Of a stretch of 64,000 nucleotides of DNA, positions 1 through 64,000 are shown one piece after another; position 1 is the stretch's first letter, and each line of letters begins with the position of its first letter. Under the pieces are notes generated by a model, which saw nothing but the letters and a program-made list of their open reading frames with translations, had not been told where the DNA came from and ran no database searches. Source of the DNA: an uncultured Paracoccaceae bacterium (GTDB taxonomy: Bacteria; Pseudomonadota; Alphaproteobacteria; Rhodobacterales; Rhodobacteraceae); the NCBI GenBank assembly GCA_937983405.1, contig CALJZN010000004.1, forward strand, positions 35,659-99,658, read 5' to 3'. The translations under genes and the position numbers were made by a program.

Positions 1-18
1 GCCATGGGATCGCCGCCC

Positions 19-1647
19 TCACGCCGCCACAAGGAAGCAGGGCTGCCAGGGCCCGAGCCGCACCACCCCGTCGGGGCCGGGCGCGGCGCTGTTGATCTCG
101 GCGCCCACCGGCGCCCAGGCCCCCTCGGGCGGGCGGACCTCGGCGCCGCCGTCGCCGAGGTTGATCGCGCAGAACAGCCGCTCGCCCGGCGTCTCGCGCA
201 GGAAGGACAGCACATCGCCCTCGGCGCGCAGGCCCGTCAGGTTGCCCGCCAGCAGCGCCGGATGCGCCCGGCGGAAGGCCAGGACGCGGCGGTAGTGGTG
301 CAGCATCGCCTCGGGGGCATGGTCCTGCACGTCCACCGCCAGGCGCATGTGCTCGGAGGGGATGGGCAGCCAGGTCAGCCCGGACGAGAAGCCCGCGTTC
401 AGCGTGCCCGCCTGCCACACCATCGGCGTGCGGCAGCCGTCGCGGCCCTTGAACTCGGGCCAGAACTCGATGCCGTAGGGGTCGCGCAGATCCTCGAAGG
501 CCAGCTCGGCCTCGGGCAGGCCCAGCTCCTCGCCCTGATAGAGGCAGATCGACCCGCGCAGTGCAGCCATCAGCGCCAGGTGCCCCCGCGCCGCCGCCGG
601 CGACAGGCCCCAGCGGGTGACGTGGCGCGGGACGTCGTGGTTCGAGAAGGCCCAGCAGGCCCAGCCGTCGGGGGCGGCCGCCGCGAGCCTTGAGAGCACG
701 CGCGCCACCCAGGGCGCGGTCAGCGGCGTCTTCGAGAGGAACTCGAAGGCATAGCACATCTGCACCTTGTCGCCGCCCGAGGTATACTCGCCGAGAATCT
801 CGAGGCCGCGCTGGGCATCGCCCACCTCGCCCAGCGCGGCGGCGCCGTAGCGGTCGAGCACGGCGCGCAGGCGGCGCAGGAAGGCGAGGGTCTCGGGGCG
901 GTTCTTGTCGTAGACGTGGCGCTGGTGGTTGTAGGGGTTGACCGCCGGCGCGGTGAGGTCGTTGCGCTCCTCCGGCGGCAGGGGGGGGTTGTCGCGCAGC
1001 GCGCGGTCGTGGACGTAGAAGTTGATCGTGTCCAGGCGGAACCCGTCCACCCCCCGCTCGAGCCAGAAGCGCGCCACGTCGAGCAGCGCCTCCTGCACCT
1101 CGGGGCAGTGGAAGTTGAGGTCGGGCTGCGAGGTCAGGAAGTTGTGCAGGTAATACTGGCAGCGCCGCGTGTCCCACTGCCAGGCCGGCCCGCCGAAGAT
1201 CGACAGCCAGTTGTTGGGCGGGGTGCCGTCGGGCCTGGGGTCGGCCCAGACATACCAGTCGGCGCGGGGGTTGTCGCGGCTCGCGCGGCTTTCGCGGAAC
1301 CAGGGGTGCTGGTCCGAGGTATGCGACAGCACGAGGTCGATCATCACCTTCAGCCCCAGCGCATGGGCCGTCTGCACCAGCGCGTCGAAATCGGCGAGCG
1401 AGCCGAACAGCGGATCGACATCGCAGTAGTCGGCCACGTCGTAGCCGAAATCCTTCATCGGCGAGATGAAGAAGGGCGAGACCCAGACCGCATCGACCCC
1501 GAGTGCCGCGACATAGGGCAGCCGCTGCACGATGCCCAGCAGGTCGCCCACCCCGTCGCCGTTGGTATCCTGGAAGCTGCGGGGATAGATCTGGTAGATC
1601 GCCGCGCCCCGCCACCACTCCCGCGCCATGCCTGCCGCCGTCATCAT
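19..1647 (-). CDS. aglA: alpha-glucosidase, GH13 family (AglA)
   Basis: A 542-residue GH13 alpha-amylase-fold enzyme that should hydrolyse imported alpha-glucosides such as maltose, sucrose or trehalose to glucose in the cytoplasm (no signal peptide). Visible landmarks are the N-terminal YQIYPRSFQDTNGDGVGDL, the nucleophile region GFRLDTINFY, the acid/base region ALGEVGD and FSNHDVPR. The ORF track runs upstream, but the ATG at 1647 overlaps the aglG stop (ATGA) and gives the normal family length. It is the last complete gene of the aglEFGA order. An ATG on the minus strand at the window edge (position 5) could be the first codon of aglK, the expected ABC ATPase. Substrate range is inferred from context. 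Confidence 0.93.
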   Translation of the reverse strand: MMTAAGMAREWWRGAAIYQIYPRSFQDTNGDGVGDLLGIVQRLPYVAALGVDAVWVSPFFISPMKDFGYDVADYCDVDPLFGSLADFDALVQTAHALGLKVMIDLVLSHTSDQHPWFRESRASRDNPRADWYVWADPRPDGTPPNNWLSIFGGPAWQWDTRRCQYYLHNFLTSQPDLNFHCPEVQEALLDVARFWLERGVDGFRLDTINFYVHDRALRDNPPLPPEERNDLTAPAVNPYNHQRHVYDKNRPETLAFLRRLRAVLDRYGAAALGEVGDAQRGLEILGEYTSGGDKVQMCYAFEFLSKTPLTAPWVARVLSRLAAAAPDGWACWAFSNHDVPRHVTRWGLSPAAARGHLALMAALRGSICLYQGEELGLPEAELAFEDLRDPYGIEFWPEFKGRDGCRTPMVWQAGTLNAGFSSGLTWLPIPSEHMRLAVDVQDHAPEAMLHHYRRVLAFRRAHPALLAGNLTGLRAEGDVLSFLRETPGERLFCAINLGDGGAEVRPPEGAWAPVGAEINSAAPGPDGVVRLGPWQPCFLVAA

Positions 1648-2780
1648 CCCCCCTTGACCGAGCCGGCCAGCAGGCCGCGCACGAGAAACTTCTGCAGACC
1701 GAAGAACACCGCCAGCGGCACCGCGATCGAGACGAAGGCCGAGGCGGCGAGGATTTCCCACTCCCCGCCACGCGAGCCCAGAAGCTCGCGCAGCCGGCCG
1801 GTCATCACAAGCTGCGCCTCGCTGTTGCCGAGGAACACGGTCGCCACCAGCAGGTCGTTCCAGACCCAGAGGAACTGGAAGATCGCGAAGGAGGCCAGCG
1901 CGGGAAAGGACAGCGGCAGCACGATGCGCAGGAAGATCTGGAAGTCGGTCGCGCCATCGACCCGCGCGCTCTCGATCACCTCGCGCGGCAGACCGGCGAT
2001 GTAGGTGCGCAGAAGGTAGATCGCCAGCGGCAGCCCGAACCCGGTATGCGCCAGCCAGATGCCGAGGTAGGACTTGCCGATGCCGAGGGCGTTGTGCAGC
2101 TGCAAGAGCGGGATCAGCGCCAGCTGCAGCGGCACCACCAGAAGCCCGACGACCGCCGCGACGATCAGCGCGCGGCCCGGAAACTCCATCCAGGCCAGCG
2201 CATAGGCCGCGAAGGCCGCGACCAGGATGGGGATGACCGTGGCCGGGACCGTCACGGTCAGCGTGTTGACGAAACTGCGCCCGAGGCCCGCCGAGGTCAG
2301 CACGGTGCCGTAGTTCTCGACCGTGAAGCGCGGCGGCGAGAGGGTGGCGGCGAAAAGGCGCTGCCCGCTGCCGCCCGCGGGCTGCGCATCGTGCTCGATC
2401 CGGTAGCGCCCGTCGGCGTGCACCGTCACCCGCTGCCCCGCGGGCAGGGTGGCCGTGGCCCCGGGCGCGAACTCGGTCGGGCGGTTGACGTTGATGCCGA
2501 AGGCGCGGATCTCGCCCGGCCGCCCCGCAAGCAGATTGCCCTCGATCACCCAGAGGCCGCCCTCCTCCACCGCCTCGGACGGCGGGGCGGCGCGGAACTG
2601 CGCGTTCCTCTCGGACCAGGCCAGCGCCGTCCACCAGCCCGAGACCGCGATCTGGTCGCGGTCGCGGAACGACGAGATCAGAAGGCCCGCGGTCGGGATC
2701 GTCCACAGCAGGACCAGAAGGACGACGGCGATGTTGACCGCCCAGGTCAGCCGCGCGCGGGTGCCGGCGATCCCCTCCAT
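1644..2780 (-). CDS. aglG: alpha-glucoside ABC transporter permease (AglG)
   Basis: A 378-residue MalG-type inner-membrane permease of a carbohydrate ABC importer. The N-terminal membrane segment (about residues 12-34) is followed by a long periplasmic stretch of about 130 residues, then five further hydrophobic helices. The EAA loop that contacts the ATPase reads ESARVDGATDFQIFLRIVLP. The large periplasmic insert between helix 1 and helix 2 is typical of AglG compared with MalG. Its ATG overlaps the aglF stop and its stop overlaps the aglA start, so translation is probably coupled through the whole operon. Start 2780 was chosen for that overlap. Confidence 0.9.
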   Translation of the reverse strand: MEGIAGTRARLTWAVNIAVVLLVLLWTIPTAGLLISSFRDRDQIAVSGWWTALAWSERNAQFRAAPPSEAVEEGGLWVIEGNLLAGRPGEIRAFGINVNRPTEFAPGATATLPAGQRVTVHADGRYRIEHDAQPAGGSGQRLFAATLSPPRFTVENYGTVLTSAGLGRSFVNTLTVTVPATVIPILVAAFAAYALAWMEFPGRALIVAAVVGLLVVPLQLALIPLLQLHNALGIGKSYLGIWLAHTGFGLPLAIYLLRTYIAGLPREVIESARVDGATDFQIFLRIVLPLSFPALASFAIFQFLWVWNDLLVATVFLGNSEAQLVMTGRLRELLGSRGGEWEILAASAFVSIAVPLAVFFGLQKFLVRGLLAGSVKGG

Positions 2781-3787
2781 CAGCGCATCTCGGCCCGGGC
2801 CCTGCGGATGTTCCACAGCATGATCGGCGTCACCAGCGCCATGATCACCAGCGCCACGGCCGAGGCGCGACCCGAGTCGTTGCCGCGGAACATCCAGTCG
2901 AACATGAGGTTGGCCAGCACCTGCGTGCCCCACTGTCCGTTGGTCATCGCCAGCACGATGTCGAAGACCTTGAGCACGAGGATCGTGATCGTCGTCCAGA
3001 CCACCGCGATCGTGCCCCAGATCTGCGGCACCTTGATCTTCCAGAACAGCTGCCAGGGGGTCGCGCCGTCCAGAATGGCGGCCTCGATGGTCTCTTCCGG
3101 GATGCCGCGCAGCGCGGCCGACAGGATCACCATGGCAAATCCGGTCTGGATCCAGATGAGGATCGCCATGAGACAGACGTTGTTCCAGACCTCGAGCGTG
3201 ATCCAGGCGCGCGGCGTGCCGCCCGCACCGACCACGACCGCGTTCAGCAGCCCGATCTGCGCCTGATCGGCCGGGCGGTAGTCGTAGATGAACCTCCAGA
3301 TCACCGCCGCGCCGATGAACGAGATCGCCATCGGCATGAAGATCAGCGACTTGGCGATGTTGCCCCAGCGCAGCCGGTCGGTCAGCGCCGCCGCGGCCAG
3401 CCCCAGCAGCGTCGAGGCCGCGGGCACCACCAGAAGCCACAAGAGGTTGTTGCGCATCGATTCGCGGAACTTGCCGTCGCCCGCCAGCCAGACCCAGTTG
3501 GCCCCGCCCACCCAGCGCCGCCCCGCGGCATCGTGCAGCGACAGCCAGACCGAGTTGACCACCGGATAGACGAGATAGACGCCGAGCCCGAGCAGCGCCG
3601 GCGCCAGGAACAGCCAGGGCCGGATCGCGCCGGCGGTGCGGATATTGGCGCCGGCCCGGGCGCCGCGTGCCGGAAAGGCCGCATCGAGCGCCCGGTTCGA
3701 CGCCCAGAAATAGGCGACGCAGGCAAAGACCCCGACGATCATCGCGCCCAGGGCTTCGACAAGCTGGCCGACGATCCCGTCCGCCAT
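2780..3787 (-). CDS. aglF: alpha-glucoside ABC transporter permease (AglF)
   Basis: A 335-residue MalF-type permease. An N-terminal hydrophobic segment (about residues 10-28) precedes the binding-protein-dependent transport domain, with the EAA-loop signature EAAILDGATPWQLFWKIKVP near residues 230-255. It pairs with AglG to form the membrane channel that receives sugar from AglE. The start ATG at 3787 (MADGIVGQ) is the first ATG that keeps the usual AglF length; the ORF track's longer N-terminus is composition-driven. A gap of about 100 bp separates it from aglE; the other junctions in the operon overlap. Confidence 0.9.
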   Translation of the reverse strand: MADGIVGQLVEALGAMIVGVFACVAYFWASNRALDAAFPARGARAGANIRTAGAIRPWLFLAPALLGLGVYLVYPVVNSVWLSLHDAAGRRWVGGANWVWLAGDGKFRESMRNNLLWLLVVPAASTLLGLAAAALTDRLRWGNIAKSLIFMPMAISFIGAAVIWRFIYDYRPADQAQIGLLNAVVVGAGGTPRAWITLEVWNNVCLMAILIWIQTGFAMVILSAALRGIPEETIEAAILDGATPWQLFWKIKVPQIWGTIAVVWTTITILVLKVFDIVLAMTNGQWGTQVLANLMFDWMFRGNDSGRASAVALVIMALVTPIMLWNIRRARAEMR

Positions 3788-3891
3788 GGCGCCCCCTCTC
3801 CCCCGATCCTTTGGCCGCGTCCGGCCCGCCGCCCGGGCGCAACCGCCCGGGGGATGCGCCGCCGGGCAGCCCCACGCCCCCCGAGTGCCCG

Positions 3892-5244
3892 TTACTTGAT
3901 CGAGTCCCAGGTGGCCTGGATCGCCGCGGCCACCTCGGCCGCGGGCTTGCCGCCGACATAGTCCACCATGCCGGTCCAGAACGCGCCCGCCCCGATGGCG
4001 CCCGGCATCAGGTCGGACCCGTCGAAGCGGAAGGTGTCGGCATTGAGCAGGATGTCGCCCATCTTGCGCAGCGTGGCGTCGCCGTAGACCTCGGGGTTGA
4101 CGCCGGTGTGCGGGGTGAGGAACCCCTTCTGCGCCATCCACAGCTCATGCGCGATCGGCGTCTTGAGGAAGTCGATGAAGGCGCGGGCCAGCGGGCTGTC
4201 GCGGGTGATGGCAAACAGCGTGCCCGCCCCCAGCACGGGCTTGCCCAGCCCGAGGCCCGCATAGGCGGGAAAATAGAAGAAGTCGGCATCCTCGCCCACC
4301 ACCGTGCCCTCGGGAAAGAACGAGGGAATGAACGACGCCTGGCGGTGCATGTAGCACTGCGGCGGCGAGGTGAACAGCCCCTTGGGGCTGTCGCGGAAGT
4401 CGGTGGCAGCGACGGCGGCGGCCCCGCCCGCGACGAAGGCGTCGTTGCGCGCGAACCAGCCGAACTCCTCGATCGCGGCCACCACCGCGGGGTCGTCGAA
4501 GCGGATGCCATTGGCCACCCAGGCGTCGTAGACCTCGGGCGGCTGGGTGCGCAGCATCAGGTCCTCGACCCAGTCGGTCGCGGGCCAGCCGGTCGCCCCG
4601 CCCGAGCCGAGGCCGATGCACCACGGCACCCCGCCGTCGGCCACGATCCGCTCGGTCAGGGCCTTGAGCTCCTCCATCGTGGCGGGCACCGCATAGCCCG
4701 CATCGGCGAAGTTCTCGGGGACATACCAGACCAGCGACTTCAGATCGACCTTGTAGAAGAAGCCGAACAGCTCCGGCGTGCCGTCCTTGTTGCGGTAGGT
4801 GCCGAGATCGACCCAGGACTGCCCGGCGGCATAGTTTGCGCGCACCCAGTCGGCCGTCGCCTCGCCCAGGGGGACAAGCAGGCCGCGGCCGGCAAGGTCG
4901 GCCGCAAGGCCCGGCTGCGGGAACACCGCGATGTCGGGCGGCGAGCCGGCCTGCGTGTCGATGACGATCTGCTGCTCGAAGCTGTCCGAGCCGGAGTAGC
5001 GCACATTGGCGCCGGTCGCCGCGTTGAAATAGGCGATGACCGACTGCACGAGCGCCTGGTCGGGGCCGAGCCAGGGGCCGAACACCGTGATCGTCTGCCC
5101 CGCAAGCGACGGCGACTTCAGGGCCTCGTAGCTTGCCCAGTTGAAGCGCGCATCCTCGCCGGGCGGAAAGACCAGGGTCTGCGCCGCCGCCGCACCCGCG
5201 CCCAATGCCAGAGCCGCGGCGCCGCCCAGAAGCCTCCGTCTCAT
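3892..5244 (-). CDS. aglE: alpha-glucoside ABC transporter substrate-binding protein (AglE)
   Basis: A 450-residue periplasmic solute-binding protein (SBP family 1). It has a clear signal peptide: MRRRLLGG, then an Ala/Leu-rich core, then AAAAQ as the likely cleavage region. The mature domain has features usual for sugar binders such as GPWLGPDQALVQSV and GSDSFEQQIV. Start 5244 was preferred to the ORF-track start because it gives an ideal signal peptide and has GGGAGGGTGGAGG directly upstream. First gene of the operon and divergent from aglR, with a LacI-type operator in the shared intergenic region, so it is probably repressed by AglR in the absence of substrate. Confidence 0.9.
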   Translation of the reverse strand: MRRRLLGGAAALALGAGAAAAQTLVFPPGEDARFNWASYEALKSPSLAGQTITVFGPWLGPDQALVQSVIAYFNAATGANVRYSGSDSFEQQIVIDTQAGSPPDIAVFPQPGLAADLAGRGLLVPLGEATADWVRANYAAGQSWVDLGTYRNKDGTPELFGFFYKVDLKSLVWYVPENFADAGYAVPATMEELKALTERIVADGGVPWCIGLGSGGATGWPATDWVEDLMLRTQPPEVYDAWVANGIRFDDPAVVAAIEEFGWFARNDAFVAGGAAAVAATDFRDSPKGLFTSPPQCYMHRQASFIPSFFPEGTVVGEDADFFYFPAYAGLGLGKPVLGAGTLFAITRDSPLARAFIDFLKTPIAHELWMAQKGFLTPHTGVNPEVYGDATLRKMGDILLNADTFRFDGSDLMPGAIGAGAFWTGMVDYVGGKPAAEVAAAIQATWDSIK

Positions 5245-5318
5245 CCTCCACCCTCCCCTGCGCGCCGGCATCGCGCGGCGCCGTTTCCCCGGGTATCCGC
5301 GCCGATCTGGAGTCGGCC

Positions 5319-5330
5319 CAAAACGTTTTG
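5319..5330. promoter_or_regulatory. AglR operator 1 (perfect palindrome)
   Basis: CAAAACGTTTTG is a perfect 12-bp palindrome with a central CG, the hallmark of LacI-family operators. It lies 75 bp upstream of the aglE start and conspicuously breaks the GC-rich surroundings. A second copy of the same consensus (CAAAnCGnTTTG) lies next to aglR. Assignment to AglR is inferred from position. Confidence 0.75.
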
Positions 5331-5499
5331 AATGCGGCGACAGTCGCGGAAAGGATCGCGCAAGTCAATCGGCCAGGGACGCCTTCCGTCGCGCGGACAC
5401 ACGGCTTTTCCGCCCTGCGGCGCCGCGCCTCGGCAAGCCGCCGCGCGCCGGGAACCGCTTTGACCGGCGCGCGCAGGCCCTCTAGGCTTGGCCGCACGT

Positions 5500-5511
5500 C
5501 AAATCGGTTTG
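5500..5511. promoter_or_regulatory. AglR operator 2, near aglR start
   Basis: CAAATCGGTTTG matches operator 1 at all positions except the two flanking the central CG. It ends 13 bp before the aglR start codon, a position that would block transcription or translation initiation of the regulator itself, so negative autoregulation is likely. Confidence 0.65.
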
Positions 5512-5524
5512 AGCTCGGCGGCCG

Positions 5525-6568
5525 ATGAACCTCAGGCAGCTGGCGGCCCATCCGGGGCTTTCGCCGACCACGGTCAGCCGGGCGCTGAACGGCTATCCCG
5601 AGGTCGGCGCGGCGACGCGCGCGCGGGTGGCCGAGGCCGCGCACCGCCACCACTACCGCCCCAACACCCGCGCGAAGGGCCTGGCCACGGGGCGTGCCAT
5701 GGCCATCGGCCATGTCATCCCGACCCGGTCGCGGCACGAGATCGTCAACCCCATCTTCGCCGACTTCATCTCGGGCGCGGGGGAACGCTATGCCGCGGCC
5801 GGCTATGACCTGCTTCTGTCGGTGGTCCCGGATGCCGACGAGGCGCGGGCCTACCGCGACCTCAAGGCGCGCGGCACGGTGGACGGCCTGATCGTGCACG
5901 CCCCGCGCGCCGAGGATGCGCGCATCGCCCTGCTGCACGAGATCGGGCTGCCCTTCGTCGTGCACGGCCGCTCGACCGGCGCCGCCCTGCCCTATTCGCG
6001 GGTGGACGTGAACAACCTGCGCGCCTTCCGCCGGGCGACCGAGTTCCTGATCGACCTCGGCCATCGCCGCATCGCGCTCGTCAACGGGCTCGAGGCCATG
6101 GACTTCGCGCTGCGCCGCCGGCAGGGCTATCTTCAGGCGCTGGAGACCCGCGGGATCGCGGCCGACCCCGCGCTGATGACCTCGGGCGAGATGACCGAGA
6201 CCAACGGCTACCGCGCCGGGCGCGCGATGCTGGCCGCCCCCGATCCGCCGACGGCCGCGGTGGTGTCGTCGATCATCATGGCCATCGGCCTGCGCCGCGC
6301 GGCCGAGGAGCGGGGGCTGAAGCTGGGCCGCGATGTCTCGGTGGTGACGCACGACGACGACCTGTCCTATCTCCGCAACGGCGAGGACGACGTGCCGATG
6401 TTCACCGCCACCCGGTCCTCGGTGCGCGAGGCCGGGCGCATCGCCGCCGAGATGCTGCTCGAGCGCATCCGCAGCCCCGGACAGGCGCCAGCGACGCGGC
6501 TGCTAAGGGCCGGGCTGGTCCTGGGGCAGTCCACCGGCCCCGCCCCGCGCGGCGCCCGCAGCGGCTGA
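5525..6568 (+). CDS. aglR: LacI-family transcriptional regulator (AglR)
   Basis: A 347-residue LacI/GalR regulator. The N-terminal helix-turn-helix reads SPTTVSRALNGYPEV, followed by a periplasmic-binding-protein-like effector domain (from about residue 60) and a typical C-terminal sequence ending in the ligand/dimer core. It is divergent from aglEFGA, and two CAAAnCGnTTTG palindromes lie between the two genes, so it most likely represses the operon until an alpha-glucoside or a derivative binds. The HTH begins only about 12 residues from the ATG, as usual in this family. The effector is not deducible from the sequence. Confidence 0.9.
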   Translation: MNLRQLAAHPGLSPTTVSRALNGYPEVGAATRARVAEAAHRHHYRPNTRAKGLATGRAMAIGHVIPTRSRHEIVNPIFADFISGAGERYAAAGYDLLLSVVPDADEARAYRDLKARGTVDGLIVHAPRAEDARIALLHEIGLPFVVHGRSTGAALPYSRVDVNNLRAFRRATEFLIDLGHRRIALVNGLEAMDFALRRRQGYLQALETRGIAADPALMTSGEMTETNGYRAGRAMLAAPDPPTAAVVSSIIMAIGLRRAAEERGLKLGRDVSVVTHDDDLSYLRNGEDDVPMFTATRSSVREAGRIAAEMLLERIRSPGQAPATRLLRAGLVLGQSTGPAPRGARSG

Positions 6569-6819
6569 GCCTGTGCGAAAGGGCCCGCCGGACGCCCCCC
6601 GCGGGGCGCGGCGGGCGCCGGGGACGGGCAGAGCTTTCCCGGCCGCGTCACCCCCGGGGGCGAGGGGCGGCCACCGTCCGGCGCAAGGTGGCGCCTCGGC
6701 CCGCTGCGTGTCGCCGTCGCAACCTTGCGGCGCACCCCGAAAGCGGTCTATCACGCGCCGGGGCCTGCGCGCCGGCGCAGGGCCGAGCCGCTGCCCGATG
6801 CGCCCTGCCGGAGCCGCCG

Positions 6820-7794
6820 ATGCCCGCTGCCGAACCCCTGGCCTGCACCGCGATCCTGGCCGATGTCGGCGGCACCAACACCCGCGTCGCGCTGGGCTGC
6901 GGCGGGCGGCTGGACCGCGGCAGCATCCGCCGCTACCGCAACGCCGGCTTCGCCGCGCTGGGCGAAGTGCTGGCGGCCTATCTTGCCGAGACGGGCGCGC
7001 GGGTCGACGGCGCCTGCGTCGCCGTCGCGGGCCCGGTGCGCGAGGGGGTGGCGCATCTGACCAACATCGACTGGCAGGTGGACGGCCCGGCGCTGGCCGC
7101 CGCCACCGGCGCGGCACGGGTCGCGGTGCTGAACGACCTGGAGGCGCTGGGCCATGCGCTGGGGCGCATCGCGCCGGACCTGCTGCGCCCCGTCCGCGCC
7201 GCGGCCAGCCCCGCGCCGGCCGGGGCGGCGCAGCTGGTCGTCGGCGTCGGCACCGGGTTCAACGCCGCCCCCGTCCACCGCGGGCCGGACGGCGTGCGGC
7301 TGGTCGCCCCCTCGGAATGCGGCCACGTCGGCCTTCCGGTCGGCTCGGCCGCCGACCTGCGGCTGGCCGAGGCGCTGGCCGCGGCGCATGGCTTCGCCGC
7401 CGTCGAGGAGGTGCTGTCGGGCCGCGGCCTGGCCCATGTCCACGCCTGGTGCGCCGCCGAGGCCGGCCTGCCTGCCCCGGGGCTCGACGCGCCCGGGGTC
7501 ATGGCCGCCCTTGGCCGGGGCGAGGCGCTGGCGCTGGCCGCGGGGCGCGTCTTCGTGCGCGTGCTGGGCACCGTCGCGGGCGACCTCGCGCTGATCCATC
7601 TCCCCTTCGGCGGCATCTGGCTGGCCGGCGGCGTCGCCCGCGCCATGGCCCCGCACCTCGATGCGCTGGGCTTCGAGGCCGCCTTCCGCGCCAAGGGCCG
7701 CTTCGGCGCCTTCATGAACGATTTCCCCGTCGCCGTGATCGAGGACGACTTCGCCGCCCTCGAGGGCTGCGCGGCCTTCCTCGGCGGCCGCTAG
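6820..7794 (+). CDS. glk: glucokinase
   Basis: A 324-residue bacterial glucokinase (hexokinase fold) that phosphorylates glucose with ATP to glucose 6-phosphate. The N-terminal phosphate-binding loop is LADVGGTNTRVAL, the catalytic-Asp region is AVLNDLEALGHAL, and GVGTGFNAAPV and the SECGHVGLP glucose-binding motif follow. The ATG at 6820 places the phosphate loop about 13 residues from the start as expected; the ORF-track extension of 44 residues is not conserved-looking. It follows aglR by 251 bp on the same strand and logically completes alpha-glucoside utilisation, though whether it is co-transcribed is unclear. Confidence 0.93.
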   Translation: MPAAEPLACTAILADVGGTNTRVALGCGGRLDRGSIRRYRNAGFAALGEVLAAYLAETGARVDGACVAVAGPVREGVAHLTNIDWQVDGPALAAATGAARVAVLNDLEALGHALGRIAPDLLRPVRAAASPAPAGAAQLVVGVGTGFNAAPVHRGPDGVRLVAPSECGHVGLPVGSAADLRLAEALAAAHGFAAVEEVLSGRGLAHVHAWCAAEAGLPAPGLDAPGVMAALGRGEALALAAGRVFVRVLGTVAGDLALIHLPFGGIWLAGGVARAMAPHLDALGFEAAFRAKGRFGAFMNDFPVAVIEDDFAALEGCAAFLGGR

Positions 7795-7863
7795 GCGCGG
7801 CGGCCGCGCAACAGCCGTCGTTGCCCATTCGCACGCCGCATTGCAGCGTTGCGAAAGCTTCAC

Positions 7864-7892
7864 TTGATCCCGCGCTCCGCAACCCCTATCTG
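7864..7892 (+). promoter_or_regulatory. putative sigma-70 promoter of speDE
   Basis: TTGATC and TATCTG separated by 17 bp lie about 90 bp upstream of the speD ATG, in the 189-bp glk-speD gap. The -35 box is close to consensus; the -10 box is weak. Called from the hexamers and spacing only. Confidence 0.4.
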
Positions 7893-7983
7893 CGCGCCAC
7901 CGAGGGACCGATCCCATCCCCGCGCAGGCGAGGGGGCGCTAAGGAACCTCTGGATTCATCTGCTGGTATGAAAGGGGGGCGCC

Positions 7984-8505
7984 ATGGGTGACGCTGGCCT
8001 CTTCCAACTGGGGATCGGTCTGGAGACTGGCGCCCAAGCGGAAGATCACCGCAACCGCAAGGTTGCAACGGTTTCCGGCCCGGCTGCGGGCCCAGTGCTG
8101 GGCGGGGGCGATCGTGCCGATCACTTCGTCCGCCGCGACGGGCGTGTGTTCGCCGGCACCCATCTCATCATCGAGGTGGTGAACGGGTCGGGCCTCGACG
8201 ACGCGGCGCGCATCGAGCAGGCTTTCCGCGACTGCGTGGACCGCTGCGGCGCGACGCTCTTGCACATCCACACGCACAAGTTCTCGCCCCAGGGGGTGAG
8301 CGGGGTCGCCGTGCTCGCCGAAAGCCACATCTCGGTGCATACCTGGCCCGAGGTCGGCTATGGCGCCTTCGACGTCTTCATGTGCGGCGACGCGAACCCC
8401 TGGGCCGCGGTGGACGTGCTCAAGCAGGCGTTCGGAACGCAGGATGTCCGGGTGACCGAGCTTCTGCGCGGCGAGGGCCTGGTGCCCGCGGCCTGCGCGG
8501 CATGA
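7984..8505 (+). CDS. speD: S-adenosylmethionine decarboxylase proenzyme
   Basis: A 173-residue SpeD that makes decarboxylated SAM, the aminopropyl donor for spermidine. The self-processing site is in LAESHISVHTWPE, with Ser114 expected to become the pyruvoyl group, and a conserved Cys sits in MCGDANP (Cys134). Roughly 45 N-terminal residues precede the usual bacterial core, but AAAGGGGGGCGCC upstream of this ATG supports the start. Its stop overlaps the speE ATG (ATGA), so the two spermidine enzymes are translationally coupled. Confidence 0.92.
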   Translation: MGDAGLFQLGIGLETGAQAEDHRNRKVATVSGPAAGPVLGGGDRADHFVRRDGRVFAGTHLIIEVVNGSGLDDAARIEQAFRDCVDRCGATLLHIHTHKFSPQGVSGVAVLAESHISVHTWPEVGYGAFDVFMCGDANPWAAVDVLKQAFGTQDVRVTELLRGEGLVPAACAA

Positions 8506-9374
8506 TTGGCGAAGACGGCGACCAGCCCGCCCAGGGCTGGATGCGCGAGCGGCTGCATCCCGCCTGGGCGCAGGCGCTGCGGGTGGACCGGGTGCTCTAC
8601 GACAGCGCCACCGACCATCAGCGCCTGCGCCTGTTCGAGAACGAAACCTTCGGGCGTGTCCTGACGCTCGACGACGTTGTGCAGGTGACCACGGGCGACG
8701 AGTTCATCTATCACGAGATGATGGCCCATGTGCCGATCCTTGCCCATGGCGCGGCGCGGCGCGTGCTGATCGTCGGCGGCGGCGACGGCGGGCTGGCGCG
8801 CGAGGTGCTGCGCCATCCCGGGGTCGAGCACGTCACGATGGTCGAGATCGACGCCGGCGTGGTCGCCTTCTGCAAGGCGTTTCTGCCCACGGTCTCGGCC
8901 GGCGCCTTCGACGACCCCCGCCTGGCCCTTGTCATCGACGACGGCGCGGCCTTCGTCGCGCGCGCGGGCGACAGCTTCGACGTGATCCTCGTCGATTCGA
9001 CCGACCCCGTCGGCCCGGGCGAGGTGCTGTTCACCGAGACCTTCTACGGCCGGGCGAAGCGCCGGCTGGCCCCGGGCGGCATCCTTGTCACCCAGAACGG
9101 CGTGCCGTTCCTGCAGGGGGCCGAGCTTGCGACCACGATGCGTGCCTTCCGCGCCCTTTTTGCCGACGCGACCTGCTATCTTGCCACCGTGCCCACCTAC
9201 GCCGGCGGCCCGATGGCCTTGGGCTGGGGCAGCGACGGGACGGCGCGGGCCACCCCCGTGCCCGAGCTTGCCCGGCGGATGGCTGCCGCAGGCCTTGCCC
9301 TGCGCTACTATACCCCCGAGGTGCATGCCGCGGCCTTCGCCCTGCCGGGCTATGTCCGCGCTCTCATGCCCTGA
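8502..9374 (+). CDS. speE: spermidine synthase (polyamine aminopropyltransferase)
   Basis: A 290-residue aminopropyltransferase that transfers the propylamine of decarboxylated SAM to putrescine. The N-terminal beta domain carries FGRVLTLDDVVQVTTGDEF and YHEMMAHVP. The Rossmann-type cofactor motif is VLIVGGGDGGLAREV, and the acidic DSTDPVGPGE region follows. It overlaps speD by 4 bp and ends 15 bp before a convergent MFS gene. Length and motifs match a full SpeE. Confidence 0.94.
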   Translation: MIGEDGDQPAQGWMRERLHPAWAQALRVDRVLYDSATDHQRLRLFENETFGRVLTLDDVVQVTTGDEFIYHEMMAHVPILAHGAARRVLIVGGGDGGLAREVLRHPGVEHVTMVEIDAGVVAFCKAFLPTVSAGAFDDPRLALVIDDGAAFVARAGDSFDVILVDSTDPVGPGEVLFTETFYGRAKRRLAPGGILVTQNGVPFLQGAELATTMRAFRALFADATCYLATVPTYAGGPMALGWGSDGTARATPVPELARRMAAAGLALRYYTPEVHAAAFALPGYVRALMP

Positions 9375-9389
9375 CGCCGGGCCGCGCCG

Positions 9390-10592
9390 TCATCCGCCGG
9401 GCAGCCCCCGTGCCACCCGGGCGACGGCGACCGCGGCGGCCAGCGCCACCGCCATCGCCGTGGCCGTCAGCGCCGCGGATCCCCCCTGCCCGAGGATCAG
9501 CGCCCCGAGCATGGGCGCCGCGGCCGCGGCCAGCAGCGACGGGACCTGCAGCGCGCCCGAGACGGCGCCGTAACCGTCGCGCCCCATCGTCTCGGCCGTC
9601 AGCGTCGGGCGCAGGATGGTCATGACCCCCATCGCCGCCCCCTGCAGCACCGCAAAGGCAAACACCAGCACCGGCGCGAGCCCCGCCAGCGCCAGCACAG
9701 CCGCCGCCGCGAGGAGCCCCGCCATCGTCGCCCATGCGACGCGGGCCGTGCCCAGCCGCGCCTCCCAGCGCATCAGCACCAGCCGCCCCACCACCTGCGC
9801 CGGGCCGATGCAGGCCGCCGCCAGCACCGCCGCTGCCGGCGTCGCCCCCTTGGCGACCAGAAGCGGCACGATCAGCTGCATCAACATCCAGTGGTTGAGG
9901 CTGATCAGCGCAAACCCCAGCGCGAGCAGCCAGAAGGCGCGCCGCGCGAAGGCCCGCCGCAGGCCGCTGCGGTCGGCCTCGGACAGCGCCCCCTCGGGGG
10001 GCTGGCCGCGGCGCAGCCGCACCCCGGCGGCATGGTGCAGCGGCGCCATCACCCCCGCCGCCACCGCCGCCGCCGCCCACACGGCCGCGCGCCAGCCGAA
10101 GGCTTCGGCCAGCGCCGCCCCCGCCGGGAAGGCGAGGGTCGAGGCGAAGCCCGCCACCAGCGTCACCCGGATGATCGCCGGGCGCGCGGCCGTCCCGCAG
10201 CGGCGGATCAGCCAGGCGAAGGCCACCTCGTACAGGCAGGCCGCCTGCGCCAGCCCCAGCAGCGCCCAGGCGGCCAGATAGGTTGCCGGCGCATCCGCCA
10301 CGGCCAGAAGGCCCAGCGCCGCGGCGCCCAGCAGCGCCCCGCCGGTCAGAAGCGCGGGGCCGAGGCCGCGGTCCACCAGCCGCCCGGCGAAGGGCGCGAT
10401 GGCGGCCGCGATCACGATGGCCAGCGTCGGCCCGAGCGCGAGGAACGCCTTGTCCCAGCCCAGCGCCTCGGTCCAGGCCAGCAGGAGCGCGCCGAAGATG
10501 TAGAAGAAGCAGGCGTAGCCCAGCGTCTGCCCGAAGGCGAGCATCCAGACCGCCGGCGCATCCACCCTGTCCCCGGCGCGGTCCACCGGCAC
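9390..10592 (-). CDS. MFS transporter
   Basis: A 400-residue protein with about 12 hydrophobic helices and the MFS loop 2-3 pattern (FAGRLVDRGLGPALLTGG). No signature identifies the cargo. It begins at an ATG preceded by GAGGGGGAGGTGCC. Transcribed convergently with speE and separately from the upstream M32 peptidase gene, from which it is split by a 74-bp gap holding a hairpin and an AT-rich palindrome. Substrate unknown; a small-molecule exporter or carboxylate carrier are both possible. Confidence 0.8.
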   Translation of the reverse strand: MPVDRAGDRVDAPAVWMLAFGQTLGYACFFYIFGALLLAWTEALGWDKAFLALGPTLAIVIAAAIAPFAGRLVDRGLGPALLTGGALLGAAALGLLAVADAPATYLAAWALLGLAQAACLYEVAFAWLIRRCGTAARPAIIRVTLVAGFASTLAFPAGAALAEAFGWRAAVWAAAAVAAGVMAPLHHAAGVRLRRGQPPEGALSEADRSGLRRAFARRAFWLLALGFALISLNHWMLMQLIVPLLVAKGATPAAAVLAAACIGPAQVVGRLVLMRWEARLGTARVAWATMAGLLAAAAVLALAGLAPVLVFAFAVLQGAAMGVMTILRPTLTAETMGRDGYGAVSGALQVPSLLAAAAAPMLGALILGQGGSAALTATAMAVALAAAVAVARVARGLPGG

Positions 10593-10604
10593 CTCCCCCT
10601 CACA

Positions 10605-10626
10605 GCCCGGGCCTGCTTGCCCGGGC
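10605..10626. terminator. GC hairpin between M32 peptidase and MFS genes
   Basis: GCCCGGGC-CTGCTT-GCCCGGGC forms an 8-bp perfect stem with a 6-nt loop, just downstream of the M32 peptidase stop on the minus strand. There is no T-run, so it could be a Rho-assisted terminator or simply a structured 5' region of the MFS mRNA. Confidence 0.35.
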
Positions 10627-10645
10627 CGCGGGGGGAAGTCAATTC

Positions 10646-10663
10646 GACATCTCTAGGGATATC
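10646..10663. promoter_or_regulatory. imperfect 18-bp palindrome, possible operator
   Basis: GACATCTCTAGGGATATC is symmetric at 14 of 18 positions and sits in a conspicuously AT-rich patch 54 bp upstream of the MFS start. A regulator-binding site is a reasonable guess; no cognate regulator is adjacent. Confidence 0.3.
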
Positions 10664-10666
10664 GGG

Positions 10667-12142
10667 TTAAAGCGCGTACAGGGCGCCGAACTTGGCCTCG
10701 AGATGGTCGAGCAGCGGCGCCTCGGTCGGCTCGGCCCCGCCGCAGGCCCGCGCGATCGTCTCGCCCGGCCCGAACAGCCTGCCGTGGCGCTGCACCTTCT
10801 CGCCCAGCCAGCGGGTGATCGGCCCCAGCTCTCCGCGGGCGATCAGCGCATCGGTCTCGGGGATGTCGGCGCGCAGCGCCGCCCAGAGGCAGCCGGCATA
10901 GACGTTGCCCAGCGCATAGGTCGGGAAATAGCCGAACAGGCCGAGCGCCCAGTGCACATCCTGCAGCATCCCGTGCGCCGGCCGGTCCACCGCCACACCG
11001 AAGTCGGCGAGGAAGCGCGCGTTCCACGCCTCCTCGAGGTCGGCCGGCTCGAGCCGCCCCGCGACGAGGTCGCGCTCGAGGTCGAAGCGCAGCATGATGT
11101 GCAGGTTGTAGTGCACCTCGTCGGCCTCGGTGCGGATGTAGCCCGGCACGACGCGGTTCAGGGCGGCGTAAAGGGCGTCCGCGTCGGCCGCGCCGGCATG
11201 GCCGAAGGCGCGCCCCATCGCCCCGTGCAGCCAGCCGGCGAAGGGGCGGCTGCGGCCGATCTGGTTCTCGTAAAGCCGGCTCTGGCTTTCGTGCACGCCC
11301 ATCGAGGCGCCGTGGCCGAGCGGGGTGAGGGCATGGGCGGGGTCCACGCTCTGCTCGTAGGCGGCATGGCCGGTCTCGTGGATCGTGGCAAGGAGACACC
11401 CCAGCGGGTCGGCCTCGTCCACCCGGGTGGTGATGCGCACGTCGGCGCCCGAGCCCGAGGAGAAGGGATGCACCGCCAGGTCGAGCCGCCCGCGGTGGAA
11501 GTCATAGCCGAAGGCGGCGGCGACCTCGCGCGCGAGGCGCAGCTGGCCGTCCTGCGGGAACCGCCCCGCCAGCGGCGGGGGCACCCGGCCGGTGCCGAGG
11601 ATCGCCGCGCGCAGGGCCACCAGCCGCGGGCGCATCCGGCAGAACATCGCCGCCAGGGCGGCGCCGGTCATGCCGGGCTCGTACTCCTCCAGCAGCGCGT
11701 CATAGAGGTCGCCGCCGTCGGCCAGCGCCGCCGCCGCCTCGCGCTTCAGCCGCAGCACCTGGGCCAGCACGGGCAGGAAATGGGCGATGTCGTCGCGGGC
11801 CCGCGCCTCGGCCCAGATGCCCTGGGCCAGCGAGGTGACCCGCGCCGTCTCGGCCGCCAGCCGGGCCGGGATGCGGACGGCGCGGGCGTGGTCGCGCCGC
11901 AGGTGGCGCAGCGCGGCCTCGCCCGCGGCGTCGGGGGCAACCGCGGCGGCCAGCCAGTCGGCCATCCGCGGGTCGGTGCGGCGGGCATGCAGCACGGCCT
12001 CGAGCGCCGCCACCTCCTCGGCCCGCTGCGCGGCGGCACCGCGCGGCATCACCGTCTCGCGGTCCCAGCCGAGGCGGCCCATGACGAGCGCCAGCGCCTC
12101 GGTCTCGCGCTGGAAGGCCGCGAGCGCGGCGAAGGCGGTCAT
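10667..12142 (-). CDS. carboxypeptidase Taq-type, M32 family
   Basis: A 491-residue M32 metallocarboxypeptidase, a cytoplasmic zinc enzyme removing C-terminal residues from peptides. The metal site HETGH is at about residues 255-259, followed by the family signatures GVHESQSRLYEN and YNLHIMLRFDLERDL. The ATG at 12142 overlaps the ctaA stop (ATGA), so it is coupled to heme A synthase. That pairing is probably coincidental housekeeping rather than a shared pathway. Full length for the family. Confidence 0.92.
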   Translation of the reverse strand: MTAFAALAAFQRETEALALVMGRLGWDRETVMPRGAAAQRAEEVAALEAVLHARRTDPRMADWLAAAVAPDAAGEAALRHLRRDHARAVRIPARLAAETARVTSLAQGIWAEARARDDIAHFLPVLAQVLRLKREAAAALADGGDLYDALLEEYEPGMTGAALAAMFCRMRPRLVALRAAILGTGRVPPPLAGRFPQDGQLRLAREVAAAFGYDFHRGRLDLAVHPFSSGSGADVRITTRVDEADPLGCLLATIHETGHAAYEQSVDPAHALTPLGHGASMGVHESQSRLYENQIGRSRPFAGWLHGAMGRAFGHAGAADADALYAALNRVVPGYIRTEADEVHYNLHIMLRFDLERDLVAGRLEPADLEEAWNARFLADFGVAVDRPAHGMLQDVHWALGLFGYFPTYALGNVYAGCLWAALRADIPETDALIARGELGPITRWLGEKVQRHGRLFGPGETIARACGGAEPTEAPLLDHLEAKFGALYAL

Positions 12143-13278
12143 CGCGCCCCCCGGATGGCGGCCACGCGCGGATAGAGCGCCAGGTGGCGGGCCTGCAGGA
12201 TCGCAACCCACAGGATCACCGCGGTCGCCTGATGCAAGATCGCCAGCTGCCAGGGCGCCCCGGCCATCACCGTGAGAACGCCCAGGACGGCCTGCGCCAG
12301 CACCAGCGCCAGCACCGCGGCAAAGGCCCCCCGCGTCGCCGGGTGGGGCGAGCGGCGGCTGCGCAGGAAGGCCACCACCGCCAGCACCAGCAGCAGATAC
12401 CCGCCGATCCGGTGGACGAACTGCACCAGCGCGGGGTTCTCGACCAGGTTGCGCCACAGCGGGGTCAGGTCGAGGGCCTCGGGCGGGAAGAACACCCCGT
12501 GCATCAGCGGCCAGTCGGTATAGGTCCGCCCCGCGTCGATGCCCGCCACCAGCGCGCCAAGCAGGATCTGCAGGAAGGCCAGATGCATCAGCCCCGTGGC
12601 CAGGCCGAGGGCGCGCGCCTCCTTCTGGCGGCGGGCGGCGAGCAGCTCGGCCTCGCGCCGGCCGAGCAGGAACACATACCAGGCGATCAACCCGAGGATG
12701 ACGAAGGCCAGCCCAAGATGCACCATGAGCCGGGTCGAGGCGACGCGCACCATCCCCTCGCCGAGGCCCGAGGCGACCATCCACCAGCCGATCGCCCCCT
12801 GGAGCCCGCCTAGCGCGCCCAGCAGCAGCAGCCGCCCGGCCCAGCCCGGCGGCATCCGCCCGCTGGCCCAGAGGCCGAGGAACCCCAGCGCCCAGACCAG
12901 CCCGATCACCCGGCCCAGCTGGCGGTGGCCCCATTCCCACCAGTAGATCGTCTTGAACGCCTCGAGCGTCATGCCCTTGTTGACGAGCTCATACTGCGGG
13001 ATGGCGCGGTAGCGGTCGAACTCGGCCTGCCAGTCGGCCTCGGTCAGCGGCGGGATTGCCCCGGTCACGGGCCGCCATTCGGTGATCGACAGCCCCGAGT
13101 CGGTCAGCCGGGTGAGACCGCCCACCGCGATCATCAGGGCGACGAGCGCGAACAGCACGATCAGCCAGACCCGCACCGCCCCGCGCGCGGCGCGCGGCGC
13201 GCGCTCGATCATGCCGCCCGCCGGTGCGGGCGCCGGGCGCCGGTCGCCCACCTCCTCGAAGATCGTCCGCTTGGCCAT
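12139..13278 (-). CDS. ctaA: heme A synthase (COX15/CtaA)
   Basis: A 379-residue integral membrane heme A synthase that oxidises the C8 methyl of heme O, supplying heme A for aa3-type cytochrome oxidase. Eight hydrophobic helices are visible. Conserved histidines occur in WWEWGHRQLGRVIGL, LMVHLGLAF, FVHRIGGYLL and ILHQATAV. The motifs GGLTRLTDSGLSITEW and TDWPLMHG mark the type 2 alphaproteobacterial form. The ATG at 13278 was chosen over the ORF-track start because it gives the expected short cytoplasmic N-terminus before helix 1. Confidence 0.94.
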   Translation of the reverse strand: MAKRTIFEEVGDRRPAPAPAGGMIERAPRAARGAVRVWLIVLFALVALMIAVGGLTRLTDSGLSITEWRPVTGAIPPLTEADWQAEFDRYRAIPQYELVNKGMTLEAFKTIYWWEWGHRQLGRVIGLVWALGFLGLWASGRMPPGWAGRLLLLGALGGLQGAIGWWMVASGLGEGMVRVASTRLMVHLGLAFVILGLIAWYVFLLGRREAELLAARRQKEARALGLATGLMHLAFLQILLGALVAGIDAGRTYTDWPLMHGVFFPPEALDLTPLWRNLVENPALVQFVHRIGGYLLLVLAVVAFLRSRRSPHPATRGAFAAVLALVLAQAVLGVLTVMAGAPWQLAILHQATAVILWVAILQARHLALYPRVAAIRGAR

Positions 13279-13325
13279 GCCCGTTCCCCCTGCGGGGCGG
13301 ACACTAGGGCCGCGCCCCGGTGCCA

Positions 13326-14087
13326 TCAAGCCCCGCCCCCCGTTGCCGCGCCGCCGCTGCCCCGCGGCCGCCGGGCCAGATGCCGCAGGATGCCGTGCAG
13401 GATCTGCACCTCGGCCCGGGTCAGGCCGAAGCGCGCCAGCATGTTGCGCAGCGACAGCCGCATCGAGGGCCCCTTGTCCTCGGGAAAGAAATAGCCCGCG
13501 GCCGCGAGCCGCTCCTCGAAATGGTCGCCCAGCTTCTCGACCTCGAGCGCGGTGGCCGGATCGGCCCGCCCGGTGGCGGCGGCGGCCGGCGCCGCGCCCC
13601 CCTGCCGGCCCCATTCGTAGGCCATCAGCAGAACGCATTGCGCGAGGTTGAGCGAGGGGAAGGCCGGGTTGACCGGGACCGAGACGATGGCGTTCGCCCG
13701 CGCCACCTCGGCGTTCTCAAGCCCCGCCCGCTCGGGGCCGAAGACGAAGCCCACCCGCTCGCCCGCGGCGGCCCGGGCACGGGCGTCGGCGATGGCCGCC
13801 TCGGGGGTCAGCACGGGCTTGGTCAGCTCGCGCGGGCGGGCGGTGGTGGCGTAAAGGAAGGTGAGGTCCGCCGCCGCCTCGGGCAGTGCGGCGTGGACGG
13901 TCGCGCCGTCCAGCACCCGCCCCGCGCCGCTGGCCATCGCCACCGCCGCCGGGTTGGGCCAGCCGTCGCGCGGCGCGACCAGGCGCAGCCGGTCCAGCCC
14001 GAAGTTCCACATCGCCCGCGCCGCGGCGCCGATGTTCTCGCCCAGCTGCGGGCGCACAAGCAGGATGACGGGATCGGGGGCAGGCAT
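13326..14087 (-). CDS. RNA 2'-O-methyltransferase, TrmJ/SpoU-like (SPOUT)
   Basis: A 253-residue SPOUT-fold RNA methyltransferase, most like TrmJ, which methylates the ribose of tRNA position 32. The three SpoU motifs are visible: VRPQLGENIGAAARAMWNFG, VGFVFGPERAGLENAEV and PSLNLAQCVLLMAYEW. A C-terminal helical extension ends in a tail rich in Gly and Ala. Start 14087 (MPAPDPVILL) puts motif 1 immediately after the first strand. It is convergent with nothing and has its own upstream spacer facing the ThiE-like gene. Confidence 0.85.
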   Translation of the reverse strand: MPAPDPVILLVRPQLGENIGAAARAMWNFGLDRLRLVAPRDGWPNPAAVAMASGAGRVLDGATVHAALPEAAADLTFLYATTARPRELTKPVLTPEAAIADARARAAAGERVGFVFGPERAGLENAEVARANAIVSVPVNPAFPSLNLAQCVLLMAYEWGRQGGAAPAAAATGRADPATALEVEKLGDHFEERLAAAGYFFPEDKGPSMRLSLRNMLARFGLTRAEVQILHGILRHLARRPRGSGGAATGGGA

Positions 14088-14260
14088 CGCCGGAGCCAAG
14101 CGCAGGGGTTCGCGCCTGATACCCCTCGCCCGGGGGCCGCACAAGCCGGACCGGCACCGCCCCGGCGGCCGAACCGGCCCGCCCGCGGCGGCCTTGTGAC
14201 CGGCCGTCCTGCGCGCTATCACGGCCCGCCCGATCACGGCCTGCCCGACCGGAGACGCCG

Positions 14261-14881
14261 ATGGCCAGCCCCGACCGCCCGCAGATCACCCTCGTCACCC
14301 CGCCCGAGATCGACCTCGGCGCCTTCCCCGACGCGCTGGCCGCGGTGCTCGACGGGGTGGCGGTGGCCTGCCTGCGCCTCGCGCTCGCCACCCGCGACGA
14401 GGACAGCCTGCTGCGCGCCGCCGATGCCTGCCGCGAGGTCGCCCATGCCCGCGACGTGCCCATCGTGATCGAGGCGCATGTCACGCTGGCCGGGCGCCTC
14501 GGCCTCGACGGGGTGCATCTGCCCGACGGCGCGCGCAGCGTGCGCAAGGCGCGTGCGGCGCTCGGGCGCGAGGCGATCGTCGGCGCCTTCTGCGGCGCCA
14601 CCCGGCACGAGGGGATCACCGCGGCCGAGGCGGGGGCCGATTACGTCGCCTTCGGCCCCGCGGGCGAGACGGCGCTGGGCAGCGGCACCCGGGCGCCGGC
14701 CGAGCTGTTCGCCTGGTGGTCCGAGATGATCGAGATCCCCGTGGTGGCCGAGGGCGCGCTGACGCCCGGGCTTGTGGCCGTGCTCGCCCCCGTGACCGAC
14801 TTCTTCGCTTTCGGCGAGGAGGTCTGGCGCCGCCCCGACCCGCTGGCCGCGCTCAGGGCGCTGGCAGCGGCGATGGGCTAG
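14261..14881 (+). CDS. ThiE-like thiamine phosphate synthase family protein
   Basis: A 206-residue TIM-barrel protein related to thiamine phosphate synthase. DGVHLPDGARSVRKAR and AEAGADYVAFGP correspond to two ThiE core strands. The family's usual phosphate/K-T motif after GP is replaced by AGETALGSG, and no other thi gene is nearby, so catalytic equivalence to ThiE is doubtful. It overlaps the convergent olsA gene by 29 bp at its 3' end. It may be a divergent paralogue with a salvage or unrelated role. Confidence 0.7.
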   Translation: MASPDRPQITLVTPPEIDLGAFPDALAAVLDGVAVACLRLALATRDEDSLLRAADACREVAHARDVPIVIEAHVTLAGRLGLDGVHLPDGARSVRKARAALGREAIVGAFCGATRHEGITAAEAGADYVAFGPAGETALGSGTRAPAELFAWWSEMIEIPVVAEGALTPGLVAVLAPVTDFFAFGEEVWRRPDPLAALRALAAAMG

Positions 14882-15695
14882 GGCGCATCCCCGCGCGCAC
14901 CACCGCCTCGCAATGGGCGGCAAGCGCCTTGCGGTCGGGGAAGTCGGCCACGCGCACCGGGGGATGGAACACCACCGTCACCCCGCCCTGCCGCGGCGCC
15001 GCCAGCACCTGCAGCAGGTGCGGGCCGAAGGGCATGTCGCCCCACCAGGCGTAAAAGCGCGGGTCGGCCCCCGGCGGGGCGTGGTAGGTCACCGACACCG
15101 GCTGCACATGCAGGATCTCGGCCAGGCCATGGGCGTAGAAGGCGGCGAACAGGGTCGAGCGGAAGGGCAGCACGCGCAGCCCGTCCGAGCTTGTCCCCTC
15201 GGGGAAGAACATCATCTTCTGCCCTGCACGCAGCCGCGCCTCCATCTCGGCCGTCTGGCGCCGCGCCTCCCGGGGGTCGCGGTTGATGAACATCGACCCC
15301 GTGCCCTTGGCCAGCCAGCCGATCCCGGGCCAGGCCCCGATCTCGGTCTTGGCGACGTAATAGATGCGCTGCGAGGCGTTGAGCGTGTAGATGTCGAGCC
15401 ACGAGGCATGGTTCGACACCACAGCCCCGGGCAGGGCCATGGGCGTCCCCTCGGTGCGGTAGCGCATGCCGAGCACACGAAAGGCGTTGCGGCTGACGAA
15501 TTGCGTGATCCAGGGCGTCCAGGGCCGGCTGAGCCCGAACAGCGGCCGCTCGACCAGCCGCAGCGCCAGCAGCAGGCCGAGACAGCCGAAGGTCAGCACG
15601 ATCAGCCCCGCCCCGCGCACCGCCGCCCGCAGCCGGCCCGCGGGCGTCAGCGGCACCGGTGCGGGCACATCGTCGGACGTCCAGGTGTAGCTCAC
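14853..15695 (-). CDS. olsA: lyso-ornithine lipid O-acyltransferase (OlsA, PlsC family)
   Basis: A 280-residue PlsC-fold acyltransferase that should add the second acyl chain in ornithine-lipid synthesis at the inner membrane. An N-terminal hydrophobic helix (about residues 27-47) precedes the HX4D motif NHASWLDIY and the substrate motif FPEGTSSDG. The start is GTG at 15695, overlapping the OlsB stop (GTGA) with AGGAG 9 nt upstream; no in-frame ATG fits better. Immediate coupling to olsB argues for OlsA rather than a general PlsC. Confidence 0.85.
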   Translation of the reverse strand: MSYTWTSDDVPAPVPLTPAGRLRAAVRGAGLIVLTFGCLGLLLALRLVERPLFGLSRPWTPWITQFVSRNAFRVLGMRYRTEGTPMALPGAVVSNHASWLDIYTLNASQRIYYVAKTEIGAWPGIGWLAKGTGSMFINRDPREARRQTAEMEARLRAGQKMMFFPEGTSSDGLRVLPFRSTLFAAFYAHGLAEILHVQPVSVTYHAPPGADPRFYAWWGDMPFGPHLLQVLAAPRQGGVTVVFHPPVRVADFPDRKALAAHCEAVVRAGMRPSPSPLPAP

Positions 15696-16489
15696 GCCGC
15701 CGGCTCCTTCCGCCCGGCCTGCTTGCGGGCGTAGAAGCCGCGGTGTTTCTGGCTCATCCGGGCGGTGTCCATCAGCAGGCAGACATCGGTGGTGTTGAAG
15801 GCCCGGTCCACGAAGGCGCCCTCGCCCACATATCCGCCCAGCCGCAGATAGGCCTTGATCAGCGCAGGCGTCGCCACCATCGCCGCGCGGCGGTCCACCG
15901 CGTCCCTCGGCATCAGGTCCATCGTCTGGAAATGCTCGGGCAGCACCCGCACCCGGATTTCCTCGGGCGCCAGATGGAAATGGTGCAGATAGGCCAGCGG
16001 CTGGCGCAGCGCCGCGATGTCGGTGCCGTGAAAGCTCGCCACCCCGAACAGCACCTCGATCCCGCGCGACAGCACATATTCGGCCAGCCCGTTCCAGAGG
16101 TGGAACATCGCCGTTCCGCCGCGATAGTCGCGGTGCACGCAGGACCGGCCGAGCTCGAGCAGGCGCCGCCCGCACTGCTTGAGCCGCGTCAGATCGTATT
16201 CGCCGTCGGAATAGAAGCGCCCGATCGCTGCCGCCCGGTCCCCCGGCAACAGCCGGTAGACCCCGATGACATGGTCGAGCGCCGCCACGCTGCGCCGCGG
16301 GTCGATCAGCACCAGATGGTCGAAATACGGGTCGAAGTCGTCGCGCTCGAACCGGCCGGCGTGGTCCACCATCGGCCCGTCGCCGCCCAGCTCCTCGACG
16401 AACACCGCATAGCGCAACCGCTGTGCCGCGAGCAGGTCGGCCTCCTCGACCGCCAGCCTGAGAATGAGGTGCGGCTCTTCGGCGATCAT
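15692..16489 (-). CDS. olsB: L-ornithine N-alpha-acyltransferase (OlsB)
   Basis: A 265-residue GNAT-fold acyltransferase that acylates the alpha-amino group of ornithine with a 3-hydroxyacyl-ACP, the first step of phosphorus-free ornithine lipids. Characteristic stretches are QRLRYAVFVEELGG, FDPYFDHLVLID and ELGRSCVHRDYRGG. The ATG at 16489 (MIAEEPHL) was preferred to the upstream ORF-track ATG on family length. First gene of olsBA. Ornithine lipids typically replace phospholipids during phosphate limitation, which fits the phosphonate genes elsewhere in the window, though no Pho box was spotted here. Confidence 0.88.
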   Translation of the reverse strand: MIAEEPHLILRLAVEEADLLAAQRLRYAVFVEELGGDGPMVDHAGRFERDDFDPYFDHLVLIDPRRSVAALDHVIGVYRLLPGDRAAAIGRFYSDGEYDLTRLKQCGRRLLELGRSCVHRDYRGGTAMFHLWNGLAEYVLSRGIEVLFGVASFHGTDIAALRQPLAYLHHFHLAPEEIRVRVLPEHFQTMDLMPRDAVDRRAAMVATPALIKAYLRLGGYVGEGAFVDRAFNTTDVCLLMDTARMSQKHRGFYARKQAGRKEPAA

Positions 16490-16628
16490 CTCGGCTGCGC
16501 TGTCCCTTCCGCGGCAAAGCTGCCGCGGGGTTTTACGGGTTGCCCCCCCGCTTGGCAACAGAAAGCCGGCGGCCGGGGGTTGACGCGACCGGCGGTTGTG
16601 TTAACGCTCTGGTCATCATCTCCCGCGA

Positions 16629-16817
16629 TCATGACCCGAAGTCGCGGACAAGGTCGATCCGGCTTCCGTCGATCACCTGTTTGCCGGCATGCTCGAAGGT
16701 GACGGTGATGCGGGCCCCGACGACCGACTGGACCTGCCCGCGCCCCCAGTCGGGTCGCGCGGGATGTGTGACGATCATCCCCGGTTCGAGATAGCGGTTG
16801 CCCGAAGCGCCGTTCAT
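16629..16817 (-). CDS. DUF3553 domain small protein
   Basis: A 62-residue protein matching the DUF3553 pattern: an EPGMIVTHPARPDWGRGQVQS motif followed by ITVTFEHAGKQVIDG. The fold looks like a small all-beta (SH3/Tudor-like) domain, similar to a domain found at the C-terminus of some UvrD-type helicases. A good ribosome-binding site (GGAAGGA) precedes the ATG. It is divergent from chpT with 60 bp between starts. Function unknown. Confidence 0.75.
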   Translation of the reverse strand: MNGASGNRYLEPGMIVTHPARPDWGRGQVQSVVGARITVTFEHAGKQVIDGSRIDLVRDFGS

Positions 16818-16877
16818 CTCGGTCCTTCCCGTCCCTTCCGCCGCGCCGCCCGACGCCGCGCGCCCCGAGGATTTCCG

Positions 16878-17534
16878 ATGCACAGCACCGCCACCTCGCT
16901 CGACCGGCCGGTCCCCGGCCCCTGCGGCGCCCCCTGCGGCGACGACCAGTTCGCCGGAACGATCAGCACGCTTCTTGCCTCGCGCATCTGTCACGATCTT
17001 GTCAATCCGCTCGGTGCCGTCGGCAACGGGATCGAGCTGCTGACGCTCGGGGCGAAACCGCCGGGCCCCGAGCTTGCGGTCATCCTCGAAAGCCTCGCGG
17101 CCGCCCATGCGCGGCTGGGCTTCTTCCGGATCGCCTACGGCGCGCCGACGGGCGGGGCGCTGCCGCCGCGCCAGTTGGTCGAACTTCTTGCCGCCGTCAC
17201 CCGCGGCAGCCGTCTGACCGCCGCGTGGGAGGTTGCGGGGGATGTCGCCCGGCCCGCGGCAAAACTTGCCTTCCTGCTGTTCCACTGCGCCGAGGCGGCG
17301 CTGCCGCTCGGCGGGCATATCGCCATTGCGGCCGAAGGCGGCCGCTGGCGGCTTCAGGCCGAAGGCCGGCGGCTGCGCGTCGAGCCCGGGCATTGGGCCG
17401 CGCTGTCCGACCCCGGCCTCGCCGCAGGCTTCGGCCCGGCCGAGGTCCAGTTCCCCCTTGCCGGGATGGAGCTGCGCCGCCAGGGCCGACGGCTCGAGGC
17501 CGAGATCGGCGACACGATCCGCCTGACCTTCTGA
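16878..17534 (+). CDS. chpT: histidine phosphotransferase ChpT
   Basis: A 218-residue dimeric pseudo-histidine-kinase phosphotransferase. The phospho-accepting helix is LLASRICHDLVNPLGAVGNG (His at about residue 39), followed by a degenerate ATPase-like domain lacking N, G1 and G2 boxes. In alphaproteobacteria ChpT relays phosphate from CckA to CtrA and CpdR, controlling cell cycle, flagella or, in Rhodobacterales, gene transfer agent and motility genes. cckA and ctrA are not in the window. The ATG at 16878 gives about 30 residues before the helix. Confidence 0.87.
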   Translation: MHSTATSLDRPVPGPCGAPCGDDQFAGTISTLLASRICHDLVNPLGAVGNGIELLTLGAKPPGPELAVILESLAAAHARLGFFRIAYGAPTGGALPPRQLVELLAAVTRGSRLTAAWEVAGDVARPAAKLAFLLFHCAEAALPLGGHIAIAAEGGRWRLQAEGRRLRVEPGHWAALSDPGLAAGFGPAEVQFPLAGMELRRQGRRLEAEIGDTIRLTF

Positions 17535-17572
17535 CCCCCGCCGCAGAGACGGCCGGCGGCTCAGGGCCGGGC

Positions 17573-18847
17573 TCAGGGCCGGATCGTGCCGTCGCCTTCG
17601 ACGAGATACTTGAAGCTGGTCAGCTGTTCGGCCCCCACCGGCCCGCGAGCGTGCAGCTTGCCCGTGGCGATCCCGATCTCGGCGCCCATGCCGAACTCGC
17701 CGCCGTCGGCGAACTGGGTCGAGGCGTTGCGCATCAGGATCGCGCTGTCCAGCCGCGCGAAGAAGCGCGCCGCGGCGGCATCGTCCTCGGTCAGGATCGC
17801 CTCGGTATGGCCCGAGCCGTAGCGGCGGATGTGCTCGATCGCTGCGTCCACGCCGTCCACCAGCCGGGCGGCGATGATGCTGTCGAGGAACTCGCGGCCG
17901 AAATCCTCGGGCGCCGCCGGCACCGTGCCGGGGATGGCCAGAAGCGCGCCCTCGGCGCGCACCTCCACCCCGGCGGCAAGCAGATCCTCGACCATCGGCG
18001 CGCCGTGCCGGGCGAAGAAGGCCCGGTCGATCAGCAGGCACTCGGCCGCCCCGCAGACCCCCGGGCGCCGCGTCTTGGCGTTCAGCACCACCCGGCGCGC
18101 CTTGGCGACATCGGCTGCGGCATCGACGTAGACATGGCAGATGCCCTCGAGATGGGCGAACACCGGCACCCGCGCCTCGGCCTGCACCAGCCCCACGAGG
18201 CCCTTGCCGCCGCGCGGCACGATGACGTCGATGAAGGCGGTCGCGCGCAGCATCTCGCCCACCATCGCGCGGTCGGCCGTGGGGACAAGCTGGATCGCGG
18301 CCTCAGGCAGCCCGGCCGCGCGCAGCCCCTCGACCAGGCAGGCATGGATCGCGGCCGAGGACGCGCGGCTTTCCGACCCGCCGCGCAGGATGGCGGCATT
18401 CCCGGCCTTCAGGCACAGCGCGCCGGCATCCGCCGTCACGTTGGGCCGGCTCTCGAAGATCACCCCCACCACGCCCAGCGGCGTGCGCACCCGCCGGATG
18501 CGCAGCCCCGACGGCACGGTCCAGTCCGCGATCACCTCGCCCACCGGGTCGGGCATCGCGGCGATCGTGCGCAGGCTGTCCGCGATCGCCCGCAGCCGGC
18601 CCGCATCCAGCCGCAGCCGGTCGGTCATCGCCGCCGACAGGCCGGCCGCGGCGGCGGCCTCGAGGTCGCGCGCGTTGGCCTGCAGAACGGTGTCGGATCG
18701 CTCGGCAAGAGCCTCGGCGGCCGCAAGCAGCGCCGCCCGCTTGCGCGCGTCCGCGGCGCAGGCCAGCTCGGCCGCCGCCGCCCGCGCCCTGTCCCCCATC
18801 GCCGCCATCAGCGCCGCGGGCGCCAGCCCCTCTGCCCCGTCCGCCAT
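17573..18847 (-). CDS. proA: gamma-glutamyl phosphate reductase
   Basis: A 424-residue aldehyde-dehydrogenase-superfamily enzyme reducing gamma-glutamyl phosphate to glutamate semialdehyde in proline synthesis. Motifs include [30 protein letters not shown] and the catalytic-Cys region [13 protein letters not shown]. It lies downstream of proB with one small gene between and a 53-bp gap. The stop lies inside a short tandem repeat (GCTCAGGGCCGG twice). Full length. Confidence 0.94.
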
Positions 18848-18900
18848 CGCCCCCGTCCCGCCGCCGCCGGCGCCGGGATAGCGCGCGCCGCCGCCGCTGT

Positions 18901-19464
18901 CTAGCGCGGCGCCTCGGCGCGGTCGTGCATGGTGTAGTCGCGCAGGATGCGGAACAGCCGCACCTCCTCGGCGCCCGCCGCCTGCGCCTGCGCCGCCGCA
19001 CCGGCCGCCGCCCGCGCCAGGGCGAAGGCCGCCAGCGTCACATGGCGCCCGGGCAGAGTGACGCTTTCGTGCGCCCGCCCCCCCGGCAGGGGCACCGGGG
19101 CGCTGCCGTAGGCCGCCGCGACGAACCGACCCGGGGGCTCCGCGCCGGACCAGGGCCCCGCGCCTTCGGGCAGATGCAGGATCTGCCGGCCGACGCGGAT
19201 GCGGTAGCCCGCGAAATGCAGCGCCCGGCCGGCCGCCTGCGACCGGCGGTGCTCGGGGTCGGCGCGCCAGCCGTCGATCGCCGCCGCGTCGGCCCAGAGC
19301 TGGTGCGACAGGATCGCCCCGGGGTCGTCCTGCGGGCGGTAGCGGTCGAGGAAGACCAGCCCCGGATGGCCTGCAAGCCGCGGCTTCAGCCGGGCCGCAT
19401 GCTCGAAATACTGCGCCATGTGGCCGGGCCGCGGGCGCATCTCGAAGAACAGCGCGACCGTCAC
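18901..19464 (-). CDS. antibiotic-biosynthesis-monooxygenase (ABM)-like protein between proB and proA
   Basis: A 187-residue protein whose N-terminal half resembles the ferredoxin-like ABM fold: [46 protein letters not shown] and a [12 protein letters not shown] helix. The C-terminal half, with an Ala-rich helix, is less recognisable. The start is GTG at 19464, sharing GTGA with the proB stop; no upstream ATG fits. It is locked into the obgE-proB-proA run, but a role in proline synthesis is unproven. Many ABM proteins are small heme- or quinone-interacting enzymes. Confidence 0.7.
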
Positions 19465-20597
19465 AGCGCCATGTCGTCGCGGTGGATCAGCGCCGCGCGC
19501 CCCGGATGGCCGAGGATCGCCGCGATCTCGTCCGAGCGGTGGCCCATGATCGCGCGCGCCTCCTCGGCGGTGTAGCGGATCAGGCCTTTGCCCAGCGCCT
19601 CGCCCGCGGGGCCGAGGATCGCCACCGGCTCGCCCCGGCCGAAGCGGCCCGCCACCGCCCGCACCCCCGCCGGCAGAAGCGAGCGGCCCTGCGCCAGCGC
19701 CGCCGCCGCGCCGGCGTCCACCGTGACGCTGCCGCGTTCCTTCATCGCCGCGATCCAGCGCTTGCGCGCGGCCTGGGGGTCGCGCTCGGGCAGGAACCAG
19801 GTGCAGGCCGCCCCTTCGGCCAGCGCCGCCAGGGGCCTCGGGCCCGAGCCCTCGGTGATCGCCATCGCGCAGCCCCCCGCGACCGCGGTCTTGGCCGCCA
19901 GCAGCTTGGTCTTCATGCCGCCCTTCGACAGGCCCGAGACCGGATCGCCCGCCATCGCCTCGATCTCGGGCGTGATCCGCGACACCACGTCGAAGCGCCG
20001 CGCGCCCGGATCCTCCCTGGGGTTGGCGGAGTAGAAACCGTCCACGTCCGACAAGAGCACAAGCTGGTCGGCCCCGACCGTGACCGCGATCTGCGCCGCC
20101 AGCCGGTCGTTGTCGCCGAAGCGGATCTCGTCGGTGGCCACCGTGTCGTTCTCGTTCACGATGGGCACCGCGCCGAGGCCCAGGAGCGTGGCCAGCGTGG
20201 CGCGCGCGTTCAGGTAGCGGCGGCGGTCCTCGGTGTCCTCGAGCGTCACCAGAACCTGCGCGGCGGTGATGCCGTGGGGCGCCAGCGCCTCCTCGTAGGC
20301 CCGCGCCAGCCGGATCTGCCCCACCGCTGCCGCCGCCTGGCTCTGCTCCAGCGCGAGCGGGCCGGGCGGAAAGCCCAGCACCCCCCGGCCCAGCGCGATG
20401 GCCCCGGACGAGACGAGGATCACGTCCGTCCCCCGCCCGCGCAGCCAGGCCACATCCTCGGCCAGCGCCGCCAGCCAGCCGGCGCGCAGCCGGCCCGAGA
20501 GCCCCTCGACGAGCAGCGCCGAGCCGATCTTGACCACCAGCCGCCGCGCCGCGGCCAGCCGCGGGGCGACCCCGGCCGCCGCGCCTAGGGCCGCCAT
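19461..20597 (-). CDS. proB: glutamate 5-kinase
   Basis: A 378-residue two-domain enzyme: an amino-acid kinase domain ([55 protein letters not shown]) and a C-terminal PUA domain ([23 protein letters not shown]). It phosphorylates glutamate in the first step of proline synthesis and is normally feedback-inhibited by proline. It overlaps the obgE 3' end by 13 bp and the following ABM gene by 4 bp. The ATG at 20597 was chosen for family length. Confidence 0.94.
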
Positions 20598-21622
20598 GCC
20601 GCGACCTCCCCCTCGGCCGGCGCGGCCGGGGCGCGGGCGGCCGCGATCGCGGCCCAGAGCGTGCGCAGCACCCCCGCCACCCCCTGCCCGGTCGCACCCG
20701 AGACCTCCAGCACCGGCCCGCCCGCGGCCCGGGCCAGCGCCCGGCGCCGCGCCCCGCGCGTGCGGGTATCCAGCGCGTCGATCTTGTTCAGCGCCACGAT
20801 CCGCGGCTTGGCCGCAAGCGCGGGCGAATAGGCCGCAAGCTCGGCCTCGATGGTGCGGAAGTCGCGCGTGACGGTCGCGGAGGTGCCGTCCACCAGATGC
20901 AGCAGCACGGCGCAGCGCTCGATGTGGGCAAGGAACTGGTCGCCCAGGCCGCGCCCCTCGCTCGCCCCCTCGATCAGCCCGGGGATATCGGCCAGCACGA
21001 ACTCGTGCCCGTCGATGCCCGCGACCCCGAGGTTGGGCACCAGCGTGGTGAAGGGATAGTCGGCGATCTTGGGCCGCGCGTTCGAGACCGCAGCGAGGAA
21101 GGTGGACTTGCCCGCATTGGGCAGCCCCACCAGGCCTGCGTCCGCGATCAGCTTCAGCCGCAGCCACAGCACGCGCTCCACCCCCTCCTGCCCCGGGTTG
21201 GCATGGCGCGGGGCGCGGTTGGTCGCGGTCTTGAAGCGCAGGTTGCCCCAGCCGCCGTTGCCCCCCCGCGCCAGCAGCACGCGCTGGCCGGGGCGGGTGA
21301 GGTCGGCCACCACCGTCTCGCCGTCCTCGTCGAGGATCTCGGTGCCCGCGGGCACCTTCAGCACGATGTCGGCGCCGTCGGCCCCGCTGCGCTGCGCGCC
21401 CATGCCGGGCCGGCCGTTGCCGGCGAAGAAATGCTGTTGATAGCGGAAGTCGATCAGCGTGTTCAGCCCCTCCACCGCCTCGGCCCAGACATCGCCGCCC
21501 TTGCCGCCGTCGCCGCCGTCGGGGCCGCCGAACTCGACGAACTTCTCGCGCCGGAAGCTGGAGCAGCCGGCCCCGCCCGCCCCCGAGCGGATCGTCACCT
21601 TCGCGAGATCGAGGAACTTCAT
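20585..21622 (-). CDS. obgE: Obg/CgtA GTPase
   Basis: A 345-residue essential GTPase linked to 50S ribosome assembly and stringent control. The Gly-rich Obg fold ([20 protein letters not shown] through [10 protein letters not shown]) is followed by the G domain with [28 protein letters not shown] (G1/G2), DIPGLIEGA (G3) and NKID (G4). There is only a short C-terminal tail, as in many alphaproteobacteria. The rpmA-obgE-proB neighbourhood is conserved in this group. The start is fixed by the invariant MKFLD. Confidence 0.95.
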
Positions 21623-21719
21623 GGCGCGCACTGTCTCCTGCGGGCACGACGATAGCAACCGGAAGGCGCCGGCGGGCGCAAGGGCGGCGCCCGGCGCAGG
21701 GTGGCGCAGCGCCGCCCGG

Positions 21720-22265
21720 TCATGCCGCGCGGCCCTTGCGCAGATAGGTCCAGGTCGGCGCCACCCGGCCGCGGGCGACCGAATAGGCCTCGGCATCGCC
21801 GAGATATTCGAAGCCCGCATTGGTCAGCACCCGCGCCGACACCGGGTTGTCCTGGAACACCTCGGCGAACAGCGTGCGCGCCCGATGCGGATCGGCCGCC
21901 ACCAGCGCGCGCACCGCCTCCGAGGCGATGCCCGTGTTCCAGAACGCCGGCGCCACCCAGTAGCCGATCTGGCTTTGCCCGCGGTCCATCCGCGTCAGGC
22001 TGATGACCCCCAGCACCTCGTCCAGCCCCTGGGCCGCGCCGTCGAGCACCCAGACATCCTCGCGCCGGCCCTCCGACAGGGCGCGGGCGATGAACGCCTC
22101 GACCGCCCCCGGCGGCAGGGGGTGGGGGATGGTGCGGGTGCCCTCGGCCACCCGCCGGTCGCCGGCATACAGCGCAAGCAGGCCCGCGTCCGACCGGCGC
22201 GGGGGGCGCAGCACGAAGCGCTCGGCGGCGATCACCGGCTGCGCGGGAAGCGTTTCGAGTGTCAC
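21720..22265 (-). CDS. GNAT-family N-acetyltransferase
   Basis: A 181-residue GNAT acetyltransferase of the RimJ/ribosomal-protein-alanine type: [40 protein letters not shown] (acetyl-CoA loop) and [17 protein letters not shown]. It sits between rpmA and obgE on the same strand, a position often occupied by such a gene in Rhodobacterales. Target unknown; N-terminal acetylation of a ribosomal protein is a guess from family and neighbours. Confidence 0.82.
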
Positions 22266-22370
22266 GGGCGTCCTCCTTCCGGGCGCGGGGCCGGCCTGTC
22301 CGGCTGCACCCCTCCTCCTGCGCCGGACCCTCCGGCCCGGCCGCTGCGGCCGCCCCCCCTGAACGACGAA

Positions 22371-22393
22371 GGGGACCGGCCTGGCCGATCCCC
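22371..22393 (-). terminator. hairpin after rplU-rpmA
   Basis: On the minus strand GGGGATCGG-CCAGG-CCGGTCCCC makes a 9-bp stem (one G-T pair), followed by TTCGTCGTT. It lies 30 bp past the rpmA stop and before the GNAT gene, so partial termination or attenuation of the ribosomal-protein operon is likely. Confidence 0.5.
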
Positions 22394-22422
22394 TGGCTGC
22401 ACGCGCGGTGGGAAGGACCGGC

Positions 22423-22695
22423 CTATTCGGCAGCCTCGGCCGCCGCGGGTTTGACCGATACGAAAGTGCGGCCGCGGAAGCCGGTATGGAAGGTCACCTT
22501 GCCCTCGGTCACGGCAAAGATCGTGTGATCGCTGCCCATGCCGACGCCGGTGCCCGGCCACCACTTCGTGCCGCGCTGGCGGACGATGATGTTGCCCGGA
22601 ATGGCATGGCTGCCGCCCGACAGCTTCACCCCCAGCCGCCGGCCGATCGAATCGCGGCCGTTGCGCGACGAGCCGCCTGCCTTCTTGTGTGCCAT
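22423..22695 (-). CDS. rpmA: 50S ribosomal protein L27
   Basis: A 90-residue L27 starting directly with [16 protein letters not shown], the N-terminus that reaches the peptidyl transferase centre, followed by [15 protein letters not shown] and [12 protein letters not shown]. It lies 16 bp downstream of rplU, the universal L21-L27 pair. It has a short Ala-rich tail. Confidence 0.97.
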
Positions 22696-22711
22696 GGCTC
22701 GACCCCCTGCC

Positions 22712-23050
22712 CTATTCGGCCGCGGCGGCGGCAGTGCCGCCGGGCACGATGCCCGTGATGCGCACCAGCGTCAGCTTCTGCCGATGGCCGCGCGTGCGCT
22801 GCGAGGAATGCTTGCGCCGGCGCTTGTGAAAGGTGATGACCTTGTCGGCCTTGATCTGGTCGATCACCATCGCCTCGACGGCGGCGCCCGGCACGCGTGG
22901 CGTGCCCACCACCGGGGTCTCGCCGCCGACCATCAGCACGTCGTCGAAGCGCAGCGCCGCGCCCGGCTCGGCCTCGATCTTCTCGATGCGCAGGGCGTCG
23001 CCCACGCGCACCGTATATTGCTTGCCGCCGGTCTTCAGGACCGCAAACAT
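22712..23050 (-). CDS. rplU: 50S ribosomal protein L21
   Basis: A 112-residue L21: [42 protein letters not shown] and LTLVRITGI are family hallmarks. The C-terminal Gly/Ala-rich tail is common in high-GC alphaproteobacteria. It is preceded by AAGGAAAAG as ribosome-binding site, a 150-nt leader and a near-consensus promoter. Confidence 0.97.
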
Positions 23051-23199
23051 CGGTCTTTTCCTTCGCGTCTGTCGCGCCCTGCGGCCCCCGCACGGCGGCG
23101 GGCGTTCTGGCCGGGGCTGCCGGCGCCTTCGGGCTGCGCGCCCCGGACGCACCGGGGCGAAAGTTGCCTTGCGGCCGGGCGCATGGCCTGCACCCGGAG
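23051..23199 (-). promoter_or_regulatory. rplU mRNA leader with stem-loop
   Basis: About 150 nt separate the predicted transcription start from the L21 start codon. The leader contains CCCCGG-TGCGT-CCGGGG (a 6-bp perfect stem with a 5-nt loop, plus-strand 23141-23157) and other GC-rich pairings. Ribosomal-protein operons often self-regulate through such leaders; that this one does is inference. Confidence 0.35.
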
Positions 23200-23205
23200 C
23201 GCCGC

Positions 23206-23234
23206 CTTATCGGGAAAAGCGCCGCGGATGTCAA
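23206..23234 (-). promoter_or_regulatory. sigma-70 promoter of rplU-rpmA
   Basis: The minus strand reads TTGACA, then 17 bp, then GATAAG: a perfect -35 box, optimal spacing and a good -10 box. It lies just past the DUF2059 gene stop and upstream of rplU. This is the best-looking housekeeping promoter in the window and fits strong ribosomal-protein expression. Confidence 0.75.
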
Positions 23235-23261
23235 GCGCCCGGATGCCCTCGGTCGCGGCGT

Positions 23262-24143
23262 TCAGAGCTCCTCGCCGCGCAAATGGCGCGCCGCAGCAAG
23301 GCCGAGCCCGCGCGAGAGCGTGACGAAGGTGCGGTCGAAGGCCGCGGCCAGTGCCCGGTTCAGCTGCTGGCCGGCCTCGCTGGCGCTGAAGGCGATGTAG
23401 GCCTCGAGCTCGGCGTCCTCGAGCGGGCCGTAGGCGAGGACGAGGAACGATTCGAGCCAGGCGACGTTCTCCTCGCGCAGCGTCTCTTCCTGGCTCCAGA
23501 CATCGGCGAGGATCTCGGCCTCGGACACGCCCCCCTCGAAGGCACCGCCCTCTATCAGCCCGCTGTAGAAGGCATAGTGGGCATTGAGGCCCCCGGCGAC
23601 GTTGAACTCGACCAGATCGTTGACCGCCATGAAGCGCCGGACCGCCGCCAGCCGCGGATCGCCGGCCGCCTCCATCGCCGCCACCCGCTCGCGCAGGGTC
23701 GCCTCGGTCGCGTCGTCCAGCAGCACCCGCCGCGCCCCGATCTCGAGCGCCACGATCCGCTGGCCGAAGTCGGAGGCGAAGAAGTCGCGCGCGGGCGCCA
23801 GCGCCCCGGGCTTTTCGCCGATGGCCTCGGCCAGGGCCGCGACGACGGCGGCGCGCAGCTGGACGGCATCGTAAAGCCGCCCGGCCTCGGCCAGCCAGGC
23901 CGCGCCGCCGCCGCCCGGGAGAAGCTCGCGCCCGATCTCGGCCGCCTGGCGCAGCCCTTCGAGGCGCATCACCTCGGCCAGCTCGCCCAGCGCGATGACA
24001 TCGGCAAGCGCATGCGCCATGCGCTGGGCCGCGACGCCGCCGGCCGCCGTCGCCGGGGGCGTCTCGGCCCGGCCCGCGCCCGCGTCGGGCCCGAGCACCG
24101 CCAGCAGGCTGATGCCCGCAAGGGCAAGGTAACGTGCGATCAT
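23262..24143 (-). CDS. DUF2059 domain-containing exported protein
   Basis: A 293-residue protein with an N-terminal signal peptide (MIARYLALAGISLLAVLG, cleavage probably near AGRAE). The mature part is entirely helical, with the DUF2059 pattern in the second half (FMAVNDLVEFNVAGGLNAHYAF, YIAFSASEAGQQLNRAL). DUF2059 proteins are periplasmic and uncharacterised. Monocistronic-looking, between dapD and the rplU promoter. Confidence 0.75.
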   Translation of the reverse strand: MIARYLALAGISLLAVLGPDAGAGRAETPPATAAGGVAAQRMAHALADVIALGELAEVMRLEGLRQAAEIGRELLPGGGGAAWLAEAGRLYDAVQLRAAVVAALAEAIGEKPGALAPARDFFASDFGQRIVALEIGARRVLLDDATEATLRERVAAMEAAGDPRLAAVRRFMAVNDLVEFNVAGGLNAHYAFYSGLIEGGAFEGGVSEAEILADVWSQEETLREENVAWLESFLVLAYGPLEDAELEAYIAFSASEAGQQLNRALAAAFDRTFVTLSRGLGLAAARHLRGEEL

Positions 24144-24353
24144 CTCCCCTTCCCGCTGCGCCGCGCGACAGCCTCGGGGTAGCGCATCGCGGGCCTCGTT
24201 CCAAGCCCGGACTTCGGGCTGCGGCCGCCGTGCACCGCCACCGCGGCGGCGGCGGGATGCGCCGCGGTCGGCCGCCCGGCCGGCCGTCCTGCGCGCACCG
24301 TTGCCCGCACCGGGGCCCGCACCGCCGGGGCAGGCGGCCGGACGCGGGCGCGG

Positions 24354-25181
24354 TCAGTCCCGCAGCAGCTCGTTGATCGAGGTCTTGGCGCGGGTCGCGG
24401 CGTCCACCTTCTTCACGATCACCGCGCAGTAGAGATGCACGCCCCCCGACGACGGCAGCGAGCCCGCCACCACCACCGACCCCGCCGGCACCTCGCCATA
24501 CATCACCGCGCCGGTCGCGCGGTCGACGATCTTCGTGGAGCGGCCGATGAACACACCCATCCCCAGCACCGCGCCCTCGCGCACGATCACGCCCTCGACC
24601 ACCTCGGAGCGCGCGCCGATGAAGCAGTCGTCCTCGATGATCGTGGGGTTGGCCTGCATCGGCTCCAGCACGCCGCCGATGCCGACGCCGCCCGACAGAT
24701 GCACCCGCTTGCCGATCTGGGCGCAGGAGCCGACGGTGGCCCAGGTGTCCACCATCGTGCCCTCGTCCACATAGGCCCCGAGGTTGACGAAGCTGGGCAT
24801 CAGCACCACGCCCGGCGCGATGTAGGCCGACCGGCGCACGACGCAGGTCGGCACCGCGCGGAAGCCCGCCGCGCGCCACTCGGCCTCGCCCCAGCCGCGG
24901 AACTTCGAGTCGACCTTGTCCCACCAGCCGCCGCCCTGCGGGCCGCCGGAATGGGGTTCCATGTCCTTCAGGCGGAAGCTCAGCAGCACCGCCTTCTTGG
25001 CCCACTGGTTGACGTGCCAGCGCCCGTCGGCCTGCCGCTCGGCCACCCGCAGGCGGCCCTTGTCCAGCGCCTCGAGCGTAGCCTCGATTGCCTCGCGCGC
25101 GGGGCCGGTGGTGGCGGGGGACAGGCTGTCGCGCGCCTCCCAGGCGGCCTCGACGGCGGCGGCAAGATCGGCATAGGGCAT
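24354..25181 (-). CDS. dapD: 2,3,4,5-tetrahydropyridine-2,6-dicarboxylate N-succinyltransferase
   Basis: A 275-residue left-handed beta-helix (hexapeptide) acyltransferase of lysine/diaminopimelate synthesis. An N-terminal helical domain ([18 protein letters not shown]) is followed by repeats including [33 protein letters not shown] and [16 protein letters not shown]. The ATG at 25181 ([11 protein letters not shown]) is the natural start. Neighbouring genes are unrelated, and other lysine genes are not in the window. Confidence 0.95.
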
Positions 25182-25273
25182 GGGCGGCCTCGCTCTCGGG
25201 GTGTCGCCCCCTCGCTTAGCCGCCGCGGGGCGGAAGGGCAATGCGCCCGGCGGGCCGCGCCGGGCCCCCGCCC

Positions 25274-26446
25274 TCAGGCGGCCAGCCCGGCCCCGCCGTC
25301 GGCCTCGGCCAGCACCGCAGCGTCCACGGCCGGAGGGCCCGCGCGGAGGAGCCGCCGCGCCAGCCGCCGGCCGGTGCGCCCGTCGGCCAGCGGCAGCGCC
25401 GGCCCCGCCGCCAGCACCCGCTCGCACAGCGGCGCCGGCGCCCCGGGAACCGCGGCCCCGAGAACCGCGGCGCCGAGCGCATCGGACGCCACCGGCCCGG
25501 GCCAGAGCGTTTCGGCCCAGGCGCCGTCGGCGCGCACGATCGTGTGCCGCTCGGAGAGCAGGTGGAAATACTCGACCTCGCGCGCCTCCTGCACCGGGGC
25601 GATCCCCGGCAGCCCGGCCAGATGCTTGACCGCGACCAGAACCGCCGGCGCGCCGGTCTCGCGCGCCACCTCGGGCCCTGCCACCATCAGCCGGTGCTGC
25701 GCCGAAAGCACCAGCGGCCGGGCGGGCATGTCGGGGCCGAGCGCGCCGGCCTCGACCGCCCAAGGCCGCCAGGCGTCGCTGCTGGCCAGCCGGCCGCGCC
25801 CGCCCCAGACCCGCCCGATCCAGGCCACGGGCTGCGGCCCGTGCTGCAGCGTCTCGACGAGGTCGCCGGGGGCCAGCGCCTCGACGGGCACCTCGCCGCG
25901 CGGCGTGGCGATGCGCGTGCCCGCGGCAAAGCAGGGCGGCGAGCCGGGCTGACCCTGGCCGGCGATGTAGCCGGGATGGATCAGGCTTCCCGGGTAGGTG
26001 GAGTAATCCACGATCCCCATCATCTCGAGCGAGACGAAGTCGGCCGGATCGATGAAATCGACCGTTGTGTTCGGGAAGGCGAGGTAGAGCGTCGTCGAGC
26101 CGTCGGTGATCTCGAGGAAATGGATCCCGCCCCAGAACGGCCCGCCCGTCGTCGTCCCCGTGCCGACCGAGTGCCAGATGTTGGTGACGGTGTAGGTCGT
26201 CCCGCCCATCCAGATCAGCGAGCCCGGGTCGATGGGATTGGCCTCGCCGTCGTAATAGTAAATGATCGGTAAAGGCGGGTAGGGATTGCCGTTCGGGTCG
26301 AAGTTGTCGGTGAACGTCTTGATCGGGCCCCCGATGCCGGTGATGAGCGGATCGGTGGGGGTGAAGGTGTACATGCTGAACGTCGGCCCGCCGCCGAGCG
26401 GCACGCCGCTGAGGACGAACGCATTTCCAAGATCGAACCACGGCAT
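25274..26446 (-). CDS. Hint-domain (hedgehog/intein-like) protein
   Basis: A 390-residue protein. The first 170 residues are rich in Gly, Thr and aromatic residues, with no signal peptide or recognised domain, and may be beta-rich. From Cys172 a Hint_2-type self-processing domain begins: [24 protein letters not shown], later [14 protein letters not shown] and [22 protein letters not shown]. The tail after the Hint fold has no obvious C-terminal extein, so any processing would be N-S acyl shift and N-cleavage. It starts 3 bp after the nucleotidyltransferase gene stop, so they are co-transcribed. The N-terminal half is visibly less GC-rich (some 60-bp lines about 57%) than its surroundings. Biological role unknown. 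Confidence 0.75.
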
Positions 26447-26449
26447 GGG

Positions 26450-27475
26450 TCAGACGGCTCCTGCAGGGGCGGCCCGGCGGGTCCGGGCGCGGTGAAGGTC
26501 GATCGCCTCAACCACCTCGAGCCCGAGGAGGTTGCCGGTGGCGGCGAAATGGGCCCGTGCCGCCGCGGGCGCGGCATCCTCGGCCAGCCGCGCCAGCGGC
26601 GCAATCCGCGCCGCGGCGGCCCGCGCCAGTTCGGGCAGCGCCCCGGGCACGCCGCGATGCACCGCGGCAAGGCGGTCAAGCAGCGCCCGCGTCGCCGGCG
26701 CCAGCGCCGCGGGGGCGGCGAAGGGATCCTCGCCGTCGAGGACCAGAAGCGTCCGCAGCGCCCAGCGCAGCCGCGCCAGGGCCAGCATCCGGCCCCCCTC
26801 CAGCGCCGGCCGGCCGAGGCAGAAGCGGACGAGATCGGCCAGATGCGCAGGCTCGGGCAGGGCCGGCGCGCGGCCGAACTGCGCCCGGGCACGCTCCAGC
26901 ACCGCCGCAGGGCCGGCAAGATGGCGGTGGCAGCCCAGCACCGAGGCCGCAAAGGGCGCCCCCGCCCGCGCCTGGTCAAGGAACGCCCGGCGCGGCGCGA
27001 CCGTGAGCGAGACGCGGCCGAGCGCGACGTCGCGCCGCGCGCCCTCGCGCGGGATCGCCAGCAGGTCGAGGTCCGAACGGGCATGGTGCGTTCCGCGCAC
27101 ACGGCTGCCGATCGCCAGAAGCGTGGTGTCCGGCGCGCAGGCCAGCAGATAGGCCAGCACCGGATGCCCCGCCGCGGTGGTCGCGCGGTCGGTGGCGCGG
27201 GCCAGCACGGCGGCCTCCAGCGGCGCAAGCGCGGCGCCCTCCACCGTCAGCGCGCCGTTGGCCGCCACCAGCACCCTGGCGTCCCGCCCGCACGGCGGCA
27301 GGGCCGCGGAGCCGCCCGGGGGCACCACGACGCGCAGCACCGCGATGCCGTCGCCCGCCGCGACCGGGGCCGCCCGGGTGACCGGGTGCGCGGGGCAGTC
27401 CGTGGCCGGGGCTGCACCCGGACCCGTCGCCCCTGCGCCCGCGTCCGGCGCCTGCCGCATCGCCGCCCCCGCCAT
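26450..27475 (-). CDS. nucleotidyltransferase-fold protein upstream of the Hint gene
   Basis: A 341-residue protein. A roughly 100-residue N-terminal part resembles a short cupin-like beta domain ([21 protein letters not shown]). A nucleotidyltransferase core follows with [20 protein letters not shown], the GSxxxG...DxD metal/NTP motif of minimal nucleotidyltransferases. The C-terminal 200 residues are helical (HEPN-like in character, not proven). The start at ATG 27475 has GGAAGG nearby; an in-frame GTG 30 nt upstream is the alternative. It forms a two-gene unit with the Hint gene. No antitoxin- or toxin-type partner of known family is visible. Confidence 0.65.
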
Positions 27476-27993
27476 GGCCTTCCTGCTCCTCGAACGCCGA
27501 CCCACCCCGGTCGGCCGCAGGGCGCAAGGCGCGCCACCGACCCGGACACGGCCGCGCTAATTCAGAAACGTGGAAAAACTGTGGCGGCAGCGCCGCCGAT
27601 GCGCGGGGCCGCGCGCCCAGAACCCGCCGCGCGGGGCGCGCGCGTCCGGCTGCCGCGGCGGGCGGGCCGGTTCGACCTGCCCGGGGCGCGTTCTGCCGCC
27701 CGGGTCCATGTCCGGCCCCGCGGCGGCGCGGCCGTGCGGCCGGCCGTCCCCGGGTGCTGTCCCGGCGCGGGGCGTCGCACCCGCTCCGCCGCAACGGCTC
27801 GATGCTCTGCGGCGCCCCGGAAGTCGCCGACGGGAAGGGATGCAGGTCGTCCCGGCCGTCGGCCGGCGCGCGACCCCCCGGGCAGACTCGCCGAGGGGGT
27901 GGTGCACGCCCTCCTCGACGACCCGGTCCGGCGCCCGGGCGATGCCGCGGGGATCAACCGCGCCCGGGCATCCCGCCGAGGACCGGGATTGGC
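27476..27993. other. non-coding gap upstream of the phosphonate operon
   Basis: The whole spacer to phnD is 658 bp, the longest gene-free stretch in the window. ORFs here on both strands are Arg/Pro/Ala-rich composition artefacts. A small AT-rich island (CTAATTCAGAAACGTGGAAAAACTG, about 27558-27582) could hold the promoter of the nucleotidyltransferase gene. The rest shows no recognisable RNA gene or repeat. Confidence 0.6.
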
Positions 27994-28037
27994 GGTTGCG
28001 CGATTGTCACGATCATGTTGCGCGAGCGTCATGCGAA
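27994..28037 (+). promoter_or_regulatory. Pho-box-like array upstream of phnDCE
   Basis: Four consecutive 11-bp units are in register: GGTTGCGCGAT, TGTCACGATCA, TGTTGCGCGAG and CGTCATGCGAA. The 11-bp spacing of TGTCA-like half-sites is the signature of PhoB binding sites. The array ends 96 bp before the phnD ATG. PhoB-dependent induction under phosphate starvation is inferred. Confidence 0.65.
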
Positions 28038-28133
28038 TCGCTTAGCTCAGCGAATGTCGGTTACCGCCCGGGTGGCGGAAGCGGCGCGCGGGTCGCGTCG
28101 GCCGGCCGAACACCGAAACAGGGGACGCATTTC

Positions 28134-29066
28134 ATGACCTTCCAGAACCTGCTGGGCACGGCCTCCGCCGTCGCCGTGCTTGCCGTCACCGTCACCGTCA
28201 CCCCCGCCGCCGCCGACTGGCGTCAGGGCTTCGGCAGCTTCAACATCGGCATCCTTGGCGGCGAGAACGAGGCCGACCGCCTCCGCCGCTTCGACTGCAT
28301 GAAGACCCTTGTGAGCGAGGTGCTCGGCGTGCCGGTCGAGCTGTTCCCGGCGGCCGACTATGCCGGGGTGATGCAGGGCCTGCTCGCCGGGCAGCTGCAC
28401 ATGGCGGGCCTCGGGCCGGCGGCCTATGCCGGCATCTACCTGCAGGATCCCGAGGCGGTCGAGCCGGTGCTGACCCGCGCCCAGCTTGACGGCACGCTCG
28501 GCTACTATGCCGTGATGTATGTCCGCGCCGACAGCGACATCCAGAGCTTCGAGGACATGCGCGGCCGGACGCTCGCCTATGCCGATCCGAACTCGGCCTC
28601 GGGCTATCTGTTCCCGCGCGGCCAGCTGCGGCTGCAGGGGATCATCGACGACGAGTATTTCGGCCGCACCGGTTTTGCCGGCGGGCACGAGCAGGCGGTG
28701 ATCGCGGTGCTGAACGGCCAGTATGACGCGGGCGTCACCTGGACCTCGCTGCAGGGCGACTACGCACAGGGCTATTCGCGCGGCAACCTGCGCCGGATGG
28801 TGGACAACGGCCTGCTCAACATGAACGACATCCGCATCATCTGGACGTCGGACATCATCCCCAACGGCCCGACCGTGTTCCGCAAGGATCTGCCGGAGGA
28901 GGCGCGCGCGCTCATGCTCGACTTCCTGCTGAGCATGCCGGCCAAGCACCCCGAATGCTACAAGCTGACGGCCGGGGGCGAGGACGGCGGCTATGTGCAG
29001 ATCGACCATGCCTTCTACGAGACCACGGTGGCGCTGCGCCGCCAGGAGATCGCCGCGTCGCGCTGA
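28134..29066 (+). CDS. phnD: phosphonate ABC transporter substrate-binding protein
   Basis: A 310-residue periplasmic binding protein with a signal peptide (MTFQNLLGTASAVAVLAVTV, cleavage near AAADW). The PhnD features FNIGILGGENEADRL, LHMAGLGPAAYAGIY and AYADPNSASGYLFPRGQL mark the phosphonate-binding type. The ATG at 28134 follows ACAGGGGACGC. First gene of phnDCE1E2 under the Pho-box array; it delivers organophosphonates to the permease. Confidence 0.93.
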   Translation: MTFQNLLGTASAVAVLAVTVTVTPAAADWRQGFGSFNIGILGGENEADRLRRFDCMKTLVSEVLGVPVELFPAADYAGVMQGLLAGQLHMAGLGPAAYAGIYLQDPEAVEPVLTRAQLDGTLGYYAVMYVRADSDIQSFEDMRGRTLAYADPNSASGYLFPRGQLRLQGIIDDEYFGRTGFAGGHEQAVIAVLNGQYDAGVTWTSLQGDYAQGYSRGNLRRMVDNGLLNMNDIRIIWTSDIIPNGPTVFRKDLPEEARALMLDFLLSMPAKHPECYKLTAGGEDGGYVQIDHAFYETTVALRRQEIAASR

Positions 29067-29147
29067 GCGGCGTGCAACATCCGGGCCCCCGCCATCCTGC
29101 GGGGGCCCATGCCTCCGCCGGCCCGGGCCGGCACGACGAGGGCGGAC

Positions 29148-29978
29148 ATGCTCGAATTTCGAAATCTCTCGAAGGACTTCAACGGCAAGACCGCGGTGGT
29201 CGGGGTCACGCTTGACATTCCGCCCGGCCAGATGGTGGGGATCATCGGGCGGTCCGGCGCCGGCAAGTCCACGCTGCTGCGCATGATCAACCGGCTGAAC
29301 GATGCAAGTTCGGGGCAGCTTCTGTTCGACGGTCGCGACATCACCGCCCTGCGCGGGCGCGCGCTGCGCCAGTGGCGCAACGAATGCGCCATGGTATTCC
29401 AGCAGTTCAACCTGGTCGGCCGGCTGAACGTGATCACCAACGTGATGTCGGGTCGGCTGTTCCACCACGGGCTCGTGACGTCGATGCTCGGTCTCTTCTC
29501 GGCCCGCGAGCGCGCCTTCGCGATCCGCGCGCTCGACCGTCTGGGCATGGCCCATACCGCGCTGCAGCAGACCGACACGCTGTCGGGCGGCCAGCAGCAG
29601 CGGGTGGCCATCGCGCGCGCCCTGGTGCAGGAGCCGAAGATCCTTCTGGCCGACGAGCCGATCGCCAGCCTCGATCCGCTGAACGCCAAGATCGTGATGG
29701 ACGCCCTGCGCGCCATCAACCGCGAGGACGGGCTGACGGTGATCTGCAACCTGCACACGCTCGACACCGCGCGGACCTACTGCGACCGCATCATCGGCAT
29801 GCAGGAGGGCCGCGTCGTCTTCGACGGCCCCGCCGCGAAGCTGACCGACGCGAAGGCGCGCGAGATCTACGGCGCCGAGGCGGCCGAGGCCTTCAACGAG
29901 GCGCTGACCTCGACGAGCCTTGCCGGCAGCAGCCGGCCGATGGACCCCGCGCTGGCCCAGGCGCAGGCGGCGCTCTAG
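29148..29978 (+). CDS. phnC: phosphonate ABC transporter ATP-binding protein
   Basis: A 276-residue ABC ATPase: Walker [13 protein letters not shown]-loop [10 protein letters not shown], signature [15 protein letters not shown] and Walker [13 protein letters not shown]. The insertion around [20 protein letters not shown] is characteristic of PhnC. The ATG at 29148 (MLEFRNLS) starts at the first strand. It lies between phnD and phnE1 with short gaps. Confidence 0.94.
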
Positions 29979-29981
29979 CCC

Positions 29982-30911
29982 ATGGCCCGCACCGCCCACA
30001 TGCCGCCCGTGCAGCCCGGGCAGGATGCCGTCGCCCTGTTCGAGGCCCACCGCGCCCGGCTGATCCGCGAGAAGCTTGTCGTCAACCTCACGCTGCTGGC
30101 GCTGTTCCTGGCGCTTCTGTTCTGGTCGATCAGCGTCTCGCGCTTCTGGCCCGACCGGCTGGCGGCAGGCTTCCCGCGCATCTTCGAATATTTCGGCACC
30201 GTCCTGCCCGACCTGCGCTGGGAGGTGCTGTTCGAGGGCCGCAATGCGGCGGGCCGCTTCCCGCCCGGCTCGATCGGCTACTGGTACAACGACTTCTGGA
30301 AATACCTGCGGCTGATCTGGGAGACGATCCTGATGGCCGTCACCGCGACGCTCGTCGCGACCGCGCTGGCGGTGATCCTCAGCCTCGTTGCGGCGCGCAA
30401 CGTCACGCCCAACCTCTGGCTGGCGGCGGCGGCGCGGCGGTTCCTCGAGTTCTGCCGCGGCGTGCCCGAGATCCTGTTCGCGCTGGTGTTCGTCTTCGCG
30501 GTGGGCATCGGCCCGCTGGCGGGGGTGCTGGCCATCACCATCCACGCCACCGGCGCGCTGGGCAAGCTCTTCTCCGAGGTGGTCGAGAACGCCTCGATGC
30601 GCCCTGTGGACGGCATCGCCGCGGTCGGCGGCAGCTGGGCGCAGCGGATGCGCTACGGCATCCTGCCGCAGGTCGCGCCCAACTTCACATCCTATGCGCT
30701 GTGGCGGTTCGAGATCAACGTCCGCGCCTCGGCGGTGGTGGGCTTCGTCGGCGCCGGCGGGATCGGTCAGGAGATCAACCATGTCATCAGCTTCTATTCC
30801 GATGATCGGGTGCTGGCGGTGCTGCTCATCGTCGTGCTGACAGTGACGCTGATCGACCTCGTCTCGGAACGCGCGCGCCACGCGCTGATCGGCAGGGAGA
30901 GCCTGAGATGA
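29982..30911 (+). CDS. phnE: phosphonate ABC transporter permease PhnE (1)
   Basis: A 309-residue inner-membrane permease with six hydrophobic helices. The EAA-type region is ENASMRPVDGIAAVGGSWAQRMRYGILPQ. The first hydrophobic segment is about residues 35-52. It starts 3 bp after phnC and its stop overlaps phnE2 (ATGA). It probably heterodimerises with PhnE2, as phosphonate operons commonly encode two permeases. Confidence 0.92.
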   Translation: MARTAHMPPVQPGQDAVALFEAHRARLIREKLVVNLTLLALFLALLFWSISVSRFWPDRLAAGFPRIFEYFGTVLPDLRWEVLFEGRNAAGRFPPGSIGYWYNDFWKYLRLIWETILMAVTATLVATALAVILSLVAARNVTPNLWLAAAARRFLEFCRGVPEILFALVFVFAVGIGPLAGVLAITIHATGALGKLFSEVVENASMRPVDGIAAVGGSWAQRMRYGILPQVAPNFTSYALWRFEINVRASAVVGFVGAGGIGQEINHVISFYSDDRVLAVLLIVVLTVTLIDLVSERARHALIGRESLR

Positions 30912-31765
30912 CCGCGCTGACCTTCGCCGCAATCACCGAGGCCGATGTCGCCGAGGCCCGGCGCACCCATCCGGCGGCCTTCGGCAATCCGCTGGTGCGG
31001 GCGCTCAAGATCGCGTCCTGGGCAGTGGTGATCGGCTATGTCGCCTATTCCTTCCATCTGTTCGAGGCCTGGAAGCTGCTCGAGAGCTCCGAGCGCGCGA
31101 TCCGCCTTGTCACCCGCATGGTCGCGTGGGAGGGGATGGCCGGCTGGTCCTATCGACAGATCTACACCGGTATCGCCCAGACCATCGCCATGGCCTTCCT
31201 CGGCACGCTGCTGGGGACGATCTTTGCGCTCGGACTCGGCTTTCTTGCCGCGCGCAACACGATGCCGGTGGGCGTCTTGCGCCATGCGGTGCGCCGGCTG
31301 CTCGACATCTTCCGCGGCGTGGACAGCGTGGTCTGGGCGCTCGTCTTCGTGCGGGCGGTGGGCCTTGGCCCGCTGGCCGGGGTGCTGGCGATTTGGGTGT
31401 CGGACATGGGCAACCTCGCCAAGCTCTACTCCGAGGCCATCGAGAACATCGACCGCAAGCAGGTCGAGGGCGTGCGCGCCACCGGCGCCGATGCCCCGCG
31501 GATCATCCGCTACGGCTATCTCCCGCAGATCCTGCCGGTGTTCATCTCGCTCTCGCTCTATTCCTTCGAATCCTCGGTGCGCTCGGCCACGATCCTCGGG
31601 CTGGTGGGCGCCGGCGGGATCGGGATGATCATCATCGAGCGGTTCCGCGCCGGGCTGTTCGACCAGGTGGCCTTCGTGGTCCTCAACGTGCTGATCGTGA
31701 TCGCCATCATCGACTGGGGTTCGGGGCTGATCCGCAAGCGCTTCATCGGCGAGCGCGGGCACTGA
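30908..31765 (+). CDS. phnE: phosphonate ABC transporter permease PhnE (2)
   Basis: A 285-residue second permease, homologous to PhnE1 (for instance EAIENIDRKQVEGVRATGADAPRII and ILGLVGAGGIGMIIIERF). Six hydrophobic helices. It overlaps phnE1 by 4 bp. The high conservation of the GAGGIG motif in both copies suggests both are functional partners in the channel. Confidence 0.92.
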   Translation: MTALTFAAITEADVAEARRTHPAAFGNPLVRALKIASWAVVIGYVAYSFHLFEAWKLLESSERAIRLVTRMVAWEGMAGWSYRQIYTGIAQTIAMAFLGTLLGTIFALGLGFLAARNTMPVGVLRHAVRRLLDIFRGVDSVVWALVFVRAVGLGPLAGVLAIWVSDMGNLAKLYSEAIENIDRKQVEGVRATGADAPRIIRYGYLPQILPVFISLSLYSFESSVRSATILGLVGAGGIGMIIIERFRAGLFDQVAFVVLNVLIVIAIIDWGSGLIRKRFIGERGH

Positions 31766-31830
31766 GCCCGGGCGCGGGCGGTCGGCCGCCCCCGCCGGCC
31801 CTGCCCGGCGGCGGCGCGCAAGGGGGGGGC

Positions 31831-32448
31831 ATGGGCAAGGGACTGAACGGCGACGGTCCGCTCATCCATCCGGGCTGCGACATCCGCAACGCGCAGTTCG
31901 GCCCCTGGACCGAAGTCGGGCCGGGCAGCGTGATCCTCAATTCCAGCTTCGGCGCCTACAGCTACTGCACGCGACTGTGCGACATCGCCAACGCCACGGT
32001 CGGCAAGTTCGTCAACATCGCCGCGATGGTCCGCATCGGGCCCACCGACCACCCCATGGCGCGGGCCAGCCAGCACCATTTCCTCTACCGCTCGTCCGAC
32101 TACTGGCCGGACGAGGCCGACGATGCGGCGTTCTTCGCCGCCCGCGCCGCCCGCCGCACCACGATCGGGCACGACGTCTGGATCGGGCACGGCGCCATCG
32201 TCCGGCCCGAGGTGACGGTGGGCGACGGCGCGGTGATCGGCGCGGGGGCGGTGGTGACGAAGGACGTGGCGCCCTACAGCATCGTCGCCGGGGTGCCGGC
32301 GGCGCCGATCCGCGCGCGCTTTCCGCGCGCGGTGGCCGAGGGGTTGCAGCGCCTCGCCTGGTGGGACTGGGACCACGACCGGCTGCGCGCGGCGCTGCCC
32401 GATTTCCGAAGCCTCGACGCGGCCGACTTCCTGGCGAAATACGGCTGA
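31831..32448 (+). CDS. phosphonate-locus hexapeptide-repeat transferase
   Basis: A 205-residue left-handed beta-helix acyltransferase of the type associated with phosphonate metabolism clusters (TIGR03308-like). Repeats include CDIANATVGKFVNIA and TIGHDVWIGHGAIVRPEVTVGDGAVIGAGAVVTKDV. A central insert (HHFLYRSSDYWPDEADDAAF) is typical of this subgroup. A strong purine run (AAGGGGGGG) precedes the ATG. It may N-acetylate aminophosphonates or an intermediate; substrate not known. It ends 2 bp from the convergent PhnM-like gene. Confidence 0.82.
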   Translation: MGKGLNGDGPLIHPGCDIRNAQFGPWTEVGPGSVILNSSFGAYSYCTRLCDIANATVGKFVNIAAMVRIGPTDHPMARASQHHFLYRSSDYWPDEADDAAFFAARAARRTTIGHDVWIGHGAIVRPEVTVGDGAVIGAGAVVTKDVAPYSIVAGVPAAPIRARFPRAVAEGLQRLAWWDWDHDRLRAALPDFRSLDAADFLAKYG

Positions 32449-32450
32449 GC

Positions 32451-33629
32451 CTACTGCGCCGCCAGCGCCCGCTCCGCACCCGCGCCGAGAAAGCGCGCCC
32501 CCGCCGCCCCCGTCAACCACGCCAGCCGGCCGGCGGCGATGGTCGCCTCGATCCGGCGGGTCGCGGGGTTCATCACCACGAGGTCGGCGCGGCGCCCCGG
32601 GGTAAGGGCGCCGCGGTCGGCAAGCCCGAAGATGCGCGCGGGGGCGGTCGAGATCATCTCCCACGCCGCCGGGAAGGTCGCGACGCGCTGGTCGGCCAGC
32701 ACCCAGGCGGCCTGGGCGAGCGCGGGCACGTAGTAGTCCGACACCAGCGCGTCGCAGAGCCCGTCCTCGATCAGCGCCATGGCGGCGATGTTGCCCGCCT
32801 GCGAGCCGCCGCGGACCACGTTGGGCGCGCCCATGAGCACCGGCTCGCCGGCCGCGCGGGCGGCGCGGGCGGCCGCCACGGTGGTGGGAAACTCGCAGAT
32901 CGGCGCGCCGAGGGCGCGGAAGCGCGCGCGCGTCTCCGCCGTGGCATCGTCGTGCGAGCCCATCGTCACCCCCGCCTGCGCCAGCCGCTCGGCAAGCGCG
33001 CGCAGCGCCGCGGGCACGCGGGGCTCCTGCGCCTGCGCCCCGCGGACGATGGCCAGCAGACCCTCGGGCGTGTGGCCGTTGTGGCCGGCCCACAGCGCGA
33101 AGCGGTCGGGCCGGCGTGCGGCCAGGTCCACCGCCTCGGGCAGGTGGTTGTTGAACACCAGATAGTCCACGCCGAAGCGCGCCATCGCCGCCACCAGCCG
33201 GTCGTGGTCCTCGAGCATGTGGGTCTCGAAACGCACCTGCACCCGGATGTCGGCGGTCAGCCGATGCGCCATCTCGGCCACGGCCTGCATCAGCTCCTCG
33301 GCGCGGTCGGGGCTGCGGGTGCCCCCCTCCCACGACCAGCTTTGCGCGAACCAGGCGGTGGTCACCCCGGCGGCGCCCAGTTCGGCGTCGGCGCTGACCA
33401 GCGCGCGGCGGGTGTCGAAGGGCGCGGTCGGGCGCGGGCGCAGGTGATGCTCGAACCCGTCGCCGTGCAGGTCGACGATGCCGGGCAGCAGCCAGTAGCC
33501 GGACAGGTCCACCTCGGGCGCGGCATGGTCGGCGATGCGGCCCTGCGACAGGGTCAGCGCGGTGTCGTGCAGGGCACCGTCCAGCAGCACAAGGGCGCCG
33601 GTCAGGCGAAGGTCGGGCAGCAGGGTCAT
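32451..33629 (-). CDS. second PhnM-like amidohydrolase
   Basis: A 392-residue amidohydrolase related to alpha-D-ribose 1-methylphosphonate 5-triphosphate diphosphatase. It has the metal-site motif GIVDLHGDGFEHH and the family stretches GVTMGSHDDATAE, CEFPTTVAAAR, LMGAPNVVRGGSQAGN and LVSDYYVPALAQAA. It is clearly paralogous to phnM at 41.2 kb but shorter in the middle region and divergent at the N-terminus. It lies downstream of phnF on the minus strand (73-bp gap), so it may be under PhnF control. Either a redundant PhnM or an enzyme for a different phosphonate intermediate. Confidence 0.82.
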   Translation of the reverse strand: MTLLPDLRLTGALVLLDGALHDTALTLSQGRIADHAAPEVDLSGYWLLPGIVDLHGDGFEHHLRPRPTAPFDTRRALVSADAELGAAGVTTAWFAQSWSWEGGTRSPDRAEELMQAVAEMAHRLTADIRVQVRFETHMLEDHDRLVAAMARFGVDYLVFNNHLPEAVDLAARRPDRFALWAGHNGHTPEGLLAIVRGAQAQEPRVPAALRALAERLAQAGVTMGSHDDATAETRARFRALGAPICEFPTTVAAARAARAAGEPVLMGAPNVVRGGSQAGNIAAMALIEDGLCDALVSDYYVPALAQAAWVLADQRVATFPAAWEMISTAPARIFGLADRGALTPGRRADLVVMNPATRRIEATIAAGRLAWLTGAAGARFLGAGAERALAAQ

Positions 33630-33702
33630 GGGGAGGGCCTCCGGGATCGCTTCGTGCGATAGCAGACCGGCGGTGACGATGCGATGACAGAACGACGCCG
33701 CA

Positions 33703-34413
33703 TCACGGATTTTCGACGATCAGCTGCACCCGCGCGCCGGCAAACCAGGTGCGGCCGTATTCCACGGCCCGGCCCTCGGGGTCGACGTTGATCGCGACCG
33801 TCCGCAGCAGCGGGGCGCCCACGGGCAGATGCAGATGCCGCGCGCGCATCGCGTCCGCCGCCTCGGCCGAGACGCGGGTCGAGCGGCGGGTGTAGTCGGC
33901 CACCCCCGCCTCGGCCAGCGCGGCCGTGACCGACAGGTGGCGGCGCAGCGCCTCCGGCAGGGCCGGAAGGCGCCGGGCATCGAAGGCCGAGCGGAACAGG
34001 CTGATCGGCACGCCGTCGGCCAGGCTTACGCCTTCCCACAGATGCACCGGGGCGCCGGGGGGCAGGCCCAGCGCCTCGGCCTCGCGCGGCTCGGCCGGCA
34101 GGGTTTCCAGCCGCAGGATGCGCTTTTCCGGGGTCTGCCCTGCCGACAGCAGGTTGTCGCGAAAGCGCGTGCGGCGGGTCAGCGGATAGTCCGTCACCCG
34201 CCCGGTGACGAACACCCCCGCCCCGCGCCGGGCATGGACCAGCCCCGCCTCGGCCAGCGCCGCCAGGGCCCGGCGGACGGTGTGGCGGTTGACGCCGAAG
34301 CGCTGCGCCAGCTGCGCCTCGGTCGGCAGCCGGTCGCCCGGCTGCCAGCGCCCGGCGGCGAGGTCGGCCGCCAGCGCGTCGCGCAGGTCGGACCACAGGG
34401 CGGGAGGGGACAT
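33703..34413 (-). CDS. phnF: GntR-family regulator of phosphonate utilisation (PhnF)
   Basis: A 236-residue GntR/HutC regulator. Its winged helix is LPTEAQLAQRFGVNRHTVRRALAALAEAGLV; the C-terminal UTRA effector domain includes LPPGAPVHLWEGVSLADG and RTVAINVDPEGRAVEYGRTWF. It is divergent from phnGHIJK-corA-LN with 85 bp between, which contains candidate operator half-sites. It probably represses the C-P lyase genes until an effector is present. Confidence 0.9.
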   Translation of the reverse strand: MSPPALWSDLRDALAADLAAGRWQPGDRLPTEAQLAQRFGVNRHTVRRALAALAEAGLVHARRGAGVFVTGRVTDYPLTRRTRFRDNLLSAGQTPEKRILRLETLPAEPREAEALGLPPGAPVHLWEGVSLADGVPISLFRSAFDARRLPALPEALRRHLSVTAALAEAGVADYTRRSTRVSAEAADAMRARHLHLPVGAPLLRTVAINVDPEGRAVEYGRTWFAGARVQLIVENP

Positions 34414-34464
34414 GTCGCAGAAGCTTCACAGGATCGCGGTTGCCTCGGGTGGCTCTAGCCGATA

Positions 34465-34483
34465 TTTGTCTAGTTGTCCACAA
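34465..34483. promoter_or_regulatory. candidate PhnF operator
   Basis: TTTGTCTAGTTGTCCACAA in the phnF-phnG spacer has TTGT/ACAA ends in inverted orientation and two TTGTC half-sites 8 bp apart. It lies in the only AT-rich patch of the spacer, 16 bp upstream of phnG. Assignment to PhnF is by position. Confidence 0.4.
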
Positions 34484-34498
34484 TACCGAGTCGCCGCG

Positions 34499-34972
34499 AT
34501 GCTCGATGCCCAGCCCGATGCCCGACCCGACGCTGCCCCGCAGGATCGCCAGGTCTGGATGGGCCTTCTCGCCCGCGCGCGGCCGGACGAGCTGGCGCGG
34601 CTGTGGGCCGGCCTGGGCGCGGAGCCGGCCTTCGACTGGCTGCGCCGGCCCGAGGCGGGGACGGTGATGCTGCGCGGCCGGGCCGGGGCGACGGGGGCGC
34701 CCTTCAACCTTGGCGAGATGACGGTGACGCGCGCCAGCCTGCGGCTGGCCTGCGGCACGGTGGGCCATGCCTGGGTGCAGGGCCGCGGGGCCGAGCACGC
34801 ACGGATCGCCGCGCTTGCGGATGCGCTGCTGCAGACCGACCGTGCCGGAGAGCTGCGCGCGGCGGTGCTCGGGCCGCTGGCGCAGGCCGAGGCGGCGCGG
34901 CGGGCCGCGCGCGCGGCGCGGGCGGCGGCGACGAAGGTGGAGTTCTTCACGATGGTGCGGGGCGAGGGATGA
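34499..34972 (+). CDS. phnG: C-P lyase subunit PhnG
   Basis: A 157-residue core-complex subunit. Recognisable stretches are DRQVWMGLLARARPDEL, GTVMLRGRAGATGAPFNLGEMTVTRAS and GHAWVQGRGAEHARIAALADALLQ. With PhnH, PhnI and PhnJ it forms the C-P lyase core and, with PhnI, the ribosylating step that attaches phosphonate to ATP. The ATG at 34499 opens the operon; phnH overlaps by 4 bp. Confidence 0.93.
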   Translation: MLDAQPDARPDAAPQDRQVWMGLLARARPDELARLWAGLGAEPAFDWLRRPEAGTVMLRGRAGATGAPFNLGEMTVTRASLRLACGTVGHAWVQGRGAEHARIAALADALLQTDRAGELRAAVLGPLAQAEAARRAARAARAAATKVEFFTMVRGEG

Positions 34973-35541
34973 GTGCGGCCGAACCCCTGACCGGCGGCTT
35001 CGCCGCGCCTGCGCCCGATGCGGCGCGCGCCTTCCGCGCGATCCTCGAGGCCATGGCGCAGCCGGGCCGGATCGTGCGGCTGGCGGGGGCGGCGGCGCCG
35101 GCCCCGGCCGGGCCGGCGCTGGCGGCGGCGCTGCTCACACTGGCCGACGGCACGACGCCCGTGCATCTGGCCGGCGACCACGACACCCCCGCCCTGCGCG
35201 CCTGGCTGCGCTTTCACACCGGCGCGCCGCTGATGCCGCGGGCCGGGGCCGCCTTTGCCGTCGGCAGCTGGGCGGCGCTCCTGCCGCTGTCGGACTACGC
35301 CGCCGGGACCGCGGAATATCCCGACCGGTCGGCCACGCTGATCGTCGCGCTCGACCGGCTCGAGCCCGCCGGCGCCCGCCTGACCGGCCCCGGGATCGCG
35401 GCCGAGGCGCGGCTGTCGCTGCCCGAGACCGCGGCCTTCCGCGCCAATGCCGCGCGCTTTCCGCTGGGCGTCGATTTCCTGTTCGTCTGCGGCGACCGGC
35501 TTGCCGCCCTGCCCCGCAGCATTCGCGTGGAGGCCGCCTGA
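34969..35541 (+). CDS. phnH: C-P lyase subunit PhnH
   Basis: A 190-residue PhnH: FRAILEAMAQPGRIVRL near the N-terminus, LADGTTPVHLAG, WLRFHTGAPL and GTAEYPDRSATLIVAL follow the family. It is a structural subunit with a PLP-transferase-like fold but without the cofactor lysine. It overlaps both phnG (ATGA) and phnI (TGATG). Confidence 0.93.
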   Translation: MSAAEPLTGGFAAPAPDAARAFRAILEAMAQPGRIVRLAGAAAPAPAGPALAAALLTLADGTTPVHLAGDHDTPALRAWLRFHTGAPLMPRAGAAFAVGSWAALLPLSDYAAGTAEYPDRSATLIVALDRLEPAGARLTGPGIAAEARLSLPETAAFRANAARFPLGVDFLFVCGDRLAALPRSIRVEAA

Positions 35542-36623
35542 TGTATGTCGCCGTCAAGGGGGGCGAGCGGGCGATCGCCGCCGCCCACGCCTGGCTTGCC
35601 GAGGAGCGGCGCGGCGACCCCGCCGTGCCCGAGCTTTCGCCCGACCAGATCCGCGAGCAGCTGCGCCTTGCCGTCAATCGCGTGATGGCCGAGGGCTCGC
35701 TCTACGACCCCGACCTGGCGGCGCTGGCGCTGAAGCAGGCGCGCGGCGATGCGGTCGAGGCGGTGTTCCTGATCCGCGCCTTCCGCACCACCCTGCCGCG
35801 GCTGGCGGCGTCGCGTCCGCTCGACACCGCCGCCATGGCCTGCGACCGGCGCATCAGCGCCACTTTCAAGGATGCGCCGGGCGGGCAGGTGCTGGGCCCG
35901 ACCTTCGACTATACCCACCGCCTGATCGACTTCGCGCTCGCCGCCGGGCTGCCCGTGCCGCCGGCCCCCGTGGCCCCCCCGCAGGCGGGGCCGATGCCGC
36001 ATATCACGGGCTTTCTCGACCGCGAGGGGCTGATCCGGCCCGAGCCGCCATCGGACGCCGAGCCGCCCGACCTGACGCGCGCGCCGCTGGCGCTGCCGGC
36101 CGACCGGGCGCTGCGGCTGCAGGCGCTGGCGCGCGCCGACGAGGGGTTCCTGCTCGCGCTCGCCTATTCCACCCAGCGCGGCTATGGCTCGACCCACGCC
36201 TTCGTGGGCGAGCTGCGCATCGGCCGGGTGCCGGTGGCGGTGGAGATCCCCGAGCTGGGCCTGGCCGTCGAGATCGGCGAGGTCGAGCTGACCGAATGCG
36301 AGACGGTGAACCAGTTCGCCGGCTCGAAGTCCGAGCCGCCGCAGTTCACCCGCGGCTACGGCCTCGCGCTGGGGATGAACGAACGCCGCACGATCGCGAT
36401 GGCGCTGGTGGACCGGGCGCTCTGCGCGCGCGAGCTGGGCGAGGACGTCGGCCGCGGCCCGGCGCAGGACGAGGAGTTCGTCCTCAGCCATTGCGACAAC
36501 ATCCAGGCGTCGGGCTTTCTCGAACACATCAAGCTGCCGCACTACGTCGATTTCCAGTCGGAGAGCGAGGGCCTGCGCGCCCGCCGCGCCGCCGCGCTGG
36601 CCGGTCGGGAGGCCGCGGAATGA
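35541..36623 (+). CDS. phnI: C-P lyase subunit PhnI
   Basis: A 360-residue PhnI starting with the invariant MYVAVKGGERAI. Other signatures are AYSTQRGYGSTHAFVGELRIG, ECETVNQFAGSKSEPPQFTRGYGL and FVLSHCDNIQASGFLEHIKLPHYVDFQSE. PhnI catalyses displacement of adenine from ATP by the phosphonate (with PhnG/H/L). It overlaps phnH by one base and phnJ by 4 bp. Confidence 0.95.
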   Translation: MYVAVKGGERAIAAAHAWLAEERRGDPAVPELSPDQIREQLRLAVNRVMAEGSLYDPDLAALALKQARGDAVEAVFLIRAFRTTLPRLAASRPLDTAAMACDRRISATFKDAPGGQVLGPTFDYTHRLIDFALAAGLPVPPAPVAPPQAGPMPHITGFLDREGLIRPEPPSDAEPPDLTRAPLALPADRALRLQALARADEGFLLALAYSTQRGYGSTHAFVGELRIGRVPVAVEIPELGLAVEIGEVELTECETVNQFAGSKSEPPQFTRGYGLALGMNERRTIAMALVDRALCARELGEDVGRGPAQDEEFVLSHCDNIQASGFLEHIKLPHYVDFQSESEGLRARRAAALAGREAAE

Positions 36624-37492
36624 CCGGCTACACTTTTGCCTATCTCGACGAGCAGACCAAGCGGATGATCCGCCGCGCGCTGCTCAAGGCGGTGGCGATC
36701 CCGGGCTATCAGGTGCCGTTCTCGAGCCGCGAGATGCCCATGCCCTACGGCTGGGGCACGGGCGGCGTGCAGGTGACGGCCGCCTGCCTGACGCCCGAGG
36801 ACCGGCTCAAGGTGATCGACCAGGGCGCCGACGACACCACCAATGCGGTCTCGATCCGCAGCTTCTTCCGCAAGGTCGCGGGCGTCGCCACCACCGAGGC
36901 GACGGCCGAGGCCACCATCATCCAGACCCGCCACCGCATTCCCGAGACGCCGCTGGCCGAGGGGCAGATCCTTGTCTTCCAGGTGCCGATCCCCGAGCCG
37001 CTGCGCTTTCTGGAGCCGCGCGAGACCGAGACGCGCAAGATGCACGCGCTGGCCGACTACGGGCTGATGCATGTGCGACTGTACGAGGACATCGCCCGCC
37101 ACGGCGCGATCACCCGGGCCTACGCCTATCCGGTGCAGGTCGAGGGGCGCTATGTAATGGATCCCTCGCCGATCCCCAAGTTCGACAACCCCAAGCTGCA
37201 CCGCTCGCCCGCGCTGATGCTGTTCGGCGCCGGGCGCGAGCAGCGCATCTATGCCCTGCCGCCCTACACGGAGGTCCGCAGCCTGGATTTCGAGGACTAC
37301 CCCTTCGAGCCGACCAAGGCCGGACATGCCTGCGCGCTGTGCGGCGACGACGCCAGCTATCTTGACGAGGTGATCGTGGACGACGCCGGCGGGCGGATGT
37401 TCGTCTGCTCCGACACCGACCACTGCCGCAGCCGGCGCGCCGCCGGGCGGCGCGGCACCATGGCCGCCCCCTTCGAGGACGCCGCCGCATGA
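36620..37492 (+). CDS. phnJ: C-P lyase radical SAM subunit PhnJ
   Basis: A 290-residue catalytic subunit that breaks the carbon-phosphorus bond by radical SAM chemistry. The [4Fe-4S] cysteines are Cys238, Cys241 and Cys263 (ACALCGDD and MFVCSDTDHC), and Cys269 matches the thiyl-radical cysteine of the E. coli enzyme. The glycyl-radical region is IPGYQVPFSSREMPMPYGWGTGG. All key residues are present, so the C-P lyase should be active. It overlaps phnI and phnK by 4 bp each. Confidence 0.96.
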   Translation: MTGYTFAYLDEQTKRMIRRALLKAVAIPGYQVPFSSREMPMPYGWGTGGVQVTAACLTPEDRLKVIDQGADDTTNAVSIRSFFRKVAGVATTEATAEATIIQTRHRIPETPLAEGQILVFQVPIPEPLRFLEPRETETRKMHALADYGLMHVRLYEDIARHGAITRAYAYPVQVEGRYVMDPSPIPKFDNPKLHRSPALMLFGAGREQRIYALPPYTEVRSLDFEDYPFEPTKAGHACALCGDDASYLDEVIVDDAGGRMFVCSDTDHCRSRRAAGRRGTMAAPFEDAAA

Positions 37493-38262
37493 GCGCGCCG
37501 ATCCTGCAGGTGCGCGGGCTGACGAAGCGCTACGGCGCCCGCATCGGCTGCGCCGAGGTGGGGTTCGACCTCTGGCCGGGCGAGGTGATGGGCGTCGTGG
37601 GCGAATCGGGGTCGGGCAAGTCCACCCTGCTGGCCTGCCTGTCGGGGCATCTGGCGCCCGATGCCGGCAGCGTGGTCTGGCGCCGCCGCGACGGCGCACC
37701 GGTCGAGACGCTCGCGCTGCCCGAGCGCGACCGCCGGGCGCTGATGCGCAGCGACTGGGCCTTCGTGCACCAGAACCCGCGCGACGGGCTGCGCATGGGC
37801 GTGACCGCGGGGGGCAACATCGGCGAGCGGCTGATGGCCCGGGGCGCGCGCCACTACGGGGCGATCCGCGCCGCGGCGGCCGACTGGCTGGCCCGGGTCG
37901 AGATCGACCCCGGGCGGATCGACGAGGCCCCCCGCGCCTTCTCGGGCGGGATGCAGCAGCGCCTGCAGATCGCCCGCGCGCTGGTGACCGCGCCGCGGCT
38001 GGTATTCATGGACGAACCCACCGGCGGCCTCGACGTCAGCGTGCAGGCCCGGCTGCTGGACCTCTTGCGGGGCCTGGTGCGCGACCTCGGCCTGTCGGCG
38101 ATCGTGGTCACGCACGACCTGGCGGTGGTGCGGCTGCTCGCGCAGCGGCTGATGGTGATGAAGGACGGCCGCGTGGTCGAGGCGGGGCTGACCGACCAGG
38201 TGCTCGACGATCCCCGCCACGCCTATACCCAGCTTCTGGTCAGTTCCGTGCTGCAGGTGTGA
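37489..38262 (+). CDS. phnK: C-P lyase ABC-type subunit PhnK
   Basis: A 257-residue ABC ATPase with Walker A GESGSGKSTLL, signature FSGGMQQRLQIARAL and Walker B LVFMDEPTGGLD. Most like PhnK, which docks on the PhnGHIJ core rather than acting in transport. It has the dipeptide-ABC-like C-terminal HAYTQLLVSSVLQV. It overlaps phnJ; a CorA-like gene follows after 4 bp, where phnL would be expected. Confidence 0.93.
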   Translation: MSAPILQVRGLTKRYGARIGCAEVGFDLWPGEVMGVVGESGSGKSTLLACLSGHLAPDAGSVVWRRRDGAPVETLALPERDRRALMRSDWAFVHQNPRDGLRMGVTAGGNIGERLMARGARHYGAIRAAAADWLARVEIDPGRIDEAPRAFSGGMQQRLQIARALVTAPRLVFMDEPTGGLDVSVQARLLDLLRGLVRDLGLSAIVVTHDLAVVRLLAQRLMVMKDGRVVEAGLTDQVLDDPRHAYTQLLVSSVLQV

Positions 38263-38266
38263 CGCG

Positions 38267-39226
38267 ATGATGCATGTCTGGCGCCCCGAGGGCGGCCGCC
38301 TCGTCCGGCTGGACGAGGGCGTGCCCCTGTCCGCAGCCCTCTGGATCGACCTCGACTGTCCGACGCCCGAACAGGCGGCGGCCGTCGCCGCGCTGGGCGT
38401 CGCGGTGCCGACCCTCGCCGAGATGGAGGAGATCGAGCTCTCCGCCCGGCTGTACCGCGAGGGCGGGGCGAGCTACATGACCGTGACGCTGCCCGGCGCG
38501 TCCCTGACCAAGGATGCGGTCATCGGGCCGGTGACGTTCATCGTCACCGCCGAGCGGCTGGTGACGGTGCGCCACCACGCCCCGCGCCCGTTCGAGACCT
38601 ACCCCGAGCGTGCCCATCGCACCGGCAGCGGCTGCGAGACCCCCGACCGGCTGTTCCTGGGCCTGATCGAGGAGATCGTGGGCCGGCAGGCCGACATCCT
38701 CGAACAGTGCGGCCGCGCCCTCGATGCGGCGACGGCGCAGGTCTACGCCGACGGCGGCGCGGCGCGGGCCGAGACGTTGCAGGCGCAGCTGCGCGAGATC
38801 GGCCTGCAGTCGGAACAGATCGGCCGCGTGCGCCTGGCGCTGCTCACGCTCGAACGGGCGATCGGCTTCTTCGGCCAGTCGCTCGTCGACCGTCCGAAGG
38901 ACCCGGGCCAGCGCGGCACCCTCAAGGGCCTGATCCGCGACATCCGGGCGCTCGAGGTGCACGCCGATTTCCTGTCGTCGCGGGTGACGATGGCGGCCGA
39001 GGCCACGCTGGGCATGATCAACATCAGCCAGGCCCAGACGATCAAGATCGTCTCGGTGGTGGCGGTGGTGTTCCTGCCGCCCACGGTGATCGCCTCGGCC
39101 TACGGGATGAACTTCGAGGTCATGCCCGAGCTCGGCTGGGACTACGGCTATCCCATGGCGCTGGCGCTGATGCTGGCCTCGGCGGTGGGCACCTACCTGT
39201 TCTTCAAGTGGAAGCAATGGCTGTGA
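38267..39226 (+). CDS. CorA-type divalent cation transporter embedded in phn operon
   Basis: A 319-residue CorA-family magnesium/cobalt channel. A large soluble N-terminal domain (alpha/beta, then a long stalk helix IGRVRLALLTLERAIGFFGQ...) precedes two C-terminal transmembrane helices. The diagnostic GMN motif is in IASAYGMNFEVMP, with a basic end KWKQWL. It lies 4 bp after phnK and overlaps phnL by 10 bp, so it must be co-expressed with C-P lyase. Mg2+ supply for the ATP-consuming pathway is a reasonable idea but untested. Confidence 0.88.
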   Translation: MMHVWRPEGGRLVRLDEGVPLSAALWIDLDCPTPEQAAAVAALGVAVPTLAEMEEIELSARLYREGGASYMTVTLPGASLTKDAVIGPVTFIVTAERLVTVRHHAPRPFETYPERAHRTGSGCETPDRLFLGLIEEIVGRQADILEQCGRALDAATAQVYADGGAARAETLQAQLREIGLQSEQIGRVRLALLTLERAIGFFGQSLVDRPKDPGQRGTLKGLIRDIRALEVHADFLSSRVTMAAEATLGMINISQAQTIKIVSVVAVVFLPPTVIASAYGMNFEVMPELGWDYGYPMALALMLASAVGTYLFFKWKQWL

Positions 39227-39933
39227 GCGTGCGGGGCGAGCCGGTGATCCGGGTGGCGGGGGTGGGCAAGGCCTTCACCCTGCACACCCAGGGCGGAGCG
39301 ACGATCGAGGTTCTGCGCGACGCCGCGCTCGAGGTGCGGGCGGGCGAATGCGTGGCGCTGACCGGCGTCTCGGGGGCGGGCAAGTCCACGCTGATGCGCA
39401 TGATCTGGGGCAACTACCGGGCCGAGACGGGCTCGATCCGCGTGGGCGGGGTCGAGCTTGCCGGGGCCGAGCCGCGGGCGGTGCTGGCGGTGCGGGCGCG
39501 CACGCTGGGGTACGTCAGCCAGTTCCTGCGCGTCATCCCGCGGGTGCCAGCGCTCGAGGTGGTGGCCGAGCCGCTCCGGGCGCTGGGCACCGACCCGGAG
39601 GCGGCGCGCGCGCGCGCCGCGGCGCTGCTGGCGCGGCTGAACATTCCCCGGCCGCTGTGGGCGCTGTCGCCCACCACCTTCTCGGGGGGCGAGCAGCAGC
39701 GGGTCAACATCGCCCGCGGCTTCGTTCACCCCTTTCCGGCGCTGCTGCTCGACGAACCCACGGCCAGCCTCGACGGCGCCAACCGCGACACCGTGCTGGC
39801 GCTGATCGAGGAGGCGCGCGACCGCGGCGCGGCGATCCTCGGCATCTTCCACGACGCCGCCGCGCGCGACCGCGTCTGCACCCGGGCGGTGGATGTGGGC
39901 GCCTTCGCCCCCGCCCGGGGGGTGCCGGCGTGA
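39217..39933 (+). CDS. phnL: C-P lyase ABC-type subunit PhnL
   Basis: A 238-residue LolD-like ABC ATPase: Walker [19 protein letters not shown] (the WGNY extension is typical of PhnL), signature FSGGEQQRVNIARGF and Walker B LLLDEPTASLD. The ATG at 39217 lies within the 3' end of corA (10-bp overlap), with GTGGAAGC upstream. Its stop shares GTGA with phnN. Required with PhnGHI for ribose-phosphonate formation. Confidence 0.93.
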   Translation: MAVSVRGEPVIRVAGVGKAFTLHTQGGATIEVLRDAALEVRAGECVALTGVSGAGKSTLMRMIWGNYRAETGSIRVGGVELAGAEPRAVLAVRARTLGYVSQFLRVIPRVPALEVVAEPLRALGTDPEAARARAAALLARLNIPRPLWALSPTTFSGGEQQRVNIARGFVHPFPALLLDEPTASLDGANRDTVLALIEEARDRGAAILGIFHDAAARDRVCTRAVDVGAFAPARGVPA

Positions 39934-40472
39934 CCGGGCGGCTGGTGGCGGTGGTGGGCCCCTCGGGGGCGGGCAAGGACACGCTGCTGGCCGGGCTCGC
40001 CCGGCGGCACCCCGGGGTCGTCGTGGCGCGCCGGGCCATCACCCGCCCGGCCGAGGCGGGGGGCGAGGACCACATCGCGCTGACCCCGGCCGAGTTCGCC
40101 GCCCGCGCCGCGGCTGGCGCCTTCCTTGTGCACTGGCAGGCGCACGGGCTGGACTATGGCATCCCGCGCGAGGTGCTGGACGCGGTGGCGGCGGGGCGGA
40201 CGGTGCTGTTCAACGGCTCGCGCGCGGCGCTGCCGGCGGCGCGGGCGGCCTATCCCGCGCTCGAGGTGGTGATGGTCACGGCCCCCGCCCCGGTGCTGGC
40301 CGCCCGGCTGGCCGCCCGGGGGCGCGAGCGCCCCGGGGACATCGCCGCCCGGCTGGACCGCAGCGCGCTAGCCGCGCCCGAGGGCGCGGCCTGCGTGGTC
40401 AACGACGCCAGTGTGGCCGAGGGCGTCGCGCGGCTTGCTGCCGCGCTCAGCCTTGCAGCGGCAGGCGCCTGA
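39930..40472 (+). CDS. phnN: ribose 1,5-bisphosphate phosphokinase PhnN
   Basis: A 180-residue guanylate-kinase-like enzyme converting ribose 1,5-bisphosphate to PRPP, the exit step of the pathway. It has a P-loop (VVGPSGAGKDTLLAGL), ARRAITRPAEAGGEDHIAL and HWQAHGLDYGIP. It starts at GTG 39930, overlapping the phnL stop. The 3' end overlaps the convergent DUF1045 gene by 26 bp. Confidence 0.92.
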   Translation: MTGRLVAVVGPSGAGKDTLLAGLARRHPGVVVARRAITRPAEAGGEDHIALTPAEFAARAAAGAFLVHWQAHGLDYGIPREVLDAVAAGRTVLFNGSRAALPAARAAYPALEVVMVTAPAPVLAARLAARGRERPGDIAARLDRSALAAPEGAACVVNDASVAEGVARLAAALSLAAAGA

Positions 40473-41136
40473 GCAGATGGAACCGGCCGTCCGCCCCCTC
40501 GCCGAACACTGCGAGCTCGCGCATCGTCTCGGGCCGGCCCAGCGCGGGGGCGAAATGCGCCTCGGCGGCGGCGGCGACGGCGGCGGCCTCGGCGGGCGCC
40601 AGCGGACCGGTCAGGGTGACGTGGAAGCGAAGCTCGTCCATCACATGGGGATAGCCCCAGGCGGCCAGCAGCGCCTCCTGCCGCGGGGTCAGCCCGTGCC
40701 GGCGGCGACGGGCGAGCTCGGCCTCGTCAGGCGGCGCGCGAAAGGCGTCGAGGTCGCGCACCAGATCGGCGGCGAACTCGACCAGCGCCGGCGGCTGGGC
40801 CACCGGCACCAGCGCGAGGAACGGGCCCAGCGCCGCCACCCGAAGCGGCCCGAGCGCGACAGGCGGGCGGCGCGCGGCCCAGGCCGCGGCGGTCTCGACC
40901 AGATCGTCGGCCGAACGCCCGGCGGCCAGCCGCATCGGCGGCTTCAGCGTGCCGTGCAGCCCGTAGCGCCGGGGCGCCTCGGTCAGCTCGGCCAGCGGCC
41001 GGCAGCCGGCGGGCAGCGGCGGGGATGGCTGCGCGACCGGCCCGGCCTCGGCATCGCGGCCCAGCCAGGCGGTCCCCAGCCGGGCGAGGTCGCTGCCCGC
41101 TTCGGGGGCGTAGTAGAGGGCATAGCGTGCATACAT
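40447..41136 (-). CDS. DUF1045 phosphonate-locus 2H phosphoesterase-like protein
   Basis: A 229-residue protein of the phosphonate-operon family DUF1045/TIGR03223. The two HxT motifs of the 2H phosphoesterase superfamily are present: YGLHGTLKPPMRL and LRFHVTLTGPL. The ATG at 41136 begins MYARYALYY, as usual for the family. No phnP is in the window, so this protein is a candidate for opening the ribose cyclic phosphate made by C-P lyase. It is divergent from phnM (111 bp) and convergent with phnN. Confidence 0.85.
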   Translation of the reverse strand: MYARYALYYAPEAGSDLARLGTAWLGRDAEAGPVAQPSPPLPAGCRPLAELTEAPRRYGLHGTLKPPMRLAAGRSADDLVETAAAWAARRPPVALGPLRVAALGPFLALVPVAQPPALVEFAADLVRDLDAFRAPPDEAELARRRRHGLTPRQEALLAAWGYPHVMDELRFHVTLTGPLAPAEAAAVAAAAEAHFAPALGRPETMRELAVFGEGADGRFHLLRRLPLQG

Positions 41137-41179
41137 GGGCGGTCTCCGGCAGGGCGCATGGCCCGTCATGGGCTGGCGA

Positions 41180-41197
41180 TGTCACAGCGGCGTGACA
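41180..41197. promoter_or_regulatory. 18-bp inverted repeat between DUF1045 gene and phnM
   Basis: TGTCAC-AGCGGC-GTGACA is a perfect 6-bp inverted repeat with a 6-bp spacer in the 111-bp divergent promoter region. On the minus strand the same bases give two TGTSAC half-sites 11 bp apart, so PhoB or another dimeric regulator could bind. Confidence 0.45.
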
Positions 41198-41247
41198 AGC
41201 CGCGATGTACAGCCCCGGTGTAGAGCGGAGCAGCAGCGGAGAACAGC

Positions 41248-42396
41248 ATGGCCGAGACGATCCTGACCAATGCGCGGCTGGTGCTTGAGGGCGAGGTCGT
41301 CCCCGGCACGCTGGTGCTGCGCGACGGCTGCATCGCGGCGGTGGACGGCGGGGCCAGCGGCCTGCCCGCGGCGCTGGACTGCGAGGGCGACTGGGTCGCG
41401 CCAGGGCTGATCGAGCTGCACACCGACAACCTCGAACGCCACATGACCCCGCGGCCGGGGGTCGACTGGCCGCACCCCGCGGCCATCGTGGCCCATGACG
41501 CGGAACTGGCGGGGGTGGGCATCACCACCGTGTTCGATGCGCTGCGGGTCGGCTCGGAGCGCGAGGCAGCGGCCGGCAAGACCGGCTATCGCCCCTATGC
41601 CCGGGCGATGGCCAGCGAGATCCTCGGGATGCGCGCCACGGGGGCGCTGCGGATCGGCCATTTCCTGCATCTGCGGGCCGAGATCTGCTCGGAGACGCTG
41701 GAGGAGGAGCTTGCCGCCTTCGCCCCCGGCGACCGGGTCGGCCTTGTCAGCCTGATGGACCACACCCCCGGCCAGCGCCAGTTCGCCGACCTCGCGCAGC
41801 TGCGCACCTACATGCGCGGCAAGCACGCCATGACCGAGGCCGAGTTCGAGGCCCATGTCGCCCGCCGCCGCGCGCTGGGCGAGCGGGTGCGCGAGGGCCA
41901 CACCGCCGCCGCCGTGGCCCATGCCGCGCGGCTGGGGGCGCGGCTGGCCAGCCACGACGACGGCACGCCCGCGCATGTGGCGCAGTCGGCCCGCCACGGG
42001 GTGCGGCTGGCCGAGTTTCCCACCACACGCGCCGCCGCCGAGGCCTGCCGCGACCACGGCATCGCGGTGATGATGGGGGCGCCCAACCTGATCCGCGGCG
42101 GCTCGCATTCGGGCAACGTGCCGGCGGCCGACCTCGCCGACGCGGGGCTTCTGGACATCCTGTCGTCGGACTATGTGCCGTCGGCCCTGCTTTCGGGGGC
42201 GCTGCGGCTGGGCGACCGGCTGGGCAACCTCGCCGCCGGGATCGCCCGCGTCACGGCAAACCCTGCCCGGGCGGCGGGCCTGGAGGACCGCGGGCGCCTC
42301 GCCCCCGGCCTGCGCGGCGACGTGATCCGTTTCCGCCGCATCGGCCCCGCGGCGGTGGTCCGCGGGGTCTGGGTGCGGGGTGCGCGGGTCGCCTGA
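41248..42396 (+). CDS. phnM: alpha-D-ribose 1-methylphosphonate 5-triphosphate diphosphatase PhnM
   Basis: A 382-residue canonical PhnM amidohydrolase, releasing pyrophosphate from the ribose 1-phosphonate 5-triphosphate intermediate. Metal-site motif LIELHTDNLERHMTPRP; other landmarks are LVSLMDHTPGQRQF, LASHDDGTPAHV, LMGAPNLIRGGSHSGN (with M in place of L at some sites) and ILSSDYVPSALL. It is transcribed alone to the right of the C-P lyase genes and ends before a perfect hairpin. Confidence 0.94.
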   Translation: MAETILTNARLVLEGEVVPGTLVLRDGCIAAVDGGASGLPAALDCEGDWVAPGLIELHTDNLERHMTPRPGVDWPHPAAIVAHDAELAGVGITTVFDALRVGSEREAAAGKTGYRPYARAMASEILGMRATGALRIGHFLHLRAEICSETLEEELAAFAPGDRVGLVSLMDHTPGQRQFADLAQLRTYMRGKHAMTEAEFEAHVARRRALGERVREGHTAAAVAHAARLGARLASHDDGTPAHVAQSARHGVRLAEFPTTRAAAEACRDHGIAVMMGAPNLIRGGSHSGNVPAADLADAGLLDILSSDYVPSALLSGALRLGDRLGNLAAGIARVTANPARAAGLEDRGRLAPGLRGDVIRFRRIGPAAVVRGVWVRGARVA

Positions 42397-42403
42397 GCCG
42401 GTC

Positions 42404-42424
42404 GGCGCCCCCGGCGGGGGCGCC
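42404..42424. terminator. bidirectional hairpin between phnM and 5'-nucleotidase gene
   Basis: GGCGCCCCC-GGC-GGGGGCGCC forms a perfect 9-bp stem with a 3-nt loop, exactly between two convergent genes. There is no T-run on either side, but position and strength favour a shared terminator. Confidence 0.55.
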
Positions 42425-42432
42425 GCGGGGCG

Positions 42433-44034
42433 TCACTTCACCGCGATGCGGCCGTCCAGATAAGGCCGCACGGGCGCGTGCGCGACCATGTGCTCGACCA
42501 GCACATCGGCCAGGTCGGGGCCGTAGTCGTAGGCGTTCAGCGCCTCGGTGGCGAAGATGCGATAGCCGTCGCCGCCCGCGCGGAGGAAGTTGTTGCTGAC
42601 CACCCCGTAGATCTTCTCCGGGTCGAGCGGCACGAAGGCGTCGCCCTCCTGCACCGTCACCTCGCCGACCCGCGCGCCCTTGGGCGCCGCCGGGTCGAAG
42701 GCAAAGCGCAGCCCCGCCACCTGCGGGAAGCGGCCCGCGCCGCCCTCGACATCGCTCACCCCGTTTTCCAGCGCCGCGCGGATCCCCGCACCCGACAGCT
42801 GGAAGGTGGCCAGCGTGTTCTGGAACGGCAGCACGGCCAGGATCTGCCCCATCGTCACCGCCCCCGCCGGGATCGAGGCGCGCAGGCCGCCGCCGTTCTG
42901 GATGGCGATCTGGATGCCCTGGGCGCGGGTGCGCGCAAGCATCGCGTCGGCAACCAGATTGCCCATCTGGCATTCGCGCGCCCGGCAATTCTCGCGGCTG
43001 CCATCGATGGCCTCGGCCGCCTCGGCCACGACGCGCGCCTTCATCTCGTCGATCGGCCCCGCCAGCGCGGCGACCCGCGCCGCCACGGCCGGATCGGGCG
43101 CCACGCTGGCGTCGATCAGCAGCGCGTCGCCGCCGGCGTGCAGAAGCGTGCCCGCGGCGTCGAACTCGAGCTGCAGGTGGCCCAGATACTTGCCGTAAGC
43201 ATAGGCCTGCACCACCGGCACCGCGGTACCGTCGGGGCGCGTCACCCAGGTGGGATAGGCGCCGCGGCGCTTGGGGTCCGACGACGAGAGGTAGGTGTGG
43301 CTGTGCCCGCCGATCACCGCGTCGATCCCCGGCACCATCGCGGCGATCTCGAGGTCGCGCGGCAGCCCGACATGGGTCAGGGCGAGGATGATGTTCACCC
43401 CCTCGCCCTCGAGCTCGGCCACCGCGGCCTTGAGCCCGTCGATCTCGTCCTGGAAGGTCACGGTGGGGCCGGGCGAGGCGATCTCGATCGTGTCCACCGT
43501 CAGGGCCGAGACGATCCCGACGCGCCGGCCGCCGACCTCGAGCACCGCATGCTTGGCCACCCGCCCCGCCAGCCGGTTGTCGCGGCTGACATCGAGGTTG
43601 GACGAGACGACCGGGAACGACACGCGATCGAGGAAGCCCGCCAGCCCGTCGGGGCCGTCGTCGAACTCGTGGTTGCCCACCGCCATGGCGTCGAAGCCGA
43701 TCAGCTCCATGAACTCGGCCTCGGCCGCACCCTTGTAGGTGGTGTAGAACAGCGAGCCCTGGAACACGTCGCCCGCGTTCAGCACCAGCACGCTGCCGCC
43801 CGCCGCGCGGATCGCGTCGCGCAGCCCGTTGATCCTGGTGGCCAGCCGCGCGATGCCGCCAAAGCACTTGCCGGCCGCGTCATCGGCCGCCGAGCAGGTG
43901 GAATCGAAGGCGTTGATGGGCTCGATCCGGCTGTGGAAGTCGTTGATGTGCAGCACATCGAGCTTGAAGTCGGCCAGCGCTGCGCCCGACATGAGCGCAA
44001 GTGCCGCGACGGAAGCGAAAAGACGCATCGGCAT
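42433..44034 (-). CDS. periplasmic 5'-nucleotidase / metallophosphatase (UshA family)
   Basis: A 533-residue secreted enzyme with a signal peptide (MPMRLFASVAALALMSGAALA). The metallophosphatase domain has VLHINDFHSRIEP, VLNAGDVFQGS, AVGNHEFDDG, LTHVGLPRD and GGHSHTYL. The C-terminal nucleotide-recognition domain has QNGGGLRASIPAG and VVSNNFLRAGGDGY. It should release phosphate and nucleosides from nucleotides in the periplasm. Start 44034 has GGGGGA 6 nt upstream. It sits next to the phosphonate genes, consistent with phosphorus scavenging. Confidence 0.9.
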   Translation of the reverse strand: MPMRLFASVAALALMSGAALADFKLDVLHINDFHSRIEPINAFDSTCSAADDAAGKCFGGIARLATRINGLRDAIRAAGGSVLVLNAGDVFQGSLFYTTYKGAAEAEFMELIGFDAMAVGNHEFDDGPDGLAGFLDRVSFPVVSSNLDVSRDNRLAGRVAKHAVLEVGGRRVGIVSALTVDTIEIASPGPTVTFQDEIDGLKAAVAELEGEGVNIILALTHVGLPRDLEIAAMVPGIDAVIGGHSHTYLSSSDPKRRGAYPTWVTRPDGTAVPVVQAYAYGKYLGHLQLEFDAAGTLLHAGGDALLIDASVAPDPAVAARVAALAGPIDEMKARVVAEAAEAIDGSRENCRARECQMGNLVADAMLARTRAQGIQIAIQNGGGLRASIPAGAVTMGQILAVLPFQNTLATFQLSGAGIRAALENGVSDVEGGAGRFPQVAGLRFAFDPAAPKGARVGEVTVQEGDAFVPLDPEKIYGVVSNNFLRAGGDGYRIFATEALNAYDYGPDLADVLVEHMVAHAPVRPYLDGRIAVK

Positions 44035-44219
44035 GGGACATCCCCCTGAGTTCGGCTCTGCGAGCATGGCACCCGCGGCCCGCCGCTGGCAAAGCGGCGC
44101 GGCCGCGGCCAGACCCCGCCGGGCAGGATGGCGGCCGGTGATGACGCCCGCATGACGGCCCCGGCCCGGGGCGGCCGCCGGCCATTGACCGGCGCGGCGC
44201 CAGCGGGCATGACCGCGCC

Positions 44220-44558
44220 ATGCTGATCTTCAAGATCCTCCGCCCGGACGAATGGGCCGCGCTGCGCCGCACGGGCGAGACCGCGGGCGCCCCCGTCGAT
44301 GTGGCCGACGGCTTCGTCCATTTCTCGACCGCGGCACAGCTGGCCGGGACGGCGGCGAAGCACTTTGCGGGCGAAGGCGACCTCGTGCTTGTCGCCGTCG
44401 AGGCCGCAGCCCTGGGCGCGGCGCTGCGGTGGGAGCCCGCGCGCGGCGGCACGCTCTTTCCCCATCTCTACCGGCCCCTGCGGCTGGCGGATGTGGTCTG
44501 GGCCCGGCCGCTGCCGCAGGGCGACGGCGGACATGTCCTTCCCGAAGGGCTGAGGTGA
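44220..44558 (+). CDS. DUF952 domain protein
   Basis: A 112-residue DUF952 protein: [40 protein letters not shown] and [12 protein letters not shown] are characteristic. The family is small, cytoplasmic and of unknown function. It overlaps the pyrD start by 4 bp (GTGA); the same DUF952-pyrD pairing is common in Rhodobacterales, so it may assist or be regulated with pyrimidine synthesis. Confidence 0.85.
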
Positions 44559-45616
44559 GCGTCCTCGAGCGGGCGGGGCTGGCGCTGCTGCGGCGCCTCG
44601 ACCCCGAGCGCGCGCATGCCCTGGCGCTGGCGGCGCTGCGCGCGGGCCTCGTGCCGCTGCCGGGGGTGGTGCGCTCGCCGCGGCTCGCCTGCCGGCTGGC
44701 CGGGCTCGACCTGCCCAACCCGCTGGGGCTGGCGGCGGGGTTCGACAAGAACGCGGTGGCGCTGGGGCCGCTCGCCCGGGCGGGCTTCGGGCTGATCGAG
44801 GTCGGCGCGGCGACACCCAGGCCGCAAGCGGGCAACCCGCGTCCGCGCCTGTTCCGCCTGGCCGAGGACCGCGCCGCGATCAACCGCTTCGGCTTCAACA
44901 ACGACGGGATGGACGCGATCGCCCGGCGGCTGGCGGCGCGGCCGCGCGGGGCGGCGGCGGTGGGGGTCAACCTCGGCGCCAACCGCGACAGCGCCGACCG
45001 CGCGGGCGATTTCGCCGCGGTGCTCGCGGCCTGCGGCGCGCATGCCGATTTCGCCGTCCTCAACGTGTCCTCCCCCAACACCGGCGGCCTGCGCGACCTG
45101 CAGGGCCGCGCCGCCCTGGCCGCGCTGCTCGCGCGGGTGATGGAGGCACGCGCCGCCCTGCCCCGGCCGATCCCGCTGTTCGTCAAGATCGCGCCCGACC
45201 TGACCGACGGCCAGCTGGCAGACATCGCCGAGGTGGCGCTGGCCGCCGGGGTCGGGGGGATCGTGGCGACCAACACGACCACCGCGCGCGTGGGGTTGCG
45301 CAGCCCTGCGGCGGCCGAGGCGGGCGGGCTGTCGGGCCGGCCGCTGTTCGAGCGTTCGACCCGGCTGGTTGCGCGGCTGTCGGTGCTGACCGGGGGGCGT
45401 CTGCCGCTGGTGGGCGTGGGCGGGGTGGACTCGGCCGCGACCGCCTACGCCAAGATCCGCGCCGGGGCAAGCGCGGTGCAGCTCTACACCGGGCTCGTCT
45501 ACGAAGGGATGGGCCTTGTCCCGCGCATCCTTGCCGGGCTCGACGCGCTGCTGGCGCGGGACGGCTTCGCTTCGGTCGGTCAGGCCGTGGGCAGCGGGCG
45601 CGACGCCTGGCTTTAG
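44555..45616 (+). CDS. pyrD: dihydroorotate dehydrogenase (quinone), class 2
   Basis: A 353-residue membrane-associated class 2 enzyme oxidising dihydroorotate to orotate and passing electrons to quinone. The N-terminal helix region ([23 protein letters not shown]) is the class 2 membrane anchor; [34 protein letters not shown]-type ([15 protein letters not shown]) and [20 protein letters not shown] bind FMN and substrate. The GTG start at 44555 overlaps the DUF952 stop. Confidence 0.94.
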
Positions 45617-45752
45617 CCGCGCCGCGGCGGCGGGGCTTGCGGCGGCGGCGGGGCGGGGTTGCGCCTGCCGGCCGCCTGCGGCACCGTCCCGCTGCCCGGC
45701 GCGGCCGCGGCCCGGAGACGTCCCCGATGCCCCGACCGCGGCGCCACCCCGC

Positions 45753-46973
45753 ATGACCCAGACCGCCGCCGCCCCCGCCGATGCCCGCCGCTGGCTGCTG
45801 CTCGGCGGGGTCTGGGCGATCTACTTCGCCTTCGGGCTCACCTCGGCCGCGCTCGGCCCCCTCGTCGGCCCGATCGGAGCCGCGTTCGGGGTGGGCCACG
45901 GCACGATGGGGGCGATCATGGGGGCCTGGCCCTTCGTCTACATCGCCGCCGCGCTGCCCTGCGGCCTGCTGCTGGACCGGATCGGTGCGGCCCGGGGCCT
46001 TGTGCTGGCGGGCCTTCTGATCACCGCCTCGGGGCTCGCCCGCGGCCTGGCCCCGGGGCCGGGCACGATGCTCGCGGCGGTGGGCCTCTTCGGCCTGGGC
46101 GGGCCGCTGATCTCGGTCGGGGCGCCGAAGCTGATCGCGGGGCTGTTCGAGGGGCCGGCGCGGGGCACTGCCATGGGCGTCTACATGACCGGCCCCTACC
46201 TTGGGGGCATCGCTGCGGTGGCGCTGACCGGGTCGGTGCTGCTGCCCGCCTTCGGCGGCGACTGGCGCGCGGTCCTCGTCGCCTATGCCGGGGTGGCGGG
46301 GCTTGCCGCGCTGGTCTGGGCGGGGCTGGCCCATCCGCGCGCGGCGGGGGGCGCGCTGCGGGCCGAGGGGCCGGGCAAGGGCTTCAGCCTGGCCGCCTTC
46401 GCCGCACTCCTGCGCCTGCCCGAGGTGCGGCTGGTGCTGGCGATGAGCGTGGGCATCTTCTTCTTCAGCCACGCCTTCAACAACTGGCTGCCGGCGCTTC
46501 TGACCGCGCGTGGGCTGCCGGCGGCGGCGGCGGGCCTGTGGGCGGCGATCCCGGCGGCGGTGGGCGTGGCGGGCGCGCTGGTGATCCCGCGCCTCGCCAC
46601 CCCGCCGCGGCGGATGTCGATCCTGGCGGGGCTCTTCGCCGCGGGCCTGCTGGCCAGCCTGCTGCTGCATCTTACCCCCGGTCCGGGCCTCGTTGCGGGG
46701 CTCGTGCTGCAGGGTCTGGCGCGCAGCGCGGCGATGACGCTTGCGGTGCTGATCCTGATGGAGCTGCCGCGGGTGCCCAAGGATCGCCTCGGCATGGCAG
46801 GCGGGCTGTTCTTTGCCGCGGCCGAGGTGGGCGGCGTGCTGGGGCCGGTCAGCTTCGGCGTGCTGTCCGAGGCGACGGGCGGCTTTGCCGCGCCGCTTCT
46901 GGTGGTCACGGCGCTGATGCTGGGGCTGCTCGGCCTGCTGCAGGCGCTGGCGCGCACCCCCTGGCGGCCGTAG
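45753..46973 (+). CDS. MFS transporter (NarK/CynX-like)
   Basis: A 406-residue protein with 12 hydrophobic helices and the loop motif GLLLDRIGAARGLVLAG. The presence of GPLISVGAPKLIAGLFEGPARGTAMGVYMTGP resembles cyanate/nitrate-type MFS carriers, but the substrate cannot be assigned. It is separated from pyrD by 136 bp, within which no strong promoter is obvious. Confidence 0.8.
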   Translation: MTQTAAAPADARRWLLLGGVWAIYFAFGLTSAALGPLVGPIGAAFGVGHGTMGAIMGAWPFVYIAAALPCGLLLDRIGAARGLVLAGLLITASGLARGLAPGPGTMLAAVGLFGLGGPLISVGAPKLIAGLFEGPARGTAMGVYMTGPYLGGIAAVALTGSVLLPAFGGDWRAVLVAYAGVAGLAALVWAGLAHPRAAGGALRAEGPGKGFSLAAFAALLRLPEVRLVLAMSVGIFFFSHAFNNWLPALLTARGLPAAAAGLWAAIPAAVGVAGALVIPRLATPPRRMSILAGLFAAGLLASLLLHLTPGPGLVAGLVLQGLARSAAMTLAVLILMELPRVPKDRLGMAGGLFFAAAEVGGVLGPVSFGVLSEATGGFAAPLLVVTALMLGLLGLLQALARTPWRP

Positions 46974-47324
46974 CGCGGCCCCGACCTCGGGCCGATGCGG
47001 CGCAGCCACCCTGCGCTGCTGCACCCGCTGCCTGCGCGGCACCCGGATCGTCGCCGAAGGCCACGCCGACCGGGCGGTGATGTGATATCGCCGCGGCGAC
47101 GGCGCCCGAAGCCCGCCGCCGCGGCCTCTTGCGCGCGGCCGGGCTTCGGCCCCGCCCCTGTGCGCCGCGACGGTCACGGCCCGCGCAGCCCCCAAGACAG
47201 CCCCCCGGGTACCCCCCGGATCCCGCCCCGCGGTGACGGCGCGCGCCCCGCACGGAGGCCCCCTTTCGTCCCGCCCGGGGCGGTGGCAGGCTGGCCGCCG
47301 GACCCTTTCGCCGACGCCGGCCGC
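46974..47324. other. gene-free spacer upstream of DUF167 gene
   Basis: A 351-bp stretch with only Arg/Pro/Ala-rich artefact ORFs. A small AT-rich patch (GGTGATGTGATATCGCC, about 47076-47092) may hold a promoter. No repeat, RNA gene or clear hairpin recognised. Confidence 0.5.
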
Positions 47325-47579
47325 ATGCCCCGCGCCAGCCTTGCCCATCTTGCCCAACCGGGTGCCCGCATCGCGGTGCATGTCACGCCGCGGGCGGGGC
47401 GGGACGCGCTGAGCCTCGAGGACGGCGCCATCCGCATCCGCGTCACGGCCCCGCCCGAGGACGGCCGCGCGACCGAGGCGGCGCGGCGGCTTCTGGCCCG
47501 GGCGCTGGGCGTGGCGCCCTCGCGGCTGACGCTGCTCATGGGCGCGGCCGCGCGCGACAAGCTGTTCCGACTGGACTGA
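47325..47579 (+). CDS. DUF167 (YggU-like) protein
   Basis: An 84-residue DUF167 protein: RIAVHVTPRAGRDALSLEDGAIRIRVTAPPEDGRATEAA is diagnostic, followed by a helix and LMGAAARDKLFRL. The ATG at 47325 gives the usual family length; the long upstream ORF extension is spurious. Unknown function, widespread in bacteria. Confidence 0.82.
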   Translation: MPRASLAHLAQPGARIAVHVTPRAGRDALSLEDGAIRIRVTAPPEDGRATEAARRLLARALGVAPSRLTLLMGAAARDKLFRLD

Positions 47580-47694
47580 GCGGGCGGCGGCCGCGGGCCC
47601 TTGCGCGGATCGGAGCCGACGGTGACATTCGGATGCGTTGCCGGACATGCGACGGCGGTGTAACGCCGGGCAAAAGCCGGGGGAGGAGACCGCC

Positions 47695-49587
47695 ATGAGC
47701 TATGCCGAGACCTATGCCGCCTGGGCCGCCGACCCCGAGGGATGGTGGATGCGCGCGGCGCGCGCCATCGACTGGGTCAGGCCCCCGTCGCGCGCGCTGT
47801 GGGCCGGGAGGGCGCCGTTTTATGAATGGTTCGCCGATGCCGAGGTCAACGGCTGCTGGAATGCGGTGGACCGCCATGTCCGGGCCGGGCGCGGCAGCCA
47901 GACCGCCGTCATCCACGACAGCCCGGTGACGGGCACGATCCGCCGCATCAGCTATGCCGAACTGCAGGAGCGGGTCGCGCGGCTGGCGGGCGCGCTCGCC
48001 GCCCGCGGCGTCGGGGTGGGCGACCGCGTGGTGATCTACATGCCCATGGTGCCCGAGGCGCTGGAGGCGATGCTGGCCTGCGCGCGGCTGGGGGCGATCC
48101 ACTCGGTCGTCTTCGGCGGCTTTGCCGCGCCCGAGCTGGCCGCGCGGATCGACGATGCCACGCCCAAGGCGATCATCGCCGCCTCCTGCGGCATCGAGCC
48201 GGGGCGGATCGTCCACTACAAGCCGCTGCTCGACGCCGCCCTCGCGCAGGCCCGCCACAGGCCGGCGTTCTGCGTGATCTTCCAGCGCGAGCAGGAGGTG
48301 GCCCGGCTGACCCCGGGGCGCGACCTCGACTGGCACGCATTCCAGTTCGGCGCCGCGCCCGCGCCCTGCGTGCCGGTGGCGGGCAACCATCCGGCCTATA
48401 TCCTCTACACCTCGGGCACCACCGGCCAGCCCAAGGGCGTGGTGCGGCCGACCGCGGGGCATCTGGTGGCGCTGAACTGGACCATGGGGGCCGTCTACGG
48501 CATGAAGCCGGGCGAGGTGTTCTGGGCCGCCTCGGACGTGGGCTGGGTGGTGGGGCACTCCTACATCTGCTACGGCCCCCTGATCCATGGCAACACCACC
48601 GTGATGTACGAGGGCAAGCCCGTCGGAACCCCCGACGCGGCCGCCTTCTGGCGGGTGATCGAGGCGCACCGGGTCGCCTGCCTCTTCACCGCCCCCACCG
48701 CCTTCCGCGCCATCAAGCGCGAGGATCCGGGCGGCGCGCTGGTGCGCCACCACGACCTGTCGTCGCTGCGCGCGCTGTTTCTGGCCGGCGAGCGCGCCGA
48801 CCCCGACACGATCCGCTGGGCCGAGGCGCAGCTGGGCGTGCCGGTGATCGACCACTGGTGGCAGACCGAGACGGGCTGGGCCATCGCCGCCAACCCGCTG
48901 GGGCTGGGCCTGCTGCCCGTCCGCGTGGGCTCTCCCGGGGTGCCGATGCCGGGCTACGACGTCCAGGTGCTGGACGAGGGCGGCCATCCCCTGCCCCCCG
49001 GACAGCTTGGCGCGGTGGCGGTGCGCCTGCCGCTGCCCCCGGGCACGCTGCCCACGCTGTGGAACGCCGAGGCGCGGTTCCGCAAGGGCTATCTCGACCA
49101 CTTCCCCGGCTTCTACGAGACCGGGGACGCCGGCTACCGCGACGAGGACGGATACCTCTACATCATGGCCCGCACCGACGATGTCATCAACGTCGCCGGG
49201 CACCGCCTGTCCACCGGCGCGATGGAGGAGGTTCTGGCCAGCCACCCCGATGTCGCGGAATGCGCTGTCATCGGGGTGGCCGATCCGCTCAAGGGGCAGG
49301 TGCCGCTGGGCTTTCTGTGCCTCAACAAGGGCTGCGCCCGCGACCATGCCGAGATCGCGGCGGAAGCCGTGCGCCTGGTGCGCGACCGCATCGGGCCGGT
49401 GGCCGACTTCAAGCGCGCGGCGGTGGTCGAGCGGCTGCCCAAGACCCGCTCGGGCAAGATCCTGCGTTCGACCATGGCGAAGATCGCCGATGGCGAACCC
49501 TGGAAGATGCCCGCGACCATCGACGATCCCGCGATCCTGGACGAGATCGGCGCAGCGCTGCGGCAACTGGGCTATCCGCGGGGTTGA
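47695..49587 (+). CDS. prpE: propionyl-CoA synthetase / acetyl-CoA synthetase family
   Basis: A 630-residue AMP-forming acyl-CoA synthetase of the Acs/PrpE group. ATP motif YILYTSGTTGQPKGVV; WWQTETGW; YETGDAGYRDEDGYLYIMARTDDVINVAGHRLSTGAMEE; and the C-terminal lysine motif PKTRSGKILRSTM. The N-terminus (SYAETYAAWAADPEGWW) resembles PrpE more than Acs. GGGAGGAGACCGCC precedes the ATG. It activates propionate (or acetate) for entry to central metabolism. No prpBCD genes are adjacent. Confidence 0.87.
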   Translation: MSYAETYAAWAADPEGWWMRAARAIDWVRPPSRALWAGRAPFYEWFADAEVNGCWNAVDRHVRAGRGSQTAVIHDSPVTGTIRRISYAELQERVARLAGALAARGVGVGDRVVIYMPMVPEALEAMLACARLGAIHSVVFGGFAAPELAARIDDATPKAIIAASCGIEPGRIVHYKPLLDAALAQARHRPAFCVIFQREQEVARLTPGRDLDWHAFQFGAAPAPCVPVAGNHPAYILYTSGTTGQPKGVVRPTAGHLVALNWTMGAVYGMKPGEVFWAASDVGWVVGHSYICYGPLIHGNTTVMYEGKPVGTPDAAAFWRVIEAHRVACLFTAPTAFRAIKREDPGGALVRHHDLSSLRALFLAGERADPDTIRWAEAQLGVPVIDHWWQTETGWAIAANPLGLGLLPVRVGSPGVPMPGYDVQVLDEGGHPLPPGQLGAVAVRLPLPPGTLPTLWNAEARFRKGYLDHFPGFYETGDAGYRDEDGYLYIMARTDDVINVAGHRLSTGAMEEVLASHPDVAECAVIGVADPLKGQVPLGFLCLNKGCARDHAEIAAEAVRLVRDRIGPVADFKRAAVVERLPKTRSGKILRSTMAKIADGEPWKMPATIDDPAILDEIGAALRQLGYPRG

Positions 49588-49614
49588 CCTTGTCCGCGCG
49601 CGCCGGCACTCTGC

Positions 49615-49634
49615 ACCTGTCCTTTTGGACAAGT
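49615..49634. promoter_or_regulatory. 20-bp palindrome in the prpE-histidine kinase gap
   Basis: ACCTGTCCTTTTGGACAAGT has arms matching at 7 of 8 positions around TTTT. It lies 28 bp after prpE and about 110 bp before the kinase gene, in an AT-rich patch. It could be a weak prpE terminator or an operator for the two-component genes. Confidence 0.4.
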
Positions 49635-49745
49635 TGGTTGGCTCGTTCGCATTTCGTATGCAGGGATTATGCAACTTCTGAGTGTGCCGGACCGGAGCCG
49701 ACCCGCCGCTGAACGGCACGGCTTGCGCGTCGCAGCGGGGGTTCC

Positions 49746-51325
49746 GTGAGGGCGGGCGGCCATGATGCGGGGCGGGGCGCCGCCCCGGCCGGTCCAGCCC
49801 GGCGGGCGGGGCCCGGATCGTCCCCCGGGGGGCCGGCACTGGGGGCGCTTTTGGGCCATGATCTGCGCGCCTCGGTCTCGGACATCCTGGGCGGGCTGCG
49901 CCTGATCGACCCCGCGCGCTTCGACGCCGCGACGCGGCTGCAGTTCGAGCGCGTGCGCGTCGCCGCCGAATCGCTGGCGGCGCTGCTGGAAGAGGGCCTG
50001 TCGCTGATGCTGGGCGAGGTTCATGCGGCCGGGCAGCCCGACGCGCCGCTGTCGCTCGACCGGCTGTTGCAGGACGTCGAGTTCCGCTGGTCCGGGCGGG
50101 CCCGGGAGAAGAACCTGGGCTTCGCGCTCGACCGCGGACCCGGCCTGCCCGAGACCGTGGCGCTGGACCGGATCGCGATCGAGCGCATCCTGTCCAACCT
50201 GCTGACGAACGCCATCAGGTATTCCGACACCGGCACCGTGCGGCTGGCCGTCACGCTCGAGCCGGGCGCCATCCTGCGCCTGCGGGTCGAGGACGACGGG
50301 CCGGGATTTCCTCCCGAGCTGCTTGAGGCTGGCGCGCCGCCGGCCACGGGGGCGGCCCCGCAGCCAGCGCGCGATGCCGCGGGCTCGGGTCTCGGGCTGC
50401 ACATCACCCGCGAGATGGCCGGTCGCCTCGCGGCGCGCCTGGAGCTGGCCAACCGCCCCCAAGGCGGCGCCCGCGCCACGCTCGAGGTGCCGCCCGAGGC
50501 CTGGCGCCCCGGCCCGGACAAGGCCGCCCCCCCCGCCCAGCCCCCCCTGCCCGACCTGACCGGCCTGCGGGTTCTGGTGGCCGAGGACAGCGCGACCAAC
50601 CAGGCGCTGATCCAGTCGCTGCTGCGCCGTCTTGGCGGCACGCCCGTGCCCGCCGCCGACGGGGTCGAGGCCATCGCGCGGCTGGGCGAGGGGCCGTTCG
50701 GCCTGGCCCTCGTGGACATCGAGATGCCGCGGCTCTCGGGGCTCGAGGTGATCCGCTGGCTGCGTGCCCAGCCGGGGGCGCTGGCCCGGCTGCCGGTGCT
50801 GGCCGTCACCGCCTACATGCTGCGCGCCAACCGCGAGGTAATCTTTGCCGCCGGCGCCGACGGCATCCTGCCCAAGCCGATCCTCGGGATCGACTCGTTC
50901 GGTCAGGCGATTGCCGCGGCGCTGGCGCGGGTGCGCGGCGAGCCGGCGATCTATGCGCCCGCGCCGGACGGCCTGTCGATCGACAGCAGCCGGTTCGAGC
51001 GGCTGCTCGACCTTGCCGGGCCGGGCGCGGCGGACGACCTGATCGGCCGCCTGGTCAGCGACCTGTCGGTGATCGAGCGGGGGCTGGTGCGCGGCCTCGG
51101 CGCGCCCGATCCGGCCGAGGTGCGCGCCCAGACCCATGTCCTGATCGCGCTGGCCGGGGCCGTGGGCGCGGGCGAGCTGCAGCGGCTGGCCGAGGCGCTG
51201 AACGGCGCCGCCCACCGCGGCGGCGAGGAGGCAATGGCGGTGCTCGGCGCCGACACGCTGGGCCAGCTTGACCACCTGATCCACTTCATCACCGGCGAGC
51301 GCGACCGCCGCCGGGGCGGTGTGCG

Positions 51326-51329
<4 letters not shown>
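49746..51329 (+). CDS. sensor-less hybrid histidine kinase with receiver and Hpt domains
   Basis: A 527-residue soluble protein. HisKA-like helix GALLGHDLRASVSDILGG (His38), HATPase with NLLTNAIRYSDTG, VEDDGPGFPPE and GSGLGLHITREM (to about 250), receiver domain (VLVAEDSATNQ, Asp324 in LALVDIEMP, Lys in LPKPIL), then an Hpt-like C-terminus with His464 in AQTHVLIALAG. No transmembrane or input domain precedes the kinase. The start is a GTG; there is no in-frame ATG nearby. It is coupled (4-bp overlap) to the sigma-54 activator and probably ends the relay there. Input unknown. Confidence 0.85.
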
Positions 51330-52717
<1,388 letters not shown>

Positions 52718-52748
52718 CCCCGGAAGGCCGGCCCCCGGAAGGCCGACC

Positions 52749-53516
52749 TCAGGCGAACTGCTCGCGAATCAGCCGCTCGTCCAACCCGTGACCGGGGTCG
52801 AACAGGATGCGGTGGGCGACCCGGGGCTCGCTTTGCACCTCGACCCACAACACCCGGGGCACCGACCGGCTGTCGGCGTCGGCCATCACCGGGCGCTTGT
52901 CGGGCTCGATCACGTCGAAGCGCACCAGCGCGGTCTTGGGCAGCAGCGCGCCGCGCCAGCGCCGCGGCCGGAAGGCCGCGATCGCCGTCAGCGCCAGCAC
53001 TGCCGCCCCGATGGGCAGGATCGGCCCGTGGGCCGAATAGTTGTAGGCGGTCGATCCCGCCGGGGTCGAGACCAGCGCGCCGTCGCACACCAGCTCGTCC
53101 ATCCGCACCGTGCCATCGACCGAGATGCGCAGCTTGGCCGCCTGCGGCCCGGCGCGCAGCAGCGAGACCTCGTTGATCGCCAGCATCCGGTGCTCGGCCC
53201 CGTCGGGGCTGCCCGCGCGCATCGCCAGCGGGTTGATCACCGCCTCCTCGGCCGCGGCCAGCCGCTCGGGCAGGCGGTGGGCGTCGTAGGCGTTCATGAG
53301 GAACCCCACCGTGCCGCGGTTCATCCCGTAGACCGGCACGCCGAGCCCCGCGGTCGCGTGCAGCGTCTGCAGCATGAAGCCGTCGCCGCCCAGCGCCACC
53401 ACGACATCGGCCCCCTCGAGCGGATGGTCGCCGTAGCGGGCGACGAGTTCGGCGCGCGCCTCGGCCGCGACCGGCACCGGGCTTGCCAGGAAGGCGATCC
53501 TTGGTCCGCGCTGCAC
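52749..53516 (-). CDS. nadK: NAD kinase
   Basis: A 255-residue NAD kinase producing NADP. The GGDG motif is in [29 protein letters not shown] and [27 protein letters not shown] form the nucleotide site. The ORF track starts 29 residues upstream, but the GTG at 53516 has GGGAGGG 6 nt upstream and begins just before the first strand (RIAFLAS), so it is preferred. Convergent with the sigma-54 regulator gene, divergent from glyA. Confidence 0.9.
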
Positions 53517-53674
53517 CGCACCCTCCCCGGCCAACCCGGCGTCGTCTTGGCCCGCCCCCGGGGCAAAGGCAACCCCCCGTCCGGCCCGCGGCGCGGGGCG
53601 CACGCCATGGCGCTTTCCTCCCGGGCCGGGATGGACTAGATGCCACGGCGATCCCAGCCGAAGGACACCGCCCG

Positions 53675-54970
53675 ATGAACGCCCCCCACCGCGACGCCGG
53701 CTTCTTCCACGAAGCGCTTGCCGCCCGCGACCCCGAGATCGCCGACGCCATCCGCCGCGAGCTCGGCCGGCAGCGCGACGAGATCGAGCTGATCGCGTCC
53801 GAGAACATCGTCAGCCGTGCCGTTCTGGAGGCGCAGGGTTCGGTGATGACCAACAAGTATGCCGAGGGCTACCCCGGCCGGCGCTACTACGGCGGCTGCG
53901 CCTTCGTCGATGTCGCCGAAACGCTGGCCATCGAGCGCGCCTGCAAGCTGTTCGGCTGCGCCTTCGCCAACGTCCAGCCCAATTCGGGCAGCCAGGCCAA
54001 CCAGGGGGTGTTCCTTGCCCTGCTCCGGCCCGGCGACACGATCCTCGGCCAGAGCCTCGATGCGGGGGGGCATCTGACCCACGGCGCGCGGCCCAACCTT
54101 TCGGGCAAGTGGTTCGACGCGGTGCACTACGGCGTGCGGCGGCAGGATCTGCGGGTGGACTACGACCAGATCGCCGCGCTGGCCGAGGCGCATCGCCCGA
54201 AGCTCATCGTCGCCGGCGGCTCGGCCATCCCGCGCATCCTCGACTTCCCGCGCCTGCGCGCCATTGCCGACGGCGTGGGCGCCTATCTGCTTGTGGACAT
54301 GGCCCATTTCGCGGGGCTGGTGGCCGCGGGGCTTTACCCTTCGCCGTTCCCGCATGCCCATGTCGTCACCACCACCACGCACAAGACGCTGCGCGGTCCG
54401 CGCGGCGGGATGATCCTGACCGACGACCCCGAGATCGCGAAGAAGGTCAACGCGGCCATCTTCCCGGGGCTTCAGGGCGGGCCGCTGATGCATGTCATCG
54501 CCGCCAAGGCGGTGGCCTTCGGCGAGGCGCTGCGGCCCGAGTTCCGCAGCTATGCCGCGCAGGTGATCGCCAATGCCCAGGCGCTGGCCGACCAACTCGC
54601 GAAGGGCGGGCTCGAGATCGTCACCGGGGGGACCGACACGCATCTGATGCTCGTCGACCTGCGGCCCAAGGGGGTGAAGGGCAACGCCACCGAAAAGGCG
54701 CTGGGCCGCGCGCACATCACCTGCAACAAGAACGGCATCCCCTTCGACGACGAGAAGCCCACGGTGACCAGCGGCATCCGCCTCGGCAGCCCCGCCGCCA
54801 CCACCCGCGGCTTCGGCGAGGCCGAGTTCCGCCAGATCGGCGACTGGATCGTGCAGGTGGTGGACGGGCTGGCCGCGAACGGCGAGGACGGCAATGCCGC
54901 GGTCGAGGCGCAGGTGAAGGCCGAGGTCGCGGCGCTCTGCGCGCGCTTCCCGGTCTATCCCGGGCTCTGA
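53675..54970 (+). CDS. glyA: serine hydroxymethyltransferase
   Basis: A 431-residue PLP enzyme interconverting serine and glycine with tetrahydrofolate. [38 protein letters not shown], the Lys motif [16 protein letters not shown] (PLP Schiff-base Lys) and [21 protein letters not shown] are textbook for the family. The ATG at 53675 is preceded by AAGGACACCGCCCG. The 3' end overlaps the convergent puuD pseudogene by 16 bp. Confidence 0.96.
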
Positions 54971-56173
54971 ACGGCCCCGACGCGATACCAGGCCGCGATC
55001 AGCGCGCGCGCCTCCGCGTCCAGCCAGATCCGCCCGCCCGGCGGCATGGCATGGCTGCGCGCCGCCTGAAGATGGAACGCGCGGGGCTGACCGGCGATCT
55101 CGGCCGCCGCCTCGAGCCGCACGCCCCCGGGCGTCCGGTGCAGCCCGGGCCACAGCGGCGCGGCTGCGTGGCACATCGCGCAGCGGGTCTGCACCAGCGC
55201 CTCGACCTCGGCAAGGCCCGGGGCGGCGGCGGGGCCCGGCGCCTGCGCCGAGGGCTCCGGGCCGCCCAGCGACGACAGCCGGACGATGGGAAGGAAGATC
55301 GCCGCCGTCGCGCCCCAGGTCACCACGGGCGGCCGCTGCGGGGGCGCAGCGTGTTGAGGAAATGCCGGATCGTGACGCCCATGAGGAACACCAGGCTGGC
55401 GATGGCCCAGGCCCAGTCGCCGCCGAACGCCAAGGGGTAGTGGTTCGACAGCATCGGGAACACGAGCGGCAGGGTCAGATAGGTGTTGTGCGTCGAGCGC
55501 AGCTTGGCAATCCTTCCGCATCTCGCCGCCGGCACACGCCCCGCCTTGAGGTTGGCCGCGACGATCTTCTGGTTCGGGATGATCCCCAGAAAGACATCGG
55601 CCGACATGATCGTGGTGGCGGTGAAGGCGCCAAGGTTCAGCAGCGCCGCGCGGCCCGGGAGAAGGGCTGCGCATAGCCCCAGGCCATCGCCATCCGCAGC
55701 GCGAACAGCACGAGCATGAGCAGCGTCGGGCGCTGCCCCAGGGGCGAACGGCAGAGCCGGTCGCAGACGCCCCAGCCGAGGGCCAGCGACGCCATCGAGA
55801 TCGCCACCGCCTGCGGCACCGAGAGGTCGCGCACGCCGCGGTCGATCAGGTAGAGCTCGGCGCCGAGGTAGTAGACGACCGCCATCAGCGCGAAGCCCGT
55901 CAGCCAGGTGGAACAGGCCTCCCACTTGAACCAGGTCAGGCGCCCGGGCAGCCGGTCGGGCGCGACGAGGTATTGCTGGATGTGGTAGAACCCGCCGCCG
56001 TGGACCTGCCATTCCTCGCTGTCGGCGCCCGAGGGCGGGCGCGGGTCGCGCAGGAGCCCGAGGTCGAGCGCGATGAAGTAGAAGGACGACCCGATCGAGG
56101 CGATGGCGGTGACCACATGCAGCCAGCGCAGCGCGAACCCGGCTTGCTGGCCAAGCACGGCAAGGTCAGCCAT
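54955..56173 (-). pseudogene. puuD: urate oxidase PuuD (urate hydroxylase), two frameshifts
   Basis: Encodes the membrane urate oxidase with C-terminal cytochrome c (PuuD), spread over three frames. Frame 1 (start MADLAVLGQQ, LRWLHVVTAIASIGSSFYFIALD, GGGFYHIQQYLVAPDR) ends at QPFSRAARRC. Frame 2 continues with GRAALLNLGAFTATTIMSADVFLGIIPNQ and STHNTYLTLPLVFPMLSNHYPLAFGG to SGRPW. Frame 3 holds TWGATAAIF and the cytochrome motif RCAMCHA. Restoring one G near 55655 (CCCGGG) and one G near 55321 (TGGTGACC) would rejoin a 406-residue protein of normal length. Either two true -1 mutations or sequencing errors. Confidence 0.88.
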
Positions 56174-56273
56174 CGCCGCGCAGCCTTGCAGAAAGCGAAC
56201 CTATCCGGGTCAGCGCGCTGGGCCCGTCTCGCCTGTCCGGGCGCGTGATTTGCCTTCTTGCCAGCTTCAACCG

Positions 56274-56632
56274 TCAGCTCCCGCAATAGGTCGAATAGCC
56301 GAAGGGCGACAGCAGCAGCGGCACATGATCATGTCCCCCGGGTCCGCGATGCCGAAGCGCATCGGGACCTCGTCGAGAAACGTCGGCACAGCCGCGGCGA
56401 GGCCCGCGCCGCGCAGATCGGCGCCGGCCTGGACCAGCAGCGCGTGGCGGCCCGCCCGAAGCGCGCCCCGGGGGACCAGCGGCGCGTCGGTGCGCCCGTC
56501 GGCGTTGGTCACGGCCTCGGCCGGCCGCGCCCGATCGGGCCCCGCCAGACGGTAGAGCGTGATCCGCACCCCCGCCGCCGGGCAGCCCCGCGCGGTCTCG
56601 AGCGCATGGGTCGTGAGCCAGCCGTCCGCCAT
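56274..56632 (-). pseudogene. hiuH: 5-hydroxyisourate hydrolase, frameshifted near C-terminus
   Basis: A transthyretin-like enzyme opening 5-hydroxyisourate. The frame from ATG 56632 (MADGWLTTHALETARGCPAAG, GGAGG upstream) is normal to FLDEVPMRFGIADPG, then shifts. The conserved end HVPLLLSPFGYSTYCGS is in the next frame. One G missing in a 5-G run (minus-strand complement of 56335-56339) explains it; restoring it gives 119 residues, the usual family length. The C-terminal YRGS-type tetrapeptide (here YCGS) normally builds the active site, so the shifted protein would be inactive. Confidence 0.85.
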
Positions 56633-56754
56633 CCGCACCTCCGGTCCCCTGGCGCCGCACCCCTGCCGCGGCGATGCGCGCGACGCAGCGGCCCTGCTTG
56701 CGCGGCGCCGCAGGAGGGGCCTAACTGTCGCGGTCTGCCCGCAGAGAGGCCGCC

Positions 56755-58176
56755 ATGACCGCCCCCCGCTCTCCGCGCGACCTTCCGGGATATGGCGCTG
56801 CCATCCCCCGATGCCCGCCGGCCGGCAAGCGCGAAGGTCGCCGTCTCGCTGGTCGTGAACGAAGAGGAGGGGGGAGACAACTGCCTCCTGCACGGCGATG
56901 CGGCCTCCGCGGCCTTCCTGTCCGAGATCGTGGGGCCCAGCCCTGGCCGGGGCAGCGGCACCGGAACATGGAGCAGCTTGACGACTATGGCGCGCGGACG
57001 GGGTTCTGGCGGATGCAGCGGCTGCTGACGCGGCCGCGCCTGCCGGTCACCGTGTTCGCGCTGGCCACCGGCCTTGCCCGCAGCCCCGAACAGAGGCGCG
57101 CGATGCAGGCCGCAGGCTGGGAGATGGCCAGCCGCGGGCTGAATTGGGTCGAGCACCGCGACATGCCCGAGGCCGAGGAGCGCGCGGCGATCGCCGAGGC
57201 GATGCGGCTGCACGGCGAGGTCACGGGCAGCCGGCCGCGGGGCTGGTTTACCGGGCGCTGCTCGATGAACACCGTCCGTCTGGTGGCCGAGGCGGGCGGG
57301 TTCGACTGGATCTCGGACGCCCGCGACGACGATCTGCCGCACTGGCTGCGCCTCGGCGGCCGCGACCAGCTGGTGCTTCCCTACACGCCCGACGCCAACG
57401 ACACGCGATTCGCCACCGCCCAGGGGTTCAACACCGGCGAGCCTGTCTTTGCCTATCTCCGCGATGCCTTCGATGCGCTGTGGGAGGAGGGCGCGGCCGG
57501 GGCGGCGAAGATGATGCCGGTCGGCCTGCATCGCCGCCTGGTCGGCCGGCCGGGGCCGATCCCGGGCCTGCACCGCTTCCTCGACTACGCGCTGGCCAAA
57601 GGGGGCGTCTGGTGCGCCCGCCGCGCCGACATCGCCGCCCACCGGGCGCGCGCGCATCCGCCCCAGCCGCGCGAACGCCCCTCGGCCATGGACCGCGCCG
57701 CCTTCGTCGCCCGCCTCGGCGGCATCTTCGAACATGCGCCCTGGATCGCCGAGCGGGCGCATGCGCTGCAGCTCGGCCCCGCCCATGGCGGCGCGCTCGG
57801 GATGCACACCGCGCTCGTGCGGGTGTTCCGCAGCGCCGGCGCCGACAAGCGGCCGGGCGTGCTGCGCGCCCACGCCGACCTGGCCGGGCGGCTGGCGGCG
57901 GCGCCACGGCTTACGGCCGCATCGACCGCCGAACAGGCCAGCGCCGGGCTGGATGCGCTGACCGACGCCGAGCGGGCCGAGTTCAAGCGGCTCGACGCCG
58001 CCCGCAGCGCGCGCCATGGCTTTCCCTTCATCATCGCGGTGCGCGACCACGACAAGGCCGGCATCCTCGCCACCTTCCGCCGCCGCCTCGCCAACGACAA
58101 CGCCACGCAATTCGCCGAGGCCTGCGCCCAGGTCGAGCGCATCGCCGAGCTTTGCCTGAAGGCCATCCTGCCATGA
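56755..58176 (+). pseudogene. puuE: allantoinase PuuE - OHCU decarboxylase UraD fusion, two compensating frameshifts
   Basis: A 473-residue ORF combining a cofactor-free PuuE-type allantoinase (about residues 1-300) and OHCU decarboxylase UraD (from MDRAAFVARLGGIFEHAPWIAERAH to the end, with the catalytic-His helix RAHADLAG). Residues about 15-60 are out of frame: the true sequence (VAVSLVVNEEEGGDNCLLHGDAASAAFLSEIVG) lies in the +1 frame (ORF at 56792). The frame changes near 56794-56800 (one extra base) and returns near 56932-56935 (one G missing before CAGCCC). The ORF is therefore open but the PuuE core is scrambled. The UraD half looks intact. Confidence 0.82.
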
Positions 58177-59009
58177 GCCCCTACGCCCCCCCGCCCGGCG
58201 GCCTGCCGCCCCAGACCGCGCTGCACACGGGCCGCGCGGTGTTCACCGAGGCCTATGCGGTGATCCCGCGGGCCTGCATGTCCGACATCGTGACCTCGGC
58301 CCTGCCGGGGTGGGAGGGGGCGCGCGCCTGGGTTCTGGCCCGCCCGCTGTCGGGCTTCGCCGAGACCTTCGCGCATCTCCTGATGGAGCTTGCCCCCCAC
58401 GGCGGCAGCCGCAGGCCCGAGCCGGACCCGGCGGCCGAGGCGGTGATCTTCGTGACCGATGGCGCGGTCTGGCTGGGCCTTGGCGCCGAGGAGGAAGAGC
58501 TTGGGCCGGGCGGCTATGCCTATCTGCCCCCGGGCGCCGACTGGCACATCCGCAACGGCGGCGCCGCGCCCGCGCGGCTGCACTGGATCCGCAAGCGCTA
58601 CGAGCCCGCCCCCGGCATCGCCGCCCCCGCCGCCTTCGTCACCCACGAGGCCGAGATCGCCCCCGTCCCGATGCCCGGCACGGAAGGGCGCTGGGCCACG
58701 ACGCGCTTCGTCGACCCGGCCGATCTGGCCCACGACATGCATGTGAACATCGTGACGTTCCGCCCCGGCGGGCTGATCCCGTTCGAGGAGACGCATGTCA
58801 TGGAGCACGGGCTGTTCGTGCTGCAGGGCAAGGCCGTCTACCGGCTCAACCGCGACTGGGTCGAGGTCGAGGCGGGCGATTTCCTGTGGCTGCGCGCCTT
58901 CTGCCCCCAGGCCTGCTATTCCGGCGGGCCCGAACCGTTCCGCTACCTGCTCTACAAGGACGTCAACCGCCACCCGCTGCTCTCGGGCGTGGGCGCCTTC
59001 GGGCGATGA
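58173..59009 (+). CDS. allE: (S)-ureidoglycine aminohydrolase
   Basis: A 278-residue bicupin enzyme deaminating ureidoglycine to ureidoglycolate. Landmarks: HTGRAVFTEAYAVIPRACMSDIVTS, first cupin around VIFVTDGAVWLGLG and YAYLPPGADW, and second cupin PFEETHVMEHGLFVLQGKAVYRLNRDWVEVEAGDFLWL with the metal ligands. It overlaps puuE-uraD (ATGA) and allA by 4 bp. It is the only gene of the purine cluster with no frameshift visible. Confidence 0.9.
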   Translation: MSPYAPPPGGLPPQTALHTGRAVFTEAYAVIPRACMSDIVTSALPGWEGARAWVLARPLSGFAETFAHLLMELAPHGGSRRPEPDPAAEAVIFVTDGAVWLGLGAEEEELGPGGYAYLPPGADWHIRNGGAAPARLHWIRKRYEPAPGIAAPAAFVTHEAEIAPVPMPGTEGRWATTRFVDPADLAHDMHVNIVTFRPGGLIPFEETHVMEHGLFVLQGKAVYRLNRDWVEVEAGDFLWLRAFCPQACYSGGPEPFRYLLYKDVNRHPLLSGVGAFGR

Positions 59010-59493
59010 GCCGGCGCATCGCGCCCGAGCCCCTGACGGCCGGCACCTTCGCCTCCTTCGGCGAGGTGCTGGGGGCCGCAGGCCCGCCCGACCGGACCAT
59101 CAACGAAGGCGCCTGCGGGCGCTGGCACGACCGCGCGCGGCTCGACTTCGGGCCGGGGGGCGCGCGGGCGTCTCGCGCTTCCGGCCCGGGGCGCGGGCGC
59201 TGCCGCCGGTGCTTGCCCTGATGGAGCGGCACCCCGAGGGCAGCCAGGCCTTCCTGCCGATGACGGCCGATCCCTTCCTCGTCGTCGTCGCGCCCGCCGC
59301 AGGCGGCCGTCCGGGGCGGCCGCGCGCCCTTCTCAGCCGCCCCGGGCAGGGGGTGAACTATGCCCGCGGCACCCGGCACGGGGTGCCTGCGCCGCTCTCC
59401 CTGCCGGGGCTTTTGGCGGTGATCGACCGCATCGGACCGGGGCCGAACCTCGTGAAGCACGGCTGGGCCGAGCCCTGGATCGTCGGCGGCTGA
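59006..59493 (+). pseudogene. allA: ureidoglycolate lyase AllA, frameshifted
   Basis: The start frame gives MSRRIAPEPLTAGTFASFGEVLG and ARLDFGPGG, then runs to a premature stop at 59221. The remainder, GVSRFRPGARALPPVLALMERHPEGSQAFLPM, DPFLVVVAP, GQGVNYARGTRHGVP and DRIGPGPNLVKH, is in the +1 frame to 59493. One G missing in the 6-G run at 59155-59160 accounts for the shift and would restore 162 residues, the family's usual length. Last gene of the cluster. Confidence 0.86.
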
Positions 59494-59581
59494 CGCGGCC
59501 CGCCGGGCCCCCGGGGCGCCGCCCGCGGCCGGCCGGGCACGGGGCGGGGCATGGGGGCGGGGCTTGGGGGCGGGGCTGGAT

Positions 59582-59602
59582 CGCGCCGGCCTTGCCGGCG
59601 CG
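59582..59602. terminator. bidirectional hairpin after allA
   Basis: CGCGCCGGC-CTT-GCCGGCGCG is a perfect 9-bp stem with a 3-nt loop in the 189-bp gap between convergent allA and DUF2783 genes. A T-run is missing, as with the phnM hairpin, but location supports termination for both strands. Confidence 0.5.
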
Positions 59603-59682
59603 CGGGGCGGCGGGCCAGCTGTGCCCGCGCGTCGCCCGGGCGCGGGCCAGGGCCGCGGTGCCCGGCGGCCGGGGCAAGGGGC

Positions 59683-59880
59683 CTACCGCCCCCCGGCTGC
59701 GCGGGCGAGGGCGAGCGCCGCCTCGAGCGCCGCCCGATCGCCGATGTGGTTGGCGAGGATCAGCACGAGGCGGGCGTCGAGCGCCGCGCTCTCGGCCTCC
59801 GAAAGGCCGCGGTGCGCGGCCAGCAGGGCGGCATAGAAGCCGTCCGGGTCGGCCAGGTTCGGCGTCGTCACAAGGCTCAT
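59683..59880 (-). CDS. DUF2783 small protein
   Basis: A 65-residue helical protein of the DUF2783 type (LADPDGFYAALLAAHRGLSEAESAALDARLVLILANHIGD). Its ATG overlaps the FAD monooxygenase stop (ATGA). The family is nearly always found beside this monooxygenase, so it may be a stabilising or regulatory partner. Function not known. Confidence 0.75.
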   Translation of the reverse strand: MSLVTTPNLADPDGFYAALLAAHRGLSEAESAALDARLVLILANHIGDRAALEAALALARAAGGR

Positions 59881-61433
59881 GCCCGACCCTCCCACACCGC
59901 CGCCGCGGCGGCGGCCACATCCCCGGGCGCGGCCGCGACCCAGCGCGCCGCCACCACCTGATCCGGGCGCAGCAGCAGCAGCGCCCGCGGCGCCGCGCCC
60001 AGATAGCGCGCGCGCACCACGTCGTTGATCTCGGCCGCCACGCCCCGCAGGCCCGGCACCGCCGGCGGAGCGCAGCCCACCCCCAGAAGCACCATGTCGC
60101 CCCCGAGCCGCTCGAGCAGCCAGCCCGCCCCCTGCGGCGCATCCGGCGCCACCGCCCCGGGGCGCGAGGCCGCCGGCAGCCGGGCATCGTCGGGCGCTCC
60201 CGGCAGGGGATAGACGCACGGGGTGGACAGCCGGCCCGAATTGACCAGCCCGCGCGCGAAGGGCGCCTGCGCGGCCAGCGCCAGCACCGCATCGCGGAAC
60301 CGCCGCTCTGCCCCGGGCGCGGGCGTCATGAAGCGCGTCGCGCGGGTCGCGTGCAGGATGTTCTCGTCCGCCGCCACCTGCCGCTCGCGGTCGTAGGCGT
60401 CCAGCAGCCCCGCGCCCGCCCGGCCCTGCACCACCGCCGCCAGCCGCCAGCCCAGCGCGTCCACGTCCTGCAACCCGCCGTTGCCCCCGCGCGCCCCGAA
60501 GGGCGAGACGACATGGGCCGCGTCGCCCGCAAAGATCACCGGCCCGTGGACGAAGCGCGCGAGCCTTCGGCACTGGAAGCTGTAGACCGACACCCAGTCG
60601 AGCCGGAAGTCGCTGTGGCCGACCAGGCGCTCGATCCGCGGGATCACCCGCTCGGGCCGCCGCTCGGCCTCGGGGTCGGCGTCCCGGCCCAGTTGCAGGT
60701 CGATCCGCCACAGATCGTCGGGCTGCTTGTGCAGAAGCGCCGACTGGCCGGGGTGGAACGGCGGCTCGAACCAGAAGCGCCGCTCGGCCGGAAAGGCGGC
60801 CTTCATCTCGATGTCGGCGATCAGGAAGCGGTCCTCGAACAGCTCGCCCGCGAAGTCGAGCCCGAGCATCCCGCGCACCGACGAGCGCGCGCCGTCGCAG
60901 GCCACGAGCCAGCGCGCCTCGAGCGCGTAGGGGCCGTCGGGCGTCTCGACCCCGAGGCGCACATGGTCGGCCTGGGTGCCCACCGCGACCACCCTGTTGC
61001 GGAAGCGCAGGTCGATCCGCGCCTCGGCCAGGGCCCTTTCGGCGAGGTATTCCTCGACATAGTATTGCTGGAGGTTGACGAAGGCCGGCATCTTGTCGCC
61101 CGCTTCGGGCTGCAGGTCGAAGCGCCAGACCTCGGCCTCGCGGTGGAAGGTGCGCCCGACCGTCCAGGTCACGCCCTTGGCCAGGCAGGCCGCGCCCAGG
61201 CCCAGCCGGTCGAGGATCTCGAGCGACCGCTTCGACCAGCAGATCGCGCGGCTGCCGACCGACACCACGTCGTTGTCGTCCAGCACCACCGAGGGCACCC
61301 CCTGCCCCGCCAGCTCCAGCGCCAGCGCCAGGCCCACGGGCCCGGCGCCGACGATGACGACCGCGTGGCGGGGTTCGGGCGCGGTCACGCCCGGCGGGGT
61401 GCGGTAGGCGAAGGGGCGGTGGCTGTAGGCCAT
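59877..61433 (-). CDS. FAD-dependent aromatic-ring monooxygenase
   Basis: A 518-residue class A flavoprotein hydroxylase (PheA/TfdB/MhpA group). GXGXXG dinucleotide motif VVIVGAGPVGLALALELA, the DG motif CDGARSSVR and the FAD-ribityl GDAAHVVSPFGARGGNGGLQD are present. A C-terminal thioredoxin-like extension follows. In an operon with fumarylacetoacetase, it is likely to hydroxylate an aromatic acid such as a hydroxyphenylacetate or hydroxybenzoate towards a ring-cleavage substrate; the exact substrate is inferred. Confidence 0.85.
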   Translation of the reverse strand: MAYSHRPFAYRTPPGVTAPEPRHAVVIVGAGPVGLALALELAGQGVPSVVLDDNDVVSVGSRAICWSKRSLEILDRLGLGAACLAKGVTWTVGRTFHREAEVWRFDLQPEAGDKMPAFVNLQQYYVEEYLAERALAEARIDLRFRNRVVAVGTQADHVRLGVETPDGPYALEARWLVACDGARSSVRGMLGLDFAGELFEDRFLIADIEMKAAFPAERRFWFEPPFHPGQSALLHKQPDDLWRIDLQLGRDADPEAERRPERVIPRIERLVGHSDFRLDWVSVYSFQCRRLARFVHGPVIFAGDAAHVVSPFGARGGNGGLQDVDALGWRLAAVVQGRAGAGLLDAYDRERQVAADENILHATRATRFMTPAPGAERRFRDAVLALAAQAPFARGLVNSGRLSTPCVYPLPGAPDDARLPAASRPGAVAPDAPQGAGWLLERLGGDMVLLGVGCAPPAVPGLRGVAAEINDVVRARYLGAAPRALLLLRPDQVVAARWVAAAPGDVAAAAAAVWEGRA

Positions 61434-61448
61434 GCGCGCGCTCCTTTC

Positions 61449-61649
61449 TCAGCGACCGTCGCCGCGCCACAGCCGCAGCGCCGACCACACCGCGGTGCCG
61501 CCAAAGAACCCGCCGGCGAGCAGCACGATCTCGACCCAGGCCACCCCCTGCACGCCGTGACGCAGCAGGGCCACCGCCATCAGGGCAAGGCCCGCCAGCG
61601 CGAAGCCGAGACGGAACCACAGCTCGCCGCGGGTCGGGCCGAACTTCAT
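61449..61649 (-). CDS. small two-helix membrane protein
   Basis: A 66-residue protein with a short basic N-terminus (MKFGPTRGELWFR), one hydrophobic segment (LGFALAGLALMAVALL) and a second (WVEIVLLAGGFFGGTAVW). It lies between the MBL-fold and monooxygenase genes, with 15-bp and 34-bp gaps, so it belongs to the operon. No family recognised; perhaps a membrane anchor or accessory subunit. Confidence 0.65.
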   Translation of the reverse strand: MKFGPTRGELWFRLGFALAGLALMAVALLRHGVQGVAWVEIVLLAGGFFGGTAVWSALRLWRGDGR

Positions 61650-61683
61650 CGCCGCACCGCGCGGCGGGCGGGGGTTGCGCGGG

Positions 61684-62634
61684 TCATCCCTGCAGCGCCT
61701 CCCACATCGTGCGGTCGCGCTGGGCGGTCCAGACGCGCGGAGTGTCGATCCCCTGCGCCTCGTCGAACGCGCGGGCGACGTTGAAGGGCAGGCAATGCTC
61801 GTAGATCGCGTAGTCCGCGAACTTCGGGTCGCATTCGCCGCGCACCGCCTCCCAGGCCTGGCGCAGGCTGCCGCCGCGGGCGGCGACGCGGGCGGCGGGG
61901 CGGAAGGTGGAGCCCAGGAAATCGGCGGTGTTGCCCAGCGCTTCCTCGACCCGCGCCTTGCCCACCAGCGCATCCCCGCGCCCGGGGGCGATGGCAGCGG
62001 GGCGAAAGGCCGCGATGGCGTCCAGCGTCCGCGGCCAGTCGCGGAAATGCCCGTCGCCGCAGTAGCAGGCCGAGCGATCTTCGACGATGTCGCCGGTGAA
62101 CATCACCTCCTGGTCGGGCACCCAGACCACTGCATCGCCCGCGGTATGCGCGCGCCCGGGCGTCAGGATGTCCACCCGCCGCCGGCCGAGATAGACCGTG
62201 AGCCGCCCGTCGAAGGCGGTGGTGGGCCAGGTCAGCCCCGGGATTTCCTCATGCCCCTGGAACAGTCGGGGGAAGCGGGCGAATTCGCTCTCCCAGTCCT
62301 CCTGCCCGCGCTCGGCCACCATGGCGCGGGCGGCGGCCGACATGATCACCTCGCGCGCGCCATAGGCCGCGGCGCCCAGCACCCGCACCGCATGGTAATG
62401 CGTCAGCACCAGATGGGTGATCGGCTTGTCGGTGACGCCGCGGATCGCCGCGATCACCCGGCGCGCCAGGCGCGGGGTCGCCTGCGCCTCGACCACCATC
62501 ACGGCATCGTCGCCGACGATCACGCCCGAGTTCGGGTCGCCCTCGGCGGTGAAGGCATACAGGCCCTCGCCGATCTCGGTGAAGCTCGTCCGCTTCTCCG
62601 CAAGGTCGTCCTGCGAGGCGAAGGTCTTGGCCAT
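61684..62634 (-). CDS. MBL-fold metallohydrolase-like protein with degenerate metal motif
   Basis: A 316-residue metallo-beta-lactamase-fold protein: EIGEGLYAFTAEGDPNSGVIVGDDAVMVVEAQAT, then LVLTHYHAVRVLGAAAYGA and a distal MFTGDIVEDRSA. The canonical HxHxDH is HYHAVR here, so Asp and the following His are missing, as in a subset of Rhodobacterales proteins beside this operon. Start 62634 has GAGGAGGGAGC upstream. It may bind one metal only or have another role in aromatic catabolism. Confidence 0.8.
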   Translation of the reverse strand: MAKTFASQDDLAEKRTSFTEIGEGLYAFTAEGDPNSGVIVGDDAVMVVEAQATPRLARRVIAAIRGVTDKPITHLVLTHYHAVRVLGAAAYGAREVIMSAAARAMVAERGQEDWESEFARFPRLFQGHEEIPGLTWPTTAFDGRLTVYLGRRRVDILTPGRAHTAGDAVVWVPDQEVMFTGDIVEDRSACYCGDGHFRDWPRTLDAIAAFRPAAIAPGRGDALVGKARVEEALGNTADFLGSTFRPAARVAARGGSLRQAWEAVRGECDPKFADYAIYEHCLPFNVARAFDEAQGIDTPRVWTAQRDRTMWEALQG

Positions 62635-62731
62635 CTGCTCCCTCCTCAAGCTGCGGGATGCGGCGGCGCACGCCGCACCCCCTGCCCCCGCGGGCGCCCC
62701 CCGCCGCCCGCGTGCCGCCGTGGCCGCCGGC

Positions 62732-63994
62732 TCATGGCGCGCCGCCGAAGGGATCGGCAAGCGCAGGCAGCACCGTGCCCGCGCAGTCGCCGAAGCCGAT
62801 CCGCCAGCCCGCGCCCCGGGCATGGCCGCGCAGCGTCACCGTATCGCCGTCCTCGAGGAAGCTGCGCATCGCCCCCCCGGGCAGCGCAAGCGGTTCCCTG
62901 CCGCCCCAGGACAGCTCCAGCATCGAGCCGCGCTCGCCCCGCGACGGCCCCGAGATGGTGCCCGACCCCAGCAGGTCGCCGGTCTGCATCGGGGCGCCGG
63001 CGGTCGCGTGGTGGCACAGCTGCTGCGGGAAGGAATACCACAGGTGGCGCGACGAGGTGCGGACGATCACCGTCTCGGCCCCGCCGGCGGGCGTCAGCGC
63101 CACCTCGAGCGCGAGGTCGAGCGTCATCGGATGCGGCTCGACCAGATAGGGCAGCAGCGGCACCTCGCGCGGCGGCCCGGGCACGCGGAAGGGGGCCAGC
63201 GCCGCCGCCGGCACGATCCAGGGCGAGATCGTGGTCGCCGTCGCCTTGCCGAGGAAGGGGCCGAGCGGCTGATACTCCCAGGCCTGGATGTCACGCGCCG
63301 ACCAGTCGTTGAGCAGCACATAGCCGAAGAGCATCGCCTCGGCCGCCGCCACCGTGACCGGACCGTCGGAGGGCCTGCCCACCACCGCGCCCAGCTCGAG
63401 CTCGAAGTCGAAGCGGCGCGAGGGGGCGAAGACCGGCGCGGGGGCGCCCTGCGGCCGGATCTGCCCCCAGGGCCGGCGCACCGGGCTGCCCGAGACCACG
63501 ACCGAGGCGGCGCGCCCGTTGTAGCCCATGGGCATGTGGTCCCAGGCGGGCGGCAGCGCCGCCTCGGGGCCGCGCAGCATCGTGCCCACGTTCAGGGCAT
63601 GGTGACGCCCGGCGTAGAAGTCGCTGAAGCCCGCGACGCGGAGCGGCAGGTGCAGCCGGGCGCCGTCCATCGGCACAAGGAAGGGGGCCGCCGCCGCCGC
63701 GCCCTCGGCCCCCTCGGCCAGGTAGCCCATGAGCAGCCGGCGCAGCTGCGCCCAGGCCGGCGGCCCGAGCGCCATGAAGGGGTTCCAGACCCCCTCGCCC
63801 AGCACCGGCCGGGGGGCCAGCGGCAGCAGGCCCGCCGCCTCCATCCCCGCCACGTCAAGGATCATCCCGCCGATGGCCACCCCGCAGCGCGGCGCGCCGC
63901 CGGCGACCGAAAAGACGCCATGCGGCAGGTTCCGCAGCGGAAAGTCGGTTTCGGGGTCGTTGGCGCTGGCGACCCAGCTGCGCAGGCTCGGCAT
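62732..63994 (-). CDS. fahA: fumarylacetoacetase
   Basis: A 420-residue FAH, cleaving fumarylacetoacetate to fumarate and acetoacetate at the end of the tyrosine/homogentisate pathway. N-terminal SH3-like region NDPETDFPLRNLPHGVFS, metal ligands in DFYAGRHHALNVGTM and FDFELELGAVVG, LLNDWSARDIQAWEYQPLGPFLGK, and GTISGPSRGERGSMLEL. The ATG at 63994 lies 6 bp from the window end, so an upstream gene such as hmgA may lie just outside. First gene of the operon in this window. Confidence 0.93.
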   Translation of the reverse strand: MPSLRSWVASANDPETDFPLRNLPHGVFSVAGGAPRCGVAIGGMILDVAGMEAAGLLPLAPRPVLGEGVWNPFMALGPPAWAQLRRLLMGYLAEGAEGAAAAAPFLVPMDGARLHLPLRVAGFSDFYAGRHHALNVGTMLRGPEAALPPAWDHMPMGYNGRAASVVVSGSPVRRPWGQIRPQGAPAPVFAPSRRFDFELELGAVVGRPSDGPVTVAAAEAMLFGYVLLNDWSARDIQAWEYQPLGPFLGKATATTISPWIVPAAALAPFRVPGPPREVPLLPYLVEPHPMTLDLALEVALTPAGGAETVIVRTSSRHLWYSFPQQLCHHATAGAPMQTGDLLGSGTISGPSRGERGSMLELSWGGREPLALPGGAMRSFLEDGDTVTLRGHARGAGWRIGFGDCAGTVLPALADPFGGAP

Positions 63995-64000
63995 GCGTCC

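Follow-up and report, generated by a model that had tools for sequence, protein, structure and literature searches.

In the Hailong anti-phage system, poly-dA adducts of the nucleotidyltransferase HalB block the channel of its partner HalA (PMC13275509). The locus described here lies within a 64,000-nucleotide stretch of DNA (the window) from a 76%-complete assembly of a Rhodobacteraceae bacterium, and pairs a divergent relative of HalB with a protein that carries a Hint domain. Hint_2 proteins are related to hedgehog/intein and bacterial intein-like domains. An earlier note on this DNA, made from the letters alone, had described the two genes as a nucleotidyltransferase–Hint pair; the most informative lead, the likeness of the enzyme to HalB, was missed in that first reading. 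A functional link between the enzyme and the Hint protein is plausible and unproven. Even if the two are unlinked, what is recorded here is a HalB relative that has diverged, carries an N-terminal extension and sits in no recognisable defence island.

Results

Two co-directional genes lie beside dapD

The pair consists of two minus-strand genes, the first encoding the enzyme (26450–27475) and the second the Hint protein (25274–26446), with 3 bp between the enzyme stop codon and the Hint ATG. A gene finder based on codon usage, with the window as its training set, gave both strong coding scores; the genes are real and correctly placed, and their strand and spacing are as the earlier note had given them. 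Along the minus strand the order is enzyme, Hint, dapD, the last of these (24354–25181, minus strand) being a housekeeping gene that lies next to the pair in each of the two genomes that carry it and is not part of the system. The other called neighbour is a transporter substrate-binding protein, and the region upstream of the pair (28134–36623), which holds phosphonate-uptake-like transporter genes and phnG, appears ordinary. The called neighbours include no recognisable HalA-like membrane protein, integrase, defence gene or mobility gene, and no flanking repeat or tRNA hinting at a mobile element was found around the pair; the repeats that were detected are two-copy matches of 70–90% in very GC-rich DNA. 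The claim that no secretion or toxin gene is near likewise stood among the called genes, some of which were scanned against protein families.

The enzyme is a distant relative of HalB

The enzyme gene (26450–27475, minus strand) encodes 341 amino acids from its ATG, or 351 from an alternative in-frame GTG at 27505. The NCBIfam HalB model (NF051895) matches residues 130–255 at E 2.4e-9, with a score of 37.1 bits against a curated cut-off of 190, and matches the orthologue from a second genome at E 3.5e-10, likewise far short of that cut-off; for the two orthologues, the next best model reaches about 15 bits. The MntA model gives 15.2 bits, under its 60-bit cut-off, and Pfam NTP_transf_2 a sub-threshold match (E 0.008). 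Profile–profile alignment with hhalign places the enzyme with two HalB relatives at E 2.2e-9, and the score of the core alignment was reached by none of 1000 shuffles for each of two different HalB relatives. Beyond residue 255 the score was reached by 11 of 1000 shuffles for one relative and 144 of 1000 for the other, and homology to HalB in this part is weak. Alignments of the enzyme with HalB relatives found in family genomes extend along the whole length of HalB. In PADLOC the enzyme had only weak matches (E 0.004) and the Hint protein had none, and a comparison of the pair with phage families gave a weak match to phrog_24076 (E 1e-4).

Inspection of the core shows the GSRVRG...SDLDLL arrangement of a nucleotidyltransferase, which bears out this part of the earlier description. 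The catalytic signature (27059–27109, minus strand) has its two-aspartate motif intact (SDLDLL, residues 144–149); the catalytic pair is Asp145 and Asp147 in the 351-residue numbering, and the same two aspartates are alanines in the solved HalB variant 9dbi. The enzyme and the HalB relatives share GSxxRG, SDxDLL, a GxxF step and a WxxRT helix, and an HFxxTxNxxGL motif near the C-terminus of the enzyme is present in solved HalB too. The glutamate of the HalB TELQF/LEVQF motif is replaced by serine in the window enzyme. We conclude from these comparisons that the enzyme is distantly related to HalB and bears an extra module at its front, and is not HalB itself.

The N-terminal extension, which HalB does not have (27130–27475, minus strand; limits approximate), is fast-evolving, with 34% amino-acid identity to the second genome and dN about equal to dS. 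A cupin-like fold had been proposed for this front end; the first 112 residues have no Pfam match even at E 10, cupin included, and the assignment is dropped for want of profile support. Single-sequence AlphaFold models were too poor to use for the enzyme (pLDDT 38, although a few strands appear in the front end) and unusable for the Hint protein (pLDDT 36). The long helical tail noted at the other end of the enzyme is predicted here as well, and aligns with the helical C-terminal half of HalB.

Two further HalB relatives were observed in family genomes. At L087 (4440–6163), a closer relative narrowly misses the 190-bit cut-off with 176.8 bits. The gene immediately before it encodes 347 amino acids, and its product, when read by eye, shows pentapeptide-like repeats and membrane segments at the C-terminal end and is a candidate HalA; judged by sequence, this is likely a Hailong pair in a Rhodobacteraceae bin. 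At L093 (4653–8999), a HalB relative lies among integrase-like, WYL-like regulator and second nucleotidyltransferase-like genes, as identified by eye, and the locus is possibly a defence island.

The Hint protein is an ordinary member of a widespread family

The second gene (25274–26446, minus strand) encodes a 390-residue protein with a Pfam Hint_2 (PF13403) match at E 6.7e-47 and 160 bits, above the gathering score of 28.4, in agreement with the domain named in the earlier note. The Hint autoprocessing domain spans residues 171–317 (25496–25936), and its N-terminal Cys172 and block-B His251 are each kept in 35 of 38 aligned relatives. Because these catalytic residues are intact, N-terminal acyl-shift chemistry at Cys172 is plausible. 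Reading of the sequence reveals no evident membrane segment. The C-terminal tail (25274–25495) has counterparts behind the Hint domain of some relatives, judged by eye (compare TDGRTGRKLSAR in L018).

The N-terminal module (residues 1–170; 25937–26446) was called unknown, and it indeed has no Pfam match; it is nevertheless weakly similar to the modules of other rhodobacteral Hint proteins in a 53-sequence set (best E 0.0015, 0.0056 and 0.14), and is therefore probably one more member of a pool of variable, beta-rich modules. Its GC content is low (63% versus 78%), which would fit a mobile module; GC3 is only about 1.3 s.d. below the mean of the window genes, so that the low GC is mostly a matter of amino-acid composition, and we rejected this idea.

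With E 0.001 as the limit, a relative of the Hint protein turned up in 131 of the 150 family genomes searched, and the window genome alone has ten Hint_2 matches in about nine genes. The domain is common to these proteins and the fronts differ, with calcium-binding-type repeats in some and assorted beta-rich modules in others; by itself, the window protein is an ordinary rhodobacteral Hint_2 protein. A Hint_2 match at L102 (G000:C58, about 2845–3269) runs across two frames, possibly from a frameshifted gene or an assembly error. The literature searched yielded no paper on the function of Rhodobacteraceae Hint_2 proteins and no report of toxicity for this widespread family.

The enzyme subfamily occurs in two genomes

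Among 397 family genomes from 396 genera, the enzyme subfamily was found in just two: the window genome and an incomplete bin (83%) from a different genus, referred to here as G125 (CALIZF010000066.1). It was found in none of 385 class genomes and in neither of two other same-genus genomes, one of which has no pair beside dapD; tblastn gave no match in plasmids or phages, and neither the enzyme nor the Hint protein had a confirmed match in viral contigs. A scan of named genomes returned only G125; its peptide patterns were too specific to pick up distant relatives. The pair was not seen beside dapD in the sampled family genomes with callable genes, where a LOG-family gene is a common dapD neighbour; G125 keeps a LOG-family gene upstream of the pair.

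The Hint gene appears to follow the enzyme subfamily in both of its two occurrences, and none of the roughly 35 further Hint loci inspected (28 from other genomes, viewed with up to 1.5 kb of flank, and eight from the window genome) has the enzyme nearby. Co-occurrence, which the earlier note had named as the check on its proposal, thus has one positive, G125, with the same order beside dapD, and about 35 Hint loci without the enzyme. That note had suggested a joint nucleotide- or protein-modification system: the adjacency is correct, and a joint system is not demonstrated, because Hint proteins of this family abound and hardly ever have the enzyme beside them.

The shared gene junction lies in a near-identical tract

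The G125 pair is broken across two contigs, and about 755 bp between them are missing. One contig ends after the enzyme stop, 3 bp and the Hint ATG, and another starts inside the C-terminal part of the Hint gene and continues into dapD; across the break, the gene order appears to match that of the window (enzyme, Hint, dapD). The genes upstream of the pair differ between the two genomes. The enzyme core is 73% identical with a dN/dS of about 0.2 (dN 0.16, dS 0.79) and is under purifying selection; front and core together have 53% amino-acid identity.

The two genomes show 97% DNA identity from about residue 207 to the end of the enzyme gene, and the second G125 contig matches the window at 100% over its first 125 bp. 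Outside this tract, DNA identity is 53% in the enzyme front, 76% in the core, 74% in the Hint tail and 84% in dapD. The tract (about 25560–26860 of the window, against L012/L015) coincides with contig breaks of the G125 bin, and could come from recombination between lineages or from mixing of reads between bins, an assembly artefact; both are possible. Since the gene junction lies inside a 97–100% identical tract, its conservation is not independent evidence, and the two occurrences are close to one observation.

Discussion

The reading that we tentatively prefer, at somewhat less than an even chance, is that the locus is a rare two-gene accessory unit in which a HalB-type enzyme holds a self-processing Hint_2 partner in check. 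Almost as likely is an adjacency by chance, in which a stand-alone Hint_2 protein of a common kind and a diverged HalB-like enzyme with a substrate of its own arrived together next to dapD. Such an arrival is consistent with how numerous and apparently stand-alone Hint_2 proteins are, within the window genome and across the family, and with the missing enzyme in the two same-genus genomes; a single transfer or recombination event could explain both occurrences. The shared strand and 3-bp spacing argue against chance, as does the retention of the pair in two genera while the enzyme front and core diverged. A further concern, which we regard as very improbable, is that metagenome assembly created the second occurrence, or its identity to the window, as an artefact, leaving the pair effectively a single observation: the near-identical tract coincides with contig ends and both bins are incomplete, but the shared stretch contains several scattered mismatches, and in their outer halves both genes are plainly distinct orthologues that have diverged.

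The pair might also be a diverged phage-defence or toxin–antitoxin module, with the Hint protein as an effector released by self-cleavage and the enzyme as its nucleotidylating guard. The two nearest curated models, HalB and MntA, are the guard and antitoxin of such modules, and the phage-family match and the setting of the HalB relative at L093 point the same way; we nonetheless consider this unlikely, as defence or mobility genes were not recognised around the window pair, the candidate effector comes from a widespread family with no reported toxicity found, and the PADLOC result is weak for the enzyme and empty for its partner.

For the accessory unit that we prefer, we infer every step past sequence homology: that the genes are co-transcribed, that the Hint protein is cleaved, that nucleotides are transferred and that the two proteins are linked. 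Both genes would probably lie on one transcript, the first of them coding for the diverged HalB-type enzyme and its extra N-terminal module. The Hint_2 protein would probably rearrange the bond before Cys172, releasing or transferring its own N-terminal module, and the enzyme would most likely nucleotidylate itself or the Hint protein and so gate it, by analogy with the HalB poly-dA adduct that keeps the HalA channel shut. The specific idea that the target gated by a HalB-type enzyme is here a self-cleaving Hint protein and not a membrane channel, so that the two form a new nucleotide-guarded effector pair, is a long shot. If the two proteins are linked, HalB-type nucleotide guarding would extend to a non-channel partner, and one of the many Rhodobacteraceae Hint_2 proteins would acquire a role.

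Among described systems, the enzyme resembles HalB (Hailong; NF051895; PDB 9dbh, 9dbi, 9dbj) in its SDxDLL core, W-x-x-R-T helix and HFxxTxNxxGL motif, and in size apart from the extension; it differs in being about 20% identical, N-terminally extended and changed at one acidic position. The pair is not Hailong, because the HalA membrane effector, the partner in that system, is not present. MntA of type VII toxin–antitoxin systems is likewise a nucleotidyltransferase beside a partner gene, but its 15-bit match covers the motif alone, and the window partner is not a HEPN toxin. The second protein shares with other Rhodobacteraceae Hint_2 (PF13403) proteins a variable beta-rich or RTX front, a Hint domain with cysteine and histidine, and a trailing tail, and differs from them in that only the window copy and its orthologue were found behind a nucleotidyltransferase gene.
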